From Planctomycetota bacterium (GTDB lineage: Bacteria; Planctomycetota; Phycisphaerae; Tepidisphaerales; Tepidisphaeraceae): 64,000 nucleotides of DNA. The stretch lies in assembly GCA_038746835.1 (NCBI GenBank), contig JBCDKH010000001.1:1-64000 (forward strand), written 5' to 3'. This document shows, piece by piece, positions 1 through 64,000 of the stretch (its first letter is position 1; each line of letters begins with the position of its first letter). Made by a program: the position numbers and the translations under genes. Below the pieces are notes generated by a model. The model was not told the DNA's origin. It saw nothing but the letters and a program-made list of their open reading frames with translations, and ran no database searches.

Positions 1-653
1 CGGAGGTACAGGATCGGCATCGGGCTCGGGAAGCTGTCGACGAATTCCGGGATGATCGTGTCGTTCGCCGAGGCCGTGTTGTCGCGGAAACGCCCGGTCT
101 CCTTGTTGTCGGCAGCGAAGGTAAAGCCAAGGCGATCCCGCTCAAGGTCCACGTAGCTCGGCCGGCTGCCGGGGGTTCCGCCGAGCAGACGCGGGCCACT
201 TCCGACGGCCTGAGGGTCGTAGAGGATGGCGCCACCCGCATCGAGGACCAACCCGCCTAGCAGCCCAAGAGCAAGGTTCTCCGTGCCCGTGATGCCGTTC
301 GTCGCAGCGATGTTCTCAAGCAACGAGTCGTCGTCGGTGCCGTCGTCGTCAACGTCGAATGTGAAGTTTGCACTCCGGTCGCCTGGTGCTGGAAATGAGA
401 AGTTTCCGAGCCCGATGCCAATCTGGTCGTCCGCCAGCGGTCCCGGGTACGCCTGGAAGTCGTCGTAATACGTCTGGATCGCATTCGTCAGCGCACGGAC
501 GGTCGCCGCCGAATCGGTCGCGAACGCGGCCTGGCGGACGCGGGCGATGGTGGGGATCAGGATGCCGACGAGCAGCGCGATGATGCCGATCACCACCAGC
601 AGCTCGACCAGCGTGAACCCTGACTCTCGACGTCGTTGCGTGACTGACTGCAT
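1..653 (-). CDS. Type IV pilus/type II secretion pseudopilin, C-terminus cut by window edge
   Basis: This gene has no stop inside the window, and I read it directly on the minus strand from the ATG at 653-651. The protein begins with a short basic leader, MQSVTQRRRESG, followed by [16 protein letters not shown], the class III prepilin peptidase site and hydrophobic helix of pseudopilins. About 217 residues are visible. After the helix comes an ARVRQAAF-type amphipathic stretch, a YYDDFQAYPGPL segment as in GspG-like major pseudopilins, and an acidic DVDDDGTDDD stretch that could bind calcium. It lies 9 bp downstream of the GspF/PilC gene on the same strand, so the two are probably co-transcribed. 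A role in a secretion or pilus-like fibre is inferred from the family; the exact class cannot be fixed without the C-terminus. Confidence 0.85.
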   Translation of the reverse strand, partial: MQSVTQRRRESGFTLVELLVVIGIIALLVGILIPTIARVRQAAFATDSAATVRALTNAIQTYYDDFQAYPGPLADDQIGIGLGNFSFPAPGDRSANFTFDVDDDGTDDDSLLENIAATNGITGTENLALGLLGGLVLDAGGAILYDPQAVGSGPRLLGGTPGSRPSYVDLERDRLGFTFAADNKETGRFRDNTASANDTIIPEFVDSFPSPMPILYL

Positions 654-662
654 CGGCTTCTC

Positions 663-1925
663 CTAGAGCGACTGCACGAGCGAGATCATCGGCATGAAGA
701 GCGAGATCACGATGAAGCCGACGATACCGCCGAGGATCACGACCATCACCGGCTCCAGGATGCTCACGAGCGAACTCACGAGCACGTCGACGTCGTTGTC
801 GTAGTTGTCCGCGACCTTCACGAGCATCTTGTCCAGATCGCCCGTCTCCTCACCGACGTCGATCATGTTGACCACGATCGTGTCGACAATGCGGGTCGCC
901 CGCATCGGGTCGGCCATCGATTCGCCCTCGCGGATGGCGTCGTGGACCTTGACCAGAGCCCGCTCGAACACCTCGTTGCCGCAGGTTTCCTTGGTGATGT
1001 TGATCGCGTCCAGGATCGGCACGCCGGCGCTGATGAGCGTTCCGAGCGTCCGGGTGAAGCGGGCGACGGTGCCCTTTCGCACGATCTGGCCGAGGATCGG
1101 AATCTTCATCTTGAAGAGGTCCGTCCCGTATCGCCCGCCTTTGGACAGGCGGATGATCTTCCAGAGGATCAGGATCGCGATTGGCGTCAGCAGCACATAA
1201 GCCCAGCCGTGACGCGGCGGGGCCATAAAGTTGGCGGTGTCGATGAGGAACTGGGTCGGCGCGGGAAGTTCAACGCCGAAGTCGGCGAAGATGTCCTCGA
1301 AGGCCGGAATCACGAAGATCATGATGCCCGTCACGATCGCCACCGCGATGGTGATGACCGCCGCCGGATAGATCATCGCACCGATGATCTTCTTCTTGAG
1401 CTTGGCCGCCTTCTCCATGAAGTCGGCCAGGCGGCTCAGGATGATGTCGAGCACACCGCCGGCCTCGCCGGCGTTGATCATGTTGACGTAGAGCTTGTCG
1501 AACGCCTTGGGATAGCTGGCCATCGCTTCGGAGAGCGACGAGCCGCTCTCAACCTCTTCGGCCACACCGCCGACGACGGCCTTGAGCAGTCCGGGACGCT
1601 CCTGTTGCTCGAGGATCTGCAGCGACCGCAGAATCGGCAGACCGGCGTCTTGGAGCGTTGAGAGGTTGCGGGTGAAGTTGACGAGCTTCTTCCGCGACAC
1701 GCCGCCGATGGCGAATGGGAGCTTCTTCTTCGGCGTGATCGGTGCCGCTTCCGCCTGCCCGCCAGACTTCTTGACCGACTTCTTCGCCTGCTTTTCCTTG
1801 ATTTTGGTCGGGAAATAGCCCTTAGCGCGGATCTTGGCGATCGCTTCAGCGTTACTCGCTGCTTCGAGCTCCTCCTTGACCTCGGAGCCGCTGGGGCTCA
1901 TGGCTTCGTAGACGTAAGTCGGCAT
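663..1925 (-). CDS. Type II secretion/type IV pilus inner-membrane platform protein (GspF/PilC family)
   Basis: The 420-residue protein has the two-fold T2SSF architecture. A cytoplasmic repeat near residues 80-200 contains FTRNLSTLQDAGLPILRSL. A second repeat near 280-400 contains FTRTLGTLISAGVPILDA. Each is followed by hydrophobic helices (IYPAAVITIAVAIVTG; VVILGGIVGFIVISLF). The family forms the membrane platform that couples the assembly ATPase to pseudopilin polymerisation. I chose the ATG at 1925 (MPTYVYEAMSPSG), the conserved start of this family, with a GGAG about six bases upstream. The longer reading frame adds 20 unconserved residues. The pseudopilin lies directly downstream; the ATPase gene is not in the window. 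Confidence 0.93.
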   Translation of the reverse strand: MPTYVYEAMSPSGSEVKEELEAASNAEAIAKIRAKGYFPTKIKEKQAKKSVKKSGGQAEAAPITPKKKLPFAIGGVSRKKLVNFTRNLSTLQDAGLPILRSLQILEQQERPGLLKAVVGGVAEEVESGSSLSEAMASYPKAFDKLYVNMINAGEAGGVLDIILSRLADFMEKAAKLKKKIIGAMIYPAAVITIAVAIVTGIMIFVIPAFEDIFADFGVELPAPTQFLIDTANFMAPPRHGWAYVLLTPIAILILWKIIRLSKGGRYGTDLFKMKIPILGQIVRKGTVARFTRTLGTLISAGVPILDAINITKETCGNEVFERALVKVHDAIREGESMADPMRATRIVDTIVVNMIDVGEETGDLDKMLVKVADNYDNDVDVLVSSLVSILEPVMVVILGGIVGFIVISLFMPMISLVQSL

Positions 1926-2152
1926 CGTGTCTCCGTCGGTTGACGCAGTTGTGGAGAGGGACGACGGGGCCGCCGACCGCCGCAAGGGTACGACCTGTCC
2001 ACCTGCGCCTGGTCACCGCGTCCAAATGCACGCTGCGAGAAAGCGTGGAGAGCCGGAGTCTCTCATCCCGCTTTGCTCGTTGCGACGCGCGATGCAGCTG
2101 CTTTGACCGAAATCGAACGTAACGGGGTCCGGAGAAAACGTCGAAGACGAGT

Positions 2153-2208
2153 GCAGAGCGGAGCGTCGCTCCGAATCTGTGCAAGCCCGGAGCGACGCTT
2201 CGCTCTGC
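2153..2208. repeat. Long inverted repeat, 21-bp arms with 14-base loop
   Basis: The arms at 2153-2173 and 2188-2208 are complementary over 21 bases with one mismatch, which is a G-U wobble in one RNA strand. The loop is 14 bases. There is no T-run on either side, so it is not a textbook terminator. It sits between divergent genes, where no terminator is needed. A REP-like element or a structured leader are both possible. Confidence 0.7.
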
Positions 2209-2331
2209 TCTCGGCTTCAGGATCCAGCAGCTTTCGATGCAAGGTCGGTGCGTGTGCGAATCGCTGTTGGCAGGTTCTCGGGGACGATTCGACCCGCTGC
2301 AGCTGCTTGTCGCAACAACAAAAATGCGGAC

Positions 2332-2403
2332 GTTTCTGAAACTGTTCCTTGACAGCTTGCCGCACTTTGGGTTATTCTTCCCCGGTCGTTCGAAACTGTT
2401 TCG
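2332..2403 (+). promoter_or_regulatory. Promoter and two palindromic operators of the lacI-family gene
   Basis: TTGACA at 2349-2354 is followed after 18 bases by TATTCT at 2373-2378, a strong sigma-70-type pair. Two odd palindromes built from the same half-site flank it. GTTTC-T-GAAAC lies at 2332-2342, just upstream of the -35 box. CGAAAC-T-GTTTCG lies at 2391-2403, over the expected transcription start and leader. Palindromes in these positions fit autoregulation by the LacI-type protein encoded next, but binding is inferred. Confidence 0.6.
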
Positions 2404-2432
2404 TGTCGCTTGCCTGGAGGAGGCTTGGAGCG

Positions 2433-3512
2433 ATGGGAAGTGTCCGTGAAATAGCCAAGCGTGCGTCGGTCAGCATCGCGACCGTCAGCCGCGTTCTCAA
2501 CGACGATCAAGGCGTCGGCATCGAGACTCGGCGGCGTGTGCTCGAAGAGGTCAACGCGAGCGGATACGTCCGGCGAGTCGGCAAACGCGCCGTCGCAGAG
2601 GGCATCGCCCTCGCCTACGCCGGCCCTGCCACCGTCGCCACGCCCTTCGACCAGTGCCTGCTCTCAGGCATTGGCCGAGCCGTTGCGGATAAGGAGGCCG
2701 GCGAGTTTTTCGGCAACGACCTCCTGATCGTCAACCTGAAGACCGCCCTCCGGCCCGGCGAGTCTCCGTCCGCCCTGTTCCGTCGCAAGGGCATCAAGGG
2801 CGCGGTCCTCCGAACGACCGAGGAGGGCGCTGACATCTGCCGACAGCTTACCGCCGAAGGTTTCCCGAGCGTCGTGGCCGGCAGTCGGATCGAGGGGGGC
2901 GAGGTCCCGGTCAGCTGGGTCGATGCCGGTAGCCGGGACGCCAGCCGCGAGGCCGTGGCCCACATGATCGGGCTCGGGCACGAGCGGATCACCGTCGTCG
3001 CCAACACCCGCGACGACACCGACCACCTCGACCGCATCGATGGCTGGCGTGACGCGATGTCCGCGTCGGGCTTGTCGACAGAAGATGCCCCCGATGCCAT
3101 GCCGATGGTTCTGCGTCTTCCGGCCCTCTACGAGCAAGGCCGAACGATCCTCAAGCAGTGGCTTGCAACGCCAAATGAGCTTCGCCCGACAGCCTTCTAC
3201 GTCGCCGACCCGCTGCCAGCACTGGGTCTTTTGCGGGCGGCGTACGACGCAGGGGTTTCTGTACCAGACGATTTCAGCCTCGTCGGCTTCGACGACGGCG
3301 ACGCCCAGCGGCTGACGATGCCACCGATGTCGGCCGTCTGCCAGGACGCAGCAGAGCTCGGCGAGGCGGCGGTCGACGTTCTACGAATCCAGATGGCGGG
3401 CAAAGTGCGTCGACGTGACGACGAGCCATCGTCCCCGGCAGCCGTCGAGCAGCGGAGCGTGTTTACGACCTTCCGAGCTGGCGCGACTGTCGGGCTGCCG
3501 TCGTCGCGCTGA
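2433..3512 (+). CDS. LacI-family transcriptional regulator
   Basis: The 359-residue protein starts with a classic LacI helix-turn-helix (REIAKRASVSIATVSRVLND, residues about 4-23) and hinge region. A periplasmic-binding-protein-like sensor domain follows, ending with the family-typical segments SLVGFDDGD and PPMSAVCQD. I chose the ATG at 2433 because the HTH begins at once and GGAGGAGG stands nine bases upstream. The longer frame adds 28 residues read from the promoter. It is followed by a pseudopilin, a PEP-CTERM protein and a glycosidase on the same strand, so control of a sugar-polymer locus is likely. The ligand cannot be told from sequence. Confidence 0.93.
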   Translation: MGSVREIAKRASVSIATVSRVLNDDQGVGIETRRRVLEEVNASGYVRRVGKRAVAEGIALAYAGPATVATPFDQCLLSGIGRAVADKEAGEFFGNDLLIVNLKTALRPGESPSALFRRKGIKGAVLRTTEEGADICRQLTAEGFPSVVAGSRIEGGEVPVSWVDAGSRDASREAVAHMIGLGHERITVVANTRDDTDHLDRIDGWRDAMSASGLSTEDAPDAMPMVLRLPALYEQGRTILKQWLATPNELRPTAFYVADPLPALGLLRAAYDAGVSVPDDFSLVGFDDGDAQRLTMPPMSAVCQDAAELGEAAVDVLRIQMAGKVRRRDDEPSSPAAVEQRSVFTTFRAGATVGLPSSR

Positions 3513-3676
3513 TGGAATCCAGGCACCCGTCTCACGTGCGAGGCATGCCGTCAAGTTTACTGAATGACACAGACACCACTCATTTCGGCAACGGCCCTTC
3601 AGGGCGTTCAGCAGACACTGCCCGCGTGGCTCGATAGACGTCAAACTAACAGCCCCATCTCATCGGAGGCCCGTTC

Positions 3677-4498
3677 ATGAAGTATCAGCGCAGAACAAAC
3701 GGATTTACTCTGGTCGAGCTGCTGGTGGTGATCGGCATCATCGCCCTCCTGATCAGCATCCTTTTGCCGGTCCTCAGTCGCGCACAGTCGTCGGCGCGAT
3801 CGACCGTGTGCCTGAGTCAGCTGAGGCAGATCGGCTCGGCCACAGCCTTGTACGTGAACGCCGAGAGTCTTTTCCTACCGCCTAGCTTCTACTTCAACGA
3901 GTTCGTAGACAATCGCGGTTTAGATCGTGCCCTACCGGTCATTCTCCGCGACTACATCAGCATCGGCGGCGATCCGAATGTCGACTTCTCCCAGGTCGCT
4001 GCCGATGAGGCAAGCGATTCGGCTGACATTTGGACGTGCCCTGAGTCGATCCTCAGCGAGGCCAATCAGTTCCCGCTGACCTACGGCGGCAACGGACAGG
4101 TCCATCGGTACATTTCGGTTGTAAACCCGGCCACTCCCAACGCGGACCCGGTTCCGGGCTTTTATGACGAGCTGCTGAAGATCACGCGTGTCCGGAATAG
4201 CAGTGAAGTCGTCGCCATCGCCGACTCAGCTCAAACCAGCGGTTCGTTCGTTGCGGGCGGCTGGCTCGACTGGACTCAGCTCAACAACCAAGGTTTTGAC
4301 GACCCGGCAAACGCCGGCCGGCTGACCAGCACGCTTCCGGGTTGGGATCTGAATGACGACCGCCCGACAGGTGGCAATTACCACATTCGTTACCGACACG
4401 GCGACAACAGGACTGCCAACATTCTGTACGTCGACGGGCACGCCGGCGCGGTCGCGCAGGATGTACTGACTTTCCAGAATCTCTCCGGTGCCTACTAG
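3677..4498 (+). CDS. Prepilin-type N-terminal cleavage/methylation domain protein with H-X-DG-like C-terminus
   Basis: The 273-residue protein starts with a basic leader and [17 protein letters not shown], the prepilin peptidase site. It continues SRAQSSARSTVCLSQLRQIG, the pattern of the large planctomycete pseudopilin-like families. Near the C-terminus is RHGDNRTANILYVDGHAG, close to the H-X9-DG motif of these proteins but with a longer spacer. GGAGG lies seven bases before the ATG. It follows the LacI-type regulator by 164 bases and precedes a PEP-CTERM protein. The function of these very abundant proteins is unknown; surface display through a pilus-like machine is inferred. Confidence 0.88.
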   Translation: MKYQRRTNGFTLVELLVVIGIIALLISILLPVLSRAQSSARSTVCLSQLRQIGSATALYVNAESLFLPPSFYFNEFVDNRGLDRALPVILRDYISIGGDPNVDFSQVAADEASDSADIWTCPESILSEANQFPLTYGGNGQVHRYISVVNPATPNADPVPGFYDELLKITRVRNSSEVVAIADSAQTSGSFVAGGWLDWTQLNNQGFDDPANAGRLTSTLPGWDLNDDRPTGGNYHIRYRHGDNRTANILYVDGHAGAVAQDVLTFQNLSGAY

Positions 4499-4578
4499 CC
4501 GGCAGATGATTCTGTGCCTGCCCGGACGTTCCGAGCAGGACTTTACGAGGGGGTGTTTCCCATGTTTGGAGGATTGGA

Positions 4579-5220
4579 ATGTTCGGAAAACACATGATCG
4601 TCGCAGCCGCTGCGACCGCAGTTTTTGCAGGCAGCGCTTCGGCAAGCTTGTTCACGGAACTCACCGTCAACGGTGATTTCGAGACGGGTGATTTCACCGG
4701 CTACGTTCAGTTCCCGACCGGTCCCGGTCAGCAGAATGTCGTCTCGACCAACCCGTCCAGCGGCACGTTCGCGGGCGAAATCGTCAACGACGCGACGTTG
4801 AGCAACTCCCTCATCAAGCAGGAGAAGATTGGCATCGGCATGGTGAGCCCGGGCGATACGCTTCGTGTTCGCTTCGATGCGCGCGGCAGCTACGCCCAGC
4901 CCGGCGGTGTTGCATTCGCCGAGTTCTTCTCGGAAATCGACCCGGTTGGTGGTGGAACGTCGGCTGCGGAAATCCTCGGCGGCGGACCACTGGCGATCGA
5001 CCCTGACCCGTCGGTTTGGACCTCGTTTGAGTTCCTCGTCACCGCCGGCCCCGATGTCGACGGCGGCGTGACGCTGCAGCTCGGTGCCACCAACGGCCCT
5101 GCCGCCGGCACCACGATGTACTACGACAACCTGAGCGTTCAGGTGATCCCGGAGCCCGGCACCATGGCCTTCCTGGGCACTGCCGGCCTGGGCCTGCTCG
5201 CCCGACGTCGTCGCGCGTAG
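4579..5220 (+). CDS. Secreted PEP-CTERM protein
   Basis: The 213-residue protein has a signal peptide (hydrophobic VAAAATAVFAG then ASAS) and a beta-rich middle rich in Gly, Thr and Asp. Its C-terminal tail, IPEPGTMAFLGTAGLGLLARRRRA, has PEP motif, hydrophobic helix and Arg cluster, the PEP-CTERM sorting signal cut by exosortase. The middle (NGDFETGDFTG...SFEFLVTAGPDVDGGVTLQLG...YYDNLSV) resembles carbohydrate-binding-module-like jelly rolls with a YDN(L/V)SV end. GGAGGATTGGA precedes the ATG. It lies between a pseudopilin-like protein and a glycosidase, so display of a glycan-binding protein is plausible. Confidence 0.88.
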   Translation: MFGKHMIVAAAATAVFAGSASASLFTELTVNGDFETGDFTGYVQFPTGPGQQNVVSTNPSSGTFAGEIVNDATLSNSLIKQEKIGIGMVSPGDTLRVRFDARGSYAQPGGVAFAEFFSEIDPVGGGTSAAEILGGGPLAIDPDPSVWTSFEFLVTAGPDVDGGVTLQLGATNGPAAGTTMYYDNLSVQVIPEPGTMAFLGTAGLGLLARRRRA

Positions 5221-5251
5221 GTCGGTCCGGTCTTCGATTGATTCCCCTTTT

Positions 5252-5282
5252 GCCCCGTCGGTGCGAAATGCTCCGGCGGGGC
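5252..5282 (+). terminator. GC-rich hairpin after the PEP-CTERM gene, possible terminator
   Basis: GCCCCGTCGG at 5252-5261 pairs with CCGGCGGGGC at 5273-5282 with one mismatch and an 11-base loop. It starts 31 bases after the stop codon. The T-run is missing, so intrinsic termination is uncertain. Confidence 0.45.
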
Positions 5283-5399
5283 CTTGACTAAACGCGGGCT
5301 ACACCTCGTGCAAACTGACTCTGGTGATATGACTCCCACGATTGGGAAGCATGTTCCTGATTGATGATTGGCAACCCGCGGAACCTGAAAGCATCTGCA

Positions 5400-7178
5400 A
5401 TGTGGAAAACATTTCTCGTCGTCCTGCTTTTTCCCTGCCTCGCTCTCGCTGCCAAGGTTGAAGTCGTCGCCACGGACGGCAACCACCAACTGCTGATCGA
5501 CGGCGAACCCTTCTTCGTCAAAGGAGGTGGTGGTGATGGCCCCAAGGACGTGCTTGCCGCCGTTGGTGGCAACGCGTTTCGGACATGGGGCACCGACAAC
5601 CTGCTGGACCAGCTCGACGAGGCCGAGTCGCTCGGCCTGAAGGTCGCCGTCGGCATCTGGCTCGGTCATGAGCGGCACGGCTTCGACTACAACGACAAGG
5701 CCCAGGTCGCGGAGCAATTCGAATCAGCCAATGCCGCCATCGATGCGTTCAAAGACCACCCTGCCGTGCTGCTTTGGTCGATTGGCAACGAAATGGAAGG
5801 CTTCGCGGACGGCGACAACGAGAAGATCTGGGCCGCGGTTGAAGAGATCGCGGCCTACGCGAAGGCGACCGACCCCAACCACCCCACCATGACCGTCGTC
5901 GCCGAGATCGGCGGCGAACGCGTGCGGGCGATGCACGAGCTCACGCCCAGCATCGACATCGTCGGCATCAACGCCTACGGCGGCGCACCAAGCATCGCCG
6001 AGCGTTACCGCGAAGCCGGCGGTACCAAGCCGTTCATCCTCACCGAGTTCGGGCCCGTCGGTACGTGGGAAGTCCAAAAGAACGACTGGGGCGCGGTGCC
6101 CGAACCCACGAGCAGCGAGAAGGCACAGTACTACGGCCTGGCCTATCGCAACTCGGTTCTGGCTGAGAAGGACAAGCTCTGCCTGGGCAGCTTCGCCTTC
6201 ACCTGGGGCTTCAAGCAGGAAGCCACCGCCACGTGGTTCGGCATGTTCTATGACGACAACACCAAGCTGGCGGCGGTCGATGTGATGCAGGAACTTTGGA
6301 CCGGAGCGCCGCCTCGAAATCGCGTGCCACAGATCGAGCCGATTCGCGCTCCCGGCAACCGCTTCATCGAGGGCCAGACCGTTACGTTCACTGTCGACGC
6401 GTTCGATCCGGGAGGTGAGCCGCTCACCGCGCAATGGAAGCTTTACGCCGAGGCCGAGGAGTACCGCGTGGGTGGTGACGCGGAGCCAAAGCCCGATCGC
6501 TTTGCAGATGCCGTCATTGAATCCAACCTCAACTCGGCCACCATTCGCATGCCCGATCAACCCGGCGCTTACCGGGTGTTCGCCATCGTTCGCGATCCCG
6601 CCGGCGGCGGTGCGACGGCCAACATGCCAGTCTTCGTGCAGGACTCCGACACCGCCGCCAAAGAACGCCTCGCCGTCGCCCCCGAACTGCCGCTGGTGCT
6701 CTACGCGGACGACATCGGCCCGATGCCATACGTGCCTTCGGGCTGGGTGGGCAAAACAGACGCTCTGTCCGTCGAAAACAACGACACCAAGTACGCCAAC
6801 TCCGGCAACACCGCAATGCGCGTCGCATTCATGAGCCCTGGCGACTGGGCCGGCGTTGTCTGGCAGAACCCCGCCAACGATTGGGGTGACCTCCCCGGCG
6901 GGTTCGACCTGAGCGACGCCACCAAACTGACCTTTTTCGCCCGCGGCGAAACCGGCGGCGAGAAGGTCGACTTCAGCTTCGGCGCCCTTCGCGAAGGCCA
7001 GGCGTTCACCGACACCGCCGCTGGCAAGGTTGTCGTCGAGCTGACAGACGAATGGCAGCAATACGAGATCGACCTCACGGGCAAAGACCTTCGCCGAATC
7101 AAAACTGGCTTCGCTTTCGCCATCCCCGGCCAAGGCAAGCCTGTCGTCTTTTATCTGGATGACGTGCGGTACGAGTGA
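5400..7178 (+). CDS. Secreted TIM-barrel glycoside hydrolase (GH2/GH5-like clan A) with C-terminal carbohydrate-binding-like domain
   Basis: The protein (592 residues from the ATG at 5400) has a signal peptide, WKTFLVVLLFPCLALA, then a barrel domain to about residue 310. LLWSIGNEMEG holds the probable acid/base Glu (about residue 131) and FILTEFGPVG the nucleophile Glu (about 216). This is the NE...TEFG layout of clan A glycosidases. An Ig-like segment (VTFTVDAFDPGGEPLTAQWK) follows. The last 150 residues form a jelly roll (LVLYADDIGP...VVFYLDDVRY) like carbohydrate-binding modules. The frame is open back to 5361, but starting at 5400 gives the better signal peptide; neither start has a clear ribosome site. 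The substrate cannot be assigned. Confidence 0.82.
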   Translation: MWKTFLVVLLFPCLALAAKVEVVATDGNHQLLIDGEPFFVKGGGGDGPKDVLAAVGGNAFRTWGTDNLLDQLDEAESLGLKVAVGIWLGHERHGFDYNDKAQVAEQFESANAAIDAFKDHPAVLLWSIGNEMEGFADGDNEKIWAAVEEIAAYAKATDPNHPTMTVVAEIGGERVRAMHELTPSIDIVGINAYGGAPSIAERYREAGGTKPFILTEFGPVGTWEVQKNDWGAVPEPTSSEKAQYYGLAYRNSVLAEKDKLCLGSFAFTWGFKQEATATWFGMFYDDNTKLAAVDVMQELWTGAPPRNRVPQIEPIRAPGNRFIEGQTVTFTVDAFDPGGEPLTAQWKLYAEAEEYRVGGDAEPKPDRFADAVIESNLNSATIRMPDQPGAYRVFAIVRDPAGGGATANMPVFVQDSDTAAKERLAVAPELPLVLYADDIGPMPYVPSGWVGKTDALSVENNDTKYANSGNTAMRVAFMSPGDWAGVVWQNPANDWGDLPGGFDLSDATKLTFFARGETGGEKVDFSFGALREGQAFTDTAAGKVVVELTDEWQQYEIDLTGKDLRRIKTGFAFAIPGQGKPVVFYLDDVRYE

Positions 7179-7229
7179 GCATCGATTGGGCCTGGTGAAT
7201 CGCTAATCGCGACGCATATCTTCTCGGTC

Positions 7230-8795
7230 ATGCCCGGCCGCGGACGATGGTTCCTCATCGCCGCGGCCGGTTTGCTTTGGCTCGCGATCACGACGCCCAA
7301 GCTTCTCCAGCACGCGTCCGCCAACACCGCCGACCTCGACACCGGCAACTACCACCACCTCGCCTGGGCCATCGCCCACCTCGGCCCGGCCGAAGGCTTC
7401 GCTAGCAGTGTCCTCACGCGGCACCACCTCGGCGAGCACTGTTCGCCGGTCATGCTGCTCGTCGCCCTCCAGTACCTCGTCTGGCCCAGCGCGTACGTGC
7501 TGATGCTCCTCCAGGCGACGGCTGTCTGGGCGACGATCTGGATGACACTGCTCTTCGCCCACCACACCCTCCGTCATCCTGAGCGAGCGCAGCGAGTCGA
7601 AGGACCTCGTCTGGAGGTCGTAAACGATCCCGAACGACGTCCCTCGACTGCGCTCGGGATGACGGATGGGACGCGACGGATCATCCTGGCCGTCTTCCTC
7701 GCGATGCTGCTCGTCTGGCCGCCGTTGACGGCGACGCTCGCGACGCAGTTTCAGCCGATCGAACTGGCCGCGCCGCTCGTCGCGCTGTCGCTGCTCCTCG
7801 TCCACACGCGACGGACACGATGGCTCTGGCTGACAATTCCGCTGCTCCTGTCGACGCGCGAAAGTGCCCCACTGGCCGTGGTCGGCATCGGGCTCTACGC
7901 GGGCATCGGGCATCGGCGCTGGGGCCTGTTCGGCGTCCTGACCACGGTCGCGATCGCATGGCTCGTGATCGCGATGGGCGTCGTCATGCCCTACTTCCGC
8001 GGCGGTGCCGAGTGGGGCCACACCAGCTACGTCGACTGGTCGGCCGCCTGGGACGACAAGGCCGAGTACCTGCTCGTCATGCTCCTCGGACTCGGCCTCT
8101 TCCCCTACCTCGGCAGACATTCGTTGGCAGCGACGATTGGCGTGATTCCTGGACTTTTGCTCAATGTCTCAGTCGCTCGTTGGACGCAGTACAGCTTCGT
8201 CGGGCACTACGACGCCCAGACGATCCCGTTCCTCATGATCGCCGCCGCGCACGGCCTTCGCGCCCTGACGACGCTCAACCGCACCATCGCGTTGACGGTC
8301 CCGTCGCTCGCGCTCTCGCTCATTCTGTGGGGCATCCCCGGCACCAAGACCGTCTGGCAGCGACTCGACGACTGGTGGCCCTCCGCCGACCGCCGCGCGA
8401 CGATCGCCGAAGCGGTCGAGATGGCCGAGCGCTACCGCAACGCACCCGCGCTCACCGCGCACCATCGTCTCGGCCCGCACGTCGCCGGTCGGCCCAACTA
8501 CGTCGCCGAACGCACCGGCCGAACCAAGGAGAAATGGGTCTGGTGGATCTCGACCCGTGCCCGCCCCGGCCACCTGTTCCTGATCCCGCGTGAGGACAAC
8601 GCCTTCGTCAAGAGCGGCTTCCCCGGCCAGGTCCGCCGCAGCGGCTCGGCCGTCCTGATCGAACGCGGCAACTGCGTCGAACTCTGGCAATGGCCGTTGG
8701 ATGCGCCCGCCCACGGCAACACGGAAGCCGCCCGCGCCTACGCCGCCTGGCTCCACGCCGGCGACGACGACGAACGATCGGAATACGACCCGTGA
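7230..8795 (+). CDS. DUF2079 polytopic membrane protein carrying an in-frame palindromic repeat
   Basis: The 521-residue protein has many hydrophobic helices and the DUF2079 opening: DTGNYHHLAWAIAH, then RHHLGEHCSPVMLLVALQYL. Later it has ATLATQFQPIELAAPLVAL and STRESAPLAVVGIGLY. The family is related to GT-C glycosyltransferase-like membrane proteins, but its reaction is not established. Residues about 114-146 (HPERAQRVEGPR...STALGMTDG) are not membrane-like. They are the translation of the dispersed inverted repeat at 7571-7666, placed in a loop between two helices without breaking the frame. The gene lies alone between the glycosidase and a convergent methyltransferase. Confidence 0.85.
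   Translation: MPGRGRWFLIAAAGLLWLAITTPKLLQHASANTADLDTGNYHHLAWAIAHLGPAEGFASSVLTRHHLGEHCSPVMLLVALQYLVWPSAYVLMLLQATAVWATIWMTLLFAHHTLRHPERAQRVEGPRLEVVNDPERRPSTALGMTDGTRRIILAVFLAMLLVWPPLTATLATQFQPIELAAPLVALSLLLVHTRRTRWLWLTIPLLLSTRESAPLAVVGIGLYAGIGHRRWGLFGVLTTVAIAWLVIAMGVVMPYFRGGAEWGHTSYVDWSAAWDDKAEYLLVMLLGLGLFPYLGRHSLAATIGVIPGLLLNVSVARWTQYSFVGHYDAQTIPFLMIAAAHGLRALTTLNRTIALTVPSLALSLILWGIPGTKTVWQRLDDWWPSADRRATIAEAVEMAERYRNAPALTAHHRLGPHVAGRPNYVAERTGRTKEKWVWWISTRARPGHLFLIPREDNAFVKSGFPGQVRRSGSAVLIERGNCVELWQWPLDAPAHGNTEAARAYAAWLHAGDDDERSEYDP
7571..7666. repeat. Dispersed inverted repeat, copy A (inside DUF2079 gene)
   Basis: The left arm begins CCGTCATCCTGAGCGAGCGC and the right arm ends CTCGGGATGACGGA; they are imperfectly complementary around a short variable centre. 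Six other copies or half copies occur at 33107, 38181, 39796, 40268, 40761 and 57748. This is the only copy inside a recognised gene. Confidence 0.9.
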
Positions 8796-8863
8796 CGTCG
8801 AAAGCGTTTCGACGTGCCTCGCTGGCTCCTCCAAACCTGCCGCCCTTCCGCGTCGAGCTGCTA

Positions 8864-8942
8864 GCGATTAGCGACTAGGGCCTAGGTCAGAGGAGGACGC
8901 ATCCCTTTCCGACCTAGGCCCTAACCGCTAACAGCTAATCGC
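8864..8942. repeat. CTAGGGCC palindrome, copy 1, between convergent genes
   Basis: The inner arms TAGGGCCTAGGTC (8876-8888) and GACCTAGGCCCTA (8911-8923) are perfectly complementary around a 22-base loop. The outer arms GCGATTAGC (8864-8872) and GCTAATCGC (8934-8942) are also perfect complements. It fills the gap between the 3' ends of the DUF2079 gene and the methyltransferase gene. Relatives lie at 56791-56873 and 62659-62748. Confidence 0.9.
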
Positions 8943-8950
8943 TTCCGGTC

Positions 8951-9655
8951 CTACGGCCTCGTCGCTTCGAGGTAGGCGTAGAGCGAGCCGTGGCGGGTTG
9001 GGGTGGGGAAGCGGTCGACGGTGGCGGTGGGGAAGATGTGGCGGAAGACGGTGAGGATCTCGTCGGCAGACGAGAGGTGTTCGTGCCGCATGAGGGTCTT
9101 GTAGCTGAAGCCGGTGCGGAGGCGGTAGGACAGGCCGGTCGTCAAGCGCCAGCCGAGGCCCCAGAGGAAGCCGCCTTCGCTGGGGATGCCGTGCTGCATC
9201 AGGCCGCCGGGGGCGAGGAGGTCGCGGCAGCGCTCCAGAACGGCCGGCAGGTCGGCGACGTGTTCCAGAACCGCGACGCTGATGATCCGCGAGTAACGCC
9301 GATCGGACGGCACGTCGGCGATGTCGGCGAAGACGTCGCGGACGGCCGAACGGTGCGGGCTGTCGGCGTACAGGTGCTCTTGCGGCTCGACGATGTCGAG
9401 GCCCCACTCGCCCAGGTGCGGCGACTCGTGCGGCACGTGGTTGAGCGTCCCGGCACCGAGTTCGAGCACTGGCCCCGCGATGCCGCCGGCGGCGACGCGC
9501 TCGTGCATCCAGCCCTCGGCACCCTGGGCCAGGCGGCTCATCAGGCCCTTGCCCTGCCGGTTCTTCTTGTACTCGTCCGCGTAGATCGCCGCCTGCTTTG
9601 GCGGGAGCGGGGGTCGCTCGCGTGGATAGCTCGCCAGCAGCTCGTCTGGCGTCAC
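8951..9655 (-). CDS. SAM-dependent methyltransferase (class I, Methyltransf_11-like)
   Basis: The 234-residue protein has motif I, GPVLELGAGTLNH, near residues 62-74. An acidic second strand follows (WGLDIVEP), then a post-motif SVAVLEHVADLPAVLERCRDLLAPGG typical of SAM methyltransferases. The start is GTG at 9655, which overlaps the stop of the upstream gene in a GTGA junction and indicates translational coupling. The longer frame to 9862 is only the antisense-like extension inside the neighbour. The substrate is unknown; coupling to a zinc-ribbon membrane protein gives no clear hint. Confidence 0.87.
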   Translation of the reverse strand: MTPDELLASYPRERPPLPPKQAAIYADEYKKNRQGKGLMSRLAQGAEGWMHERVAAGGIAGPVLELGAGTLNHVPHESPHLGEWGLDIVEPQEHLYADSPHRSAVRDVFADIADVPSDRRYSRIISVAVLEHVADLPAVLERCRDLLAPGGLMQHGIPSEGGFLWGLGWRLTTGLSYRLRTGFSYKTLMRHEHLSSADEILTVFRHIFPTATVDRFPTPTRHGSLYAYLEATRP

Positions 9656-10923
9656 GGGGCGATCCTGTACTTCATCTTTTCCTTGCGGAGTGCGGCAATC
9701 TCGCGTTCGCGGGCGCGCAGCTCCTCGACCGTCGCCCGCTGGCCTGCGGCGTTGGTGGTCTTGCTCCCGGCGTGCAGGAGCATCTGACTCGTCTCGCCGA
9801 GCAGGACGAGGTACTTGATGCCGAAGACGAGGAACATCAGGAAGACCAGGAAGCCGCCGCACACGCTCAGGATCAAGACGCCCGCGGACTGTGCCGGCGT
9901 CGTCGTCAGGAACATCGCCAGAAGTGCCACGCCCAGCACGATCGCCGCTGCCGCGTAGACGACCAGCAGGCCGATCGCGACGACCTGCCCGCGATCCTCT
10001 ACCGAAGGCTCACGGCCACGAATGCCGAGGTGCTGGAGATAAAACGCGGAAATCGGCAAGGCGGCGTATCCGACGAACTCCAGGACCAAAGCGATCGCGA
10101 GCAGCACCGTGATCCCACCCGCTCCGATCGGCGGACCGGCGGTCGACGTGATGACAGCGTCGATCAGCTGCACGCCGGCCGAGAGAAGCCCGGCGAACGC
10201 GCACAGTCGCACGGCCATGCGGAGCTTGGGCTTCAGGTCGATCTCCGACGGGTCCGGTTCCGACATGAGCCAGTAGCCGACGGCGAACGCTCCGAACTTG
10301 ACGGCCGAGATCAGGCCTGCCACGACGAGCGAGCCGATCACGAAACTCTGGACCAAGTTTGCAAAAAAGGCCGCAATGACTGTCCAGAGCACGATCCGGC
10401 ACCCAAGCGCCACCTTGTCGAGCCACTGCGAGTCGGCGAACCGCAGGTCGTCGGCACGGTCAGCCGCAACCTGGCTCAGGATGGGCGTACCGCACTCCGG
10501 ACACTTTCCGCCGCGAGACAGGCCCATGAGGTTGTACCCGCATTTGCGGCACTTCTCTTCCTTCAACACCTTGGCGACGGCCGGCTTGGGCAGCTTGGGG
10601 GCGGGCGCCGCCTCTTCGTCGTCGTCGGAGAAGTCGTACCCGCCGTCGGCGGCGAGCTTGGTCGGGCGATCGGGCTGGATCGGGATCGGGTGGGCAATCT
10701 CCGCGATCGGAATCGGTGCCTTGGCATATGAAGCGTCGGTCGGCGAACGCCTGTCGAGCCCCTCGACGCCGAAACCGTCGTGCGCGAGCTCGTCGCGTGG
10801 ATCGGGCGTCTCGTCTCGAACGAGCGGGACGATGTCGTCGTCGTCGGTCGGCGTCGGCTCCTCGCCGAGCAGTGGGACGAGCTCATCGTCGTCGTACGTC
10901 TTCTTCGGCCGCTGCTCGCCCAC
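9652..10923 (-). CDS. Zinc-ribbon multi-pass membrane protein of unknown function
   Basis: The start is taken as GTG at 10923 (VGEQRPKKTYDDDELV), giving 423 residues. Residues 1-120 are acidic and probably disordered. A zinc ribbon follows: CRKCGYNLMGL then KCPECG, with Cys near 125, 128, 141 and 144, the style common in planctomycete membrane proteins. Several hydrophobic helices fill about 165-390 and a charged coiled tail (VEELRAREREIAALRKEKMK) ends the protein. Its stop overlaps the methyltransferase start. The gene is divergent from the one starting at 10982, so the 58-base gap must hold both promoters. The function is unknown. Confidence 0.75.
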   Translation of the reverse strand: MGEQRPKKTYDDDELVPLLGEEPTPTDDDDIVPLVRDETPDPRDELAHDGFGVEGLDRRSPTDASYAKAPIPIAEIAHPIPIQPDRPTKLAADGGYDFSDDDEEAAPAPKLPKPAVAKVLKEEKCRKCGYNLMGLSRGGKCPECGTPILSQVAADRADDLRFADSQWLDKVALGCRIVLWTVIAAFFANLVQSFVIGSLVVAGLISAVKFGAFAVGYWLMSEPDPSEIDLKPKLRMAVRLCAFAGLLSAGVQLIDAVITSTAGPPIGAGGITVLLAIALVLEFVGYAALPISAFYLQHLGIRGREPSVEDRGQVVAIGLLVVYAAAAIVLGVALLAMFLTTTPAQSAGVLILSVCGGFLVFLMFLVFGIKYLVLLGETSQMLLHAGSKTTNAAGQRATVEELRAREREIAALRKEKMKYRIAP

Positions 10924-10981
10924 GAGTAGCAGCGTAACGATCAAGGGGCCGGCATTCGAGTGGGGTCGCGTAGGGTGGCTC

Positions 10982-11680
10982 GTGACGCGCGACACGCGGA
11001 ACAACCTGATCTTCCTCGGCGTGCTGCTCGTCCTGACGCTGCCGCCGATGTTTCTGCTGGTCGGCAAGGCGTGGCGTGGCGAGGGCGGGCTGAATGCGAC
11101 CCCGCCGGCCGCGAAGATCAAGACGGCCTACCTCAATCCCGTCGGCGTCGGGTCCGGCGTCATTCGCATCGTGCCGCCCGCGACGGATGCGTTTGTCGAC
11201 GATCTGGCCCGCGACCTCACCGGCGAGCCGGCGTTTCGGTTGGCTAGTGCGGGCGGAAGGCCGTCGCCACTGATCGGTGAGGATTTTCGCCTGGAGCTTC
11301 TGGGTGAGCTCGACGACGAGACGCTGCTGGTCATCTGGCTCCACCGGGACGGAGCCGACCTCGACAGCGTCACGAGCCCGGCGGGTGGGATGCGCGTGGT
11401 CACGCACGTCGACGTGCCTTCAGAGGTTCGCAAAGAGCTCCAGGAGGGCCCGGCCTCTGCGATCATTTCGGGTTACTCTGGCTACGCCGCCCCGCCGCGA
11501 CGGGTCGCTGTCGTCGCACTGAAGGGAACGGTGCCTGAGCGGTTGACGGTTTCGTGGAACCGCGGCGAGATGGCCGGGCAGGACACGATCGACCTTTCGG
11601 ACGTGACCCCGACAAGGGCCTCGACGTTGCCGGCCTTGCCGAATGCCGATATACCAGCGTCCCAGCAGTATCCCCGATGA
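10982..11680 (+). CDS. Hypothetical membrane-anchored protein
   Basis: I chose GTG at 10982 because the protein then opens with a short basic stretch (TRDTRNN) and one helix (LIFLGVLLVLTLPPMFLLVG). About 190 soluble residues follow, including GVIRIVPPATDAFVDDLARDL. The frame is open far upstream, but that part is the antisense of the divergent gene. The stop overlaps the next start as ATGA, so the two are coupled. I do not recognise the family. It belongs to a small run of uncharacterised envelope genes directly before the ACIII operon. Confidence 0.65.
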   Translation: MTRDTRNNLIFLGVLLVLTLPPMFLLVGKAWRGEGGLNATPPAAKIKTAYLNPVGVGSGVIRIVPPATDAFVDDLARDLTGEPAFRLASAGGRPSPLIGEDFRLELLGELDDETLLVIWLHRDGADLDSVTSPAGGMRVVTHVDVPSEVRKELQEGPASAIISGYSGYAAPPRRVAVVALKGTVPERLTVSWNRGEMAGQDTIDLSDVTPTRASTLPALPNADIPASQQYPR

Positions 11681-12264
11681 CCCTTGCCAGTCCCACAGAA
11701 GCTCCCGTGACCGTTGCGAATCAGCCAGGCGCTGACCGTCCTGACGTGATGCGTCCACGCCGACCGATGCCCACGGTGCCGCTCGACGAGGCCGGACTCG
11801 CGTTGCGGTACGCGTGGTTGACGTACATCGCCGTCGCGCTCATCCCACCCGCCGCGATGATCGGGTCGATCTTCGTGCTGCTGTTCACCGGCAATGGGGC
11901 TACGAAAGAGGTAGACCACGTCGGGCACTTCTGGGGCGTCGTCTGGCTAGTCGGCGGGATGACCTTCATCGGCGTGACGCTGCCGGGGTCGTTTTACATT
12001 CGGCGTCAGCTGTGGAACGAGTACTACGCGGGCGATGTCGTCACGCCCGGCAACTACCTCAAGGGCTGGGTGATCATCTGGCTGCCGCTGGTGTCGGCGG
12101 GCGTTCTGGGCTTTATCGGCCTGGCACTGACACGTGACTTTGCCACGGTGTTCATCAGCATGCTCGCGTTCATCGTCTTTCTTTCAATGGCACCCAACGG
12201 TCACGCGATGACGCGGCCGGTGGGCGACCATGACGATCCCGCGACGTACGAAGAGCCGAAGTAG
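11677..12264 (+). CDS. Hypothetical membrane protein, about four helices
   Basis: The ATG at 11677 overlaps the previous stop by four bases. The 195 residues include helices around YIAVALIPPAAMIGSIFVLLF, GVVWLVGGMTFIGVTLPGSF, IIWLPLVSAGVLGFIGLAL and TVFISMLAFIVFLSMAP, and a soluble proline-rich N-terminus. I do not recognise it. Coupling with the genes on both sides suggests a shared role in the envelope. Confidence 0.65.
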   Translation: MTLASPTEAPVTVANQPGADRPDVMRPRRPMPTVPLDEAGLALRYAWLTYIAVALIPPAAMIGSIFVLLFTGNGATKEVDHVGHFWGVVWLVGGMTFIGVTLPGSFYIRRQLWNEYYAGDVVTPGNYLKGWVIIWLPLVSAGVLGFIGLALTRDFATVFISMLAFIVFLSMAPNGHAMTRPVGDHDDPATYEEPK

Positions 12265-12269
12265 GACGC

Positions 12270-12713
12270 GTGCCGACGATTCCGCCCCTGGTGCTGCTCG
12301 GTGCCGCGGCCGTTGCGGTGACTGCGGTCATTGTCTTTGTCCGACTGCGCGAGCGACGCCTGAGAAACAAGCTGCGCGCGTCGGCCGACGCTCTGGGCTA
12401 CCAGCCGCTGGCCGCACCGCCCGTCTGGCTGACGGCTGCTGCCCGGCCAGGCCTGCCTGAAACGGGCGCGTCGGGCCTCGTTGCAACGAACGTTTTCAGC
12501 AAGGCTTCCGAAGACGGCGCGATGCGGGTTGTTGCGACCGTCCACTATCTCGTCGGCGGTGCTTCGCGTCGGCACGCTCTGCGCCGGGTGATCGCGGTCG
12601 ATGTGATCAGCGGCAAAACGCCACAGGCACAGGTTCACCCCGAACGCGACGACCTTCCGAGGGCGTACGAAAGCTTTATGAAACAAACCTTTCCCACCGT
12701 CCAGAGCGATTGA
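12270..12713 (+). CDS. Hypothetical single-pass membrane protein
   Basis: The start is GTG at 12270, five bases after the previous stop. The 147 residues open with one helix (PLVLLGAAAVAVTAVIVFV), a basic stretch (RLRERRLRNKLR) and then a compact soluble domain with ATVHYLVGGASRRHALRRVIAVDV. There is no recognisable family. It ends 55 bases before the putative act promoter, so it seems to close the preceding operon. Confidence 0.6.
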   Translation: MPTIPPLVLLGAAAVAVTAVIVFVRLRERRLRNKLRASADALGYQPLAAPPVWLTAAARPGLPETGASGLVATNVFSKASEDGAMRVVATVHYLVGGASRRHALRRVIAVDVISGKTPQAQVHPERDDLPRAYESFMKQTFPTVQSD

Positions 12714-12768
12714 TCGTCCTGACGCCTGCACGTGCGGCATGCTGCCGCAGCTTGTGAAATCTCGTAGC

Positions 12769-12797
12769 TTGCCGAAGCAGCAGCGACCGACTCTAAT
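12769..12797 (+). promoter_or_regulatory. Putative promoter of the act-cox respiratory operon
   Basis: TTGCCG at 12769-12774 and TCTAAT at 12792-12797 are separated by 17 bases; the -10 box matches five of six consensus positions. The expected start leaves a leader of about 75 bases before actA. No other good promoter is seen in the short gaps downstream, which fits one long transcript. Confidence 0.5.
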
Positions 12798-12880
12798 GCC
12801 CCCAAGCCGGCCGGCCCCGCGTGGTGCGTCGTGCCACGACTCGACCTTTCGAGTCCTTCCCCATTTCGCTTTTGATGTAG

Positions 12881-13657
12881 ATGAGCAAGACGACGGGACA
12901 ATCCGACGCCTCACAGAGCGGCTCGATGGCCTACGCCTCAGGACGGTCGGGCCGCTTCGTGTTTCCACGGTGGGCCAACTTCCTGCTGCCGGTGATGATC
13001 GTCGCCGTCGGCGGCGGTGCCCTGTATGCCCCGACTTTCGCCGGCCTGGCACTGCATCCGGACACGCTCAACATCGGCTACCAGCCCGAGCAGCCAGTCC
13101 ACTACAGCCACGCGCTCCACGTGGGCCAGCTTGGCATGGACTGCAAGTACTGCCACACGACGGTCGAAAAAGCCGCATTTGCCGCAGTTCCGCCGACGCA
13201 GACGTGCATGAACTGCCACAGCAACGTCGCCACAGCCGAGCCGACGTTGAACAAGGTTCGCGAAAGCTGGGCGACGGGCGAGCCGATCGAATGGATCAAG
13301 ATCCACGACCTGGCCGACTACAGCTATTTCAACCACTCCGCCCACGTGAATGCCGGCGTTGGTTGCTACTCGTGCCACGGACGCGTCGACCAGATGGAGG
13401 TCGTCTACCAGGCGCAGCCGCTCAACATGGGTTGGTGTCTCCAGTGCCACCGCGAACCGGAGAAGTTCCTCCGTCCGCGCGAACAGGTCACGAGCATGAC
13501 CTACCACCTCGGCCAGGGTGAGAACGACCTGCAGCTCAAGCCTGAGGATGAAGGTTCGTTGGAAAAGGCCCAGCTTCGCGTCGGCCTGGAGCTCAAGGCC
13601 CTCTACAACATCAAGGACGAGGCGTACATGCAGGCGTGCAGCACCTGCCACCGATGA
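12881..13657 (+). CDS. actA: Alternative complex III pentaheme cytochrome c subunit ActA
   Basis: The 258-residue protein has an N-terminal membrane helix (WANFLLPVMIVAVGGGALY). It has exactly five CXXCH haem sites: CKYCH (88-92), CMNCH (109-113), CYSCH (162-166), CLQCH (186-190) and CSTCH (253-257). Five haems and one anchor are the signature of ActA in alternative complex III, the quinol:cytochrome c oxidoreductase that replaces bc1. It heads the order actABCDEF. No Shine-Dalgarno sequence is visible; the leader just before the ATG is pyrimidine-rich. Confidence 0.93.
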   Translation: MSKTTGQSDASQSGSMAYASGRSGRFVFPRWANFLLPVMIVAVGGGALYAPTFAGLALHPDTLNIGYQPEQPVHYSHALHVGQLGMDCKYCHTTVEKAAFAAVPPTQTCMNCHSNVATAEPTLNKVRESWATGEPIEWIKIHDLADYSYFNHSAHVNAGVGCYSCHGRVDQMEVVYQAQPLNMGWCLQCHREPEKFLRPREQVTSMTYHLGQGENDLQLKPEDEGSLEKAQLRVGLELKALYNIKDEAYMQACSTCHR

Positions 13658-13762
13658 TCAAGAGTTGTCCGTCGCGAGCAGCGAGTCGCCCCGACTCCAC
13701 GAGAAGCTGCTCCGGCTCCGACCCCACCACCACCGACGCACGACTCACTTTTCTCGCTTTAC

Positions 13763-16700
13763 ATGACCGCTAGCGCCGATCATCCCGCCATCAGGCCCGA
13801 GCAGACCGGGCGAACGTACTGGCAGAGCTTTGAGCACCTGGCTGAATCGCCCGAGGTGGCGGAGTCGCTTGAGAAAGAGTTTGCGGACTACACGCCCGAC
13901 GACATCACCGCCGCCCCGACGCGGCGCAAGTTCCTAAAGTACGCAGCGGCCGGGATGAGCCTGGCGGGCATTGGGTTGTCGGGCTGCCGGCGCTGGCCGA
14001 CGGAAGTCATCGCTCCCTACGCACACGCGGTCAACGACCACATTCCCGGCGTGCCGGAGTACTACGCGTCGAGCTGGGAAGTCGATGGCGTTGGCGCGGG
14101 CTTGATCGTTGAGAGCTTTGATGGAAGGCCGATTAAAGTCGAAGGCAATGCCCTTCATCCATCGAACTTGAGTCGCAATCGCAATTCGGGTGCTTGTGAT
14201 ACGACGGCAGTTGCACAGACGCTCTCGCTTTATGATCCGGAGCGTGCCCGCGGCTATGTCGATCGTCGTGGGCAAGCGCCTGTCACACTTCCTGCCGACG
14301 CGTTCGAAGGAGCGATTCTCCCGCAGCTTCGCGAGGCGTTGGCCACGGGTCGACTCGCCGTCCTGACCCAGTCGACCGCGTCGCCGACGTACACGAGACT
14401 TCTGGCCGAGTTGCCGGAAGGGGCGCACTACGCCTGGGCACCGCTCGCGACGGATCACGTTGCAAAGGCGACAGCGCTCGCCTTCGGACGGCCGCTGCGT
14501 GCGGTGTACGAGCTGGACGAGGCGATGATCGTCGTCGGGTTCGACGACGACTACATCGGGCAGCACCCGGCCCACGTCAAGCACGAGGCCGCCTGGGCCC
14601 GCCTGCGTGTCTCGGCCGACGACGAGGCCAAGCCGCGGATGAGCCGCACGTACCACGTCGACTGCCAGCACTCGCTCACCGGAGCCAACGCCGACGTCCG
14701 CCTGCCACTCAAGCCGAGTCGACTGCGACGCGTCCTCGAAGCGCTAGCGTACGAGGTCGGGGTCACCGGCGTCGCCTTGCCGGAGACGCTCACCGATCGC
14801 GAGTCCGAGTTCGTCAAGAAGGCCGCCAAGGACCTCAAGGCGAACACGGGCAACTCGCTCGTCGCCGTCGGTGCCCACCTTCCGCCCGGCCTTCAGGTGC
14901 TCGGCTTCCGCATCAACGAACAGCTCGGCAATCTCGGCCGAGCGCTGACGTTCGTCGAAGATCCAACCGTCACCGGCGGATCGATCCAGGACCTTGCCAG
15001 TCGCATCGACGCCGGCGAGATCGACGCGATCGTCACCCTCGGCGGCAACCCGGCGTACGACGCTCCGGCCGACCTCGACTTCGCCGGCAAGTTGGCGAGC
15101 GTGCCGCTGAGCGTTCACCTCTCCGACTATGTCGACGAGACGGCCCGCGTCTCTGACATCCACGTCGCTCGTGCTCACTTCCTCGAAGCCTGGGGCGACA
15201 CGCGTGGCTGGGAAGGCACGGTCGCACCGCAGCAGCCGCTCATCCTTCCGCTGTTCGGCGGCGTTTCGGAAATCGAGCTGTTGGCGCGAATTCAGGATCG
15301 ACCGCTCACCGAAGGCCTCGCCCTCGTGCTCGAGACGTTCGCCGGGCTGATGGACCGCGATCTTCGGCCGGCGACCGATCCCGACTTCCGCAAGTTCCTC
15401 CACGACGGCATCCTCGCCGACTCGACCTTCGCCAAGGTTGACGTCCCGAGTCCGACCGCCGCGCCGCTGGAAGACGTCGTCGCTGAGGCCGACGGGCTGG
15501 AGGTCGTCTTCTGCGGTAGTCCCGCACTTCACGACGGCCGACACGCGAACAACGGCTGGCTCCAAGAGCTGCCCGACGCGATGACGAAGCTCACGTGGGA
15601 CAACGCTGTCCTCGTCAACGTGAAGGATGCGGAGAAGCTCGGAATCAGGACGAACGACCTGGTCACACTGACGCTGGCCGAGCGCTCGATGGTCATCGCG
15701 GTCTACGTCATGCCCGGCCAGCCGGAGGGCGTTATCGCCCTGCCGCTCGGCTATGGCCGACGCGCCGGTGGAAGCCTTGCCGTGACGACCGCTGCAGAAG
15801 GCGGCGACGGCGGCGGCGGATTCGACACGTACCAGCTCCGCACGACCGCCGGACTCGACATCGCCTCAGGCTGCCAGCTCACTCCTACCGGCGAGCGGTA
15901 CACGCTGGCGATGACGCAGAATCACCACCTCATCGACGACACCGGCTACAAGGGCCGAATCAAACGCGTCGGCGAGCACGGCAAGCCCGGCAAGATCATC
16001 CGCGAGACGACCTTCGACAAGCACGAAAAGCACGTCAAAGCCGGCAACAAGGGCATCCACCCGGCGATCAAGTACAAGTACGGCGAGATCTCGCTGCAGA
16101 TCTTCCAGCCGCCGATGGAGTACAACTACCCGCACGCGTGGGCCATGTCGGTCGACATGAACGCGTGCACAGGCTGCAGCGCGTGCGTCGTCGCCTGCCA
16201 AGCGGAAAACAACATTCCGGTCGTCGGGAAGGAGTCGGTCCTCAACAACCGCGAGATGCACTGGCTGCGCGTTGACCGCTACTTCAAGGCCGAGGGCGAC
16301 ACCGTCGCCGACAAGAAGCACGACGACGACCCCGACACGGTCTTCCAGCCGTTGGCCTGCGTTCAGTGTGAAAACGCACCGTGCGAGCAGGTCTGCCCCG
16401 TTGCAGCCACCGTGCACGACACGCAGGGCATCAACGTGATGATCTACAACCGCTGCATCGGCACGCGGTACTGCAGCAACAACTGCCCTTACAAGGTCCG
16501 GCGGTTCAACTACCTCGACTACCACTACAAGCGGCCGCGCGGGTCGACGCTCGACTCGACGTACATCGGCATCCCCGACCAGCAGCAGTCAGAGATCGAC
16601 CTGGTCCGCCGGATGGTCTTCAACCCCGACGTCACCGTCCGAATGCGCGGCGTGATGGAGAAGTGCAACTACTGCCAGCAGCGCATCCAGGTCGCCACCA

Positions 16701-17026
16701 TCCACGCCAAGAACACAGGCGAGACGATCAAGGACGGCGACGTCCGCACGGCTTGCCAGCAGGTCTGCCCCACCGACGCCATCGTCTTTGGCAACCTCAA
16801 CGACGCGACGTCCAGGGTCACCATCGAGCACCAGAACCCGCGGACGTACGGCGTCCTGGACGAGCTCAACGTCCGGCCACGCACCAAGTACATGGCCAAG
16901 CTCCGCAATCCGCCAGCCAAGGCCGACAAGTCGGAGGGCGACGAGCACGGCAATGACCACGGCGGCGAGGAGCACGCAGACGCGTCAACCACCGCGAAGC
17001 CCGCACCGCAGGAGGTGGCCGTCTAA
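13763..17026 (+). CDS. actB: Alternative complex III molybdopterin-like/iron-sulfur subunit ActB
   Basis: The 1087-residue protein fuses two parts, as in ActB. The N-terminal 750 residues are a degenerate molybdopterin-oxidoreductase fold with a twin-arginine-like start (RRKFLKYAAAGMSLAGIG, residues 54-71). The C-terminal 300 are a four-cluster ferredoxin region. Cys clusters are visible at CTGCSACVVAC (from residue 802), CVQCENAPCEQVCP (about 866), CIGTRYCSNNCPYK (about 897), CNYCQQ (about 968) and CQQVCP (about 997). The Asp/Glu/His-rich tail is a low-complexity extension. ActB lies on the periplasmic side and passes electrons to the haem subunits. A 105-base gap separates it from actA. Confidence 0.93.
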   Translation: MTASADHPAIRPEQTGRTYWQSFEHLAESPEVAESLEKEFADYTPDDITAAPTRRKFLKYAAAGMSLAGIGLSGCRRWPTEVIAPYAHAVNDHIPGVPEYYASSWEVDGVGAGLIVESFDGRPIKVEGNALHPSNLSRNRNSGACDTTAVAQTLSLYDPERARGYVDRRGQAPVTLPADAFEGAILPQLREALATGRLAVLTQSTASPTYTRLLAELPEGAHYAWAPLATDHVAKATALAFGRPLRAVYELDEAMIVVGFDDDYIGQHPAHVKHEAAWARLRVSADDEAKPRMSRTYHVDCQHSLTGANADVRLPLKPSRLRRVLEALAYEVGVTGVALPETLTDRESEFVKKAAKDLKANTGNSLVAVGAHLPPGLQVLGFRINEQLGNLGRALTFVEDPTVTGGSIQDLASRIDAGEIDAIVTLGGNPAYDAPADLDFAGKLASVPLSVHLSDYVDETARVSDIHVARAHFLEAWGDTRGWEGTVAPQQPLILPLFGGVSEIELLARIQDRPLTEGLALVLETFAGLMDRDLRPATDPDFRKFLHDGILADSTFAKVDVPSPTAAPLEDVVAEADGLEVVFCGSPALHDGRHANNGWLQELPDAMTKLTWDNAVLVNVKDAEKLGIRTNDLVTLTLAERSMVIAVYVMPGQPEGVIALPLGYGRRAGGSLAVTTAAEGGDGGGGFDTYQLRTTAGLDIASGCQLTPTGERYTLAMTQNHHLIDDTGYKGRIKRVGEHGKPGKIIRETTFDKHEKHVKAGNKGIHPAIKYKYGEISLQIFQPPMEYNYPHAWAMSVDMNACTGCSACVVACQAENNIPVVGKESVLNNREMHWLRVDRYFKAEGDTVADKKHDDDPDTVFQPLACVQCENAPCEQVCPVAATVHDTQGINVMIYNRCIGTRYCSNNCPYKVRRFNYLDYHYKRPRGSTLDSTYIGIPDQQQSEIDLVRRMVFNPDVTVRMRGVMEKCNYCQQRIQVATIHAKNTGETIKDGDVRTACQQVCPTDAIVFGNLNDATSRVTIEHQNPRTYGVLDELNVRPRTKYMAKLRNPPAKADKSEGDEHGNDHGGEEHADASTTAKPAPQEVAV

Positions 17027-17044
17027 CCCGGCTGAGACGTACCC

Positions 17045-18613
17045 ATGGCGACGATCGACACCAGCACAGAACTCGAACGCCTCGGGCGTCGCGGCCTCTT
17101 CGAGGAGCGCGACCCGCGTGACGACACCGTCACGCTTCCGCCTGAGCCCAAGCCGCAGACGTTCCGCGAGCGCAACGTCGAGATTGACAACACCGGCGAC
17201 GTCCCCGGCGAACGGGCACCGCTGGTCCTGAACCACAAGACGTTTCGCGACGTCACCGACACCGTCGTCGACTTCAACCTGAAGGCCCCGGACATTCCGT
17301 GGCTGATCCTGTTCTTGACGGCGGGCGGCGTGGCGACCATGTTCCTCGGCGGGAGCGTGCTCTACCTCCTGCTCACCGGGCCAGGCGTCTGGGGCAACAA
17401 CAACACGGTCGTCTGGGGCTGGCCGATCGTGAACTTCGTCTTCTGGGTCGGCATCGGCCACGCTGGAACGCTCATCTCGGCCATTCTTTTTCTGCTGCGG
17501 CAGAACTGGCGGACGAGCATCAACCGATTCGCCGAGGCGATGACCATCTTTGCCGTCGCTTGCGCGGGCATTTACCCCGGCCTACACGTGGGTCGCCCTT
17601 GGCTGGCGTTCTGGCTCTTCCCGTACCCGAACCAGATGGCCATGTGGCCTCAGTTCCGGTCGCCGCTCTTGTGGGACGTCTTTGCCGTCTCGACCTACGC
17701 CTCGGTTTCGACGCTCTTCTGGTACGTCGGCATGGTGCCGGACCTTGCGACGCTGCGTGACCGCTGCCGAAATCGCATCGGCCAGGCGATCTACGGCGTG
17801 TTGAGCCTCGGCTGGACCGGCTCAAGTCGCCACTGGTGGCGCTTCGAGAAGATGTACCTGCTTCTCGCCGCCCTTGCGACGCCGCTGGTGCTTTCGGTGC
17901 ACTCGGTCGTGTCGTTCGACTTTGCCGTGTCGCAGCTTCCCGGCTGGCACACGACGATCTTCCCGCCCTACTTCGTCGCCGGTGCCGTGTTCGGCGGCTT
18001 CGCGATGGTGCTGACGCTGGCGATCCCGGCACGCGAGTGGTTCGGGCTCAAGGGCCTGATCACGCTGCGCCACATCGACAACATGTGTAAGATCATGCTG
18101 GCGACGGGTCTGATCGTCAGCTACGCGTACGCGGTCGAGTTCTTCATCGCTTGGTACTCAGGCGTCGTGTACGAACAGTTCGTCTTCATGAACCGCCCGC
18201 TGGGCAACTTCAGCTGGGCGTTCTGGACGATGTTCAGCTGCAACGTCTTCTTCCCGAATCTGCTCTGGTTCCCGAAGCTGCGCAAGAACCTTGTCGTCGT
18301 GATGTTCTGCGCGATGTGTGCCAACATCGGCATGTGGTTCGAGCGATTCGTGATCATCATCACGAGCCTCACCCGCGACTTCATCCCGAGCAGCTGGGCC
18401 GACTTCACGCCGACCTACATCGACATGGCGATGTTCTTCGGCACGTTCGGGTTGTTCTTTGCGAACATGCTGATGTTCATCAAGTTCGGCCCGATCATCG
18501 CGATGGCCGAGGTCAAAACGGTCATGCCACAAGCCCACGTCGGCCACGGCAAGCACGACGAAGTTCAGTCGGAATCGACCGAAGCCCCCGCCCCAGCGAC
18601 CGCAACCAACTGA
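17045..18613 (+). CDS. actC: Alternative complex III quinol-binding membrane subunit ActC (NrfD/PsrC family)
   Basis: The 522-residue protein has a soluble N-terminus of about 75 residues and then roughly ten transmembrane helices. NrfD-family landmarks include [49 protein letters not shown] and a late [19 protein letters not shown]. The GHAGT and HSVV-D/W-H-T segments match ActC, where quinol is oxidised. It follows actB by 18 bases. Confidence 0.93.
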
Positions 18614-18667
18614 GCCGTTGCCGTCTGCACACGTCCGACTTTTCAAGCTCCCACCACCCTCGAACAC

Positions 18668-19291
18668 GTGACCGCCGCTTACACCACGCTGCCCAACGAC
18701 CTTCGGGTACCAGAGATCGCCGTCGAGGACGATCGACCGGTGCTGGCTGGTGTGCTGGCGGAGTATGAGGACGTCGACAGCGTCTACGCCGCTGCAGAGA
18801 AGGTTCGGGACTCCGGCTACACGCGGTGGGACGTCCACTCGCCCTTCCCGATCCACGGCATTGAGAAGGCAATGAACCTTCGGCCGACGATTCTGCCCTG
18901 GATCTGCCTCGGCGGCGGTCTGGCGGGTCTGTTCGGCGGACTGTTCCTGTGCGTCTGGACGATGTCGACCAGCTACAGCTTTGCTGGCGGATTGCAGGGG
19001 TACGAGTACCTCATCAGCGGCAAGCCGATGTGGTCGCTGCCGCAGTTCATTCCCGTCATCTTCGAAACAACGATTCTGCTCGCCGCCTTCTCGGCAGGGC
19101 TCGGCATGATCGCTCTGAACGCGCTGCCGATGCTGTACAACCCGCTGCTCCGCAGCGAGCGGTTCCGCCGGGTGACCGACGACCGGTTCTTCATCGTCAT
19201 CGACGCGTCGGACCCCAAGTTCGACGTCACCGAGACCGAGCAACTGCTCCGCGACACCGGCACGACCGCCGTCGAGCGCGTTGTGGACTAG
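18668..19291 (+). CDS. actD: Alternative complex III membrane subunit ActD (DUF3341)
   Basis: The 207-residue protein starts with GTG at 18668. It shows the DUF3341 pattern: an N-terminal soluble ferredoxin-like part (VLAEYEDVDSVYAAAEKVRD, YTRWDVHSPFPIHGIEKAM), then two helices (GGGLAGLFGGLFLCVWT and IPVIFETTILLAAFSAGLG), and a C-terminal DRFFIVIDASDPKF with a TEQLLRDTG helix. The subunit caps the ActC/ActF membrane core. Its position between actC and actE is the normal order. Confidence 0.93.
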   Translation: MTAAYTTLPNDLRVPEIAVEDDRPVLAGVLAEYEDVDSVYAAAEKVRDSGYTRWDVHSPFPIHGIEKAMNLRPTILPWICLGGGLAGLFGGLFLCVWTMSTSYSFAGGLQGYEYLISGKPMWSLPQFIPVIFETTILLAAFSAGLGMIALNALPMLYNPLLRSERFRRVTDDRFFIVIDASDPKFDVTETEQLLRDTGTTAVERVVD

Positions 19292-19334
19292 CGCAACCGG
19301 CCTTCGAGCTTCTTCTCCACGCTTTACGACCTTC

Positions 19335-20204
19335 ATGCCCGCGAACGACGCCATCAAGAAGCAGGTCGACGACGCCGTCGCCGCCAACAGTCCGGCGACG
19401 CTGATGGCGGTGCGTGGGCTGGCGCGGTTTAACAACGTGCCGACGTGGCTGGTCTACATGGTGGTCATCACGATCGTCGCCAGCTGGATTCCGCTGGCCT
19501 GGGCGGTTCGCGAGAAGTTCACACGGAGCCCGTTGCCACGCGTCCACCTTCTCCAGGGCATGGACAACCAAGCCAAGTTCAAAGCGCAGAGCCAGAACGT
19601 CTTCTTTGAGAACGACATGGCCACGCGTCCGCCAGTGCCGGGCACGGTGAAGCGTGGCAACCTCGATGACGACCGCATGCTCGTCAGCGGCTTCGAAATG
19701 CGGGACGGCGAGGTCATCTGGGCCGACTCGATCCCGGTCGAAGTGACGCCCGAGCTCATGGCCAAGGGCAAGGAACTTTGGGCACGCTACTGCTACCTCT
19801 GCCACGGGTACGACGGATACGGCAACGGCCCGATTCACGTCCGAGCCGCCGCGAATACGAACAAGAACCCTCTCTGGGTCCAGCCGTCCAGCATCCACGA
19901 CGCGGTCCGCATGAGTCGGGAAGACGGGCACCTGTACAACACGATCAACATCGGCATCCGCAACATGGCCGGCTACGGCCATGCGATTCCGGACCCGGTC
20001 GATCGCTGGGCGATCGTCGCGTACATGCGTGCTTTGCAGACCAGCCAGAACGCCCCAGCCGAGCTGTGGCCCGAGGACACCAGCGACATCCCGGTCCAGC
20101 CGACGCTGGTGAGCGGCCGCGCGATGGTGATCGTCGTCGACGCCGAAGAAGCCGACACCGAAGCCGAGGCTGACACGCCGGCTGACGAAGCCCAGCAGGA
20201 CTGA
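19335..20204 (+). CDS. actE: Alternative complex III monohaem cytochrome c subunit ActE
   Basis: I use the ATG at 19335 (MPANDAIKKQ). The longer frame starts inside actD and lacks family similarity. The 289 residues have an N-terminal membrane helix (WLVYMVVITIVASWIPLAW) and a single haem site CYLCH at 153-157, with MAGYGHAIP downstream likely giving the axial Met. The C-terminal tail is Asp/Glu-rich. ActE is the electron exit subunit that hands electrons to cytochrome c or directly to the oxidase. Confidence 0.92.
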   Translation: MPANDAIKKQVDDAVAANSPATLMAVRGLARFNNVPTWLVYMVVITIVASWIPLAWAVREKFTRSPLPRVHLLQGMDNQAKFKAQSQNVFFENDMATRPPVPGTVKRGNLDDDRMLVSGFEMRDGEVIWADSIPVEVTPELMAKGKELWARYCYLCHGYDGYGNGPIHVRAAANTNKNPLWVQPSSIHDAVRMSREDGHLYNTINIGIRNMAGYGHAIPDPVDRWAIVAYMRALQTSQNAPAELWPEDTSDIPVQPTLVSGRAMVIVVDAEEADTEAEADTPADEAQQD

Positions 20205-20234
20205 TCACGCACTTTCCCGAGGAACTCCCACGAC

Positions 20235-21767
20235 GTGGCCACGCACGACACCGCAAGCCATCCCGCTCACAACGAGCCGCTGACGATCCCGTCGGACAAG
20301 GCCGACCGCTTGTTCGGCGTGTCCGCTGCGGTCACAGCGGCCGGGCTGGTGCTGGCGTTCGTCTTTGCGATTGTGTTTGGCGTTCGCCGGCTGATGCTGT
20401 CGTACCTCGTCAGCTACATGTTCGTTCTGTCGATTGCGCTCGGGGCATTGGTCTTCGTGCTCCTTCAACACGCGACCAAGGCGGGCTGGAGCGTCAACGT
20501 CCGCCGGGTGCCGGAACTGCTGACACGGCTGTTTCCACTGCTTGCGATCTTGGTGATTCCGATCATCGTCACGTTCCTGTTCCCGGGAACGGAAGGCGAC
20601 CGCGTCGAAGGGAAAGGCCCACTGCTCTACCCGTGGGCGATGTACCAGGTCGACCACGGCGACGACAGTTACGCCGTTGACGAGGAAGTCGAAGAACAAG
20701 CTGGTTCAGTCAGCGAAGACATCACGGGCGACTCGACCATCGAAGCGACGATGTCGGGCATCGCGAACCCCGCTTACGACCCAGACTCGGCCGAGGGGCA
20801 CCTGCTGACGGACCCACGCCAGAACCTCACAGTCGAGCGGGCGGAGCACCACGCGTACCACATCGATCCTTTAACAGAGGGCAAGCTCGGCTGGTTGAAT
20901 CGGCCGTTCTTCATGGCTCGGATCGTCGTCTACTTCGCAGCGTGGATCGCGATCGCAGGCTTCTACTACCGCACCAGCGTCCGTCAAGACGGCGACGGTG
21001 ATCCGGAGCGAACCAACGCGATGACGCGTTGGAGCTACATCAACCTCGTCATCCTCGGCCTGACGCTCACATTCGCCAGCTTCGACCTGGTAATGAGCCT
21101 CGACCCGCACTTCTTCAGCACCATCTTCGGCGGCTACATCTTCTCCGGTGGAATGGTGGGTTTCTTCGCCGTCACGATCCTCGCCTACCAGTTCCTGCGC
21201 ATGGCCGGGCTCCTCAAGGAGAGCGTGACCGTCGAGCACTACCACGACTTGGGCAAGTGGCTCTTCGCCTTCACGTTCTTCTGGGGTTACATCGCGTTCA
21301 GCCAGTACATGTTGATCTGGTACGCGAACATCCCTGAAACCACCTACTGGTTCGGCGTTCGCGGAGCGACCACCATCCCGGCGAACCTCGGCTTCGGTGC
21401 CTGGGGTGACGATCCCGACGCCCCGGCCCAGGTCGGCTGGTGGGCTGTCGTTTCGATGACGCTGCTGGTCGGCCACTTGCTTATTCCGTTCGCGGCGCTG
21501 CTGAGCCGACACGTGAAGCGGAATCTGACGCTGCTCGGCTTCTGGGCCGGCTGGCTGCTGGTGATGCACTGGATCGACCTCTACTGGCTGATCATGCCTG
21601 AGATGCTCGTCGGCGGCTGGCAACTGCTGCCGCTGACCGAGATCGCCTGTGCGATGATGGTCTGCGGCGCCAGCGTCGCCTGGATCGCTCGCGAGATGAA
21701 GATCGTCAAACTCCGCCCCGCCGCGGATCCACGTGCCAAGGAGAGCCTCGCGTTCCACAACATCTAA
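20235..21767 (+). CDS. actF: Alternative complex III membrane subunit ActF
   Basis: The start is GTG at 20235. The 510 residues have about ten helices and several ActF landmarks: WLNRPFFMARIVVYFAAW, then FASFDLVMSLDPHFFSTIFG, and WGYIAFSQYMLIWYANIPE with an acidic exit segment. These, with the LDPHF and QYMLIWY motifs, mark the NrfD-like ActF. A 130-residue acidic extramembrane insert after the third helix is unusually long. The gene sits 30 bases after actE. Confidence 0.92.
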   Translation: MATHDTASHPAHNEPLTIPSDKADRLFGVSAAVTAAGLVLAFVFAIVFGVRRLMLSYLVSYMFVLSIALGALVFVLLQHATKAGWSVNVRRVPELLTRLFPLLAILVIPIIVTFLFPGTEGDRVEGKGPLLYPWAMYQVDHGDDSYAVDEEVEEQAGSVSEDITGDSTIEATMSGIANPAYDPDSAEGHLLTDPRQNLTVERAEHHAYHIDPLTEGKLGWLNRPFFMARIVVYFAAWIAIAGFYYRTSVRQDGDGDPERTNAMTRWSYINLVILGLTLTFASFDLVMSLDPHFFSTIFGGYIFSGGMVGFFAVTILAYQFLRMAGLLKESVTVEHYHDLGKWLFAFTFFWGYIAFSQYMLIWYANIPETTYWFGVRGATTIPANLGFGAWGDDPDAPAQVGWWAVVSMTLLVGHLLIPFAALLSRHVKRNLTLLGFWAGWLLVMHWIDLYWLIMPEMLVGGWQLLPLTEIACAMMVCGASVAWIAREMKIVKLRPAADPRAKESLAFHNI

Positions 21768-21839
21768 GAGCGAGCAGGTCGCAGCGAGCTGCGGCCTTTG
21801 CCCCTGTTCCTGACTTCCGCCACCGACGACTCCTAACCC

Positions 21840-22445
21840 ATGTCCTCCAACCGTCAAGACGTCAATGTCGGCCTCGTCGCGTTCGTGGGCGTGGTGGGCA
21901 CGATGGTCTTGCTCATCATCGTGCTCGGCGTGCAGGCGTGGTTCGGTTTCGAGTCCGATCTCATCGTCAGCCAGCGCTACGGCGCCGATGACAACGTCGA
22001 CTGGCGTCGGCTCAAGAGCGAGCAGTACGCCAACATCGGTGATCCGATTGGCAACGACACGATCTACGCGTCCGAAACCGCCCCGCCGACGCGGTTCTCG
22101 TTCGCGATGGGCGAAGAGCGACAGGACTACCTGATCGGCGAAGGCGCAGCGGAGGGCTACCGGTTCCTGGGCGAAGAGCGCGACCAGCTCGTCGTGCCGA
22201 TTCACCTCGCCATGGCCGCCGTGGTCGCCGAGCGTGGCGGGCCCTCCATCTCGCGCGACGACATGCTGGCCCTGGACGAGGGCCGCAACTACTACGTCAC
22301 GCTCGTCAACAAGTCGTACAACTCGCCGGAGTCGACCGTCGAGATTCCGACCCGCCGTCCGAGCACGCGTCCGGCCGAGACGCCCATGGGACAGTCTGCC
22401 GCACACCCGAACGGTTCTGAAACGTCGACGGAGTCTTCGTCGTAG
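21840..22445 (+). CDS. Membrane-anchored protein of unknown function in the ACIII-oxidase operon
   Basis: The 201-residue protein has one N-terminal helix (LVAFVGVVGTMVLLIIVLGVQ). A soluble region follows with WRRLKSEQYANIGD, IPTRRPS and a Ser/Thr-rich tail. There is no haem or copper motif. It is placed between actF and the Sco gene. Other ACIII operons carry small extra subunits (ActG or assembly proteins) here, so an accessory subunit linking ACIII to the oxidase is possible. This is inferred from position only. Confidence 0.75.
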   Translation: MSSNRQDVNVGLVAFVGVVGTMVLLIIVLGVQAWFGFESDLIVSQRYGADDNVDWRRLKSEQYANIGDPIGNDTIYASETAPPTRFSFAMGEERQDYLIGEGAAEGYRFLGEERDQLVVPIHLAMAAVVAERGGPSISRDDMLALDEGRNYYVTLVNKSYNSPESTVEIPTRRPSTRPAETPMGQSAAHPNGSETSTESSS

Positions 22446-22458
22446 ATTTCACTCATCA

Positions 22459-23427
22459 GTGAAGACCACACGACTCATCCTCTCAGGGCTGCTCGGAAGC
22501 CTCGTTCTGGGCGACGTCGCGCTCGGCCAGTATCAGCGTCGGGCGACCGATGACCTGGACGGTGCGTTCCAGAACGAAGTCATCGAAGATGCCCGCTCCA
22601 AGGCCGGAATCGACGAAAAGCTCGGCGAGTTCATCCCGCGCGACCTCGTCTTCACCAACGCCAACGGGCAGCAGCTAAGCATCGGCGACGTCCTGGACGA
22701 GGGCAAGCCGGTCATCATCCAGATGGCCTACTACCGCTGTCCCCAGCTCTGCGGCGAGGTCATGAACGGCATGGTCCGCTCCATGCTCGACTTGGCCGGC
22801 GATTACGAGATTTCCCAGGACTTCGAGGTCATCACCGTCAGCTTCGACAGCCGCGAGGATGTGTCGCTGGCCCGCAGCAACAAGGACGCGACCGTCGACG
22901 TCATGAGCCGCGAGTTCGAGGAGTCGGACGTCGAGTCCGGCTGGAACTTCTGGGTGGGCGACGACCTGAACATCGAGCGGCTAGCCGACGCAATCGGCTT
23001 CCGCTTCGCCTGGATCCCGGAGGCTCAGGAGTACAGCCACACGGGTACGATCGTCCTCGTCACGCCCGACGGCAAAGTCAGCCGCTACCTGCAAGGGCCG
23101 CGATTTGAAGCGCAGACGCTGCGTTTGAGCCTCGTCGGAGCCAGCGAGGGCCGCCTTCAGCCGAGCCTGAAGGACGCCTTCATCCTCTACTGCTTCAGCT
23201 TCGATCCGACCACCGGCCGGTACACCGCGACGGCCATGACGGTCATGAAGATCGGTGGGGCCACGACGGTCGTGACGCTTGGCATCGTCATCCTGTTCCT
23301 GCTCCACCTCGAAAAGAAGGGCCGACTGCGTCGTCACCCCAACGCAGGTACGCCGATCGACGAGGTGGACGACGTTCCGCCGCCGTCGGCACCGTCTTCC
23401 GGCGGGAAGCCGCACGCGTTTGCCTGA
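22459..23427 (+). CDS. SCO1/SenC-type copper chaperone for cytochrome oxidase assembly
   Basis: The start is GTG at 22459, 13 bases after the previous stop; the frame is open further upstream but only inside the preceding gene. The 322 residues contain a signal sequence, a thioredoxin-like domain with the copper site YRCPQLCGEV (Cys 94 and 98) and the matching His 194 in EYSHTGTIVLV. A C-terminal membrane helix (TTVVTLGIVILFLLHL) completes it. Sco proteins deliver copper to the CuA centre of subunit II, encoded next. Confidence 0.93.
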   Translation: MKTTRLILSGLLGSLVLGDVALGQYQRRATDDLDGAFQNEVIEDARSKAGIDEKLGEFIPRDLVFTNANGQQLSIGDVLDEGKPVIIQMAYYRCPQLCGEVMNGMVRSMLDLAGDYEISQDFEVITVSFDSREDVSLARSNKDATVDVMSREFEESDVESGWNFWVGDDLNIERLADAIGFRFAWIPEAQEYSHTGTIVLVTPDGKVSRYLQGPRFEAQTLRLSLVGASEGRLQPSLKDAFILYCFSFDPTTGRYTATAMTVMKIGGATTVVTLGIVILFLLHLEKKGRLRRHPNAGTPIDEVDDVPPPSAPSSGGKPHAFA

Positions 23428-23484
23428 TCCTTCACTTTTCCTGACGAACACGCCTTCGGGTCGACCGAATCCCACGTCTTTGCC

Positions 23485-24819
23485 ATGATGCACCTGCTGG
23501 TCATGAAGCGACGCCTCCTCCCGACCATCCTCACGCTCTGCCTCGCCCTGCCGGCCGCTTCGTTCGCACAGGACTCGGACGCCGATGCGCCGCTGATCAC
23601 GCGTGGCCAAGAGCAGGCGGTCGAGTCCGCGGAGGCGACGCTGCAGTCATCTCAGGCCGCCGCTGGTGCCGAAGTCGAGACCGCGGAGCCAGAGCTTGCC
23701 GGACGCGACAAGCGACAGGCTGATTTCGAGCAGTACGTCGACACGATCCGCACGCTTGTGCCGTCCATGCCCGAGCAGATGGACACCGGCACGATGGATG
23801 GCCTCGGCCTCTCCGCCATGCCGCAGGACGCCGCAAGCCAGGCTGGGGACGTCGACTTCCTCTACCAGTTCATCCTTTGGGTCTGCTACATCTTCGGCGG
23901 CATCGTGATTATCGCGATGTTCTGGTTCCTGATTAAGTATCGGGCCAGGAGCGACGACGAGCCCGACCCGACCGGAACGTCCAGCCACTCAACGACGCTT
24001 GAAATCACCTGGACGGTCATTCCGACCTGCATCGTCCTGGTGATGTTCACGCTCGGCTTCCGCGGCTACTTGAACGACACCATCGCGCCGCCCAACGCGT
24101 ACAAGATCAACGTCGTCGGCGGCTCGTGGTACTGGCAGTTCGAGTACCCCAACGGCGCGATCCTCGAACACCTGCACCTGCCCAAGGACCGGCCGGTGGA
24201 GTTCACGCTCAAGAGCATGGACGTCATCCACTCGATCTACATCCCGGCCTTCCGAATGAAGAAGGACGTGGTTCCTGGCCGGTTCAACAAAACGTGGACG
24301 ACACCGACGGTTGAGGGCGTCTTCGAGCTCTTCTGCACCGAGTACTGCGGCACGCTCCACTCGCAGATGGCAGCCAAGGTCTTCGTCTACGAGCCTGAAG
24401 ACTTCGAGGTCATCCTAGAGAAGTTCAGTGACCTGCGTGTCGATCCGGTCACGGGCGAAGAGCGTCCGCCGGCCGAGGTCGGTGCCAAGCTCTGGCAGGT
24501 TCGTGGTTGTGCGGGCTGTCACAGCGTCGATGGCGCCGCCATGACCGGCCCGACTTGGAAGGACCTCTGGAACAAGCCGAATCACGCGATGGTCGACGGC
24601 ACTGTTGTCGAGGTCAACGAAGACTACATCCGCGAGTCGATCTTCTACCCGCAGCGCCAGATCGTCGCCGGCTACGGCAACGCGATGGCCAGCTACCTCG
24701 GCGTTCTGAGCGAACGCGATGTGTCCGACATCATCGCGTACATGAAGACGATCAGCAGTTACACCGAAGAAATGACCGAGGCCGAGTCGGCCGTCGTCGA
24801 GCCCGGCGACGAGGGCTAA
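23485..24819 (+). CDS. coxB: Cytochrome c oxidase subunit II with fused cytochrome c domain (caa3 type)
   Basis: The 444-residue protein has a signal peptide and two helices. Its cupredoxin domain carries the complete CuA ligand set in [13 protein letters not shown] (Cys 284, Cys 288, His 292, Met 295). The C-terminus is a cytochrome c domain with CAGCH at 342-346. The fused haem domain defines a caa3-type oxidase able to accept electrons directly from ACIII. Three ATGs (23485, 23488, 23503) are possible; the last gives the most compact signal peptide. Confidence 0.95.
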
Positions 24820-24865
24820 CCGCTTACAAGACCACCACTTTTCGATCCCCAGCTTCGAGACGTTT

Positions 24866-26749
<1,884 letters not shown>

Positions 26750-26792
26750 GTGTGACGACTCCGGTTCGACCCGTTAGCCTCTGAGCTTCACG

Positions 26793-27851
26793 ATGACAGT
26801 CCTTTCGCCCGAGCACGCCGACGCCGACCACGGTCATCACGGCGATCATCCGCCCCACCTGGCGCACCACTTCGACACGCCCGAACAGCAGTTCGACTCT
26901 GCGAAGGTCGGTATGTGGGCCTTTTTGGCGACGGAAATCCTCATGTTCGGCGGCCTGTTCGTCGCCTACGCGGTTTACCGCTACAACAACCCGGACGTCT
27001 TCAAGTACTCCGCCGACCACCTCAAGTGGTCGCTCGGTGCGACCAACACGCTCATTCTGCTCGCCTCGTCGTTGACGATGGCCTTGGCCGTCCGGGCAGC
27101 CCAGCTCGGGCAGCAGTCGTACCTGAAGCTCATGCTGGCGATGACGCTTCTGGGCGGCGTCGGCTTCATGGTCATCAAGACCGTCGAGTACACCGACAAG
27201 TTCAATCACGGCCTGTTCCCCGGCAGGTGGAACGTCTACGACCGCCAAAGCGAAGGCGGGCAGGAACGCTTCGCCAGCTACATCGCCCACGAGCAGGGTG
27301 CTGCCCATCACGACGAACACAGCAGCGACTCCCACGCCGCGGGGAGTAACGCCCATCACGAGGACGACGACCACGAAGATCATCACGCAGACGGTCACGC
27401 GGAGACGCCAGATCAGGCGGTCGCATCGCCGGTCGTCGCCTCAGATGTCTTTGCCATGCTCGGCCCGGACTACGTCGACCCCAACGCCGGCACCGGCGAT
27501 GCAGCGATCCACCGGCCGACGATCGACATGGCTCAGCTGTCCATCAGCCACGACGCGCACAACGGCGACGGTGCCCACGCCGGTGGCAAACACAGCGTCG
27601 CGTATGGCGACCTATCGATCAAAGAGCAGTCCAACCTCAAGGCGTTCTTCGGCATCTATTACATGATGACCGACCTTCACGGCATCCACGTGCTCATCGG
27701 CATGGGCCTGATCGGCTGGGTCCTCATCAAGAGCCTCGCCGGCACCTTCGGCCCGGCATATTTCACACCCGTCGACCTTGTCGGCCTGTACTGGCACATC
27801 GTCGACCTGATCTGGATCTTCCTCTTCCCGCTGCTGTACCTCATCCACTGA
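26793..27851 (+). CDS. coxC: Cytochrome c oxidase subunit III with His-rich insertion
   Basis: Subunit III helices are clear at both ends: KVGMWAFLATEILMFGGLFV near residue 40 and FFGIYYMMTDLHGIHVLIGM plus LYWHIVDLIWIFLFPLLYLI at the C-terminus. Between helices 3 and 4 lies an insertion of about 110 residues, roughly 168-277, very rich in His, Asp and Glu (AHHDEHSSDSHAAGSNAHHE and similar). This makes the protein 352 residues long. Such a stretch is soluble and could bind copper or zinc; that is inference. Confidence 0.93.
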   Translation: MTVLSPEHADADHGHHGDHPPHLAHHFDTPEQQFDSAKVGMWAFLATEILMFGGLFVAYAVYRYNNPDVFKYSADHLKWSLGATNTLILLASSLTMALAVRAAQLGQQSYLKLMLAMTLLGGVGFMVIKTVEYTDKFNHGLFPGRWNVYDRQSEGGQERFASYIAHEQGAAHHDEHSSDSHAAGSNAHHEDDDHEDHHADGHAETPDQAVASPVVASDVFAMLGPDYVDPNAGTGDAAIHRPTIDMAQLSISHDAHNGDGAHAGGKHSVAYGDLSIKEQSNLKAFFGIYYMMTDLHGIHVLIGMGLIGWVLIKSLAGTFGPAYFTPVDLVGLYWHIVDLIWIFLFPLLYLIH

Positions 27852-27857
27852 CCCGCC

Positions 27858-28346
27858 ATGGCCATCACCAACGACAGTGGCGTTCGAGGCACCGCAGCCG
27901 TCTCGCTCGCCGACATCACCGACGAAGACCGTCAGCTGACCGCCGAGCGTGCTGACGGTCTCTCACGAGGACTGAGCGGGCTAGGTGCTCCGGTAAGTCA
28001 TGCAGAACACGACGAGCCGCACGTCGCGCCCTTGTGGATCATGTACGGCACGTTTGCGGCATTGGTCGGGCTCACAGTTCTTACCGTCGGAGCTCGATTC
28101 GTCGACTTCGGTGCTCAGATCAACATCATGATTGCCCTCGGCCTTGCCTTCTTGAAGGCGGTGCTCGTGGCGATGTTCTTCATGCACCTGATCTGGGACA
28201 GCAAGCTCAATCAGCTGATCCTGGTCAGCACGCTGCTGTTCCTGACGATCTTCATTGGCGTGGCGATCATCGACAGCGACCAGTACCAGCCGATCCTCGA
28301 CCCCGCCGACGCCTACACCACCAGCATCGAAGCCGCTGGCGAGTGA
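27858..28346 (+). CDS. coxD: Cytochrome c oxidase subunit IV (prokaryotic type)
   Basis: The 162-residue protein starts six bases after coxC. It has a soluble Asp-rich N-terminus and three helices (APLWIMYGTFAALVGLTVLTVG, INIMIALGLAFLKAVLVAMFF, QLILVSTLLFLTIFIGVAI). MFFMHLIWDSKLN after the second helix is typical of the COX4_pro family. It is the last gene of the operon and converges with the CNNM gene only 18 bases away. Confidence 0.92.
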   Translation: MAITNDSGVRGTAAVSLADITDEDRQLTAERADGLSRGLSGLGAPVSHAEHDEPHVAPLWIMYGTFAALVGLTVLTVGARFVDFGAQINIMIALGLAFLKAVLVAMFFMHLIWDSKLNQLILVSTLLFLTIFIGVAIIDSDQYQPILDPADAYTTSIEAAGE

Positions 28347-28364
28347 CGTGCCGTAGCCGCCTGA

Positions 28365-29825
28365 TCACTCTTCGTCTTCGCGCTTGCGAAGCGTTGCTCC
28401 TCGCACCTGACCACGTTCAACGTAGTTGACGGTGACGTCGACGCTGTCGAGCGGGACGGAGTCTCCGGAGACCGGCCAGCGGCCGAGCTCGCGGGTGACG
28501 TAGCCGCCGAGCGTCGTCACATCGCCGCCCTCGGCCTTGTCCATTGCTGCGTCGCTGAGTTGCAGCTTCTGGAAGATCTCACGCAGCGGCACCTCGCCGT
28601 CTGCACGCCATTCGCTGGCAATGACTTCGCCGTTGACCTGCTCGTGGCCGACGTCGCAGCTGACGGGTTCCAGCTTCCAGACGCGCTCACCTGCGTCGAA
28701 CTCGTCCTCAATGTCGCCGACGACTTCCTCCAGCACGTCTTCGAGCGTGATGACGCCCTGCGTGCTGCCGTACTCGTCAACGACGATCGCCATGTGGCTT
28801 TCCAGCCGCTGGCCGCCGGGCTCCTGGAAGCCTTGCTGGAACCGGCTGAGCAACAGTCCCAGGTTCTGCGTCTCGGGCACGAACGGCACCGGACGGACGA
28901 GCGACGCGAGGTCGATCTGACCCGAGCCGATGACGTGCAGCTCTCCGCCGGGCGAATCCGGCAGCAACGCCCGCACCTCATCCGGTTTGTCCGGATCGTC
29001 AGCCACGTGCAGGCGTCCTGGAACAAGTGACAGTGCGTTGAACACGTCGCGCAGGTGGACAATGCCCTTGACGTCATCCACACCCTCTCCCAGCACCGGC
29101 AGCCGCGTGTAGGGCGTCTGACGCAGCGTGCTCAGCACCTCGGCAAAGCCGTCGCTCAGGTGTAGCACGTGCATGTCCTTGCGGGGCGTCATCACCTGCC
29201 GCGCCTTGACCTCCTGCAGCCGACCGGCGGCGGCGATCATCTGCTCCTGGTGCTCGTTGATGACCTGCGTCGTCCGAGCCATCGCAGCCAGCGTCGCGAT
29301 CTCATCGGTGCCGACGACCTTGTGGTGCCCGCCGGACGTGTCGAACGGCTTGTTCACAAACTTCACTGCCGCCAGCACCGGCTTCATCACGTTGACGATC
29401 AGCAACATCGGTCTGGCCGTGAAGGCGGCGACCGTCGTGTTGTACCGAACGCCGAGACTCTTAGGCAGGATCTCGGTGAACTGCAGCATCAGCACGGTGA
29501 AGACCGCACCGAACGCGAACACACTCCAGCCGCCTGCGTTCTCGCCGAAGAGTTGCGGGTTCTGATCGACCCACTCCTCGAATTTCGCCCCGGCCATCGT
29601 CGCGCCGATGGTGTGGGCGGCGGTGTTGCAGATCAGGATGACGCTGATCGGGCGTTCGACTTCCTTCTTGAACGCTTCCCAGATCTCGCCCGCCTTGGGT
29701 CGACGACGCTTGAGACCGGCGACGTCGCCAGGCGTGAGGCTCAGCAGCGTCGCTTCCATGAGCGAGCAGATCGCACTGATCGACAGCGACGTTCCGACGG
29801 CAAGCAGAAGAATGAGAAGCGTCAT
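28365..29825 (-). CDS. CNNM/CorC-type membrane protein with CBS domains (hemolysin family)
   Basis: I chose the ATG at 29825, which overlaps the truA stop (ATGA) and opens with the membrane helix TLLILLLAVGTSLSISAICSLMEAT. The 486-residue protein has the DUF21/CNNM membrane domain, including CNTAAHTIGATMAGA and FTEILPKSLGVRYN. A CBS pair follows (VMTPRKDMHVL; VVDEYGSTQGVITLEDVLEEVVGDI) and then a CorC_HlyC domain at the C-terminus. Members move Mg2+/Na+ or affect divalent-ion resistance. It is the last gene of a coupled operon with truA and the fused oxidoreductase. Confidence 0.92.
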   Translation of the reverse strand: MTLLILLLAVGTSLSISAICSLMEATLLSLTPGDVAGLKRRRPKAGEIWEAFKKEVERPISVILICNTAAHTIGATMAGAKFEEWVDQNPQLFGENAGGWSVFAFGAVFTVLMLQFTEILPKSLGVRYNTTVAAFTARPMLLIVNVMKPVLAAVKFVNKPFDTSGGHHKVVGTDEIATLAAMARTTQVINEHQEQMIAAAGRLQEVKARQVMTPRKDMHVLHLSDGFAEVLSTLRQTPYTRLPVLGEGVDDVKGIVHLRDVFNALSLVPGRLHVADDPDKPDEVRALLPDSPGGELHVIGSGQIDLASLVRPVPFVPETQNLGLLLSRFQQGFQEPGGQRLESHMAIVVDEYGSTQGVITLEDVLEEVVGDIEDEFDAGERVWKLEPVSCDVGHEQVNGEVIASEWRADGEVPLREIFQKLQLSDAAMDKAEGGDVTTLGGYVTRELGRWPVSGDSVPLDSVDVTVNYVERGQVRGATLRKREDEE

Positions 29826-30652
29826 TCGGCTGCCGCGACTGTAGCGGATCCGACTTGCCGACGATGCCTCACCCACAGCAGGCACATCCCATGCGGCGGA
29901 GCCGTCGGGCCTGCAGCCTCGCGATCGCGTGCCGACAGAATCGTCGTCATCGCTTCAGGCGGTACTTTCCCCGCACCCACGCGGAGCAAAGTTCCCGTCA
30001 TGATCCGAACCTGATGCCACAGGAAGCCAGTTCCGGCGATCTCGAAGTGCACCCGATCGCCGTCGCGTGACACCTTCGCGGACGTGACCGTCCGAACCGT
30101 CGACTCGCGTCCGTGGCCCGGCTTGGCGAAGCTGGCAAAGTCGTGTTCGCCGACGAATCGCGCCGCCGCTTCATGCATCGCAGCGACGTCGAGTGGACTC
30201 GGCATCGGCGGCAGGTGGAGCATCACGTCGCCGGCAAACACGTCCTTCTTCAGTCCGTTGTGCACCGTGTAGCGATACGCCTTCTCGGCCGTGTCGCTAA
30301 GGACGTCGAAGTCGTTCGCGACGGGCTCGATCGACCGGATCGCGACATCCGCCGGCAGCTTTGCGTTCGTCGCTGCCATGAGCCGTTCGGGCGCGATTTG
30401 ATGCCGGATCGTCTCGAAGCTTGCCGCCTGACCTTTGGCGTGAACGCCGGCGTCGGTCCGACTGGCACCGACGACGTTGACGGGATGCCCGACGGTGCGT
30501 TGGAGCGCGAGTCGCAGGACGTTCTGGACCGTCGGCAGCTCGGCCGCAGAAGTGTCTTCGCCCGGCACCATCTGCCGCTGCCAGCCGTGGTAAGCCGTGC
30601 CGCGATACGCGACCGTCAGCTTGTAACGGAGTTGGGCCGGCTCATCGCTCAC
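29822..30652 (-). CDS. truA: tRNA pseudouridine(38-40) synthase TruA
   Basis: The start is GTG at 30652, which overlaps the upstream stop as GTGA; the longer frame runs through the antisense of the neighbour. The 276 residues contain the TruA catalytic segment GASRTDAGVHAKGQ with the nucleophile Asp. YRGTAYHGWQRQ and GTGFLWHQVRIMTGTLL are also family landmarks. It modifies uridines 38-40 of the tRNA anticodon arm. Both ends overlap neighbours by four bases. Confidence 0.95.
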   Translation of the reverse strand: MSDEPAQLRYKLTVAYRGTAYHGWQRQMVPGEDTSAAELPTVQNVLRLALQRTVGHPVNVVGASRTDAGVHAKGQAASFETIRHQIAPERLMAATNAKLPADVAIRSIEPVANDFDVLSDTAEKAYRYTVHNGLKKDVFAGDVMLHLPPMPSPLDVAAMHEAAARFVGEHDFASFAKPGHGRESTVRTVTSAKVSRDGDRVHFEIAGTGFLWHQVRIMTGTLLRVGAGKVPPEAMTTILSARDREAAGPTAPPHGMCLLWVRHRRQVGSATVAAAE

Positions 30653-32667
30653 GAATCGGCAGGCGTGTCGCGCTTCAGATCGAGCCACGCGTGCTCCGCG
30701 TCGGTGAGCTCGATCGACAGGCCGGGCAGCGACGTGTGCAGCTCGCGGAGGTTGCGCGGGCCGATGAGTGCGAAGCTCGGGAACGCCTGCTTGAGCACCC
30801 ATGCCGCTGCAATGCTGATCGGCTCGACGCCGCGTTGCTCGGCAAGTTCGAAACAACGCTTGCGTCGCTCCATGTTGGCATCGCTGACCCAGCAGCGGTT
30901 CAGCTCGGCCTCGTCCAAGTCGCGATCAGGCACGAAGAAGCCGCGGGCCTGACTGCTCCACGCAAAGTTGGTCAGACCGGTCTCGGCGAGGTAGCTCATC
31001 CAATCGTCGGCGTGCGCGCTCTCGCAACCTCGCCAGACGGGATCGACCATCTCGGCCAGCGACAGGTTCTGGCTCATGACGGTGAAGCCACGAACGCCCT
31101 TCTTGCTCGCGTAATCCTGGGCCTCCTTCAGGCGGCTCAGCGTCCAGTTGCTCCCGCCAAACCCGCCGCGAATGAGTCCTTCATCGGCCAGCTCGCTCAG
31201 AACGTCGACGAATTCGCCCGCTGGCACATCAGGGTTGTCGCGGTGGAGGAAGTAGAGATCGCAGTAGTCGGTGCCGAGCCAGCCGAGCTGGTCCATCAGC
31301 TCGCCGCGGATGAAGTGCGGGAAGTTTCGCGGCGTGTGGGCACCCTTGCAGATGACGGCCACCTGGTCGCGCACGTTCCGGTGCTTGATCCACTGACCCA
31401 GCAGTGCCGAGCGCTGTCGACCGTAAACGTGCGCGGTGTCGAAGCCGTTGCCGCCGTACTCGAAAAACGCGTCGTAAAGGACAGCCGCCCGGTCGAACCG
31501 GTGCTGGTTGTCGCAGCCCATCAGGAACTTCGACACCTCGAACGGAATCTCGCCGACCTTCGCCGTCGGCATCGGCGACGTCGACTGGCGCGCAAGCGAC
31601 TCGCCGATGATGGTCGTGGAGCTGTAGTGCTCGAGCGTTTCGGCCGGGTACGTGAGACCAATCTGCTCGCGCCACGTGTCGAGCGCCCGCATGTTCCCGA
31701 GTGTGTCGGCAGGCGTCATCGCAGGGAACGCAACGCCGCCGGTGACCACTGCCTTCGCAAAGGCCTCGGCCTCGAGTGCGTAGAGCGGCTTGTCGCTCGG
31801 CACGGCAATCTCACGCTTGTCGCCCTCGGCCGGCTCGATGACGATCGTGCTCTCGCCGCCGTGGCGTGCGGGAATGAACGGCTGGTCGATGCTCAGCTTT
31901 CCGCCGGTGCCGTAGACGGTCAGTCCGTTCTGTGCGTTGAGACGAACGCCCGTTCGCAGCGACGCGACAATCCCGCCGGGGAACATCGCCGTCGCAGCGG
32001 CCCACTCGTCGACGCCCGTCTTGCCGAGATGACCGACGCCCTTGAGACTCGTCGGCCCTGCAACGTCTCCACCGACGGCAGCACCGGCGACGAGCCGAGC
32101 GATGCTGACGGCGTAGCAGCCGACGTCCAAAATCCCGCCACCGCCGAGCTCCGGGTTGAGCAGTCGCTGCTCGGGCTTGTCCGGCCCGCGAAAGCTGAAG
32201 GCGGCGTCGATGAACTGCACATCGCCGATGACTTTCTCGCGAAGCAATCGCACGAGCTCGTCGATCACCGGATGGCAGCGGTACATGAACGCCTCCATCA
32301 GGACGCGATCGGACAGCCGAGCCGCCTCAAACATCGCCTCGGCATCTGCCCAGTTGATCGCGACCGGCTTCTCACACAGAACGTGCTTGCCGGCGCGGAG
32401 CAGCTTGATCGTCCACTCGGCGTGCTGCGGGTGCGGCGTGGCGACGTAGACCGCATCGACCTCGGCGTCCGAGAGGAGCTCGTCGTAACTGCCAAGGCCG
32501 CGTGCGCCCGGCGCGTGTTCCTTGGCAAAGGCGTCGGCCTTTTCCTTGGAACGGCTCGCGACAGCGACGAGCGTGCCCGTGTCGGTGTGTTTGAGATCAG
32601 AAGCAAAGGCCCCGGCGATGCGGCCGGCGCCGAGGATTCCCCAACGAAGATGCGTGGCGGGCGTCAT
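30649..32667 (-). CDS. Fused Gfo/Idh/MocA oxidoreductase and aldo/keto reductase
   Basis: The 672-residue protein joins two NAD(P)-dependent oxidoreductases. Residues 1-335 are Gfo/Idh/MocA: GILGAGRIAGAFASDL is the Rossmann loop, HVLCEKPVAIN holds the EKP Lys, and DVGCYAVSIARL follows in the second domain. Residues about 365-672 are an aldo/keto reductase with FDTAHVYGRQRS (Asp and Tyr), VAVICKGAH (Lys) and DLYFLHRDN (His) completing the catalytic tetrad. Both active sites look intact. Fusion suggests successive steps on one sugar or cyclitol, but the substrate is unknown. It heads the operon with truA. Confidence 0.9.
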   Translation of the reverse strand: MTPATHLRWGILGAGRIAGAFASDLKHTDTGTLVAVASRSKEKADAFAKEHAPGARGLGSYDELLSDAEVDAVYVATPHPQHAEWTIKLLRAGKHVLCEKPVAINWADAEAMFEAARLSDRVLMEAFMYRCHPVIDELVRLLREKVIGDVQFIDAAFSFRGPDKPEQRLLNPELGGGGILDVGCYAVSIARLVAGAAVGGDVAGPTSLKGVGHLGKTGVDEWAAATAMFPGGIVASLRTGVRLNAQNGLTVYGTGGKLSIDQPFIPARHGGESTIVIEPAEGDKREIAVPSDKPLYALEAEAFAKAVVTGGVAFPAMTPADTLGNMRALDTWREQIGLTYPAETLEHYSSTTIIGESLARQSTSPMPTAKVGEIPFEVSKFLMGCDNQHRFDRAAVLYDAFFEYGGNGFDTAHVYGRQRSALLGQWIKHRNVRDQVAVICKGAHTPRNFPHFIRGELMDQLGWLGTDYCDLYFLHRDNPDVPAGEFVDVLSELADEGLIRGGFGGSNWTLSRLKEAQDYASKKGVRGFTVMSQNLSLAEMVDPVWRGCESAHADDWMSYLAETGLTNFAWSSQARGFFVPDRDLDEAELNRCWVSDANMERRKRCFELAEQRGVEPISIAAAWVLKQAFPSFALIGPRNLRELHTSLPGLSIELTDAEHAWLDLKRDTPADS

Positions 32668-32691
32668 GCCCCAACTTGTAGGCGAGGCAGA

Positions 32692-33087
32692 TCAGCCACC
32701 CAACCCGCCGAGCCCGCCACGCCGCAGCTGGTCCATCATGTCGTCGGTGATGCCGGCCTCTTCTGCGGCCTTGGCCATCTTCTCCTGCGTCACCTCAGCC
32801 GCCTTGACCTGCGCCTTCTGCTGAGCGATCGCGACCGCGGAAACGATGTGCCGCTGAAGCTGCTCGATGTCGGCAACCTCGGCCGTCGGGTTGATTTGCA
32901 GCGAGACCAGCTCCAGCTTGCCGTTGCACGTCGCAACCACCGCACCGTTACCGGCGTCAGCGGTGATGCGAAGGCCGCCGAGCTCGCCGACGAGTTCCGC
33001 CTGCATCTCGGCCATCTTCGACTGCATGGCCTTCATCTTCGCGATCATCTGGGGCAGATTCGCGAGGTCTTTGAAGTTCTCGAACAT
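32692..33087 (-). CDS. ebfC: YbaB/EbfC nucleoid-associated protein
   Basis: The 131-residue protein begins MFENFKDLANLPQMIAKMKA and has the EbfC layout. A Met/Lys-rich N-terminal helix is followed by GLRITADAGNGAVVATCNGK, the conserved beta tweezers, then LVSLQINP and a C-terminal helix, with a Gly-rich tail. EbfC dimers bind DNA with little sequence preference. It usually lies beside dnaX and recR; here neither is near. It is followed by the oxidoreductase gene 24 bases away on the same strand. Confidence 0.9.
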   Translation of the reverse strand: MFENFKDLANLPQMIAKMKAMQSKMAEMQAELVGELGGLRITADAGNGAVVATCNGKLELVSLQINPTAEVADIEQLQRHIVSAVAIAQQKAQVKAAEVTQEKMAKAAEEAGITDDMMDQLRRGGLGGLGG

Positions 33088-33106
33088 GCGCGATGATACG
33101 GCTTGT

Positions 33107-33198
33107 CCGTCATCCCGAGCGAAGCCGAGGGACCTCGCCTGGTTCTGCGTGGTCGCGCAGGCGAGCTCCTTCGACTCGCTGCGCCCGCTCAGGATGAC
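33107..33198. repeat. Dispersed inverted repeat, copy B
   Basis: The left end CCGTCATCCCGAGCGAAGCC and the right end GCTCAGGATGAC match the family described at 7571. It lies in the 128-base gap between ebfC and the class V aminotransferase gene. Confidence 0.9.
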
Positions 33199-33215
33199 CT
33201 AACGCCGGTTTCGGG

Positions 33216-34415
33216 CTACACCGCCATCAGTTCCGCCGACGAGGTCAGCTCGGCAAGTGCGTCGGCGGCGAAGCGGACGTCTTGCTTGCTGGTGAAGGGG
33301 CCGAAGCTGAGCCGCGTTGCGCCACCGGCGTCGAGCGTGCCGATCGCGCGGTGGACCCAAGGCGCGCAGTGGATGCCGCTGCGGGAGAGGACACCAAAGC
33401 CGCTCTCGAGCGCGGCCGAAAGCTCGTGCGGTTCGAGTCCCTCAGCCCGGACGCTGAAGACGCCAATGCGGTCCGCCACGCCGGGCGGGCCGAAGAGCGT
33501 CAGGCCGTCGACGCCGGTGATCGCACCGAGGAACGTCGAGACCAGGCCTTGCTCGTGTCGCTGAATCTCGCCGAGCCCTTTGCCGCGGAGCCAGCGCACG
33601 CCCGCGAGCAGACCGGCGACGCCGATGGCGTTGTGGCTGCCAGGCTCGTAGCGATCCGGCATCCACGTCGGGTGCGTCGGCAGATCGCTCCGACTGCCGG
33701 TGCCACCTTCACGCAGAGGCCGGACGAGCTTTTCCATGCCTGGCCGAAGGTAGAGAAAGCCCGTGCCGAGCGGCCCCATCAACGCCTTGTGCCCCGGTGC
33801 GGCGAGCAGATCGATCGAGTCTTTCTGCACGTCGACCGACACATGCCCGATCGACTGGGCCGCGTCGACCACGAAGGGCACCGCCATCTCGCGACAGATC
33901 GCACCGATCTCCGCGACGCGTTGAACGGCGCCGGTGACGTTGCTCGCGTGCGTCAATGCGACGAACTTCGTGTCCCGCTGGATCGCCTCGCGCACGTCGG
34001 CCGGGTCGACGAGCGTCGTCTCCGGGTCGCACGGCACGGCCGTGAACTTCAGGCCCCACTGTTCGGCCATCGCGTGGACGGGCCGGAGGATGGAGTTGTG
34101 GTCGGCCTCGCTGATGACGACGTGGCCGGGGTTGAAGGGATCGATGAGGCCGCGCAGCGCGATGTTGAGTGCGTCCGAGCAGTTGAGCGCGAAGACGACG
34201 TGGTCGGGCGACTCGCCGCCGATGAAGTCGTTGATCTCGCGTCGGCACGCCTCGAGCAGTCTGCCGGTTTCGACCGCTTCGTCATACGCACCGCGGCCGG
34301 CGCTGGCACCGAGGCGCGTCGCGTAGTCCGTCATCGCCGCCAGGACTTCGGGCGGCTTGGGAAAGCTCGTTGCGGCGTTGTCAAGGTAGAGGCGTCGCGG
34401 GGCGGCGTCGGACAT
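33216..34415 (-). CDS. Class V PLP-dependent aminotransferase, cysteine desulfurase-like
   Basis: The 399-residue protein opens LYLDNAATSFPKPPEVL, the usual start of the IscS/SufS-like group. The PLP-binding Lys is at about 210 in LLAAPGHKALMGPLGTGFLY, with ALTHASNVTGA and FVVDAAQSIGH before it. SGIHCAPWVHRAIG near residue 355 holds a Cys in the place of the desulfurase active Cys. It closely fits the orphan cysteine desulfurase-like family that lacks Isc/Suf partners. No Fe-S assembly genes are near, so the acceptor is unknown. Confidence 0.88.
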   Translation of the reverse strand: MSDAAPRRLYLDNAATSFPKPPEVLAAMTDYATRLGASAGRGAYDEAVETGRLLEACRREINDFIGGESPDHVVFALNCSDALNIALRGLIDPFNPGHVVISEADHNSILRPVHAMAEQWGLKFTAVPCDPETTLVDPADVREAIQRDTKFVALTHASNVTGAVQRVAEIGAICREMAVPFVVDAAQSIGHVSVDVQKDSIDLLAAPGHKALMGPLGTGFLYLRPGMEKLVRPLREGGTGSRSDLPTHPTWMPDRYEPGSHNAIGVAGLLAGVRWLRGKGLGEIQRHEQGLVSTFLGAITGVDGLTLFGPPGVADRIGVFSVRAEGLEPHELSAALESGFGVLSRSGIHCAPWVHRAIGTLDAGGATRLSFGPFTSKQDVRFAADALAELTSSAELMAV

Positions 34416-34450
34416 CGTGGCATGATAAGGACGCGGCGCGGACGCGTGTT

Positions 34451-35416
34451 TCAGTCGTCGGCGTGCTTTTTGCCGACGACGGTCGGGTAGAACTCGCCGG
34501 CATACTCGCGATCTTCCTCGGGCTCGTCGACGTGCGTCGGCTTGTCTTCAGGCGTGGTGGCGACGAATCGCTTGGCAGGCGTAGCGGCGGCACCGATGGA
34601 GGCGGGCTCGGCGGATTCGGCAAGCGCGTCGCCGGCGACATCACCGCTCTGCATCGCCGCAGACTCCACGTACGCATCGAGCTCGGCGGCACGTTCGCGC
34701 TCGCGTTGCTCGCGGGCTTCGCGTTCTGCGCGAGACTCGGCCTGGGCGTCAGGGTTGTCGACCTTCGCCAGCTCGCCCAGAAGCGGGCCGTCCTTTGTCG
34801 GACCGACGATCAGACGCCGCACGCCCGCCAGCGTCATCCCGACGGCCAGCCCCGCTCCGAGCCATGCCGCCCAGGTGAGACGGGGATCGTTGGAGAGCGT
34901 CGTTCGGTAGTCGGCCTCGGCGAGGTTCAGGTACGCGGGCAGATCCATCGGCTGCCCGCCGTTGGCTTCGGGAACGCTTCGAGTCGAGCGAAACAGGCCC
35001 CGGCGTCGTGGCTCCGCACCGGGCTCGTTCCAGACGATGCCCTCGGCTGGTGTGATGATCTCGAACGGCTGGTACGTGCCCTCGTCGCGCCGCCCTTGCC
35101 GGATGAGCCGCTCGCCGGTCAATCGGTGTCCGCCCTCGCGAAGGGGTTCAACGGTCAGCCCCTGGACGACGTTCCGCCCGTCGCGCGTCTGCTGGCCGAG
35201 CGACTGCGCGAAGCTGACGGCACCCATCGTCCGGATAGGCGTCGCGACGGGCTCCGGCCGCGCCCAGAGCACCGCGCCCGCGATGATCGGTCCGAGCACC
35301 ACCAGGCCCCACGATCGCAGAGACCACGCCCAAGGCCGCACGACTTCACCCGCGAGCTTGGATGGCGCATTGACGGCCAAGTCGTCCAGGTCAGGCGTGA
35401 CGGGCTCGTCGCTCAC
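34451..35416 (-). CDS. Hypothetical two-helix membrane protein
   Basis: The start is GTG at 35416 and overlaps the stop of the upstream pseudopilin gene (GTGA). The 321 residues have one helix near residue 35 ([16 protein letters not shown]) and a second near 190 ([18 protein letters not shown]). Between them is a soluble domain with [13 protein letters not shown] charged coiled C-terminal region ([20 protein letters not shown]) follows. I do not recognise the family. Coupling to a pseudopilin suggests a role with the secretion machinery, which is only inference. Confidence 0.7.
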
Positions 35417-36186
35417 GGGTCGACATCCCTCCAGCGAACGCCCAGCTCGTCCGGGTCGAATGTCATCGTGGTCTCGTCGAACTGACTCTCGAGCGTCGCG
35501 TGCGCGTCAGCAAACAGCACCGTCAGCCCACGTCCCTCGTGAATGTTGATGCCGTCCGGTTCGCCGCTGAAGATCAGCATGTGGTTCGTGGCGTCGTCCT
35601 TGTCGATGTCGGTGAAGTCGTCCGTCGGCTTCGATCCGAACGGCTGGGCGTAGAAGCCGAGATTGACTGCATCGCCGCTCAGGACGAACGCACTGCTGTT
35701 GCGAATGTTGGCCAGAATCCATGACTGCCGCCGCGGGTCTTGTCGCTGCAGCCAGCGGGCGCTGATGAAGTAGTTGTGGGTCGCACCGACTGGAAACGCC
35801 GGGCAGTTGTAGATGTCGTCGTCGGGCTCTTGGTCCCACGCCGCTTGCAGCATCTGACTCCAGCCGAGGCCTTCGGCATCGAATGGGTGCGAGCCATCCG
35901 GGTGGGTCTGAATGCCGCTCCACGCCGGCAGCCGGCCGTCCTGTTCGTTCGCGTAGAGGTTTAGCGCGGCACCGATCTGACGCAGATTGCTCAGGCAGAC
36001 CACCGTCGTCGCCGACTGCCGCGCCCGCGTCAGCGCCGGCAGCAGGATCGATATCAAGAGCGCGATGATGCCGATGACGACGAGGATCTCCACGAGAGAA
36101 AACCCGCGTCGTCGGCCGACGTGCTGTCCTTGGTGTTCGAGCAAGCTCCTCCTCTGCTGGCGGCAACATACCGCGTGGCGTCGCAT
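35413..36186 (-). CDS. Prepilin-type N-terminal cleavage/methylation domain protein
   Basis: The 257-residue protein has a long basic leader and [20 protein letters not shown], the prepilin peptidase site. [20 protein letters not shown], as in other planctomycete pseudopilin-like proteins, follows. It ends with [18 protein letters not shown], a variant of the H-X-DG end in which ADAH replaces DG. The start at 36186 gives a leader of about 28 residues and has no good ribosome site. It starts 22 bases after purU on the same strand. Confidence 0.8.
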
Positions 36187-36207
36187 CGTTCCAGCGTTGC
36201 TCGCCGG

Positions 36208-37050
36208 TTACTCGAACACGACCGTCCGCTGGCCGGTGACGATGACGCGGTCTTCCAGGTGAGCCCGGACCGCTGTCGCAAGCACCTGGCGTTCGAGGTC
36301 GCGACCTTTGCGCACGAGGTCGTCGGGCGAGTCGCGATGACCCACCGGCTCGATTGCCTGAGCCAGAATCGGCCCGGCATCCAGTTCGGCCGTGACGTAG
36401 TGGCTCGTCGCGCCGATCAGCTTCACGCCCCGCTCCCACGCCTGGTGGTACGGCCGGCCTCCCTTGAACGCCGGGAGCAGGCCGTGGTGGATGTTGATGC
36501 AGCGACCCGCCCAACGCGCGCACAATTCCGGCGACAGAATCTGCATGTACCGGGCCAGCACGATCAGGTCGACATCGCCAACGACCTCGGCCAGGGCTTG
36601 CTCCTGCTCGGCCTTGGTCTCGGGCGTGACGGGCAGATGAACAAACCTCAGCCCACGACGCTCCGCCGCCTCGCCCGGCTCAGGATGATTCGACACAACC
36701 ATCGCCACCTCGGCCGGCAGCTCGCCGATGTCGTGCCGAAAGAGCAGGTCCCGCAGGCAATGGTCCTGTCGACTCGCGAGGATCGCGATGCTCGGCCGAT
36801 GGTCGTCCCAGCCAAGGCGGATCGTCAGGCCATCCCGTTCAGCGAGGTCTCGGACACGGCTTGCAAACGCCTCGGCGGTCGAGCCGTCGACCAAGTCGAA
36901 CGCCAGCCGCATGAAAAAGTGCCCGCGCTCACCGTGCTGATCCGCATCGGTGATGTTGCCACCTTCGCCTGCGAGAAACGCCGCAACTGTGGCAACAAGG
37001 CCCGGCCGGTCCGGGCAATCGATAAGCAGTCGGCCCGAACGCGTCGCCAT
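36208..37050 (-). CDS. purU: Formyltetrahydrofolate deformylase PurU
   Basis: The 280-residue protein has an N-terminal ACT domain (LLIDCPDRPGLVATVAAFL) and a C-terminal formyl transferase fold. MVVSNHPEPGE and LARYMQILSPELC are seen, and GATSHYVTAELDAGPILAQ holds the catalytic Asp. PurU hydrolyses 10-formyl-THF to formate and THF and feeds formate to PurT-type purine synthesis. The 5-formyl-THF cyclo-ligase at 54925 is the other folate gene in the window. Confidence 0.94.
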   Translation of the reverse strand: MATRSGRLLIDCPDRPGLVATVAAFLAGEGGNITDADQHGERGHFFMRLAFDLVDGSTAEAFASRVRDLAERDGLTIRLGWDDHRPSIAILASRQDHCLRDLLFRHDIGELPAEVAMVVSNHPEPGEAAERRGLRFVHLPVTPETKAEQEQALAEVVGDVDLIVLARYMQILSPELCARWAGRCINIHHGLLPAFKGGRPYHQAWERGVKLIGATSHYVTAELDAGPILAQAIEPVGHRDSPDDLVRKGRDLERQVLATAVRAHLEDRVIVTGQRTVVFE

Positions 37051-37109
37051 GGCCCAGTCTACGAAACCGACGATCAGCCCGCCTTACCAGCCGCCTCGCC
37101 CAACGCACA

Positions 37110-38156
37110 TCACGCCGCGAGTCGCGGCATCGTCGGTAGCTCGTCGAAGGCCGGCAGTTGCTTCGCGACAGCGTACTTCGCGCGACTCTCCAGCAGACTC
37201 GCGTGCTCGGGCCGGTTGACATGCTCCAGGTATCGATCCCGCAACTCCCTGGCCTGACGGACCAGGTTCGGGTCGATCGGCGGTGCCTTCGGCCTTGACG
37301 CTTTCTTCTCGGTGCCACTAAATCTTTCCAGTGGCGGAACTTGCTGAGGCGTCGGGCACGGCAAGGATGCCGTGGCACCGGAGTCTGTGGGCGCGGTGGG
37401 TGGGGTGGCAGCCGTCGGCGGGGGACCGAACTGCATGGGCATCCGCGGCTTCGGCGGCTCGGCGACCGGCTGCTTCTTCGATGTCGTGACCCTCTTTTTC
37501 GGCACTGCCGGCTTCAAGGGGGTGGGGACCTCTTTGACCTCGATCACCGGCATCGGCTCGCTCCAGTGCAACCCCGGCGGGATCGGCAACGCCAGTCGAT
37601 CCTCCCGCATCTGCCCGCCTTCCGTCTTGCTCGGGTACCACCATCGGGTCTCAGTGTCTCCCTCTACGATCTTCTTTTGCCAGAACAGGTGGACGCGCTT
37701 CTTCTTCGTGCTCCCGCCGCGGAACGCGATCGGCACGAACCCCATCGCCTCCCAGAACCGGTTCGCCGGCAGATCCTGGGCACACCAGCAACAGAACAGC
37801 CGACACCCATACGCACTCCGCTCGAAGACCTCCTTGAGCAACGTGGCCCCGATCAGCCCCCGCTGCGCCGACGGATCGACGCACAGCTGATAGATCACGC
37901 CCAGCTCATCCCGCTTGAGGTACCGGTCGCGATACATGACGTAGCCGATCGGCTGTGCCATCGTCTCCTGCTCAGCGACGAGCAATCCGCCCAGATCGAG
38001 GTACTCCTGGAACTGCTTGGTCGTCGCATAGCCGAGCTGCTTCGAGTGCTTCTTGTGCAATGCGTCGATCCATGGCAGGTCGTCGTGCGTCGCGGGGCGC
38101 ACCGTGATCGGCGCATTCGGCACCGGCAATGCGTTCTGCGAAATGAGCTCATTCAT
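37110..38156 (-). CDS. GNAT-fold N-acetyltransferase domain protein with long basic/proline-rich C-terminus
   Basis: Residues 1-165 of 348 look like a GNAT domain: ITVRPATHDDLPWIDALHKK at the start, GYVMYRDRYLKRDELGVIYQLCVDPSAQR for strands 4-5 and ANRFWEAMGFVPIAF at the end. The acyl-CoA loop is the unusual QRGLIGATLL rather than a QxxGxG/A. The rest is Pro/Lys-rich and probably disordered. Its substrate is unknown. It lies 60 bases upstream of purU on the same strand and next to repeat copy C. Confidence 0.75.
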   Translation of the reverse strand: MNELISQNALPVPNAPITVRPATHDDLPWIDALHKKHSKQLGYATTKQFQEYLDLGGLLVAEQETMAQPIGYVMYRDRYLKRDELGVIYQLCVDPSAQRGLIGATLLKEVFERSAYGCRLFCCWCAQDLPANRFWEAMGFVPIAFRGGSTKKKRVHLFWQKKIVEGDTETRWWYPSKTEGGQMREDRLALPIPPGLHWSEPMPVIEVKEVPTPLKPAVPKKRVTTSKKQPVAEPPKPRMPMQFGPPPTAATPPTAPTDSGATASLPCPTPQQVPPLERFSGTEKKASRPKAPPIDPNLVRQARELRDRYLEHVNRPEHASLLESRAKYAVAKQLPAFDELPTMPRLAA

Positions 38157-38180
38157 GACATCTCCGTCGTTCGTTCTGTT

Positions 38181-38276
38181 CCGTCATCCCGAGCGCAGCC
38201 GAGGGACCTCGCAGCGGCTCCGCGACGAAGGCCGGACGAGGTCCTTCGACTCGCTGCGCTCGCTCAGGATGACGGA
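38181..38276. repeat. Dispersed inverted repeat, copy C
   Basis: The left end CCGTCATCCCGAGCGCAGCC and the right end CGCTCAGGATGACGGA are well matched to copies B and D. It lies between the GNAT gene start and the beta-sandwich gene stop. Confidence 0.92.
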
Positions 38277-38298
38277 TGGGTGCCACCTGGAGCTTCCT

Positions 38299-38715
38299 TT
38301 AGCTCGTGTATGGCAAAACGACGCCCATCACCCCGCCCCACGGCTGCCCGCCATCCGCGGCGCGGATGCCGTTCGCTGCCGAGGCGTCGAGCGTGAACGC
38401 GGTCGTGACGGCTGGCCCGAGGTACTCGAGCCCGAGCACCACGGTGTCTGCCGACGGCTGACTCACGGTGCCCGTCGCGTCCCACCGCACGTTGGTGGCC
38501 GAGCCGCCGTCGACGACGATCGCCGCCCCGTCGAGCTGGTCGACGTCGACCGCCTGATCGAACGTCAACGTCAGCAGCGAGCCATTGACCACCGCTGACG
38601 TCAACACCGGCACACTCGGCCCCGCCGCGACACCCCCGCCCCGCCGACGCCGCCCGTACCGCCGCCGCTTGGCGGGCGTGAACGACGGTGGGACGTTGAC
38701 GGTGGCGAGAGGCAT
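38299..38715 (-). CDS. Small beta-sandwich (Ig-like) protein of unknown function
   Basis: The 138 residues begin with a basic stretch (KRRRYGRRRRGGG). One Ig-like domain follows: VPVLTSAVVNGSLLTLTFDQ, then LDGAAIVVDGG and TVVLGLEYLG. It resembles bacterial Ig-like domains of the SbsA type that contain TSAxVNGxxLTLTF. There is no signal peptide. It is on the same strand as, and 190 bases downstream of, the FN3-like protein, with heptamer repeats between them. The function is unknown. Confidence 0.65.
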   Translation of the reverse strand: MPLATVNVPPSFTPAKRRRYGRRRRGGGVAAGPSVPVLTSAVVNGSLLTLTFDQAVDVDQLDGAAIVVDGGSATNVRWDATGTVSQPSADTVVLGLEYLGPAVTTAFTLDASAANGIRAADGGQPWGGVMGVVLPYTS

Positions 38716-38725
38716 GGGGAGAAAG

Positions 38726-38900
38726 GGACTAGCGACTAGGGACTAGGGACTAGGGACTAGGAGTTAGGGATGAAGGCAGAAGTGGGGAGTGGGGAGTTGG
38801 GAGTTGGAGTGATCAAGGATGAAGTGCGGCGGGTGCCGAGTTGGCACGTTCCTCCGCTCTGACCTTCCTCCTTCATCCCTCCTCCTTCATCCCTTCTCAC
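38726..38900. repeat. Cluster of short tandem heptamer-type repeats
   Basis: Three kinds follow each other in one intergenic gap. GACTAGG units repeat four times from about 38734. GGGGAGT units with decayed copies follow at 38781-38810. CCTCCTTCATCCCT is repeated twice without change at 38867-38880 and 38881-38894. Periods of 7 and 14 recall the short tandem heptanucleotide repeats known from filamentous cyanobacteria. Confidence 0.8.
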
Positions 38901-38905
38901 CTCCC

Positions 38906-39595
38906 TCACGCCGCCATCTTCATCGACGGCGACTCCTCGCTGACACTGGCGGTGGGGGTGGCGGAGGACTGAACGTTGCTGCCGAAGAGGACGTTGAACG
39001 TCGCCCACATGCCGGCCGCGGTGCTGCGGACGGCCTGCATCTTGTACGTGATCTGCGTCGCCCCGGCCGGGATCGTCGCGTCGACGAACTTCCGGCTGCC
39101 GACACCGCCGAGGTACTCGAAGTCGAGCGACCCGTTCGTGCTGCGGTAGACCTGGTAGATCGTCCCGCTGGTGCCCGCGGGGTTGTCGCACTTCCAGCTG
39201 AGCATGAGCTCACCGTTGCCGTTGACCTCGGTCTTGAGCTCGTAAGGCGTGCCCGGTGCCGCGCTCGGGCTTGGCGTCGCGGGCACTGGAATCTGAGCTG
39301 CGGCGTAAACGCCGTCGCCGTCGGCACCCGCCTGGGAACGGATTTGGTAGATGATGTCCGACCCCGCCCGGCTCATCGCGTCGAGCGCGACGTTCAAGTC
39401 AGCAGTCGCGGCCTTGGCAGCATTCTGCGCCGCCTGCTGCGCGTCGTACGCCGTTCGGGCGGCCTGCGTCTTGGTGTCGAGGTCGGTCACTTCCGCCTCG
39501 GTCGTGCCGATGGTCGTCGCCTGGGCGGTCCAGACGGAAATGTGATCCTCGAAGAACTGAATCTTGTCGACGTTTTTACGGGGAACAACGCTCAT
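38906..39595 (-). CDS. Protein with helical N-terminus and fibronectin type III-like domain
   Basis: I use the ATG at 39595 (MSVVPRKNVDKIQFFEDH). The 229 residues have an Ala-rich helical part with TKTQAARTAYDAQQAAQNAA and SDIIYQIRSQA. A Pro-rich linker and an FN3-like domain (LMLSWKCDNPAGTSGTIYQV) follow. Proteins of this build are common in planctomycetes and have no known role. The gene at 56879 has a similar layout. No signal peptide is seen. The extended frame upstream is just leader. Confidence 0.7.
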   Translation of the reverse strand: MSVVPRKNVDKIQFFEDHISVWTAQATTIGTTEAEVTDLDTKTQAARTAYDAQQAAQNAAKAATADLNVALDAMSRAGSDIIYQIRSQAGADGDGVYAAAQIPVPATPSPSAAPGTPYELKTEVNGNGELMLSWKCDNPAGTSGTIYQVYRSTNGSLDFEYLGGVGSRKFVDATIPAGATQITYKMQAVRSTAAGMWATFNVLFGSNVQSSATPTASVSEESPSMKMAA

Positions 39596-39795
39596 GGTGG
39601 CGTTCTTTCTGGAGCGCCGGCTCCACAGGGCAAGCGAGAGATCAAGGTTGAGCCGGCACGCGTTCACCGTGAACAGGTCGCCGGGGGTGGGGTGGGGAGT
39701 TCGCCTGCACCGCCGACATCGGCCACGCGGCCTACCCCCTTTACGCGAAGCTCGATTTTTCTGCCCCCACCCCACCGCCCCCCACGCCATCCCCT

Positions 39796-39907
39796 CCGTC
39801 ATCCCGAGCGCAGCCGAGGGACCTCGGCTGGTTCTGCACGATCGCCCAAGGCGAGGTCCTTCGACTCGCTGCGCTCGCTCAGGATGACGGATCGCTCAGG
39901 ATGACGG
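39796..39907. repeat. Dispersed inverted repeat, copy D, with duplicated right end
   Basis: The left end is CCGTCATCCCGAGCGCAGCC. At the right, TCGCTCAGGATGACGGA occurs twice in direct tandem (about 39875-39907). It ends ten bases from the stop codon of the GIY-YIG gene. Confidence 0.93.
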
Positions 39908-39917
39908 AGGACAGCGA

Positions 39918-40238
39918 TTACTCCAGCTCTGGCAGTGGCACGACTGTCTGGTCCGCCTCGTCGTAGAGGTCATCCCACTGCGGATTGGCCGCTGCGATCA
40001 AGTTCGTCTTCTTCGACCGCCTCCACCCTTTGAGCTGCTTCTCTCTCGCGAACGCCGACCGAGCATCAGGGAACGACTCGTAGTGAACCAGCCGGTCAAT
40101 CGCGTACTTCTCCGTGAAGCCCGGCACGAGCTTCTGTTTGTGCTCCTGCACCCGACAATCGAGGTCGCTCGTCACCCCGATGTAAAGCGTCCCGCCCGGC
40201 CGACTGGCAAGGATGTACACCCAAAACGACCGAACCAC
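39918..40238 (-). CDS. GIY-YIG (URI) domain endonuclease flanked by palindromic repeats
   Basis: I chose GTG at 40238, since the conserved domain begins almost at once (SFWVYILASRPGGTLYIGVT) and everything upstream in this frame is translated repeat. The 106 residues carry the whole single-domain family: Y-Y(I)G motif, EHKQKLVPGFTEKYAIDRLV, HYESFPDARSAFAREKQLKGWRR and NPQWDDLYDE with the metal-binding Glu region. These small nucleases are widespread and their role is not known. Repeat copies D and E lie 10 bases past the stop and 29 bases before the start. The gene may be the nuclease partner of the repeat. Confidence 0.88.
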   Translation of the reverse strand: MVRSFWVYILASRPGGTLYIGVTSDLDCRVQEHKQKLVPGFTEKYAIDRLVHYESFPDARSAFAREKQLKGWRRSKKTNLIAAANPQWDDLYDEADQTVVPLPELE

Positions 40239-40267
40239 GCCCCCGAACCTATCACGAACAACACATC

Positions 40268-40362
40268 CCGTCATCCCGAGCGAGCGAAGCGAGCCGAGGG
40301 ACCTCGCCTGCTTCTCGGGTCCGACCCACCCGAGGTCCCTCGGCTGCGCTCGGGATGACGGA
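40268..40362. repeat. Dispersed inverted repeat, copy E
   Basis: The left end is CCGTCATCCCGAGCGAGCGA and the right end is TGCGCTCGGGATGACGGA. It lies just upstream of the GIY-YIG start codon; with copy D it encloses that gene in about 570 bases. Confidence 0.93.
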
Positions 40363-40967
40363 AGGGGCCAAGCTGCAACGCCTCCAAACCAACGAATGCG
40401 CGAAACGCACACCGACGATGCCGTCGCCCGGAGCCAACCCGGTCCGAGAAAATCGCCCCTGCCACCCTTTCATCGCCGCAGGTCCGACAACAAGGTCCGC
40501 GTACCCGCCTGCAGAACGACGGGTCATGGCTGCAGCGTTCCTCTGCAGCCATGCAATGCTCCGCCGCAGGGCTGCAGCGTCACTTGCGCGGAGCAAAAAC
40601 GACATCGCAGCCTTGCAGCGTTGCGCTGCAGGGCTGCAGAACGAGGTGCGCTCCGCAAATACTCCATCGCACGGCTGCAAAGCGACATCGCAGTCGTGCA
40701 GCGGAGCCATGCGTCCAGAAAAGCCAACGCCGCGAGACCTCGAACGGCGACGCCGCTCCTCCGTCATCCCGAGCGATCCGTCATCCCGAGCGCAGCCGAG
40801 GGACCTCGCCTGCGATCCGCCAAATCATTCAAGCGAGGTCCCTCGACTCGCTCCGCTCGCTCGGGATGACGGCGTGGGCCTGTTGAACCCCCAAATTCTG
40901 CGGGCGATCGCGGGGCAGGCCCCGCGGCCACAAGCAGGGCTTTGCCTGCTGCTGCGTCGGACATCTC
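40363..40967. other. Gene-free stretch with GCTGCAG-rich degenerate repeats and repeat copy F
   Basis: Between copy E and the GH16 stop there is no convincing gene. From about 40500 to 40720, GCTGCAG, TGCAGCG and ATGCAATGC words recur many times on both strands, and CGACATCGCAG(C/T)C(T/G)TGCAGCG occurs twice. Small frames crossing it give Leu/Gln/Ala/Arg-rich peptides in several frames, which argues for DNA repeats rather than a gene. Two hairpins near 40909-40926 and 40933-40950 follow the GH16 stop and may end its transcript. Confidence 0.6.
40761..40872. repeat. Dispersed inverted repeat, copy F, with duplicated left end
   Basis: TCCGTCATCCCGAGCG occurs twice in tandem at the left end (about 40760-40792) before a normal body; the right end is CGCTCGGGATGACGG. 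The duplicated word is the mirror of the one duplicated in copy D. Confidence 0.93.
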
Positions 40968-42677
40968 TCAGCGGCGGCGGCGCAGGACGAGCAGGCCGGC
41001 CGCCGCCGCCAGGGTGAGCGAGGCGGGTTCGGGGTTGTGTGAAATGCTGAAGTTGGTGATCGTCGCGTTGATGCGGTTGTTGCTGGAACCGAAGGTTTCG
41101 TTCCAGGCGTTGCCGTTGAACTCGAAGAAGATCGTGTCGAGGTCGAGGGTGGTGGCGGGCAGGACGTCGAGGGTGTACGAGGCAGAGCCGTTGGTGAGCA
41201 GGTCGCTGACGAGGGTCAGGATCAGGTCGCCGTTGCCGAGGCCTTCGAGGGTGAAGGTGACGTCGTGCCGGGCCGTGCCGAAGCCGAGGACGCCGGTCTT
41301 GCCGAGGTTGTTGTCACCACCTTCGGCGAAGATGGCCCCCTTGGTGTCGGCGAGCGGATCGAGGAGAACCTTGTAGAAGTAGTCGCCGGTCGTGCTGTCG
41401 GCGAAGCCGATGCCGAGGGTGCTGTTGGCGTCGGCGGGGACGTGGCTGAGTCGGATGTCGAAGTCGACGGTGAGCGACGAACCGGCGGCGGAGAGGTTCT
41501 TGAACGTCGGAAGTTCCGCGGTGACGGCGGCGTTCTTGGCGGTCTTGATCTTGAGCTTCTCGTTGCCGCCGTGGTTGACGATGCTCGATTCGGCGTTGCC
41601 GGAGTCGATCCAGGTGAGTTCGGCCACGCTGTTGATGTCGAGCGGATCGGCGACGCCGAACTCGTAGACACGGACGAAGTCGACCTGCATGGCTCCGTTC
41701 GAGCTGGCACCGCGGGTGCCGAAGCCGGTCGACGGGTCGGCGAAACGTCCGGCCCAGTTCATGTCTCGGACTTCGCTGCTGAGGATCATCCACTGCGGGA
41801 TGCCCGAGACGATGCCTGACGGATCGGAGTAGCCGGTGGTCGCGGGGTCGTACGGGGCTTGGGGCGTATCGAGGAGCGTGTCCCAGACGGGCTGGCCGTC
41901 GAGGTAGAAGACGTACTTGCCCGGATCATTGTTGGTCGGCACGACCCACTCGACGCCGTACGTGTGCCAGCCGCTCCAGGCGTGAGAGCCGGATTGGATG
42001 TTGCCGGCACCGTCGAACAGGGTCTTGCGAAGGACGCCGAAGTCGTCGTGGGCGGCTTTCTCATGAGCGGCCCCGTAGCCGTTCCAGTGGAGGGCCTGGT
42101 GGATGTCGTCGCTGATGTTGCCGTTGGCGTTGTTGTGTGGCTTGGAGTTCCAAGAGCGGTGTTCGACGATGTCGACCTCGACGCCTTCGTTGAGCGGGTC
42201 GACCGCGCCGCCACCCTGCTTGTAGACCTCGCTGTTGTAGAGCCAGAAGGCGGACCACATGGCGGGGACGGTGTGGAAGTTGATGCGCGCCTCGTAGTAG
42301 CCGCCGGTGAAGGTCTGGTTGGAGCTGACGCGGCCCGAGTAGTGCGTCGCATCGCCGCCGCCCGAGTCGGGGACTGACCAGGTGTCGATCTGCAAGACGC
42401 CGTTGTGAACGGTGATGGCGGCGGGATCGTCGTAGTGATCGCGTCGGTTCTGAATCTGGCCCAAGCCGTTGCGGGCGGTCCACTTGGTCGTGTCGAGGCT
42501 GCTGCCGTTGAATTCGTCAGACCAGATCTGGCTGTAACCCGCGGGGGCGCCGCTGACGAACGAAGAGCCCTGATTGGGCGGCATCGGCACGGCCAACGCG
42601 GACGAGGCGACGCCAAGGGCGGCCGCCCACGCGAGGGCGGCACCGGCCTTGGCCGGGCGGGAGAGTCGTGACGACAT
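40968..42677 (-). CDS. Secreted GH16 glycoside hydrolase with PEP-CTERM anchor
   Basis: The 569-residue protein has a signal peptide (AGAALAWAAALGVASSALA). A GH16 jelly-roll domain to about residue 325 begins YSQIWSDEFNGSSLDTTKW. The catalytic stretch GVEVDIVEHRS is the E-x-D-x-x-E form used by agarase/carrageenase-like members. A second beta domain (about 345-540) follows. The tail NPEPASLTLAAAAGLLVLRRRR is a PEP-CTERM signal for exosortase. GGAGGA lies eight bases before the ATG. It probably cuts an algal or microbial beta-glycan; which one is not clear. Confidence 0.92.
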   Translation of the reverse strand: MSSRLSRPAKAGAALAWAAALGVASSALAVPMPPNQGSSFVSGAPAGYSQIWSDEFNGSSLDTTKWTARNGLGQIQNRRDHYDDPAAITVHNGVLQIDTWSVPDSGGGDATHYSGRVSSNQTFTGGYYEARINFHTVPAMWSAFWLYNSEVYKQGGGAVDPLNEGVEVDIVEHRSWNSKPHNNANGNISDDIHQALHWNGYGAAHEKAAHDDFGVLRKTLFDGAGNIQSGSHAWSGWHTYGVEWVVPTNNDPGKYVFYLDGQPVWDTLLDTPQAPYDPATTGYSDPSGIVSGIPQWMILSSEVRDMNWAGRFADPSTGFGTRGASSNGAMQVDFVRVYEFGVADPLDINSVAELTWIDSGNAESSIVNHGGNEKLKIKTAKNAAVTAELPTFKNLSAAGSSLTVDFDIRLSHVPADANSTLGIGFADSTTGDYFYKVLLDPLADTKGAIFAEGGDNNLGKTGVLGFGTARHDVTFTLEGLGNGDLILTLVSDLLTNGSASYTLDVLPATTLDLDTIFFEFNGNAWNETFGSSNNRINATITNFSISHNPEPASLTLAAAAGLLVLRRRR

Positions 42678-42988
42678 GGGATGTTCCTCCGAGAGAGATG
42701 AATCGGGTCCGGCGGGTTCCGAAGCGGCCGGGCACCAGTGGCAGCCGGTGCAACATCATTGTAACAGCATGCAATCGCGATGCAATCTTTGCAAGACACC
42801 TATTCCGATGGATTGCCGCGCCTCGCCTCGTTTGCGCGGGACAGAAATGGGGTCACCAGGGCTCCGTCTCAACCCCCAGTATCAGGCGCAGCGCGATCTG
42901 ACGGATGACAGAGGATGACGGGATTCCGGGACATCACTCAAAATTGTCGCCCGCCACATGCTGGGTTGTCCCTCGTCCGGCCATCCGT
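42678..42988. other. Intergenic region between GH16 gene and mfd stop
   Basis: The half next to the GH16 gene holds its ribosome site, a putative promoter and phased TTGCA elements. The rest, to the mfd stop at 42989, shows no gene, no strong hairpin and no repeat of the families seen elsewhere. Confidence 0.6.
42749..42795 (-). promoter_or_regulatory. Promoter of the GH16 gene with phased TTGCA elements
   Basis: On the minus strand, TTGCAT (42785-42780) and TACAAT (42763-42758) are separated by 16 bases; the -10 box matches five of six positions. Five TTGCA-like words (one is TTACA) recur every 9-11 bases across the same stretch, beginning on the plus strand at 42749, 42760, 42770, 42781 and 42790. 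Such phasing would put a bound protein on one face of the helix. Regulation is inferred. Confidence 0.5.
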
Positions 42989-45900
42989 TCACGCGGAAGC
43001 CTCGTAGTGCTTCATCAGCAGGTTCCGCAGTGTCAAGAGCAGCGGCTCGGGCTCGATGAACACCGCCGGGGGGCGGAAGTAGACGGTTTTGGCGTCGATG
43101 ACGCGGAGGGTGCCGGGGGCGCCGGTGAGGGCTTGTTGGGCCTTGGTGGCGTCGCGCACGGTCAGGACCACGTCGGGCTTCTTGCGGACGATGCTGTCGA
43201 TGCCGAAGTGGCTGGCGAGGAGGCGGAGCTCGGTGAGGGCGTAGACGACTTCCATCTGCCGCGGGGCCTCTCCAAACGCGTCGGCGACGTCTTGCTTCAG
43301 GCGGCCGATCTCTTCGACGCTTGTGCAGCGCGTCAGCCGGCGGTAGAGGTCCATCCGCTGGCGGTCGTTCTGGACGTACGTCTTGGGGATGAACGCGGCG
43401 ATGTCGATTTCGACGTGCGCCTCGGGGCGTGTCGGGTTCGGCTCGTCCTTGAGCTGCCGGGTCGCGTCTTCGAGGAGCTGGCAGTACATCTCGTAGCCGA
43501 CGGCGGCGATGTGGCCGGACTGTTCGGGGCCGAGGATGTTGCCGGCACCGCGCAGTTCCAGGTCGCGCATCGCGATCTTGAAGCCGCTGCCGAGGTGGCT
43601 GAACTCTTCGATCGCCTTGAGGCGTTTGGCGGCGACTTCGGTGAGGACGCGGTCCTGCGGCAGGAGCAGGTAGCAGTACGCCCGGTGCTTGTACCGTCCG
43701 ACGCGGCCGCGAAGCTGGTGCAGCTCGCTCAGGCCGAACCGGTCGGCCCCGTTGATGAGCATCGTGTTCGCGTTCGGGATGTCGAGGCCACTCTCGATGA
43801 TCGTCGTGCTGACGAGGATGTCCGCTTCGTGGCGGATGAACTTGAGCATGACGCTCTCGAGCGTGTCGCCGTCCATCTGGCCGTGGCCGATGACGATCTT
43901 GGCGTCGGGCACGAGCCGCTGGATCATCGCGGCCTGCTCCTCGATGTCGTAGACCTTGTTGTGGACGTAGTAGATCTGCCCGCCCCGCTGCATCTCGCGG
44001 ACGATGGCGAGCTTGATCCGCTCTTCCTCGAAGCTCATGACTTCGGTGACGATCGCGCGTCGGTCTTGTGGCGGCGTGGTGAGGCTGCTGATGTCGCGTA
44101 GGCCGACCATGCCCATGTGGAGCGTCCGCGGAATGGGCGTGGCGGACATCGTGAGCACGTCGACCTGGGTGCGGAGCGTTTTGAGTTTTTCCTTGTGCGT
44201 GACGCCGAAGCGCTGTTCTTCGTCGACGATGACGAGGCCGAGGTCTTTGAACTTGATGTCCTTGCCGAGCAGCTTGTGCGTGCCGATGACGATGTCAACG
44301 TCGCCGCTGTCCATCCAGCCGAGGATTTCCTTGGTCTGCTTGGTCGACTTGAAGCGTGAGAGCGATTCGATGGCGAACGGGAAGTCGGCCATCCGTTCCT
44401 TGAACGAGCGTTCGTGTTGCTCGGCGAGGACGGTGGTCGGCACGAGGACGGCGACCTGCTTGCCCGCCTCGACGGCTTTGAACGCGGCCCGCATGGCGAG
44501 TTCGGTTTTGCCATAGCCGACGTCGCCGCAGAGCAGGCGGTCCATCGGCCGGGGCTGGGTCATGTCGCCCTTGATCTCGTCGGCGGCGGTGACCTGGTCG
44601 TCGGTCGGCGTGTATGGGAACTCTTCTTCGAACTCCTGCTGCCAGTCGCTGTCGGCCGGGAACGGGTGACCGGTCTGGGCGGCGCGCTTGGCCTGGACTT
44701 CGAGCAGCTCGGCCGCCATGTCCATGACGGCTTCGGCGACCTTTTCCTTCTGCTTGTCCCACAGGTTGCCGCCGAGCTTGGAGAGCGTCGGGTGTCCGCT
44801 GAAGCCGCCGACGTACTTCTGGACGAGGTTGATCCGGCTCGCCGGCACGTAGAGCGCGGCCTGTTCTGCGAAGCGGAGCGTGAGGAACTCTTCGGTCTTG
44901 CCCTCCTTTTCCATCGTCTGCATGCCGGTGAACTTGGCGATGCCGTGGGCGACGTGGACGACGTAGTCACCAACATTGAGATCGAGGAACGAGTCGATCT
45001 GCTTGGTCGCGACACCCTTGTTCTTGACGCGGCGGCGAAGCTCGTAGCGGTGGAAGAGCTCGTGGTGACCGAGGAGCAGAAAGCTTGAAGCTTGAAGCTT
45101 GAAGCTTGAAGAGTCGGAATCTGAGCCTTCAAGCTTCAAGCTTCCATCTTCAAGCTTTCCGGCCTTTCGTCCCCAAACAAACCCTCGGTGCAGGTAGCCG
45201 ACCGGCGTGTCGATGCGGGTGGACGCGTCGGTCTCGACGCCTTCGAGCATGTCGCGCAGTCGCTTCTGCTCGCCGGTGTTTTGGCAGAAGACGGTCGCGT
45301 GCTGGGTCTTGCTGGTCTCGACCAGTTCCGCAAGCGCTGCCTTGGGTTCCGTTTCGAACTTCTGCAGGCTGTTCACCGGCAGCTTGATTCGTTCAGCGTC
45401 CGCCTTCTCGCGCACGAGTGAGACGCCGCCGTCGAATTGGCTGGCCTCGATCGTCGGGCGGTCGCCGATGAGCTTGAGGACGCTGGCCAGCGGGTAAAGC
45501 CCGCGGGCATCCGGGGCACGGGTCAGGTAGGCCTTGGCCTGCTCGGCGATCTCCATCGGCGCCCACAGGAAGACGGCCGCGTCGTCGGCGACGTAGCTGA
45601 GCGGACTGGTCGTGCCGGCTTCGTCGAGTCGGCCCTTGAGGTCGGGGATTTCGAGGAAGTCGATCGGCCCTTCGCTGCCGAGCGTGTCGATGTTGAACCG
45701 CTTGATCGTCTCGACTTGATCGCCGAAGAAATCGATCCGCACCGGCAGGCCGATTTGCATGAGGCCGGAGTCGTCGGCCGCGTCGAACTTGCCGGGCAGG
45801 TAGACGTCGACGATGCCGCCACGCACCGCGAAGTCGCCGGGGACCTCGACTTGGTCGAGCCGGTTGTAGCCGTGGTCGCTGAGCCAGACGATGAGTTTCT

Positions 45901-46417
45901 CGGGCTCGATCTCCTGCCCGGCCCGCAGTGCAAAGAGCAGATGCTTCAACTCGCCGGGCTCTGGCACGGCTTGCATGAGCGCTTGGATCGGGGCGACGAG
46001 AAAGTCGGGCCGCTGCTTGTTGTCCGCCAGCTTGCCGAGGAGCTTCATGCGGTCGGCGACGAGTTCCTCGCTCGCGTTGCCGAGCCCGCCGGCTGTCTCC
46101 AACGCCACGAGCACCTCGGGCCGCGAACCGGCGAAGAGCTCGACGTCGTCGGCCAGGTCGTCGGCTTCGTCGGTGTGACCGCAGACGAGCAGGACCGGGC
46201 GTTCGGCATGACGGCCGACCGCTGCTGCGGCGAGGGCGACGCTGCTGCCCCACAGGCCGCTGACCATCGTGGTGGAGCCGTCGGTGACGCTGTCCGCCAG
46301 TTCGTGCAGCTCGTCGGTCGCCATGAGCTGCCGAATCACATCGGCCGGGACGGGTGAGCCACCGGTGGCACGGGAACGCCGCGGTTTTGTCTCGGGTCTG
46401 TCGGCAACGGCTACCAC
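42989..46417 (-). CDS. mfd: Transcription-repair coupling factor Mfd, with in-frame repeat insertion
   Basis: The 1142-residue protein (GTG start) has the UvrB-like N-terminal half, the RNA-polymerase-interacting domain (LNVGDYVVHVAHGIAKFTGM), then the translocase. LLCGDVGYGKTELAMRAAF is Walker A, VIVDEEQRFGV the DEEQ box, TMSATPIPRTLHMGM motif III and HQLRGRVGR motif VI. The C-terminal TRCF domain ends the protein. Mfd frees stalled RNA polymerase and recruits UvrA. Residues about 420-446 (GKLEDGSLKLEG...SFKLQASSF) are not part of the family: they translate the palindromic heptamer repeat at 45081-45158, inserted just before the LGHHELFHR segment. Confidence 0.95.
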   Translation of the reverse strand: MVAVADRPETKPRRSRATGGSPVPADVIRQLMATDELHELADSVTDGSTTMVSGLWGSSVALAAAAVGRHAERPVLLVCGHTDEADDLADDVELFAGSRPEVLVALETAGGLGNASEELVADRMKLLGKLADNKQRPDFLVAPIQALMQAVPEPGELKHLLFALRAGQEIEPEKLIVWLSDHGYNRLDQVEVPGDFAVRGGIVDVYLPGKFDAADDSGLMQIGLPVRIDFFGDQVETIKRFNIDTLGSEGPIDFLEIPDLKGRLDEAGTTSPLSYVADDAAVFLWAPMEIAEQAKAYLTRAPDARGLYPLASVLKLIGDRPTIEASQFDGGVSLVREKADAERIKLPVNSLQKFETEPKAALAELVETSKTQHATVFCQNTGEQKRLRDMLEGVETDASTRIDTPVGYLHRGFVWGRKAGKLEDGSLKLEGSDSDSSSFKLQASSFLLLGHHELFHRYELRRRVKNKGVATKQIDSFLDLNVGDYVVHVAHGIAKFTGMQTMEKEGKTEEFLTLRFAEQAALYVPASRINLVQKYVGGFSGHPTLSKLGGNLWDKQKEKVAEAVMDMAAELLEVQAKRAAQTGHPFPADSDWQQEFEEEFPYTPTDDQVTAADEIKGDMTQPRPMDRLLCGDVGYGKTELAMRAAFKAVEAGKQVAVLVPTTVLAEQHERSFKERMADFPFAIESLSRFKSTKQTKEILGWMDSGDVDIVIGTHKLLGKDIKFKDLGLVIVDEEQRFGVTHKEKLKTLRTQVDVLTMSATPIPRTLHMGMVGLRDISSLTTPPQDRRAIVTEVMSFEEERIKLAIVREMQRGGQIYYVHNKVYDIEEQAAMIQRLVPDAKIVIGHGQMDGDTLESVMLKFIRHEADILVSTTIIESGLDIPNANTMLINGADRFGLSELHQLRGRVGRYKHRAYCYLLLPQDRVLTEVAAKRLKAIEEFSHLGSGFKIAMRDLELRGAGNILGPEQSGHIAAVGYEMYCQLLEDATRQLKDEPNPTRPEAHVEIDIAAFIPKTYVQNDRQRMDLYRRLTRCTSVEEIGRLKQDVADAFGEAPRQMEVVYALTELRLLASHFGIDSIVRKKPDVVLTVRDATKAQQALTGAPGTLRVIDAKTVYFRPPAVFIEPEPLLLTLRNLLMKHYEASA
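45081..45158. repeat. AAGCTTG heptamer palindrome inside mfd
   Basis: AAGCTTG is repeated four times in tandem from 45081. The right arm (about 45127-45158) carries the reverse complement, CAAGCTT, in three copies, with a spacer of about 15 bases between. The element length keeps the mfd reading frame open. It has the same plan as the CTAGGGCC palindromes: heptamer arms in inverted order. Confidence 0.92.
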
Positions 46418-46470
46418 CGGCGAGGGTAGCGCTGCGACAGGAAGTAGTGGGTTGCAACCACAAACGAAAG

Positions 46471-46492
46471 AAACCCGGCGAGGGCCGGGTTT
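46471..46492 (-). terminator. Intrinsic terminator of the RRM protein gene
   Basis: AAACCCGGC (46471-46479) and GCCGGGTTT (46484-46492) form a perfect nine-base stem with a four-base loop. On the minus strand the stem is followed by CTTTCGTTTG. It lies 31 bases past the stop codon. Confidence 0.85.
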
Positions 46493-46522
46493 CGATCAGG
46501 TTGTGCGAATCGGTTTGTGGGC

Positions 46523-47011
46523 TTAGTAGCGATCTCGGCCACCGTCGCGGTCGCCGTAGCCACCGCCGCCACCACCACCGCCGTAGCCGCCGCCACCGCC
46601 GCGTCGGCCACCGCCGCCACCGCCGTAGCCGCCACCACCACCGCGTCGGCCACCACCGCCGCCGCCGCCGGAGCCGCCGCCACCACCGCCACCGCGGTAG
46701 CCGCCACCACCACCGCCGCCGCAGCCGCGGTAGCCACCACCACCGCCGCCACCGCCACGGGGACGTTCCTCACGAGGGGCAGCCTCGTTGACCTTCAGGT
46801 TTCGGCCGTCCAGCGGCTTGCCGTCGGTGCCTTCGATGGCGGCCTTGGCCTCCTCGTCATTGTTCATGGTGACGAAGGCGAAGCCGCGGCTGCGGCCCGT
46901 CTCGCGGTCACGCGCCAGAAAAACGTCATCCACGGTGCCGTACTCGCCGAAAAGGCTCATGAGTTCGGGCTCCTCGGAGCGGTAGGGAAGATTGCCTACA
47001 AACAGTCGCAT
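46523..47011 (-). CDS. RRM-domain glycine-rich RNA-binding protein
   Basis: The 162-residue protein begins directly with RNP2 (LFVGNL, residues 3-8) and has RNP1 RGFAFVTM near residue 43, so the first 80 residues are one RNA recognition motif. The remaining half is almost only Gly with Arg, Tyr and Ser (YRGGGGGGG, RRGGGGGYGGG). The plan equals the cold-inducible glycine-rich RNA-binding proteins of cyanobacteria and plants. It is probably an RNA chaperone. The Gly tail consists of GGT/GGC repeats and likely varies in length between strains. Confidence 0.93.
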   Translation of the reverse strand: MRLFVGNLPYRSEEPELMSLFGEYGTVDDVFLARDRETGRSRGFAFVTMNNDEEAKAAIEGTDGKPLDGRNLKVNEAAPREERPRGGGGGGGGYRGCGGGGGGGYRGGGGGGGSGGGGGGGRRGGGGGYGGGGGGRRGGGGGYGGGGGGGGYGDRDGGRDRY

Positions 47012-47448
47012 CAGAATCTCGCAGTCAGAATCAGGCCGAAGCCTCGGCCGTGGGATCGGACCGGTTCACGCCGGCCGAACGTTGTCGCTGAAGGTCGTCA
47101 CGCGAAGTACCAAGCCGTCGACACGCACCCGATGGGTGGTCCCGAAGCATCTGGATCATCACGTCAGAGGGCGAGGCGAACGAGTCGACGAGCGACAGAT
47201 ACCTCGGCCGGGCGAATCCTCGGGCAAACGAACGATCGGGCGCAGGCGATTCGCCGGGCAGATCTCGAACAGTCCAACAGGCACCGTGCCCGCCGGGGCC
47301 GGCAGTCTAGCGGCAATGCCGATCGAAGTCGCCTGCTTTCCCACATCGACACATCCCAACCTCTGCGACTGCCGAGCGGCGCGATCTGTCGCAAGCGACA
47401 AGCAGCAGCAGCGCTTGCACCGCGCGCCACGATCGCTAGCGTCCGGTC
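47012..47448. other. Intergenic region between divergent RRM and aldolase genes
   Basis: These 437 bases hold the promoters of both genes and presumably a long leader for the RNA-binding protein, as is usual in cold-induced genes. I see no supported gene; reading frames crossing it are GC-rich chance frames that run into the aldolase gene. Confidence 0.5.
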
Positions 47449-48459
47449 ATGCCACTCATGACCACCAAGCCGATGTTCGACCTCGCCTACGAAGGCGGCT
47501 TCGCCGTCGGCGCGTTCAATGTCAACAACATGGAGCTCGCGCAGTCGATCATCGACGCCTGCGTGGCCGAAAAATCGCCCTGCATCCTGCAGATTTCCAA
47601 GGGTGCCCGCGCCTATGCGAACATCGTCTACCTCAAGCACATCATCGACGCCGCCGTCAAGGAGAACCCCGAGGTTCCGATCGCCATCCACTGCGATCAC
47701 GGCGACACGGTCGAGCTCATCAAGGAGTGCATCAGCGACGGCTATACGTCGGTCATGATTGACGGCAGCCACCATGAGTATGACCACAACGTCAGCCTCA
47801 CCAAGGAGGCCGTCGATGTCGCCCACGAGCACGGCGTGGTCGTCGAGGCGGAACTCGGCATGCTCGGCGGCATCGAAGAAGACGTCATCGGCCTCGACGC
47901 CGAGGAGTACCAGAAGAATCTCGACAAGTTCCTGACCGACCCCGAAGAAGCGAAGGATTTTTACGAGAAGACCGGCATCGACAGCCTGGCGGTCGCCATT
48001 GGCACCAGCCACGGCGCGTACAAGTTCAAGCACGAGGCGGTGCTGGCGTTCGACCGGATCGAGCAGATCATGAAGACCTGCCCCGGCCTGCCGCTGGTCA
48101 TGCACGGCAGCTCGAGCGTGCCGCAGGAGTTCGTCGAGCTGGTCAACAAGTACGGCGGCAACATGCCCAACGCCAAGGGCGTCCCCGAGGATCAGATCGC
48201 CAAGGCCGTCCGCGAGTACGGCGTGTGCAAGGTGAACATCGACACGGACTTGCGCCTCGCAATGACCGCCAAGATTCGCGAGGTCTTCGTGACCAAGCCC
48301 GAGGAGTTCGACCCCCGCAAGTACCTCGGCCCAGCCCGCGAGGCCATTACCGAGATGGTGAAGCGCAAGCTCCACATGCTCAACAGCGCCGGCAAGAGCG
48401 ACGAGGTCGTCGCCAAGTGGGACAGCCTCGGCAAGCCGATGCCGAAGTACTACAGCTGA
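47449..48459 (+). CDS. fba: Class II fructose-bisphosphate aldolase
   Basis: The 336-residue protein has the class II zinc sites: IHCDHGD (His of the first site), YTSVMIDGSHHEYDHN, GTSHGAYKF and VMHGSSSVPQEF. AVGAFNVNNMELAQSII is at the start, and VNIDTDLRLAMT near the end holds the phosphate-binding region. It splits fructose 1,6-bisphosphate in glycolysis and makes it in gluconeogenesis. ATG 47449 or 47458 could start it. It stands alone and ends with a strong terminator. Confidence 0.95.
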   Translation: MPLMTTKPMFDLAYEGGFAVGAFNVNNMELAQSIIDACVAEKSPCILQISKGARAYANIVYLKHIIDAAVKENPEVPIAIHCDHGDTVELIKECISDGYTSVMIDGSHHEYDHNVSLTKEAVDVAHEHGVVVEAELGMLGGIEEDVIGLDAEEYQKNLDKFLTDPEEAKDFYEKTGIDSLAVAIGTSHGAYKFKHEAVLAFDRIEQIMKTCPGLPLVMHGSSSVPQEFVELVNKYGGNMPNAKGVPEDQIAKAVREYGVCKVNIDTDLRLAMTAKIREVFVTKPEEFDPRKYLGPAREAITEMVKRKLHMLNSAGKSDEVVAKWDSLGKPMPKYYS

Positions 48460-48500
48460 GGCAGGCGAAGCCGGCGACCTCTTCAACCCCGACTGACCAG

Positions 48501-48534
48501 CCGCCCCACTCTCGTGGGGCGGTTCTCTTTTGTT
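48501..48534 (+). terminator. Intrinsic terminator of the aldolase gene
   Basis: CCGCCCCAC (48501-48509) and GTGGGGCGG (48514-48522) pair perfectly around TCTC, followed by TTCTCTTTTGTT. It begins 42 bases after the stop. Confidence 0.92.
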
Positions 48535-48584
48535 CCATTATCCGGGCCACCAAGTCTCGCCAGCTCGAGCGAAGCGCAGTGAAA

Positions 48585-48612
48585 GACGGCACCCGCAAGA
48601 GCGGGTGCCGTC
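48585..48612 (-). terminator. Terminator hairpin of the pseudopilin gene
   Basis: GACGGCACCCGC (48585-48596) and GCGGGTGCCGTC (48601-48612) pair perfectly over 12 bases with loop AAGA. On the minus strand TTTCACTGC follows. It lies 28 bases after the stop of the minus-strand pseudopilin gene. Confidence 0.8.
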
Positions 48613-48639
48613 GGTAGTGAAGCCGGTCAGGCCTCGGAA

Positions 48640-49827
48640 CTAGATGCCGCGATCGAGATCGATGTTGGCCGGGAGCTTGATGCGGTAGAACGAGCGCTTG
48701 AACTCGGTCTCGGCATAGTCCTCACCAGCCGGGTGAGCGACCTTCGGGCTCCAGGCGAGCGACTGCACGCTGCCATCGGCGAAGGCGACGTTGGCTCGCG
48801 TATCACCAAGCTGGCGAAAGCGGAGGTTGCCCGCCGGGAGAATGTAGAAGCTGAAGCTGTTGTTCGTCGGGTTGATCGCAACGGCCTGTGAGTTGGACAG
48901 GTCGTAATTGTCGTCTCCGATGAAGAAGCCGGGGCGCGGGTAGTGCACACTCAGTTCGTCGTTGTACGACTCGTAGTCGGGCGAGCCCGGAGGAGCGTCG
49001 ACGGCGTCGCGATAGCGGGAGCGCTGCCCAAACGGACCCGATCCGTAGCTCGGGAAGTCGCCAAAGCCATCCATGTCGATGAAGCTGATGGCGTAGGACG
49101 TGAGCCATGCCCGCGTCGCCCAATCAGGCAGGTTGAAATATGTCGGCGTGTCCCAGAAAAGTGCATTGTCCGCAAACAGCTGACCTGCCTTGGCCGGGTA
49201 TGGAATGCCTTGAACCTTCACCGCACCGGTTGGTGCTTTAAACGGGATGAAGTTCACCGCACCACCGGCACCGTCACTTCCGTCGAGTCCGAAGGTCTCG
49301 CTCCGGATATCAGGCATGACCGTCGGGTTTGCGGCGTAGCTGACCACACCTCCTTGAGACCCGAGTTCGACAGACGGACAGAGGAACGACTCGCCGACTT
49401 TGTTGCGACGCTCGTTGTCCAGAACGGCAGGAAGCGGCCACAGCTCAGGACCCAGGTCAGAAGCGCCCATGTAGTCGCTGAGCAGCGTGACCCACGTCAC
49501 GAACGGTCGCGAGGTCGTACCGGCGGCGTAGCCCTGTTCCGGCCCGACCGGCTTCGGCACGGTAACGCCCCACAGAATCGACGACTGGTAGGCAAGGCCG
49601 TGCGGGGCGGTCTGCTGGTTGTCGGTCATGTAGCCGACGAAGGCAGTCGCGATCTGCCGCTGGTTTGCAGCGGAGGCGACCGACCGGGCAGAAGACTGGG
49701 CACGGCTGAGGGTCGGCAGCAAGATGCCGACAAGAAGTGCGATGATGCCGATGACGACGAGCAGCTCCACGAGGGTGAAGCCTCGCAGGCGGCGGCGGGA
49801 GGATCGGATTTCGGAAGACATGAGCAT
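48640..49827 (-). CDS. Large prepilin-type N-terminal methylation domain protein
   Basis: The 395-residue protein has a leader with SSRRRLRG and [19 protein letters not shown], the prepilin site, then SRAQSSARSVASAANQRQIA. The C-terminal part has DTRANVAFADGSVQSLAW, a version of the H-X-DG end without the His. It is single and convergent with the aldolase gene. It is the fourth pseudopilin-like protein in the window and the longest. Confidence 0.88.
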   Translation of the reverse strand: MLMSSEIRSSRRRLRGFTLVELLVVIGIIALLVGILLPTLSRAQSSARSVASAANQRQIATAFVGYMTDNQQTAPHGLAYQSSILWGVTVPKPVGPEQGYAAGTTSRPFVTWVTLLSDYMGASDLGPELWPLPAVLDNERRNKVGESFLCPSVELGSQGGVVSYAANPTVMPDIRSETFGLDGSDGAGGAVNFIPFKAPTGAVKVQGIPYPAKAGQLFADNALFWDTPTYFNLPDWATRAWLTSYAISFIDMDGFGDFPSYGSGPFGQRSRYRDAVDAPPGSPDYESYNDELSVHYPRPGFFIGDDNYDLSNSQAVAINPTNNSFSFYILPAGNLRFRQLGDTRANVAFADGSVQSLAWSPKVAHPAGEDYAETEFKRSFYRIKLPANIDLDRGI

Positions 49828-49980
49828 TCCAGTAAAATTGCGAATTACGAGCCAAAAGCAACTTCAGACGCCGGAATTCGCCGGCGACCGAAACGCACGC
49901 CCACCCACGCTCTTGGCGTGATCGGGCTCTGGGTCACCATTTCGCCCCACGTCATCGCTGGGTTCAATGCGGGCCAAAAA

Positions 49981-50000
49981 AAGTTGCCCAGATGCAACTT
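49981..50000. promoter_or_regulatory. Inverted repeat AAGTTGC-N6-GCAACTT, operator-like
   Basis: Seven-base perfect arms with a six-base spacer lie in the divergent gap between the pseudopilin gene and the small secreted protein gene; a third GCAACTT half-site stands at 49857-49863. It could be an operator or, with the preceding A-run and following T-rich bases, a weak bidirectional terminator. There is no other gene in this 298-base gap. Confidence 0.35.
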
Positions 50001-50125
50001 TCTTCGCATCCAGAAGTCCCCGGCACCGCGAAGCCGCGTCATCTCGCCGTTGCGTCGCGGCATCTGGCTCGGCTAGGCTGCGCTCACCCGCTCTGAAGAG
50101 CACTCACACTTCAACAGGACTCACC

Positions 50126-50545
50126 ATGAAGACCCGACTCGCACTGCTTTCGATCCCTGCCGTCGCTGCTGTCGCCGCCGCCGCTGTCGTCGGTTTTGCT
50201 CCCGCTCCGTCCGGTGACGTTGCCGCTCCTGCACCGACCGAAATGATCGCTGCTGGAACGCTCAAGGGCAAGGTGATCACGAAAGCCGGCGAACCAGCCG
50301 AGCGAGTGTCTGTCCGAGTCTTCGGACAGGTCATTGGCGGCATGCCCGTCGATGGCGACGTGGAGCTTCGCAAGCCCACGAAGGAAGTCCGAACCGACGC
50401 CAACGGAAACTTCAACATGCCCGGCCTCGCGGCTGCACGCTACCGCGTCGAGGCAGGAACCCGTGGCGGCGAAGAGGGTTACTTCCGCAAGACCGTCGGC
50501 ATCAAGGCCGGCGAGGTGACGGAGATGGAAATCAAGCTCCGCTGA
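50126..50545 (+). CDS. Small secreted protein with carboxypeptidase-regulatory-like (transthyretin-like) domain
   Basis: From the ATG at 50126 the 139 residues have a signal sequence (ALLSIPAVAAVAAAAVVGFA). One CarboxypepD_reg-like beta-sandwich follows: LKGKVITKAGEPAERVSVRV, then RTDANGNFNMPGLAAARYRVE and a final VGIKAGEVTEMEIKL. The domain is common in envelope proteins and binds other surface partners. A longer frame to 49967 is only leader. It is followed by a strong terminator. Confidence 0.82.
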   Translation: MKTRLALLSIPAVAAVAAAAVVGFAPAPSGDVAAPAPTEMIAAGTLKGKVITKAGEPAERVSVRVFGQVIGGMPVDGDVELRKPTKEVRTDANGNFNMPGLAAARYRVEAGTRGGEEGYFRKTVGIKAGEVTEMEIKLR

Positions 50546-50572
50546 GTTCGCCGCCGATCATCACGGTGCACG

Positions 50573-50611
50573 AGCCCCGAGGCAGTCGTTGCTTCGGGGC
50601 TTCTCTTTTTT
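50573..50611 (+). terminator. Intrinsic terminator of the small secreted protein gene
   Basis: AGCCCCGAGGCA (50573-50584) pairs with TGCTTCGGGGCT (50590-50601) with one G-T, loop of five, followed by TCTCTTTTTT. Confidence 0.92.
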
Positions 50612-50621
50612 CGGCCGCGTT

Positions 50622-52277
50622 TCAACGGTGGCTGCCCGCGGCTTCACGAAGCTTGTCGAGGGCGTTGGCTTCGAGTTGACGCACGCGCCTGGAAGAAAGC
50701 CCGAGGGTGGTCTCCAGGTCTTCGGCTGACTCGTCGGCATCGGGCAAGTCGAAGCGGGAGAACACGACGCGTCGCTCGCGGTCGTCGAGCGTGGCGAACA
50801 GCTGCTCGAGCTCCTCGAGGTCTGCAACGCGATCTTGGCCGCGGTCGACATGTGGCCGGTCGGGCAAGACGCTCTGTCCGGAGGCCTGCTCGGCCTGCAT
50901 CGCTGGGACGCTGCGGGCGAAGCCTTTCACCAGCGCCATCGTCGCATAGGTGCTGAACTTGAAGCCCTTGCCGACGTCGAACCCTTCGACGGCCCGCATC
51001 AGGGTGACGTTGCCGTCGCTGACGAGGTCCATCAGGTCCAGACCCGGACGGCAGTGCTTGCGAGCGACGTGGACGACGAGCCGCAAATTCGCCTCCAGCA
51101 ATCGGTTCCGTGCCTCGCGTGCGAGGCAGAGGTGGCGTTCGAGCTGCCGAATCTCGCGTCGGCGACACAGGTGCGGATCGAGCCGACGCCGGAGCGTTGC
51201 GAAGCGGAACTTGTGGAAGTTGTACAGCAAAAACCCCGCGCGCTCTTCCGCAGGTGAGAGCAGCCGCGTGTCGTACAACGCGGCCAGGTATGGCGGCAAG
51301 CCGCGCGGACGTTTCGTCAGGCCGTCGTCATCGCTCGCCTTGCCGCCGATCGACTCCCGAGCCGCCTTGACGAGTGCCTTCACGCGTGCCTCGGCCTCGA
51401 TCGGGTCACCGTCGAACAGGTCGTCAGCGTGGTACTTGACGGTGGCGGCCACGAGTCGGTCGGCCCGGACACTCATCGCGGCGAGGTAGGCCGAGGATCG
51501 TCGCAGGCCCGCGTCGGCAGCGACCGCCGAGAGCGAATCGCCCGCGTCCAGTCGTTCGGCAATGACACCGGCCAACTCATCCGACGGCGGCTTCGCAGCG
51601 GCGTCGAACCTTGATTCCGGCGTCGCCTGGAGCACCGATCGCGTCTCGAGCATCGATCGCCCGACCCGACGCGAGAGGCGATGAACGATCTCCGCCTGAT
51701 CGCAGCCGAGCGACACCAAGCGCTCGCACATGCCGGCTAGCTGGTCGCGCTCATCGGCAAGAATCGCCGAACCCGCCGCCTCGGTGTCGCTGCTGCCATC
51801 GTCGTGTCGGGCGAGGAATCGCTCCGCACACGAGAGCCTGAAAGCGATGCGCTGCTTGCCGTCGTCGAAAAGCAACCGTCTGGCGGGCAACCCCTTGCGC
51901 CGCCAACGCTGGAGCGTCTTGCCGGTGACGCCGAACCGCTCTCCCGCCGAAGCCAGGTCCAGAATCGGCTCGCCGGCGAAGGTGTCGTCGTTGATTGACA
52001 GGTCCATTGCCCCACTGACGGTTTCGATCAGCAGGCCCAGGTCATGCTGCAGGGCAACGCCCGTCATCTGGTTGCCGCCGGAGACGACCTTGGCGTCCGC
52101 GTCCTTGGCCCGGTAGCCGGTGATCGCGTGCTTCACGTAGCCCGGCGGATAGGCCCGGCCTGGGTCGAGTGACAACAAAAGCTCCTCAGCCGCCTTGAGC
52201 TGCTCCAGACGCTTGCCGCGCGGCGCGTACCGCATCTGGCGAGAAAGCTCGTCGAGGCTCTTGAGCTTGAAGCCCAT
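50622..52277 (-). CDS. Sigma-70 family RNA polymerase sigma factor with long N-terminal extension
   Basis: I use the ATG at 52277 with GGAGGA just before it. The 551 residues end in a sigma core. Region 2 is LLEANLRLVVHVARKHCRPGL plus DLMDLVSDGNVTLMRAVEGF and KFSTYATMALVKGFAR. Region 4 is LDDRERRVVFSRF and TLGLSSRRVRQLEANALDKLR. The first 350 residues are not part of common sigma factors. They begin MGFKLKSLDELSRQMRYAP and include a possible MerR-like DNA-binding helix-turn-helix at about 110-140 (ERFGVTGKTLQRWRRKGLPA). The extension has a planctomycete look; its role is unknown. Confidence 0.87.
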   Translation of the reverse strand: MGFKLKSLDELSRQMRYAPRGKRLEQLKAAEELLLSLDPGRAYPPGYVKHAITGYRAKDADAKVVSGGNQMTGVALQHDLGLLIETVSGAMDLSINDDTFAGEPILDLASAGERFGVTGKTLQRWRRKGLPARRLLFDDGKQRIAFRLSCAERFLARHDDGSSDTEAAGSAILADERDQLAGMCERLVSLGCDQAEIVHRLSRRVGRSMLETRSVLQATPESRFDAAAKPPSDELAGVIAERLDAGDSLSAVAADAGLRRSSAYLAAMSVRADRLVAATVKYHADDLFDGDPIEAEARVKALVKAARESIGGKASDDDGLTKRPRGLPPYLAALYDTRLLSPAEERAGFLLYNFHKFRFATLRRRLDPHLCRRREIRQLERHLCLAREARNRLLEANLRLVVHVARKHCRPGLDLMDLVSDGNVTLMRAVEGFDVGKGFKFSTYATMALVKGFARSVPAMQAEQASGQSVLPDRPHVDRGQDRVADLEELEQLFATLDDRERRVVFSRFDLPDADESAEDLETTLGLSSRRVRQLEANALDKLREAAGSHR

Positions 52278-52479
52278 GGGTTCCTCCGAACCCCGGCAAG
52301 ACCGGGCTGTGGCAGGCGACGCGGACGCGTCACCGAGGCGGGCGGCCAAGCGGCCGTGTGGCCCGATTATGCCCCGCCGACCCTCCGCCAGTCAACTGTT
52401 TCGACGCATGTGCCGCCGGACATGAATCTTGCCAAAGCACCGTCGATGCAGCGTCTGTGCTACCATCCTGACCGCAGCT

Positions 52480-52550
52480 GCGGGTGTAGCTTAGTGGTAA
52501 AGCACCGGCTTCCCAAGCCGACGATGAGGGTTCGATTCCCTTCACCCGCT
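52480..52550 (+). tRNA. tRNA-Gly (anticodon CCC)
   Basis: The 71-base sequence folds into a full cloverleaf. The acceptor stem is GCGGGTG with CACCCGC, and the D arm is GCTT-AGTGGTA-AAGC. The anticodon loop TTCCCAA carries CCC, with a C-A mismatch at the top of the stem. The T arm is GAGGG-TTCGATT-CCCTT. The discriminator base is T and no CCA is encoded. It stands between the divergent sigma factor and nucleoside transporter genes. Confidence 0.95.
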
Positions 52551-52592
52551 TCCGGTCGTGACACATGCGACGGCTGAGACGACCCGTTAGCC

Positions 52593-53993
52593 TTGGCCGG
52601 CGTGTCTGGTGACCTTTTCCTCCGGCTGCAGTCGCTGCTGGGCCTCGTCGTTCTCCTGGGTGGGCTGTACGGGTTTGGCCTGCTGTACAACCGTCGTCGG
52701 CTTGGCCGCTGGTTCAAGGTGCCGTGGCGTGTCGTCCTACTGGGTATTGGTCTGCAGATCGTGTTTGCCGTGCTGATCTTGCGGACGGGGCCCGGGGCGT
52801 GGGTGTTCGAGCGGCTCAACGACGTCGTTCTCTTGTTGCTGAGTGCGTCGCGCGAGGGAGCCTCGCTGCTCTTCGGCGGCATGGCGACGGGACAGAACGT
52901 GCCGGTGGGCGAGCCGCTGAATCCCGGGAACCCGCTGTTTTCGCCGCTGATTGCCGACACGCAAGCACCGAACTTCGCCGCGGTCGGTGCGTTCTTCGCC
53001 TTCAACATCCTGCCAACGATCATCTTCTTCAGCGCGTTGCTGGCGATCCTCTACCACAGCGGCCTGATGACCTACGTCGTCGGAGGGCTCGCGTGGCTGA
53101 TGCGACGCACGATGGGCACCAGCGGAGCCGAGACGCTGAGTGCGAGTGCGAACGTCTTTGTCGGCCAGACGGAGGCGCCGCTCTTCGTTCGGCCGTTTCT
53201 GCCGCGGATGACGCAGAGCGAGCTGATGGCGGTGATGGTCGGCGGTTTCTCGAACATCGCCAGCGGCGTGCTCGGGGTCTATGCGGGCATGCTCGCCGCG
53301 GTGGAGCTGGGGGCGTTTGCCATTCCGAACGCCGGCAGTCATCTGCTCGCGGCCAGCGTCATCAGCGCACCGGCCGGTCTCGTGTGTGCGAAGCTGCTTT
53401 GGCCAGAGACCGAAGAAGCCGAGACCAGCGGCAAGTCATCGGTGGCCCTGGAGCGGTCCGACGCGAACCTCCTCGACGCCGCCGTCCGAGGCACGCGTGA
53501 CGGCCTGCTCCTCGCGGCGAACGTCGGAGCCGTGCTGATCGTCTTCACCGGGTTCGTCTGGCTCGCGAACGCCGGCATCGGCTACCTCGGCTCGCTCACC
53601 GGACGCGACGACCTGACGCTCCAGTTGCTGCTGGGTTGGGCGCTCGCGCCGGTCGCCTGGCTGTGCGGCGTGCCATGGGCCGACGCGACGGAGGTCGGAT
53701 CGCTTATCGGCATCAAGACCGTTTTGAACGAGTTCTTCGGCTATCTGCAGCTTTCCCAAGGCCTTGCTGCCGCGAATGCGGGTGAGACGTACATCAGTCA
53801 GCGCTCCGCGTTGATTGCCCTCTACGCCATCTGTGGCTTCGCCAACTTCGCGAGTGTCGGCATCCAGATCGGCGGGATCGGCGTGCTCGCGCCTGGCCGT
53901 CGTGCCGATCTTGCGAAGCTGGGACTCGTCGCCATGCTCGGCGGTGCCGTCGCCAGCCTGCTGACTGCGTGTGTCGTCGGCGTTCTGGTCTGA
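52593..53993 (+). CDS. Concentrative nucleoside transporter (CNT/NupC family)
   Basis: The 466-residue protein has the CNT core. FGGMATGQNVPVGEPLNPGN is followed by FFSALLAILYHSGLMTYVV, then MGTSGAETLSASANVFVGQTEAPL, which holds the nucleoside and sodium sites (GTSGAE, QTEAPL). GIKTVLNEFFGYL and ALYAICGFANFASVGIQIGG complete the second half. It imports nucleosides with sodium or protons. The start is TTG 52593 or, more likely, GTG 52602. Confidence 0.93.
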   Translation: MAGVSGDLFLRLQSLLGLVVLLGGLYGFGLLYNRRRLGRWFKVPWRVVLLGIGLQIVFAVLILRTGPGAWVFERLNDVVLLLLSASREGASLLFGGMATGQNVPVGEPLNPGNPLFSPLIADTQAPNFAAVGAFFAFNILPTIIFFSALLAILYHSGLMTYVVGGLAWLMRRTMGTSGAETLSASANVFVGQTEAPLFVRPFLPRMTQSELMAVMVGGFSNIASGVLGVYAGMLAAVELGAFAIPNAGSHLLAASVISAPAGLVCAKLLWPETEEAETSGKSSVALERSDANLLDAAVRGTRDGLLLAANVGAVLIVFTGFVWLANAGIGYLGSLTGRDDLTLQLLLGWALAPVAWLCGVPWADATEVGSLIGIKTVLNEFFGYLQLSQGLAAANAGETYISQRSALIALYAICGFANFASVGIQIGGIGVLAPGRRADLAKLGLVAMLGGAVASLLTACVVGVLV

Positions 53994-54067
53994 CAACGGT
54001 CGGCAGCGTGCGAGACGTCCTTTGCGTCGCTGTCATCCGGCAGGTACGTTCGCCCGGGAGAGTCCTT

Positions 54068-54916
54068 ATGACGATGCGAAGCAAATGGTTGGGTGTTGGG
54101 TTGACAAGTCTGCTGCTCACAAACGTGGCGAATGCCGGTCGCATCGAGTTCCAGCCGACGTCCGATGGGCATGCGGCGACAGCGACGTTCGACGACTTTG
54201 GCGGAGGCGGATTCTCGCGGTTCAGCAGTCAGATCGCACAAGGCGCGATGGACTCGGGGTCGTTCGCTTTCGATTCCGACAGCACCGACAACACGAGGCC
54301 ACCCTTCAACACGTTCAGCTACAACCCCGACGCATCGTTCTCCCAGATGACGAGCCTCCAGTCGATGTCGAGCGTGACGTCGAGTGGTGGGCTCTTTCCG
54401 CTGCAACGCGGACCTGGCGATCGCGCATTCATTGTCCGGCCGACGTTTTCCGAGGGAAACGCGGCGACGTTCTACACCCGCTTTCTCAATAACACTGGAA
54501 CGACTCTCGACAACCTCACGCTGTCATTCGACCTGCTGTCGACCAACGACAAAAGCAACGGCTTCGCACTTTCGGCCCGGGTGGCCGTCGCGCCCGACGA
54601 TGGCGGCAGCGCGACGAGCGATCCGGAGATGCCGAGTTACACCATCCTGCCGGGAGCTGGCCGAGTGATGAACGACGCGGCGACGTCGACCTCTGCCGTC
54701 TCGGTCGAGACGATTTCGACGCCCTTGTCGGTAGCATTGCCCGACGGCCACAGTGCGTTTGTCGCGTTTTCGTTCGACGCGATCGGCAGTGGCTTTTCGT
54801 TCGACGCTTACGGGCTCGACAACATCAGCATTGCGTCTCAGCCAACGGTCGTGCCGGAGCCGTTGGCGTGCATGGGTATCGTCTCGCTCAGCTTGATCCT
54901 CCTGAAAAGACGATAG
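54068..54916 (+). CDS. Secreted PEP-CTERM protein
   Basis: From the ATG at 54068 (GGGAGAG upstream) the 282 residues have a signal peptide (WLGVGLTSLLLTNVANA). A Ser/Thr/Asp-rich beta domain follows with FYTRFLNNTGTTLDNLTLSF and FSFDAYGLDNISI. The tail VVPEPLACMGIVSLSLILLKRR is a PEP-CTERM with a short basic end. The function is unknown; the middle resembles other exported planctomycete PEP-CTERM proteins. The next gene begins nine bases later. Confidence 0.85.
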   Translation: MTMRSKWLGVGLTSLLLTNVANAGRIEFQPTSDGHAATATFDDFGGGGFSRFSSQIAQGAMDSGSFAFDSDSTDNTRPPFNTFSYNPDASFSQMTSLQSMSSVTSSGGLFPLQRGPGDRAFIVRPTFSEGNAATFYTRFLNNTGTTLDNLTLSFDLLSTNDKSNGFALSARVAVAPDDGGSATSDPEMPSYTILPGAGRVMNDAATSTSAVSVETISTPLSVALPDGHSAFVAFSFDAIGSGFSFDAYGLDNISIASQPTVVPEPLACMGIVSLSLILLKRR

Positions 54917-54924
54917 AAAACGCG

Positions 54925-55467
54925 ATGACCGTCGCGGACGAGAAACGTCAGCTTCGGCTTCAGCTTCGCGAAGCCAGACGAGCAACCGCTGGCATCATCG
55001 AGCCACGCTGTTTTGCCGGCCTTGCAGCATGGTCGGAGGCAATGACGCTTGTCACGTTCGCCAACGCGGGCGACGAGCCTGTCGTCGTGCCTCTGCTGCT
55101 CGACGCCTGGAATCGAGGCGTGGTGTGCCTCGCGACGCGAGTGGCCGACGAAGAGCTGGAGCTGGTTTCAGTCGAACCGACAACGCGATGGCGGCTGGGA
55201 CGACTTCGTGTTCCGGAGCCCGTCGGCGAGCCGAGCGAGATTCGAGCTGAGGGAGCTTTCGTGCTCGTTCCCGGCGTCGCTTTTACGGCCGACGGTCGAC
55301 GTCTCGGCCGTGGCGGCGGGTACTACGACCGCCTGATCGCCTCGCTGCCCGGGGCATTCATCTGTGGCGTCTGTGGGGATGACCGCTTGCTTGACGACTT
55401 GCCGACCGAGCGACACGACCGGCGAGTCAACGCGATCGTCACTCCAAATCGCACCATTCTGGTGTAA
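54925..55467 (+). CDS. 5-formyltetrahydrofolate cyclo-ligase
   Basis: The ATG at 54925 gives 180 residues. The N-terminal helix has DEKRQLRLQLREARRA (the KxxxR pattern of the family). The nucleotide-binding signature lies at LVPGVAFTADGRRLGRGGGYYDRLI. The enzyme converts 5-formyl-THF to 5,10-methenyl-THF with ATP. It usually sits near ssrS or cell-division genes; here it follows a PEP-CTERM gene. Confidence 0.92.
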   Translation: MTVADEKRQLRLQLREARRATAGIIEPRCFAGLAAWSEAMTLVTFANAGDEPVVVPLLLDAWNRGVVCLATRVADEELELVSVEPTTRWRLGRLRVPEPVGEPSEIRAEGAFVLVPGVAFTADGRRLGRGGGYYDRLIASLPGAFICGVCGDDRLLDDLPTERHDRRVNAIVTPNRTILV

Positions 55468-55594
55468 GGCGAAGCGAACTCGTGAAACTCTGAGCCGTAG
55501 CTGGTAGTCTCCGCCCACGCCGACTCGCTCGGCCGTCGACGTTCGGACGCGTCGACGTGCAAACCCGCTCCCCTGGTCGCACGGAGGTGACGCC

Positions 55595-56731
55595 ATGGCA
55601 ACGCTTCGATCTTCTTCCCGTCGTCGGACCCGCCTGCTCAGTCGAGGCCTTGTTGGCCTGCTGCTTCTGGGCTGCTGCGCGTTCGCTGCCTACGCGTTCA
55701 ACCCGTTCGGCGGCGATGACGACGCCGTTGCCGAGGTACCGAACGACGAGCAACCGGCAGTCGAGGCGTCACCCGACGTCGCGCCCGAGCCAGAGCCGTC
55801 CCCAATGCCGATCCTGCGGACGACCACGCCCGAACGCGGACAGCCGGCGACGGACGACTGGAACCTCGACGCCGAGCCGGAGCCTGACGCCGACAAGGCC
55901 GTCCTCGCGTCGGCTCCCTCGCTTTCGCCCTTCGCCGAGGCCGAGCGACCCGCCGCCCCGTCGGGCGACTTCATGGCCGACGCCAAGGCCCTCGTTGACG
56001 CTGGCAAACTGCTCGAGGCTCGCTCGCTGCTCAACCAGGCCCTTCAGTCCGGCACGACCGACAGCGACACCACCGACGAGATCAAGGAGCGGCTGCAGCT
56101 GCTCAACCGCGTCATCGTCTTCACGCCCAGCAAGCGATTCCGCGACGATCCGTTTCAGGGCGAGCACGTCGTTCAGTCGGGCGACCTGCTGAGCAAGATC
56201 GCGCGACCGCACAAGGTGCCGTACGGATTTCTCGCCCGAATCAACGGCGTGCGTGCGGACAGAATTCGACTCGGCCAGTCACTCAAGACGATCCAAGGGC
56301 CTCTGCACGCCGAGGTCAGCAAGTCCAACTTTGTCATGGATGTGTACCTAGGCGGCCTGCCAGGGCAGTCGGGCAGCATGTACCTCACCAGCTTCCCCGT
56401 CGGACTCGGGGCCGACAGCTCCACGCCGACCGGCACCTGGGAAGTCACCCGCGGCAGCAAGCTCGTCAACCCGGAATGGACCAACCCGCGGACCAACGAG
56501 GTCTATTCGCGCGACGACCCAGAGAACCCGCTCGGCGAGCGCTGGATCGGCCTCACCGGCATCGCGGGCGACGCACTGGGCCAGCCCAGCTACGGCATCC
56601 ACGGCACCATCGAACCCGAGACCATCGGCACCAACGCCTCCATGGGCTGCATCCGCCTCGGCGACGACGACGTCGCCATGGTCTACGACATGCTGCTCGA
56701 GGGCCTGAGCACCATCCGCGTGATCGACTGA
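55595..56731 (+). CDS. L,D-transpeptidase with LysM domain (ErfK/YbiS type)
   Basis: The 378-residue protein has a basic N-terminus and one helix (RGLVGLLLLGCCAFAAYAF), so it is membrane-anchored or exported. A Pro/Glu-rich linker follows, then a short helical repeat segment (KALVDAGKLLEARSLLNQAL). The LysM-like unit is at about 190-230 (HVVQSGDLLSKIARPHKVPY). The YkuD catalytic domain is at about 245-378, with SYGIHGT and SMGCIRL (catalytic Cys about 352). It forms 3-3 cross-links or attaches proteins to peptidoglycan, which fits planctomycetes having a wall. GGAGGTGACGCC precedes the ATG. Confidence 0.94.
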   Translation: MATLRSSSRRRTRLLSRGLVGLLLLGCCAFAAYAFNPFGGDDDAVAEVPNDEQPAVEASPDVAPEPEPSPMPILRTTTPERGQPATDDWNLDAEPEPDADKAVLASAPSLSPFAEAERPAAPSGDFMADAKALVDAGKLLEARSLLNQALQSGTTDSDTTDEIKERLQLLNRVIVFTPSKRFRDDPFQGEHVVQSGDLLSKIARPHKVPYGFLARINGVRADRIRLGQSLKTIQGPLHAEVSKSNFVMDVYLGGLPGQSGSMYLTSFPVGLGADSSTPTGTWEVTRGSKLVNPEWTNPRTNEVYSRDDPENPLGERWIGLTGIAGDALGQPSYGIHGTIEPETIGTNASMGCIRLGDDDVAMVYDMLLEGLSTIRVID

Positions 56732-56790
56732 AGTTCCGCAACCTTTGAAGCGGCATCGCGAACGCAAGCTTGACCGCCGGTGTGCAGCGA

Positions 56791-56873
56791 GTTGCTAGCG
56801 ACTAGGGCCTAGGCCAGAGAGGGACGCATCCCTTTCCGACCTAGGCCCTAGCAGCTAATAGCTAATCGCTTCC
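56791..56873. repeat. CTAGGGCC palindrome, copy 2, between convergent genes
   Basis: TAGGGCCTAGGCC (56803-56815) and GACCTAGGCCCTA (56838-56850) pair with one mismatch. The loop sequence GGGACGCATCCCTTTCC is nearly the same as that of copy 1. It lies between the 3' ends of the L,D-transpeptidase gene and the FN3-like gene, six bases from the latter. Confidence 0.92.
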
Positions 56874-56878
56874 GCCAC

Positions 56879-57589
56879 TCACGCCGCGATGCGCATCGGG
56901 GAACGCTCCTCGTTCTCCGCTGGCAACGCACCGCCGCTGGCGAGCTTGACGCTGACCGGCTCGCTGGCCGGGCCGCTCTCGTCTTTGGCATTTTGCCAGA
57001 ACGCACTGACCCAGACGACCGTCTCGGTCTCGCTCGGCGGCATCGTCAGTGTGAACTTCGTCTTGGTCGTGCTCTGGGCAAACGTCCAGCCGTCCATGCC
57101 CATCGGAGCGATCGGACCGGTCGCGGTGAAGAGGATCGCCCCGGTGACATCCGCCGGCTTGCCACGCCCGCGGGCTTCGCGACGCAGCTCGCCGTAGATC
57201 GTCCGCCCGTCGACGCGCAGGTTCGTGAAGACGGGTGCTTCGCTGGGCGCGGGGATCGACTTCCGCTTGGTGGCGATCGGCCGAACACCAATGTCCTCGA
57301 GCTGCTTGTCGGTCAGGTCGGGGTTGCCGCGGAGGATGGAGACAACACGACCTGCGATCTTGCCGAAGTCTTCGAGCTTCTGATTGCGATCGGCGATGTT
57401 CGACTTGGTCCGCGTCAACGGCTGCTCCGCGAGCGTCGCGGCTGCTTGGAGATCGGTGTTGGCCTGCTCGACCTCGGCGATGAGGACATCTGAGGCGGCG
57501 TAGACGGGGTCTGCGATGCGAAGGGCCATGTTGGCGGCAAAGCTGAGCTTGCCCGCGATGGTGCTGGGCAAAATGGCGGAGTCAGGCAC
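56879..57589 (-). CDS. Protein with helical N-terminus and FN3-like domain, similar in layout to 38906-39595
   Basis: I chose GTG at 57589 because GGAAGGAA lies just upstream and the frame before it is repeat and leader. The 236 residues have an alpha-helical half with ASDVLIAEVEQANTDLQAAA and KIAGRVVSILRGNP. A linker rich in Lys and Pro and a beta half (TVVWVSAFWQNAKDESGPAS) follow. There is no signal peptide and no named family. It shares layout with the protein at 38906, also next to heptamer-type repeats. Confidence 0.7.
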   Translation of the reverse strand: MPDSAILPSTIAGKLSFAANMALRIADPVYAASDVLIAEVEQANTDLQAAATLAEQPLTRTKSNIADRNQKLEDFGKIAGRVVSILRGNPDLTDKQLEDIGVRPIATKRKSIPAPSEAPVFTNLRVDGRTIYGELRREARGRGKPADVTGAILFTATGPIAPMGMDGWTFAQSTTKTKFTLTMPPSETETVVWVSAFWQNAKDESGPASEPVSVKLASGGALPAENEERSPMRIAA

Positions 57590-58090
57590 GGCAAGGTTCC
57601 TTCCGGGGGAGGGTTGATGGTGGGCCGAGCCCGCATCCGTTGCGGCTCTTGCCAACCACATCGGGCCGGGGGCGATGCCGGTTAAGCCGACCACGAGATT
57701 TTCCACCGCCGCCCAAAAGACCGCTCCCTCAGACGAAGCCAGCCCCTCCGTCATCCCGAACGCAGCCGAGGGACCTCGCCTGATCCGACCACAACCACCT
57801 GCCCCGTGCGGCCCAGCACTTGGCGTCACACTCCGCGCCTTGTTAGTGTTCCCTGTGGTGGCGGAAGTGTCCCGCAATCTCGCGAACCGCACGATTGATC
57901 CGTGGACAAGCGCGATAATGCGGCCCGTGCGATTTCCCCGCAGCGCCAGCCGCTATCCCTTCGCCGTGCCCGCCACGGCGGGCCCGGACACCCCCACCAC
58001 CGGCTTCGAACAATTGCAGAGCATCTCCAAGCGAGCGACGAAGCTATTCTCCGGCCACGCCCAAAGGCGAGCCGTCGCGGGCCCGCCTCA
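57590..58090. other. Intergenic region at the left border of the AT-richer island
   Basis: This 501-base stretch has no supported gene. It holds a half copy of the dispersed repeat (copy G, 57748-57783) and a GC hairpin at 57962-57983. The sequence after 58090 is clearly less GC-rich, so the island edge may lie here. I found no clear direct repeat that could be an attachment site. Confidence 0.55.
57748..57783. repeat. Dispersed inverted repeat, half copy G
   Basis: Only the left arm is present: CCGTCATCCCGAACGCAGCC followed by GAGGGACCTCGCC. The right arm is missing, so this is a decayed or truncated copy. Confidence 0.85.
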
Positions 58091-58999
58091 TCAGAACGGC
58101 GACCTAACCGGAGTTGCGGGAAGTGGTTCGTACGACAACGTCCCAGCATCCGGGTCGCCCACGAAGATGCCGCCGCGGCTCTCAATCATTGGACGCCAAA
58201 CGGCGTAAATCTTAATGATGGCGTCGTTCCATTCAGATAAGGAGCGAACACGTACCTCGAACGGACTTACCAAGTCTCTGATCGTGCGGAGAAGATCATA
58301 CGACACTTTCTTCGCGTCTTTGAGCATGTCCCGCTTTCGCGCGTACTCAAAGACGAATGCCGAGACACCTTCCTCCGTGACGAGCGCACGCGCACCATCT
58401 TCCACTTCATCAACAGTTGGTTCAGACTTCCGTTTGCACTTGAAAATCCGACGCATCACTGGTGACCAGCCGAGAAGTACACCGCATCCGAAGTGGAACA
58501 CATCATGGAAGCGGTAACCATCCTGGATGTGAGAGTTATCGGTGAGCCGGTCACCAATAGAGCTACCATTGTATACGAGGTCAAGCTTGCCCGACACATC
58601 GCGTAGCTCGATCTGAAGATGACGCGGCAGCTGCTCGCTCGACGGATACGCGTGATCAAAGTTGAAGATGATACGACCGGCAGGTTCGGCAGCATCTTGA
58701 TCACCGTACAAGTCGTACAACTTCGCGAGATTTTCCTTCGCGATGTCCTCGATACTAAGATTGTTACGAGAAGCAATTGTTGCGACGTACCACATAATGT
58801 CGCCAAGCTCCTCAGAAACCTGATCTTGGAAAGGGAGGTACGATTTGCCTTCCCTAAGCCATTTCTTGTACTCGCTCAACAGTGAACCGGCTTCTCCCGC
58901 GAGACCAAGTAACGGAATCATGAGGTCACGCACAGGATCTCGGGACCGACGATCCGTCCGTGATGCTTGAGTTTGATACTCGTCAAGTGACATTGTCAT
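58091..58999 (-). CDS. MazG-like nucleotide pyrophosphohydrolase with extra C-terminal domain
   Basis: The start is ATG 58999 (or 58993), directly after the stop of the upstream gene. Of 302 residues, about 25-100 form an all-alpha NTP-pyrophosphohydrolase. IPLLGLAGEAGSLLSEYKKW carries the first metal Glu (36), though the second Glu of the usual ExxE is Ser 39. EELGDIMWYVATIA has Glu 63, Glu 64 and Asp 67. Such enzymes cut dNTP or NTP to NMP and PPi. The C-terminal 200 residues (GYRFHDVFHFGCGVLLGW; ALVTEEGVSAFVFEYA) are not MazG and I do not recognise them. It is the last gene of the island operon. Confidence 0.82.
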   Translation of the reverse strand: MTMSLDEYQTQASRTDRRSRDPVRDLMIPLLGLAGEAGSLLSEYKKWLREGKSYLPFQDQVSEELGDIMWYVATIASRNNLSIEDIAKENLAKLYDLYGDQDAAEPAGRIIFNFDHAYPSSEQLPRHLQIELRDVSGKLDLVYNGSSIGDRLTDNSHIQDGYRFHDVFHFGCGVLLGWSPVMRRIFKCKRKSEPTVDEVEDGARALVTEEGVSAFVFEYARKRDMLKDAKKVSYDLLRTIRDLVSPFEVRVRSLSEWNDAIIKIYAVWRPMIESRGGIFVGDPDAGTLSYEPLPATPVRSPF

Positions 59000-59000
59000 T

Positions 59001-59786
59001 TCAAATTTCCTTCCTGATCGAACTTGCAAGGCTCGCGAGCGACGCCTTCGAACTGTCGCCGAGTGTCGGTCTATTAACAAATACCTGTAACCGCGCGAAC
59101 TTAAGCCCGGCGCAATGAGCTAAAGCCAAGCCGAGATGGCAAAGGCCAAGGTAGTTACCGTAGGCTCTCTCAAAAACGTATTGGGTTGGGTAGAAAGCGG
59201 TGACATCCAACTCCCCATCGTCAGTAAGACCGATAGCGACCTGCTGTAAACACGGAAAGCCGCGTACAGCTTGACCAGTATGGTCCCTCAATGGATCCAA
59301 CACGGCAATCTGAGTCGCAGAGTGTCGTGGCCGTTTGCTTGAGCGAGTCAGAAGATGCACGATGTGTGCCAACTGATTAACTTCTGTTGTTGAATGCACA
59401 TCACGCTGCTCCCAAGCCATCATCCGGGAGAAATAAGTACCGTGTACGTTTCGCCGATCTAGCTTTTTCAGCCGCGGGAGAACCCTCTTCGTGCAGGTGC
59501 TGCCAAAGCTCGTCATATCAGGCCGACCCCGCCTCACCCACATTTTGTACGGAAATATCGTAAATGCCGTGGAGTCAACAGACACCGCATCCTGTTGAAA
59601 AAGCGCCTGCTCTAGCGCGGACCGAATTGCCGGTACTTCCTTCGCACTCGACTGTCCGTCTTGATCGATGGAAAGCAAGAGGGGCGGCGTAGAGCGCTTC
59701 GGCAAGTCGAGGAGCGAGATGAAGAGCTCTCCCCATGCGTGCGAGACGCTGTTGCGGCTAATTATAATCGGGTTACTTGCCATCAT
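59001..59786 (-). CDS. Thymidylate synthase-fold protein
   Basis: Of 261 residues, the second half follows thymidylate synthase: HGTYFSRMMAW, EVNQLAHIVHLLTRSSK, IAVLDPLRD, then GFPCLQQVAIG with Cys 179 in the place of the catalytic Cys. DDGELDVTAFYPTQYVFERA and GNYLGLCHLGLALAHCAGLK follow. The canonical R-S-x-D after the Cys strand and the C-terminal folate-binding end are not present, so the substrate may differ from dUMP. It overlaps the metalloprotease gene by 14 bases. A role in making or sensing a pyrimidine nucleotide is inferred from fold and neighbours. Confidence 0.7.
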   Translation of the reverse strand: MMASNPIIISRNSVSHAWGELFISLLDLPKRSTPPLLLSIDQDGQSSAKEVPAIRSALEQALFQQDAVSVDSTAFTIFPYKMWVRRGRPDMTSFGSTCTKRVLPRLKKLDRRNVHGTYFSRMMAWEQRDVHSTTEVNQLAHIVHLLTRSSKRPRHSATQIAVLDPLRDHTGQAVRGFPCLQQVAIGLTDDGELDVTAFYPTQYVFERAYGNYLGLCHLGLALAHCAGLKFARLQVFVNRPTLGDSSKASLASLASSIRKEI

Positions 59787-60642
59787 TCAGCGGCTCTTCA
59801 AGAAATCGGTTCTCATACGGGCCGACATAGTGTTTCCGAGCGGTACGGATCGAAAGGTAGACGCCATTATTTAGTCGCAACCGATGGGTCCCTACGATCT
59901 TTGCGACGCCCAAGGGAACCTGGCAACCGCTCAGCATCTCCAATGCAGTTTGGGCTTGCTCAGGATGCGCTCCGACAAATGCGACACGATCGCCGACTTC
60001 GAGGTCTAGCGTCGCGGCCGAGTAGGCCTCGTCCACTACAAGATCGATCTCAGTATTGCCGGTCTGAAGCTCGCTGCGGATGGACTTCGGCGACGACTTT
60101 TTAAGGGCGCGGTACTGTGCGTCGTTAAGGATTTTCAAGGCGAAGTGCGAGTGCGTCAGTAGAGTTGTGTAGCCTACGCCGAGTTCTGTCGCAGTAACAA
60201 GAACCTCGAGCGGTGACACAGCGGACGGTGTACAACCCCGGCGAGCGAAGGCAGCGAGCACTGCGGGCCGTGGCATCATCAAGAATGCTGCGAAGATATC
60301 GGCCTGATACTCTTCTTTGGTACGGTGTTGGGTGTCCTTTTCAATGAGAAATCGATCGGCAGTAGTCCCATGATTCAGCTGTTGATGCCCAAGCTCGTGA
60401 GCACATGTCATACGCAGGCGAAAGACCGGACGATGCTCGGTGCTCGGGACAAATATCCGGAGTCCTGGATCACGTACGAACATCCCCTCAAGAGATGGGG
60501 TATCTAGAAATCGTAGATCGACCCCAGTCATCTGAGCGATGTTAAAGGAGTTGACGGGTTGTGTTCGCTGTATTGCTAGGTGACGACGAAGCTCCATGGC
60601 AGTCCGCTGTGCCACCCACCCAAGAGCGCGGCGGTTGCTCAT
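59773..60642 (-). CDS. ImmA/IrrE family metallo-endopeptidase
   Basis: The 289-residue protein has the zinc motif in MTCAHELGHQQLNHG (H82, E83, H86). EEYQADIFAAFLMMPRP gives the downstream Glu-x-x-A-D helix of the ImmA/IrrE family. Residues 25-70 match the family N-terminal part. The C-terminal 100 residues (VVDEAYSAATLDLEVGDRVAF) are a separate small domain. These proteases cut XRE-type repressors to start expression, as ImmA does with ImmR. The XRE gene directly upstream overlaps it as ATGA, a typical pair. Confidence 0.92.
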   Translation of the reverse strand: MSNRRALGWVAQRTAMELRRHLAIQRTQPVNSFNIAQMTGVDLRFLDTPSLEGMFVRDPGLRIFVPSTEHRPVFRLRMTCAHELGHQQLNHGTTADRFLIEKDTQHRTKEEYQADIFAAFLMMPRPAVLAAFARRGCTPSAVSPLEVLVTATELGVGYTTLLTHSHFALKILNDAQYRALKKSSPKSIRSELQTGNTEIDLVVDEAYSAATLDLEVGDRVAFVGAHPEQAQTALEMLSGCQVPLGVAKIVGTHRLRLNNGVYLSIRTARKHYVGPYENRFLEEPLNDGK

Positions 60643-60989
60643 TCCTCCTCCCGGTCTGCACGCAAGACCTGGATAAGCCTCAGAATCGCGTCTAAATCTT
60701 TCTGCTGAAGCTTTCCAAGCTCTCTAGCGGCAAGGAGAATTCTCGGATCACGCTCGCCTTCGAGCGCATCGTCACCCTTAATAAGCCAGGACTCTTTGAC
60801 GCCATAAATGTCGGCAAGCCGCGACAGCTCCTCAGTTTTCACGTTCCTTTGCCCACTTTCGATCTGTGAGATTGTGGGCCGGTGAACGTCGATTTTCTTT
60901 GCCACCTGCCCCTGAGAGAGCCCAGCCTGTTCCCTCGCCCAACGGAGTCGCCGAGCCAGAGCTTGCTTGCCTGTCGTCTCGTCATTCAT
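60639..60989 (-). CDS. XRE-family transcriptional regulator
   Basis: I use the ATG at 60989, which overlaps the upstream stop (ATGA) and has GGAGGGAGT before it. The 116 residues are one helix-turn-helix (LRWAREQAGLSQGQVAKKID and VHRPTISQIESGQRN). A C-terminal helix pair rich in charged residues (DLDAILRLIQVLRADREEE) follows. It is the likely repressor of the operon, acting at the palindrome at 61293-61309 and removed by the metalloprotease encoded next. Confidence 0.92.
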   Translation of the reverse strand: MNDETTGKQALARRLRWAREQAGLSQGQVAKKIDVHRPTISQIESGQRNVKTEELSRLADIYGVKESWLIKGDDALEGERDPRILLAARELGKLQQKDLDAILRLIQVLRADREEE

Positions 60990-61276
60990 ACTCCCTCCGT
61001 CGCTGGAGCTACCCATTTCTGCGCGAAACGCACTAACTCTCCAAATTTCATGCCTCTCTTACCGTTGGGGTGTACAAGCGGATTGAAATCGTGGGGGACG
61101 TCGGATCCGAGCGCTTCAGAAATCTCAAGCGCCAAGTCGACGCCTTCGTCACTTGATGCCTCCGTCGTGTGTAGAAGATCCACGTCGTCGTCGAGATCGG
61201 GCACGGGGTGACCAGACATCTCCATGAAGTCGCAGATACAGGACTTCAGCCGACTGGACACCTCATCCTTCGTCAT
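60986..61276 (-). CDS. Small acyl-carrier-protein-like protein, first gene of island operon
   Basis: The 96 residues are acidic and helical. DLDDDVDLLHTTEASSDEGV followed by DLALEISEALGSDVP aligns with helix II of acyl carrier proteins: the second Ser of ASSD falls where the phosphopantetheine Ser of DSL stands, although the Asp is changed to Ser. GMKFGELVRFAQKWV fits the last helix. AAAGGATC lies before the ATG. If it is a carrier, the acyl group and partner enzymes are unknown. The family assignment rests on pattern only. Confidence 0.6.
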   Translation of the reverse strand: MTKDEVSSRLKSCICDFMEMSGHPVPDLDDDVDLLHTTEASSDEGVDLALEISEALGSDVPHDFNPLVHPNGKRGMKFGELVRFAQKWVAPATEGV

Positions 61277-61292
61277 TTGATCCTTTCAGGTC

Positions 61293-61329
61293 GGTAAGAT
61301 ATTCTTACCACCTTGATCGTGGTTGTCAA
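61293..61329 (-). promoter_or_regulatory. Island operon promoter with palindromic operator
   Basis: On the minus strand TTGACA (61329-61324) and AAGAAT (61306-61301) are separated by 17 bases. A perfect palindrome, GGTAAGA-TAT-TCTTACC (61293-61309), covers the -10 box and the start point. A second inverted repeat, ACCAC-N7-GTGGT, fills the spacer at 61307-61323. This placement is that of a repressor operator. The -35 box overlaps the DUF1643 stop codon. Confidence 0.75.
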
Positions 61330-61802
61330 ACCGCCAGCACAAGCGGTTCTGCCTTCTGCGGGAGATAGAGGGGGTGTCGAGGGTGACCGCGTTGCGTTGT
61401 GCCGAGACAATGAGGCTTGTGCAACAGCTCGAGGACGGTCTGATCCCGGTCGAGATAGGCTCCACGAGCTCCCCAAGCCGCGACAGTCAGCTTTGCCTCC
61501 GAAGATACTCGTCGAATCCACCGATCGTTCGCGGGGCCAACTGGGTCAAGCGAGCAGAGCAGAGCGGCTGGGTTCGTACTTCGGTAGGCGAAAAGATTGA
61601 CCAGGATCAGGCCGTCGAACCCCCATCGCTTTCCGAAACCGACGCATCGCCGCACGGTCGCGTCATCATGATGTGCGTCAGCAGTCGACGGATTCAGCCC
61701 AACGAACAGCACCGACGAATCTCCAGATCCCCAATGCCGTCTCAGCACGTAGCGGTATCTCTTGCAACGGGAAAGATTGGCCGACCGCGCTCTTACCGCC
61801 AT
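61326..61802 (-). CDS. DUF1643 family protein
   Basis: The 158-residue protein matches the DUF1643 pattern throughout: YRYVLRRHWG, VLFVGLNPSTAD, TVRRCVGFGKRWGFDGLILV, NLFAYRSTNPAAL and VAAWGARG. The family has no established activity and is common on plasmids and islands; the fold may relate to uracil-DNA-glycosylase-like or other base-handling enzymes, which I cannot confirm. It ends inside the -35 box of the island promoter, on the same strand, so it may be transcribed separately and read into the operon. Confidence 0.85.
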   Translation of the reverse strand: MAVRARSANLSRCKRYRYVLRRHWGSGDSSVLFVGLNPSTADAHHDDATVRRCVGFGKRWGFDGLILVNLFAYRSTNPAALLCSLDPVGPANDRWIRRVSSEAKLTVAAWGARGAYLDRDQTVLELLHKPHCLGTTQRGHPRHPLYLPQKAEPLVLAV

Positions 61803-62059
61803 CTCCGCTGAACTTCGCGGCTCTTGCTAATCGCGTCAAGTGTGGCCTGCTTGACACGCCCGGTGCCCGGTGTCGCTGCTCGGAGCGTAGTTCGGTCGGG
61901 GCGGGTGGTCGAAGGCACTACGCTGCGTCCAGTGGCACCGAAGTGGTGGGCCGAATCCACCCTACCAGGGTTTCGGGTCGTCGTCGGCGAACTGGGTGAG
62001 TGCGGCGGTTCCGCGGCAGCGAAGTCGGAGGCGTATGCAGCCCCGGGAGCAGTTGGGAC

Positions 62060-62311
62060 ACCGGTGTTCGGCGTCAATCCACCGGTGTCGACGTTCCAAG
62101 CACCGGTGTTTGGGTCTCATCTACCGGTATTTACGGTTCATCCACCGGTGTTTGGAACTCATCCTCCGGTGTTTGAACTTGGTTCACCGGTGTATCGAGT
62201 TCATCCACCGGTGTTTGCGGTTCATCCACCGGTGTTTGAAGTGTGAATACCGGTGTTTGGAATCGAAACACCGGTGTTTGAAGTTCAAACACCGGTGGTG
62301 GAGGGTCCGAT
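62060..62311. repeat. Tandem array of 12 units with exact 21-bp period and ACCGGT core
   Basis: ACCGGT begins at 62060, 62081, 62102, 62123, 62144, 62165 (TCCGGT), 62186, 62207, 62228, 62249, 62270 and 62291, each exactly 21 bases from the last. The unit is close to ACCGGTGTTTGAAGTTCATCC. The core is a six-base palindrome and is often CACCGGTG. Variation is outside the core. There are no spacers of CRISPR type. Two helical turns per unit would put every core on the same face of DNA. Confidence 0.97.
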
Positions 62312-62658
62312 TGTGTCGTTTGGGTATCGATCACGGGGGTATCGAGGTCCGGTCATGGCCGGCGGGCAACAGATGGCACGTCCGATTAGGTGGGGGCCGT
62401 CGGTTCGAGGTCGTTTCGGGGCGCACGGCGCGACGTCCTGGAATGTTCGGTCGCAGCGATCAGCATCGTCCGAGCGCTTCTTCTCGAACGGCGGTCGTGG
62501 AGGGCGATTCCGAGGCGTGGCGTCAAGTTCGTTTGGCAGCCTTGGGCGTCGTGGCAAGGCTCATGTGGGGGGTGGTGAACGACGATGGTGTGGGTGTGAG
62601 CTGGACCATGAACGAGCGTGTCGCGGTGGCGGTCGCGGCGACGCCGGCGGGGCAGAGA

Positions 62659-62748
62659 CAGTTGTTAGTTGCTAGGGCCTAGGGCTTAGGCCGGAGCGCG
62701 ACGCCTTCTCACCTCTCTGATCTAGGCCCTAGCAACTAGCGACTTCTG
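62659..62748. repeat. CTAGGGCC palindrome, copy 3
   Basis: AGTTGCTAGGGCCTAG (62667-62682) and CTAGGCCCTAGCAACT (62722-62737) are perfect 16-base complements with a 39-base centre. It follows the array region and stands before the helicase gene; no 3' gene end is recognised on its left side. Confidence 0.92.
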
Positions 62749-62978
62749 CCCAGGTTCCTACTCGCTCCGCTCCAGCCGCGACGTGACCGTCCGGCGGTCG
62801 AGTGCGAGGGCGGTGGCGGACGGGGTGGCAGGTGGCGGTGGCTGGTGGGTGGGGTGGAGAACGGTCGGGGAACTTTCATCGCCTGCGTCTGTTGCCGTGG
62901 TGGCATCGGTCCTACCCTGTCGATCCACCTCATCGGGCGGCACCGGCTGCCCTCGGATCGACGCCGACGTTGCTGCCC

Positions 62979-64000
62979 ATGGAAGATGCCGATCGTTTGA
63001 GGCCCGACCTCGTCCAACAACCTGAGCCGATCCCGACGAGCAGCGGCCCCGCGCTCGCCGATGCCCCGTCCGATGCCATCGCGACCTGGCACGCCGGGCG
63101 ACTGTGGCTCTGGTATGACGATGCAGCCGAGACCATCCCAGCCGTTCTGCCCGAGGCCGACCAGCCCGCACCGCAGAGGGCCAAGCCGCTTTCGAGCCGG
63201 GCGATGCTCGACATGCTCCGTTCGGCAGACGAGGCGTCTTCGCCATCGCTGCGGGCGCTGGCTCGCCTGCTCGATTTTGCACAGGCGGCCGTCGCTCGAG
63301 AGCAGTTCTACCCGTCGGCCCGTCGCTCCCCGCACGGCGTGATCGCGTCATGGCGACTGCTCGTCGGCGATCCGCGGGACGTCGAGCGACTCGAACAGAC
63401 CGCCGCCTCGATGCCGGGGGCTTGCTTCTGTGCCGACGAAGGTGCCGGCCGCGTCGCCGATCGCCTGGAGCTGGTGGAGCAGGTGCTGGACACGTGCTGC
63501 GACACGCTCGTTCGCGAGTCGCTGTCGAAGGACGAGTTCTTCGCCAACGTCCACGACCGCGCCGCCGATCCTCAGGCCGAGGCCGAGCTTCGCTGGATCA
63601 GTGCCCTGGTTCGCGACCCCGATGCCATCGCGGCCGACCCGTCGCTCTGCCACGTCAAGGGCCTCGATCGCGAGGTCGCCACGCTGCTCGACAAGGTCCA
63701 GACCTGGACCGCCCGACTCGGCGACGACGGTGGCGATCCGTGGCGACTCGGCTTCGAGCTGCTGGAGCCCGACTCGATTCAGGCACGCGAACTCCTCGGC
63801 CACGACACCGACGAGGATGCCCCGCCGCTCACCTCGGCCGCAGGTTGGCCGTTGACGTGGCGACTGCTGCCGCCGGTCGACCTGGCCGGTCACTTCGCGC
63901 CGCTTCCCGCGAGGCAGGTGTGGGACCAGCCCGCCGGCAGCATCGGCTATGTCGGGCGCAACGCCGTCCGCCTGCGCGAGCGACTCGCCGCCGAGCTAGG
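62979..64000 (+). CDS. SNF2/DEAD-type helicase, N-terminal part (runs past window end)
   Basis: The gene has no stop before the window ends; I read it from the ATG at 62979 through about 340 residues. The N-terminus has TWHAGRLWLWYDDA and SLRALARLLDFAQ. Later HGVIASWRLLVGD and PWRLGFELLEPD precede PLTWRLLPPVDLAGHFA and ARQVWD. This is the layout of the SNF2 helicase-associated N-terminal domain (DUF3670-like) found before the ATPase in bacterial SNF2 helicases. The motor domains lie outside the window, so the call depends on this pattern. GC content is back to the level of the host. Confidence 0.6.
   Translation, partial: MEDADRLRPDLVQQPEPIPTSSGPALADAPSDAIATWHAGRLWLWYDDAAETIPAVLPEADQPAPQRAKPLSSRAMLDMLRSADEASSPSLRALARLLDFAQAAVAREQFYPSARRSPHGVIASWRLLVGDPRDVERLEQTAASMPGACFCADEGAGRVADRLELVEQVLDTCCDTLVRESLSKDEFFANVHDRAADPQAEAELRWISALVRDPDAIAADPSLCHVKGLDREVATLLDKVQTWTARLGDDGGDPWRLGFELLEPDSIQARELLGHDTDEDAPPLTSAAGWPLTWRLLPPVDLAGHFAPLPARQVWDQPAGSIGYVGRNAVRLRERLAAEL

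Follow-up and report, generated by a model that had tools for sequence, protein, structure and literature searches.

An inverted pair of CGTC-tagged, REP-like hairpins in frame within a DUF2079 membrane protein gene of a Phycisphaerae genome

A gene coding for a putative membrane protein contains, in a Phycisphaerae genome, a 96-base repeat which leaves its reading frame open. The locus raises the question of what kind of element this is, whether it was truly inserted, and whether repeats of this family supply coding sequence to the proteins that they enter. The analysed stretch of DNA, called the window in the following, is 64,000 nucleotides long, and its features are collected in Table 1. 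We favour, with a probability of about 0.8, a REP-like mobile palindrome, organized as a head-to-head heterodimer, which was inserted in a loop of the DUF2079 protein and kept with the frame open.

Table 1. Features of the window related to the repeat and to its host gene.
Feature	Position	Strand	Basis
DUF2079 membrane protein gene, 521 aa, repeat inside	7230..8795	+	ORF list, Pfam, codon model
Hydrophobic segment ahead of repeat, residues 90-109	7497..7556	+	Kyte-Doolittle 19-residue windows
Repeat copy: head-to-head dimer, two unequal CGTC-tagged arms and variable spacer, in frame	7571..7666	+	blastn, folding, covariance model, codon model
Left arm, 38 nt: CGTC tag, ATCCT stem start, inner GA-GC-GA-GC-GCA-GC-GA-GTC-GA, AGGA, CCTCG	7572..7609	+	
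Variable spacer separating the arms	7610..7634	.	alignment of copies
Inverted right arm in its short form, 30 nt: CGTC tag, stem ATCCC...GGGA, loop GCA	7635..7664	-	
Hydrophobic segment beyond repeat, residues 148-172	7671..7745	+	Kyte-Doolittle 19-residue windows
Further repeat copy	33102..33203	-	covariance model
Further repeat copy	38176..38278	-	covariance model
Further repeat copy	39791..39893	-	covariance model
Further repeat copy	40265..40366	+	covariance model
Further repeat copy	40773..40875	-	covariance model
Solitary right arm	57746..57784	-	arm search

The host ORF was assigned to DUF2079 (PF09852, E 3.4e-24), with a profile match that runs over residues 28-425 and extends to both flanks of the repeat. 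It shows no stop in its 521 codons and was called whole, as a single gene, by a codon model whose 60-codon windows were positive in 94% of in-frame and 2% of off-frame cases. The repeat is open in the frame of this gene, touches residues 114-146 and falls between the two hydrophobic segments. An earlier, sequence-only reading had placed an in-frame repeat copy in an inter-helix loop of a DUF2079 protein, and both the frame and the location were confirmed. AlphaFold2, run with a two-sequence DUF2079 alignment, reached a mean pLDDT of only 37, and its model was set aside. A scan of positions 6500-9500 against Rfam produced two matches below the gathering score, which were put down to chance.

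That the segment is a copy of a repeat, as had been stated, was readily verified. A blastn search with 7571-7666 gave 43 rows in the same genome, from the best 40 of 191 candidates scored, and the other full-length rows in the same orientation were 82-88% identical to the query. A covariance model returned 150 rows at E<=0.001, the best 150 of 5794 candidates; after subtraction of two opposite-strand doubles, these correspond to at least 148 distinct places. In the 430 kb surrounding the copies, dimers were complete in 145 cases and 7 further matches were partial, and the window, which had not been selected for copies, holds 6 dimers and 1 solitary arm. The unit is typically about 92-95 bp long in this genome, the copy at 7571-7666 measuring 96. 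The distance from CGTC to GACGG, evaluated for the 114 of 145 copies with both end motifs exact, was 93 in 25 copies, 94 in 44, 95 in 8 and of other lengths in 37. The earlier remark that the element is a multiple of three is thus correct for the copy at 7571-7666 and fails for the family.

Alignment of 40 copies revealed conserved ends and a variable spacer. The terminal inverted repeats are near-perfect, and each arm starts with CGTC and may form a small hairpin of its own; the two arms are also strongly predicted to form a single long hairpin between them. The predicted RNA fold of 7571-7666 has an energy of -58.7 kcal/mol (z -6.6, equalled by none of 200 shuffles), and folding as DNA gave z -5.1 versus shuffles. 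Single arms, evaluated by standard DNA energies, folded no better than shuffles; by the same energies, the arms of two relatives were predicted in exactly the GNA-loop shape.

The hairpin proposed for an arm consists of 5 pairs, 2x2 GA mismatches, 2 pairs and a 3-nt loop, followed by a tail which reads CCTCG or TCTCG/TCTAG. The short arm in relatives can be written as ATCCY, GA, GC, GNA loop, GC, GA, RGGAT, and the left arm of the present genome carries one additional GA-GC step compared with this short form. In 114 copies, the tag bases at the 5' end have frequencies of 0.89 (C), 0.99 (G), 1.0 (T) and 1.0 (C), the last two values being imposed by the search motif; arms from 7 other genomes carry either CGTC or TGTC. 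Among 122 pattern-matched arms of the 145 copies, position 5 of the left-arm stem is T-A in 107, C-G in 12 and mismatched in 3. In 13 short arms, derived from 8 genomes, position 2 is always T-A and position 1 is A-T in 9, the 4 unpaired ones all belonging to the present genome. The covariation of this set was 0.245, versus 0.106 for shuffled sequences (0/500 as high), and register 0 was the best. An arm pattern in which two positions of the stem were left free, each independent of the other, matched in 37 of 392 genomes of the phylum; the stem pairs at the 142 listed places, counted by eye, were C..G in 14, T..A in 128 and mixed in none, and the backward control of the pattern gave 0 matches in every listed phylum genome. 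The most fitting description of the unit is two CGTC-tagged REP hairpins placed head to head.

Outside of the present genome, the covariance model found matches in 10 of the 26 genomes of the family at E<=0.001 and in 24 of the 397 genomes of the class at E<=1e-6, under stricter filters. The best copies from seven relatives were read, and every one is a tagged arm pair. The long left arm was also found, letter-perfect, in six IMG/VR contigs. One IMG/VR contig (L218, 13962 bases) includes 14 matches to the arm pattern, some with far longer self-complementary loops. A plasmid search with the full element produced no match; the same search with the left arm, at E<=10, listed 26 records with E between 0.1 and 5, which were treated as chance. 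Searching the open-access literature with the letters of the repeat and with the encoded peptides found no relevant paper.

Several of these features recall known systems. According to Di Nocera et al. 2013 (PMC3733652), no transposase lies next to CGTC REPs, which occur mainly as head-to-head dimers and are found inside genes too; REPs, including a CGTC family, mostly lie close to gene 3' ends and are sometimes intragenic. For four CGTC families, the paper describes a stem of 8-9 bp, a loop of 4-5 nt and an unpaired tail mostly fitting CCA. Its phylum list for CGTC repeats includes five phyla, Planctomycetes not being among them, the abstract being worded more loosely; Rickettsia RPE-4 and RPE-6 are assigned there to CGTC REPs, and GTAG tags to RAYT-linked REPs. 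The repeat shares with CGTC REPs the outward CGTC/TGTC tags, the prevalence of head-to-head dimers, whose spacers mostly measure 20-100 bp, the location just after genes with occasional intragenic copies, and the lack of an adjacent transposase; a stem starting with A-T then T-A may be a further common feature. It differs from the four families by its 5-pair stem, GA mismatches, GNA triloop and CCTCG/TCTCG tail, in place of CCA. We place it as a variant of CGTC REPs because the general features are shared; stem length, loop and tail depart from the described families.

RAYT-associated REPs differ from the repeat both in their tag, GTAG rather than CGTC, and in their link to a RAYT. REPINs, described by Bertels and Rainey 2011 (PMC3116915) as REP doublets in inverted orientation, with a predicted hairpin and mostly extragenic, resemble it on all these points. 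Rickettsia palindromic elements (RPE-1, RPE-4, RPE-6) are, like the present repeat, palindromic and in frame within unrelated genes. A large share of RPEs lies within genes in Rickettsia, according to a review (PMC10969869); the present family differs, as gene calls put only 11 of 145 copies in genes and neither a peptide nor a frame is shared. In-frame insertion itself is a further example of a phenomenon known in other bacteria.

Whether the DUF2079 copy was inserted was evaluated by comparison with homologous genes. The only homologue, from another genus (one among 25 other genomes of the family, and one among 396 others of the class), is 46% identical, aligns on either side of the repeat and is devoid of it, an absence that the earlier reading had proposed to look for. 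A wider contig search found none with a protein query and only this known homologue with an alignment query. Elsewhere in its genome the model has 61 matches, a number to be read with care since a palindrome may score on both strands; one of them was read. Relative to the homologue, a net 17 residues are gained instead of 32, because the native loop is longer there, by about 14 residues at the site (counted by eye). The earlier statement that about 33 residues are added was therefore too generous. For the same reason, replacement of native sequence, or loss in one lineage, would be as likely as a clean insertion. The exact empty site is not visible, because this single homologue is only 46% identical.

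Two further genes provide more comparators. QueG carries the repeat in its DUF1730 domain (L099 3149-4141; C7:32848-33840). All 26 family genomes have the gene, and the repeat is missing from all 25 relatives. The loop concerned, variable among them, spans 36 residues here versus 13-30 in the 25 relatives. The native loop residues left outside of the repeat-encoded part are 7 (by eye), fewer than in any relative, so native residues are missing in QueG as in DUF2079. In Lnt (apolipoprotein N-acyltransferase; L093 279-1952, C198), the repeat lies between the N-terminal and hydrolase domains, is read in another frame, and is missing from all 8 homologous loci in the alignment, of which one is partial. 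In each of the three genes, the repeat is spanned or flanked by Pfam matches. Since DUF2079, QueG and Lnt of the relatives lack it, the repeat appears to have arrived in the present lineage, possibly with loss of native codons. These alignments support the DUF2079 copy as a derived, in-frame and apparently tolerated insertion; the proteins with an in-frame repeat are presumably still functional.

Such cases are rare. Coding sequence makes up about 85% of the window, yet only 11 of the 145 full copies are inside called genes, 18 being across a gene end and 116 intergenic; the three figures are approximate, as gene calls were obtained by our codon model and not by a standard gene finder. The 3' ends of genes neighbouring intergenic copies lie at a median of 12 bp from them (139 of 154 within 50 bp), and 5' ends at a median of 63 bp. 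Same-strand genes bound 70 of the copies. Gene entry by the repeat is an exception. The earlier claim that the repeat enters genes without killing them is supported, as apparent tolerance, for the in-frame copies in DUF2079, QueG and Lnt, and does not describe the behaviour of the family.

Of the 11 intragenic copies, five are convincing internal in-frame cases, two are doubtful, and four fall within 11 codons from an end. In addition to the three genes described above, the convincing set includes two weaker cases: a PMT_2-like protein, whose score of 24.4 bits is just below the Pfam cut-off of 26.1 and whose repeat lies beyond the region of the match, and an acyltransferase with the repeat ahead of its domain. 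As for the doubtful ones, C236 has no family match; in C158 the portion ahead of the repeat has none, and its sequence resembles that of a non-coding ORF. The latter copy (L008 576-2390; C158:2150-2252) immediately precedes a gene for an amino-acid kinase, and the repeat end GGGATGACGG contains an in-frame ATG which could be the kinase start codon.

The repeat is read in differing frames in the five internal cases. The mean number of open frames, out of 6 per copy, was 2.74, versus 2.85 in shuffled copies, and the hypothesis that the element evolved for openness in many frames was rejected on these values. With family lengths mixed modulo 3 and openness like that of shuffled copies, there is no sign of an element built for coding, and we attribute no function to the peptide that it encodes.

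The doublet-with-hairpin anatomy would also suit a REPIN, as described in PMC3116915, moved by a cognate Y1 transposase (RAYT) of the same genome. Three Y1_Tnp (PF01797) matches above the cut-off are indeed present here, and at least one in each of the 26 family genomes. Against this explanation, which is disfavoured and unlikely, the arm motif was found in none of 32 Y1-transposase loci, for a total of 95.6 kb (3 from the present genome and 29 from relatives, chosen among more matches, PF01797 being the sole family searched), and Y1 transposases are also present in genomes where the repeat is missing. The absence of arms from these loci agrees with the lack of an adjacent transposase reported for CGTC REPs in PMC3733652. 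By eye, the two readable Y1 loci of the present genome, L009 (C63) and L011 (C87), are each flanked by a different short palindrome of their own; they resemble REP-RAYT units, the C63 match having an internal TGA. A classic MITE, i.e. a deleted insertion sequence whose terminal inverted repeats are acted upon by a DDE transposase, would account for the near-perfect ends, the size of about 96 bp and the high copy number. It is very unlikely, as conservation resides in two arms, each covarying as a hairpin, with a spacer that varies, and no target-site duplication was detected: among 144 flank pairs, 648 combinations of offset and length gave at best 4/144. None was seen by eye at 7571-7666, where the sequence-only reading had suggested looking for one.

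The remaining alternatives concern the gene rather than the element. The copy might mark a pseudogene that happens to remain open, and the rarity of the DUF2079 gene (2 of 397 class genomes) would be compatible with its being dispensable; the positive codon signal across an ORF without stops, and the parallel cases in QueG and Lnt, which are conserved enzymes, make such decay quite unlikely. It might be supposed that no insertion ever occurred, and that an ancestral, poorly conserved loop resembles the repeat by chance, or that the assembly, a draft of 335 contigs, was joined at a repeat. This is contradicted by the data and extremely improbable: chance resemblance is excluded because of the 82-88% identity to dozens of copies, a chimeric join because the homologue aligns on both sides within one gene, and QueG and Lnt display the same pattern.

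Under the favoured reading of a REP-like mobile palindrome, an element with two hairpin units and outward CGTC tags would have inserted in the DUF2079 loop, between hydrophobic segments, and the copy would have been retained because the reading frame stayed open. The family may spread in trans, as single-stranded hairpin DNA, via a non-adjacent enzyme. Most copies would be tolerated directly behind genes, and the rare in-frame ones could persist in inter-helix loops or variable ones, since a soluble linker would presumably do no harm there. More tentatively, CGTC-like REPs with GNA loops and GA mismatches could be widespread in Planctomycetota, move as dimers without a RAYT and, on entering a gene, take the place of part of a variable loop instead of inserting cleanly, membrane proteins and the conserved enzymes QueG and Lnt thereby gaining a foreign loop; taken as a whole, this broader scheme is rather doubtful.

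The analysis extends in-frame REP insertions to Phycisphaerae, and the family-wide count shows how rare such survivors are. QueG, with its 25 comparators, is a suitable case for asking what a selfish insertion of 30 residues costs, and the cross-genome covariation yields a compact motif for finding the enzyme that moves REPs of the CGTC type.

Other repeats were observed in the window. A second, unrelated and partly palindromic repeat is present at 8869-8947, just behind the DUF2079 gene, and at 56796-56874, 48 kb off, the two copies being 92% identical over 79 bases. Finally, positions 62059-62301 contain a tandem array built around CACCGGTGTTTG, its period being 21 bases, for which ten overlapping copies were reported in the repeat listing.

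What the first reader, a model, noticed from the sequence alone, without database searches (positions are those of the whole stretch)
58091..61276. Five-gene operon: carrier-like protein, XRE repressor, ImmA protease, thymidylate-synthase fold, MazG
All five genes lie on one strand in a stretch visibly poorer in GC. The junctions are tight: ATGA, ATGA, a 14-base overlap, then a one-base gap. A repressor with an ImmA/IrrE protease is a known stress switch, as in mobile elements of Bacillus. Here the switch would control two nucleotide enzymes and a carrier-like protein rather than excision. Nucleotide depletion or modification is an established anti-phage principle (dCTP deaminases, dGTPases). 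I do not know this combination as a named system, so a new defence or stress module is inferred.
Basis: partly seen in the sequence, partly recalled or inferred. Interest (0 to 1): 0.87.

Follow-up and report, generated by a model that had tools for sequence, protein, structure and literature searches.

The report
Inducible thymine-nucleotide modification operon with carrier protein
A five-gene cluster seen in one planctomycete turns out to be a rare but very widespread bacterial genetic module: a stress-sensing protease-and-repressor switch controls a protein carrier and enzymes that alter DNA building blocks, most likely to fight viruses, although no one has yet tested it.

Summary
The operon belongs to a conserved system. 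ACP-XRE-M78-Thy (carrier, repressor, protease, divergent thymidylate-synthase fold) is contiguous in every one of about 86 loci (14+ phyla, chromosomes and plasmids) where upstream DNA is held. Downstream come a MazG-MazG_C hydrolase, a 5-hmdU-kinase-type helical protein (absent in the window's clade), or a thymidylate kinase plus a second thymidylate synthase. A holo-ACP synthase often lies alongside. The carrier's phosphopantetheine serine is 98% conserved. A palindrome, GTAAGA-N3-TCTTAC, wraps the -10 box in 75 of 86 loci, occurs nowhere else in 1.2 Mb of flanks, and only once in the 3.85-Mb host genome.

The genes are not housekeeping: 4 of 392 sampled planctomycete genomes carry the Thy gene, and the host's dTMP synthase is ThyX. 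Best reading: a CapH/CapP-like, ssDNA- or damage-triggered switch derepresses a thymine-nucleotide modification pathway of the phage hypermodification type, used as defence. Regulation and architecture are well supported; defence, product and carrier load are inferred. DefensePredictor (PMC13092281) found thymidylate synthase and 5-hmdU kinase domains in validated E. coli systems, so the effector idea is partly anticipated.

The parts
60986..61276 (-). ACP-like carrier protein, 96 aa; Ser42 (codon 61151-61153) is the predicted phosphopantetheine site
   Evidence: Ser at this column in 98% of 88 family members, many with GFDSL motif; PP-binding Pfam hit in L003 homologue E 0.026; holo-ACP synthase next door in 39 loci
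60639..60989 (-). XRE/CapH-like repressor
   Evidence: HTH_3 5e-19; padloc capH 2e-11; ATGA overlap with ACP stop
59773..60642 (-). M78 (ImmA/IrrE/CapP-like) metallopeptidase, HEXXH at 60385-60399
   Evidence: Peptidase_M78 1e-9; padloc capP 1e-14; H82, E83, H86, E111 97-98% conserved
59001..59786 (-). Divergent thymidylate-synthase/pyrimidine-hydroxymethylase-fold protein; Cys179 codon 59250-59252
   Evidence: AF2 pLDDT 94.8; PDB TS fold E 2e-9, MilA; C179 and N211 align with catalytic Cys and base-specific Asn of canonical ThyA and are 100% conserved
58091..58999 (-). MazG-MazG_C nucleotide pyrophosphohydrolase, 302 aa, ATG at 58999
   Evidence: MazG_C 7e-64; MazG part nearest to dCTP pyrophosphatase 1 and similar MazG proteins in the PDB; EExxD intact
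61293..61309 (.). Operator palindrome GGTAAGA-ATA-TCTTACC
   Evidence: Same palindrome in 75 of 86 loci with upstream DNA, none elsewhere; only site with up to 1 mismatch in own genome
61301..61329 (-). Promoter TTGACA-N17-AAGAAT with its -10 box inside the operator
   Evidence: TTGAC-17-TAAGAT consensus over 75 loci
61326..61802 (-). DUF1643 protein, 158 aa: accessory or phage-derived companion, outside the operator-controlled unit
   Evidence: Pfam 3e-45; present in 11 loci, including the window's clade; beside terminase in L010 and L090

Best explanation
An inducible thymine-nucleotide modification operon used as anti-phage (or anti-element) defence. In resting cells the XRE protein sits on GTAAGA-N3-TCTTAC, covers the -10 box and keeps the operon off. 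DNA damage or ssDNA made during phage replication activates the M78 protease, which cleaves the repressor. The operon then makes a carrier protein (phosphopantetheinylated by AcpS), a TS-fold enzyme that builds a one-carbon or larger substituent on C5 of a dU (or dC) nucleotide, and a MazG-type hydrolase that removes competing normal dNTPs. In most relatives a 5-hmdU-kinase-type helical protein, and in some a TMP kinase, a second TS and a dCTP deaminase, complete the pathway. The carrier probably tethers the group that is attached. DNA copied in the induced cell would carry an abnormal thymine, which ruins phage DNA or exposes it to base excision. Shown by comparison: gene set, operator, catalytic residues, spread. 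Inferred: trigger, product, carrier load, defence.
For: Invariant ACP-XRE-M78-Thy core in every intact locus. Conserved promoter/operator in 14 phyla, absent elsewhere. ACP serine 98%, AcpS adjacent in 39 loci. TS fold and catalytic residues. HMUDK_hel in 80 loci, a domain also found in 488 phage records, many of them Salmonella, Pseudomonas and Klebsiella phages, one hit overlapping a gene annotated alpha-glutamyl/putrescinyl thymine pyrophosphorylase. The PhiW-14 pathway uses the same steps: hmdUMP synthase, dTTPase, hmdUTP, pyrophosphorylated hmU in DNA (PMC5977210). CapH+CapP and PprI are ssDNA-activated (PMC13373217, PMC10904395). A thymidylate synthase and a 5-hmdU kinase occur in E. coli systems validated by DefensePredictor (PMC13092281). 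Mobile or defence settings: conjugative plasmids, Shedu, TIR, AbiE, GajA/OLD, MmeI neighbours; prophage cargo.
Against: No wet evidence for this operon. HMUDK and TMK are missing from the window's own version, and HMUDK from the rest of the host genome, so the complete pathway is not present here. The Thy protein lacks the RSxD phosphate motif of canonical TS, so its substrate may not be a dNMP. Flank enrichment for defence genes has no matched control, and some AbiE hits are near-duplicates. To my knowledge no described nucleotide-modification pathway uses an acyl carrier protein.
Confidence: 0.5

Rival explanations
1. Self-protective DNA modification: the pathway modifies the DNA of the mobile element that carries it (plasmid, prophage) so that it escapes restriction, as phage hypermodification does.
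For: HMUDK_hel and TS-type enzymes are phage anti-restriction tools; the operon rides on conjugative plasmids and in two phage-like contigs between terminase and portal.
Against: Tight repression by a damage-type switch does not suit a constitutive protective mark; most loci found are not on recognised phages; no match to the window Thy in 50,697 phage records and one hit in 2.9 million viral contigs.
Confidence: 0.15
2. Nucleotide depletion: MazG (with dCTP deaminase where present) destroys dNTPs during infection, and the TS-fold protein is a regulator or sensor.
For: MazG part resembles dCTP pyrophosphatase 1; dCTP deaminase-like gene in 30 loci.
Against: 18 of the 23 long loci without MazG carry a second TS instead (17 of them also a TMK); the TS catalytic Cys is 100% conserved; carrier plus AcpS would be unnecessary.
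Confidence: 0.12
3. A DNA-damage stress or nucleotide-sanitation operon without a defence role, like a small horizontally spread DdrO/PprI regulon.
For: XRE-M78 pairs also serve damage responses (PMC10904395); one dedicated operator in the host genome.
Against: Very sparse, mosaic distribution and neighbours typical of mobile and defence islands; phage-type modification enzymes.
Confidence: 0.12
4. Synthesis of a diffusible modified nucleoside or a signalling nucleotide; the carrier holds an acyl or aminoacyl building block as in nucleoside antibiotic clusters (compare MilA).
For: Thy fold is as near to CMP hydroxymethylase MilA as to TS by TM-score; ACP plus AcpS is typical of assembly-line chemistry.
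Against: No ligase, transferase or exporter recurs in the neighbourhoods.
Confidence: 0.08

Closest known systems
CapH+CapP control module of CBASS and other immune operons (PMC13373217)
   Same: XRE repressor and M78 protease pair; family hits capH 2e-11, capP 1e-14; repression expected from a palindrome at the operon promoter
   Different: Pair lies inside the operon after the carrier gene; downstream genes differ and the capP profile covers only the N-terminal half of the M78 protein; ssDNA activation not tested
Phage thymine hypermodification (PhiW-14, SP10, ViI, M6)
   Same: TS-type synthase, dTTPase-like hydrolase, nucleotide kinase, HMUDK_hel domain, deaminase
   Different: Bacterial, inducible and compact; no aGPT-Pplase noticed in the loci read; includes carrier protein and AcpS; HMUDK missing in the window clade
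DefensePredictor E. coli systems with TS, dNMP kinase, 5-hmdU kinase and NMAD domains (PMC13092281)
   Same: Same kinds of effector domain; phage protection measured in E. coli; MazG, MazG-C and UDG listed among predicted defence domains
   Different: Text mentions no carrier protein or ImmA-type protease; figures not held, so it is not known whether the domains form one system or are homologous to this one
ImmR/ImmA of ICEBs1-type elements
   Same: Repressor plus M78 anti-repressor on mobile DNA
   Different: Here the dedicated operator serves one operon of nucleotide enzymes; no integrase under its control
Deoxynucleotide-depletion defence (dCTP deaminase, dGTPase)
   Same: Acts on dNTP pools; dCTP deaminase-like companion in 30 loci
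   Different: Core enzyme is a TS-fold C5 transferase with a carrier, not a nucleotide-destroying enzyme

Membership tests
CapH/CapP-type switch | XRE repressor next to M78 protease with HEXXH | tested here: met
CapH/CapP-type switch | Operator at the promoter of the adjacent operon | tested here: met
   (by conservation, not by binding)
CapH/CapP-type switch | ssDNA-activated cleavage of the repressor | not testable with these tools
   Known for CapP and PprI only
Acyl carrier proteins | Phosphopantetheine serine conserved | tested here: met
   98% of 88
Acyl carrier proteins | Recognised by the Pfam PP-binding profile | tested here: inconclusive
   Window protein no hit; L003 homologue E 0.026, below cut-off
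Thymidylate synthase / pyrimidine hydroxymethylase superfamily | TS fold | tested here: met
   AF2 model, PDB E 2e-9; viral dCMP hydroxymethylase E 8e-9
Thymidylate synthase / pyrimidine hydroxymethylase superfamily | Catalytic Cys and base-specific Asn | tested here: met
   C179, N211
Thymidylate synthase proper (ThyA) | RSxD phosphate-binding motif; PF00303 above cut-off | tested here: not met
   No PF00303 hit; motif replaced by TQxxFxRAYGN
Phage thymine hypermodification pathway | TS-type synthase plus HMUDK | tested here: inconclusive
   Met in 80 loci, not met in window and genome
Named PADLOC 2.0.0 defence system | Thy, MazG, ACP or DUF1643 matched by a model | tested here: not met
   none; only XRE and M78 match

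The most novel reading that the evidence does not exclude
A carrier-protein-dependent base-modification immunity: holo-ACP hands an activated group to a TS-fold enzyme that builds a new C5-substituted deoxyuridine nucleotide, and this antimetabolite poisons phage DNA. It would be the first DNA-modification or nucleotide-based defence known to me that uses thiotemplate (phosphopantetheine) chemistry, under one repressor-operator code kept across at least 14 phyla.
Probability: 0.3. Interest if true: 0.93.

Novelty: new variant of a known kind. Interest (0 to 1): 0.78.

Why it matters
If right, bacteria keep on standby the kind of enzyme kit that phages use to disguise their DNA, and switch it on when DNA damage signals infection. 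A carrier protein in such a pathway would be new chemistry for nucleic acids and could yield an unknown DNA base. The strict operator makes the trigger and the regulon directly testable, and the system is missing from the PADLOC catalogue used here, so scans with it overlook it in at least 14 phyla.

Tried and rejected
DUF1643 as a uracil-DNA-glycosylase relative: suggested by its GLNPS and HPRHPLY motifs, not supported by hhalign or the PDB search. Housekeeping copies: rejected. Phage origin of the core: no Thy match in phages, one of 2.9 million viral contigs. A first TMK count was contaminated by HMUDK sequence and redone; the tests printed that involve TMK are not used. HMUDK fold: no confident PDB match; weak hits to DNA glycosylases (2h56, 3knt, 2i5w) and the queuine salvage enzyme are only a lead. 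Literature: Burroughs 2015 (gkv1267) and Iyer 2013 (gkt573) are not held; none of the papers brought up by the searches describes this gene order.

Full report
OBSERVATION. Five minus-strand genes lie at 58091-61276 exactly as described. Reading the DNA gives the same junctions: ATGA, ATGA, 14-base overlap, one-base gap. The stretch is 53.5-55.5% GC in a window otherwise mostly at 60-71%. Pfam names XRE, M78 and MazG with MazG_C; the carrier and the TS-like protein have no Pfam hit. A sixth same-strand gene, DUF1643, stands at 61326-61802.

NOT HOUSEKEEPING. The Thy protein occurs in 2 of 61 relatives and 4 of 392 genomes of the phylum. MazG_C occurs in the same 2 of 61 relatives. The host has no PF00303 ThyA; it has ThyX on another contig and an AcpS on another contig. 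The other carrier in its family has the same five genes in the same order at about 48% identity in Thy.

A CONSERVED SYSTEM. A profile of seven Thy proteins found 133 related places among 84,980 species genomes; 80 were kept. Together with plasmid records, the relatives and one viral contig I examined 91 entries. The window is counted twice there (L001 and WIN), and L002 and L012 are the same gene. ACP-XRE-M78-Thy is contiguous in every entry not cut by a contig end; the third branch named below has a C1 peptidase between M78 and Thy. Downstream partners: HMUDK_hel (5-hmdU DNA kinase helical domain, PF18723) in 80 loci, MazG-MazG_C in 63, AcpS in 39, a dCTP-deaminase-like protein in 30, a second, canonical ThyA in 21, DUF1643 in 11. 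Of 80 loci with at least 4 kb downstream, 57 have MazG and 23 do not; 18 of those 23 have the second ThyA, against 2 of the 57, and 17 of the 18 also have a thymidylate kinase, fused to HMUDK or separate. A third branch (L008, L009, L094, L095) adds a C1 peptidase and a convergent MazG-UDG pair. The Thy tree needs 23 label changes for 14 phylum groups (minimum 13), and the window groups with Planctomycetota, one unplaced MAG and one viral contig (99% SH-aLRT). That fits horizontal spread but does not prove it.

THE SWITCH. Upstream of the ACP gene lies GTAAGA-N3-TCTTAC. It is present (0-1 mismatch) in 75 of the 86 entries that have upstream DNA, and exact in 14 phyla. No site outside that position exists in about 1.2 Mb of the same loci: the two listed as elsewhere lie inside over-long ACP ORFs and are counted in the 75. 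In the host genome it is the only site with up to one mismatch. The one promoter-like match in the region, TTGACA-N17-AAGAAT, has its -10 box inside the palindrome, and the consensus over loci is TTGAC-17-TAAGAT. A third half-site, GTAAGA at +20 to +25, is seen in most loci but is degenerate in the window. The XRE and M78 proteins match CapH and CapP in PADLOC. CapP and PprI cut their repressors when ssDNA binds (PMC13373217, PMC10904395). That this pair does so is inferred.

THE CARRIER. Ser42 aligns with the phosphopantetheine serine and is kept in 98% of 88 entries, often in GFDSL. AcpS is usually convergent with the operon, so it lies outside the operator-controlled unit. What the carrier holds is unknown.

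THE ENZYMES. The Thy model (pLDDT 94.8) matches TS (E 2e-9), CMP hydroxymethylase MilA and phage dCMP hydroxylase. hhalign to the canonical ThyA set of these loci aligns Cys179 with the catalytic Cys and Asn211 with the base-specific Asn (E 4.6e-5). It lacks the RSxD phosphate motif, so it is a superfamily member but not a ThyA. The MazG part resembles dCTP pyrophosphatase 1 and YpjD. HMUDK_hel relatives occur in 488 phage records. For phage PhiW-14 the literature gives hmdUMP synthase, dTTPase, hmdUTP and pyrophosphorylated hmU in DNA (PMC5977210), which are the activities the wider family would supply.

CONTEXT. Most plasmid copies with the core lie on conjugative plasmids. Neighbours include Shedu (L095), SIR2 (L006), ABC-three-component (L004) and, for the MazG-UDG pair alone, several TIR proteins (L096, L100). 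Flanks of the chromosomal loci include AbiE, GajA/OLD, MmeI and integrases; there was no matched control. In the window's own clade, L090 carries terminase, DUF1643, the operon, portal and capsid in a row, and L010 carries the operon between terminase and portal in reverse orientation. DUF1643 points with the phage genes in both, so it may be a phage companion, not a system part.

MECHANISM AND VERDICT. Most likely (0.5) an ssDNA/damage-induced thymine-nucleotide modification operon with a defence role. Shown by comparison: gene set, operator, catalytic residues, spread. Inferred: trigger, chemistry, carrier load, defence. The window's version lacks HMUDK, so it may make a simpler product or act mainly through Thy and MazG. 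DefensePredictor validated E. coli systems with thymidylate synthase and 5-hmdU kinase domains and predicted MazG and MazG-C (PMC13092281), so the effector idea is partly anticipated; the carrier-switch core and its operator I found described in none of the papers the searches brought up.

Noticed in passing
L090:2407-12592; L010:1813-10140: In two relatives of the window's clade the operon sits between phage terminase (GpA) and portal genes, in opposite orientations relative to the phage genes, like a cargo site.
   Followed up: partly
L096, L100 (also L094, L095): A MazG-MazG_C plus uracil-DNA glycosylase gene pair recurs on plasmids; in L096 and L100 it has no ACP core but several TIR-domain proteins beside it, suggesting a second immune setting for the pair.
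   Followed up: no
window 62059-62297: Imperfect 21-bp tandem repeats (CACCGGTGTTTG...), each holding the palindrome CACCGGTG, just upstream of DUF1643.
   Followed up: no
L013:8665-10377 and 14 other loci: HMUDK_hel fused behind a thymidylate-kinase P-loop domain, mostly in loci with a second ThyA instead of MazG.
   Followed up: partly
L036 HMUDK AlphaFold model: All-helical model with high confidence and no clear PDB match; several of its weak matches are DNA glycosylases or the queuine salvage enzyme.
   Followed up: partly
about +20 to +25 from the operator start, most loci: A third half-site GTAAGA downstream of the palindrome, which may bind a second repressor dimer.
   Followed up: partly
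L016 and L056: A second M78 gene lies upstream of the operon in the same locus.
   Followed up: no
window 52593-53993: Na+-dependent nucleoside transporter about 4 kb from the operon on the other strand; probably unrelated.
   Followed up: no
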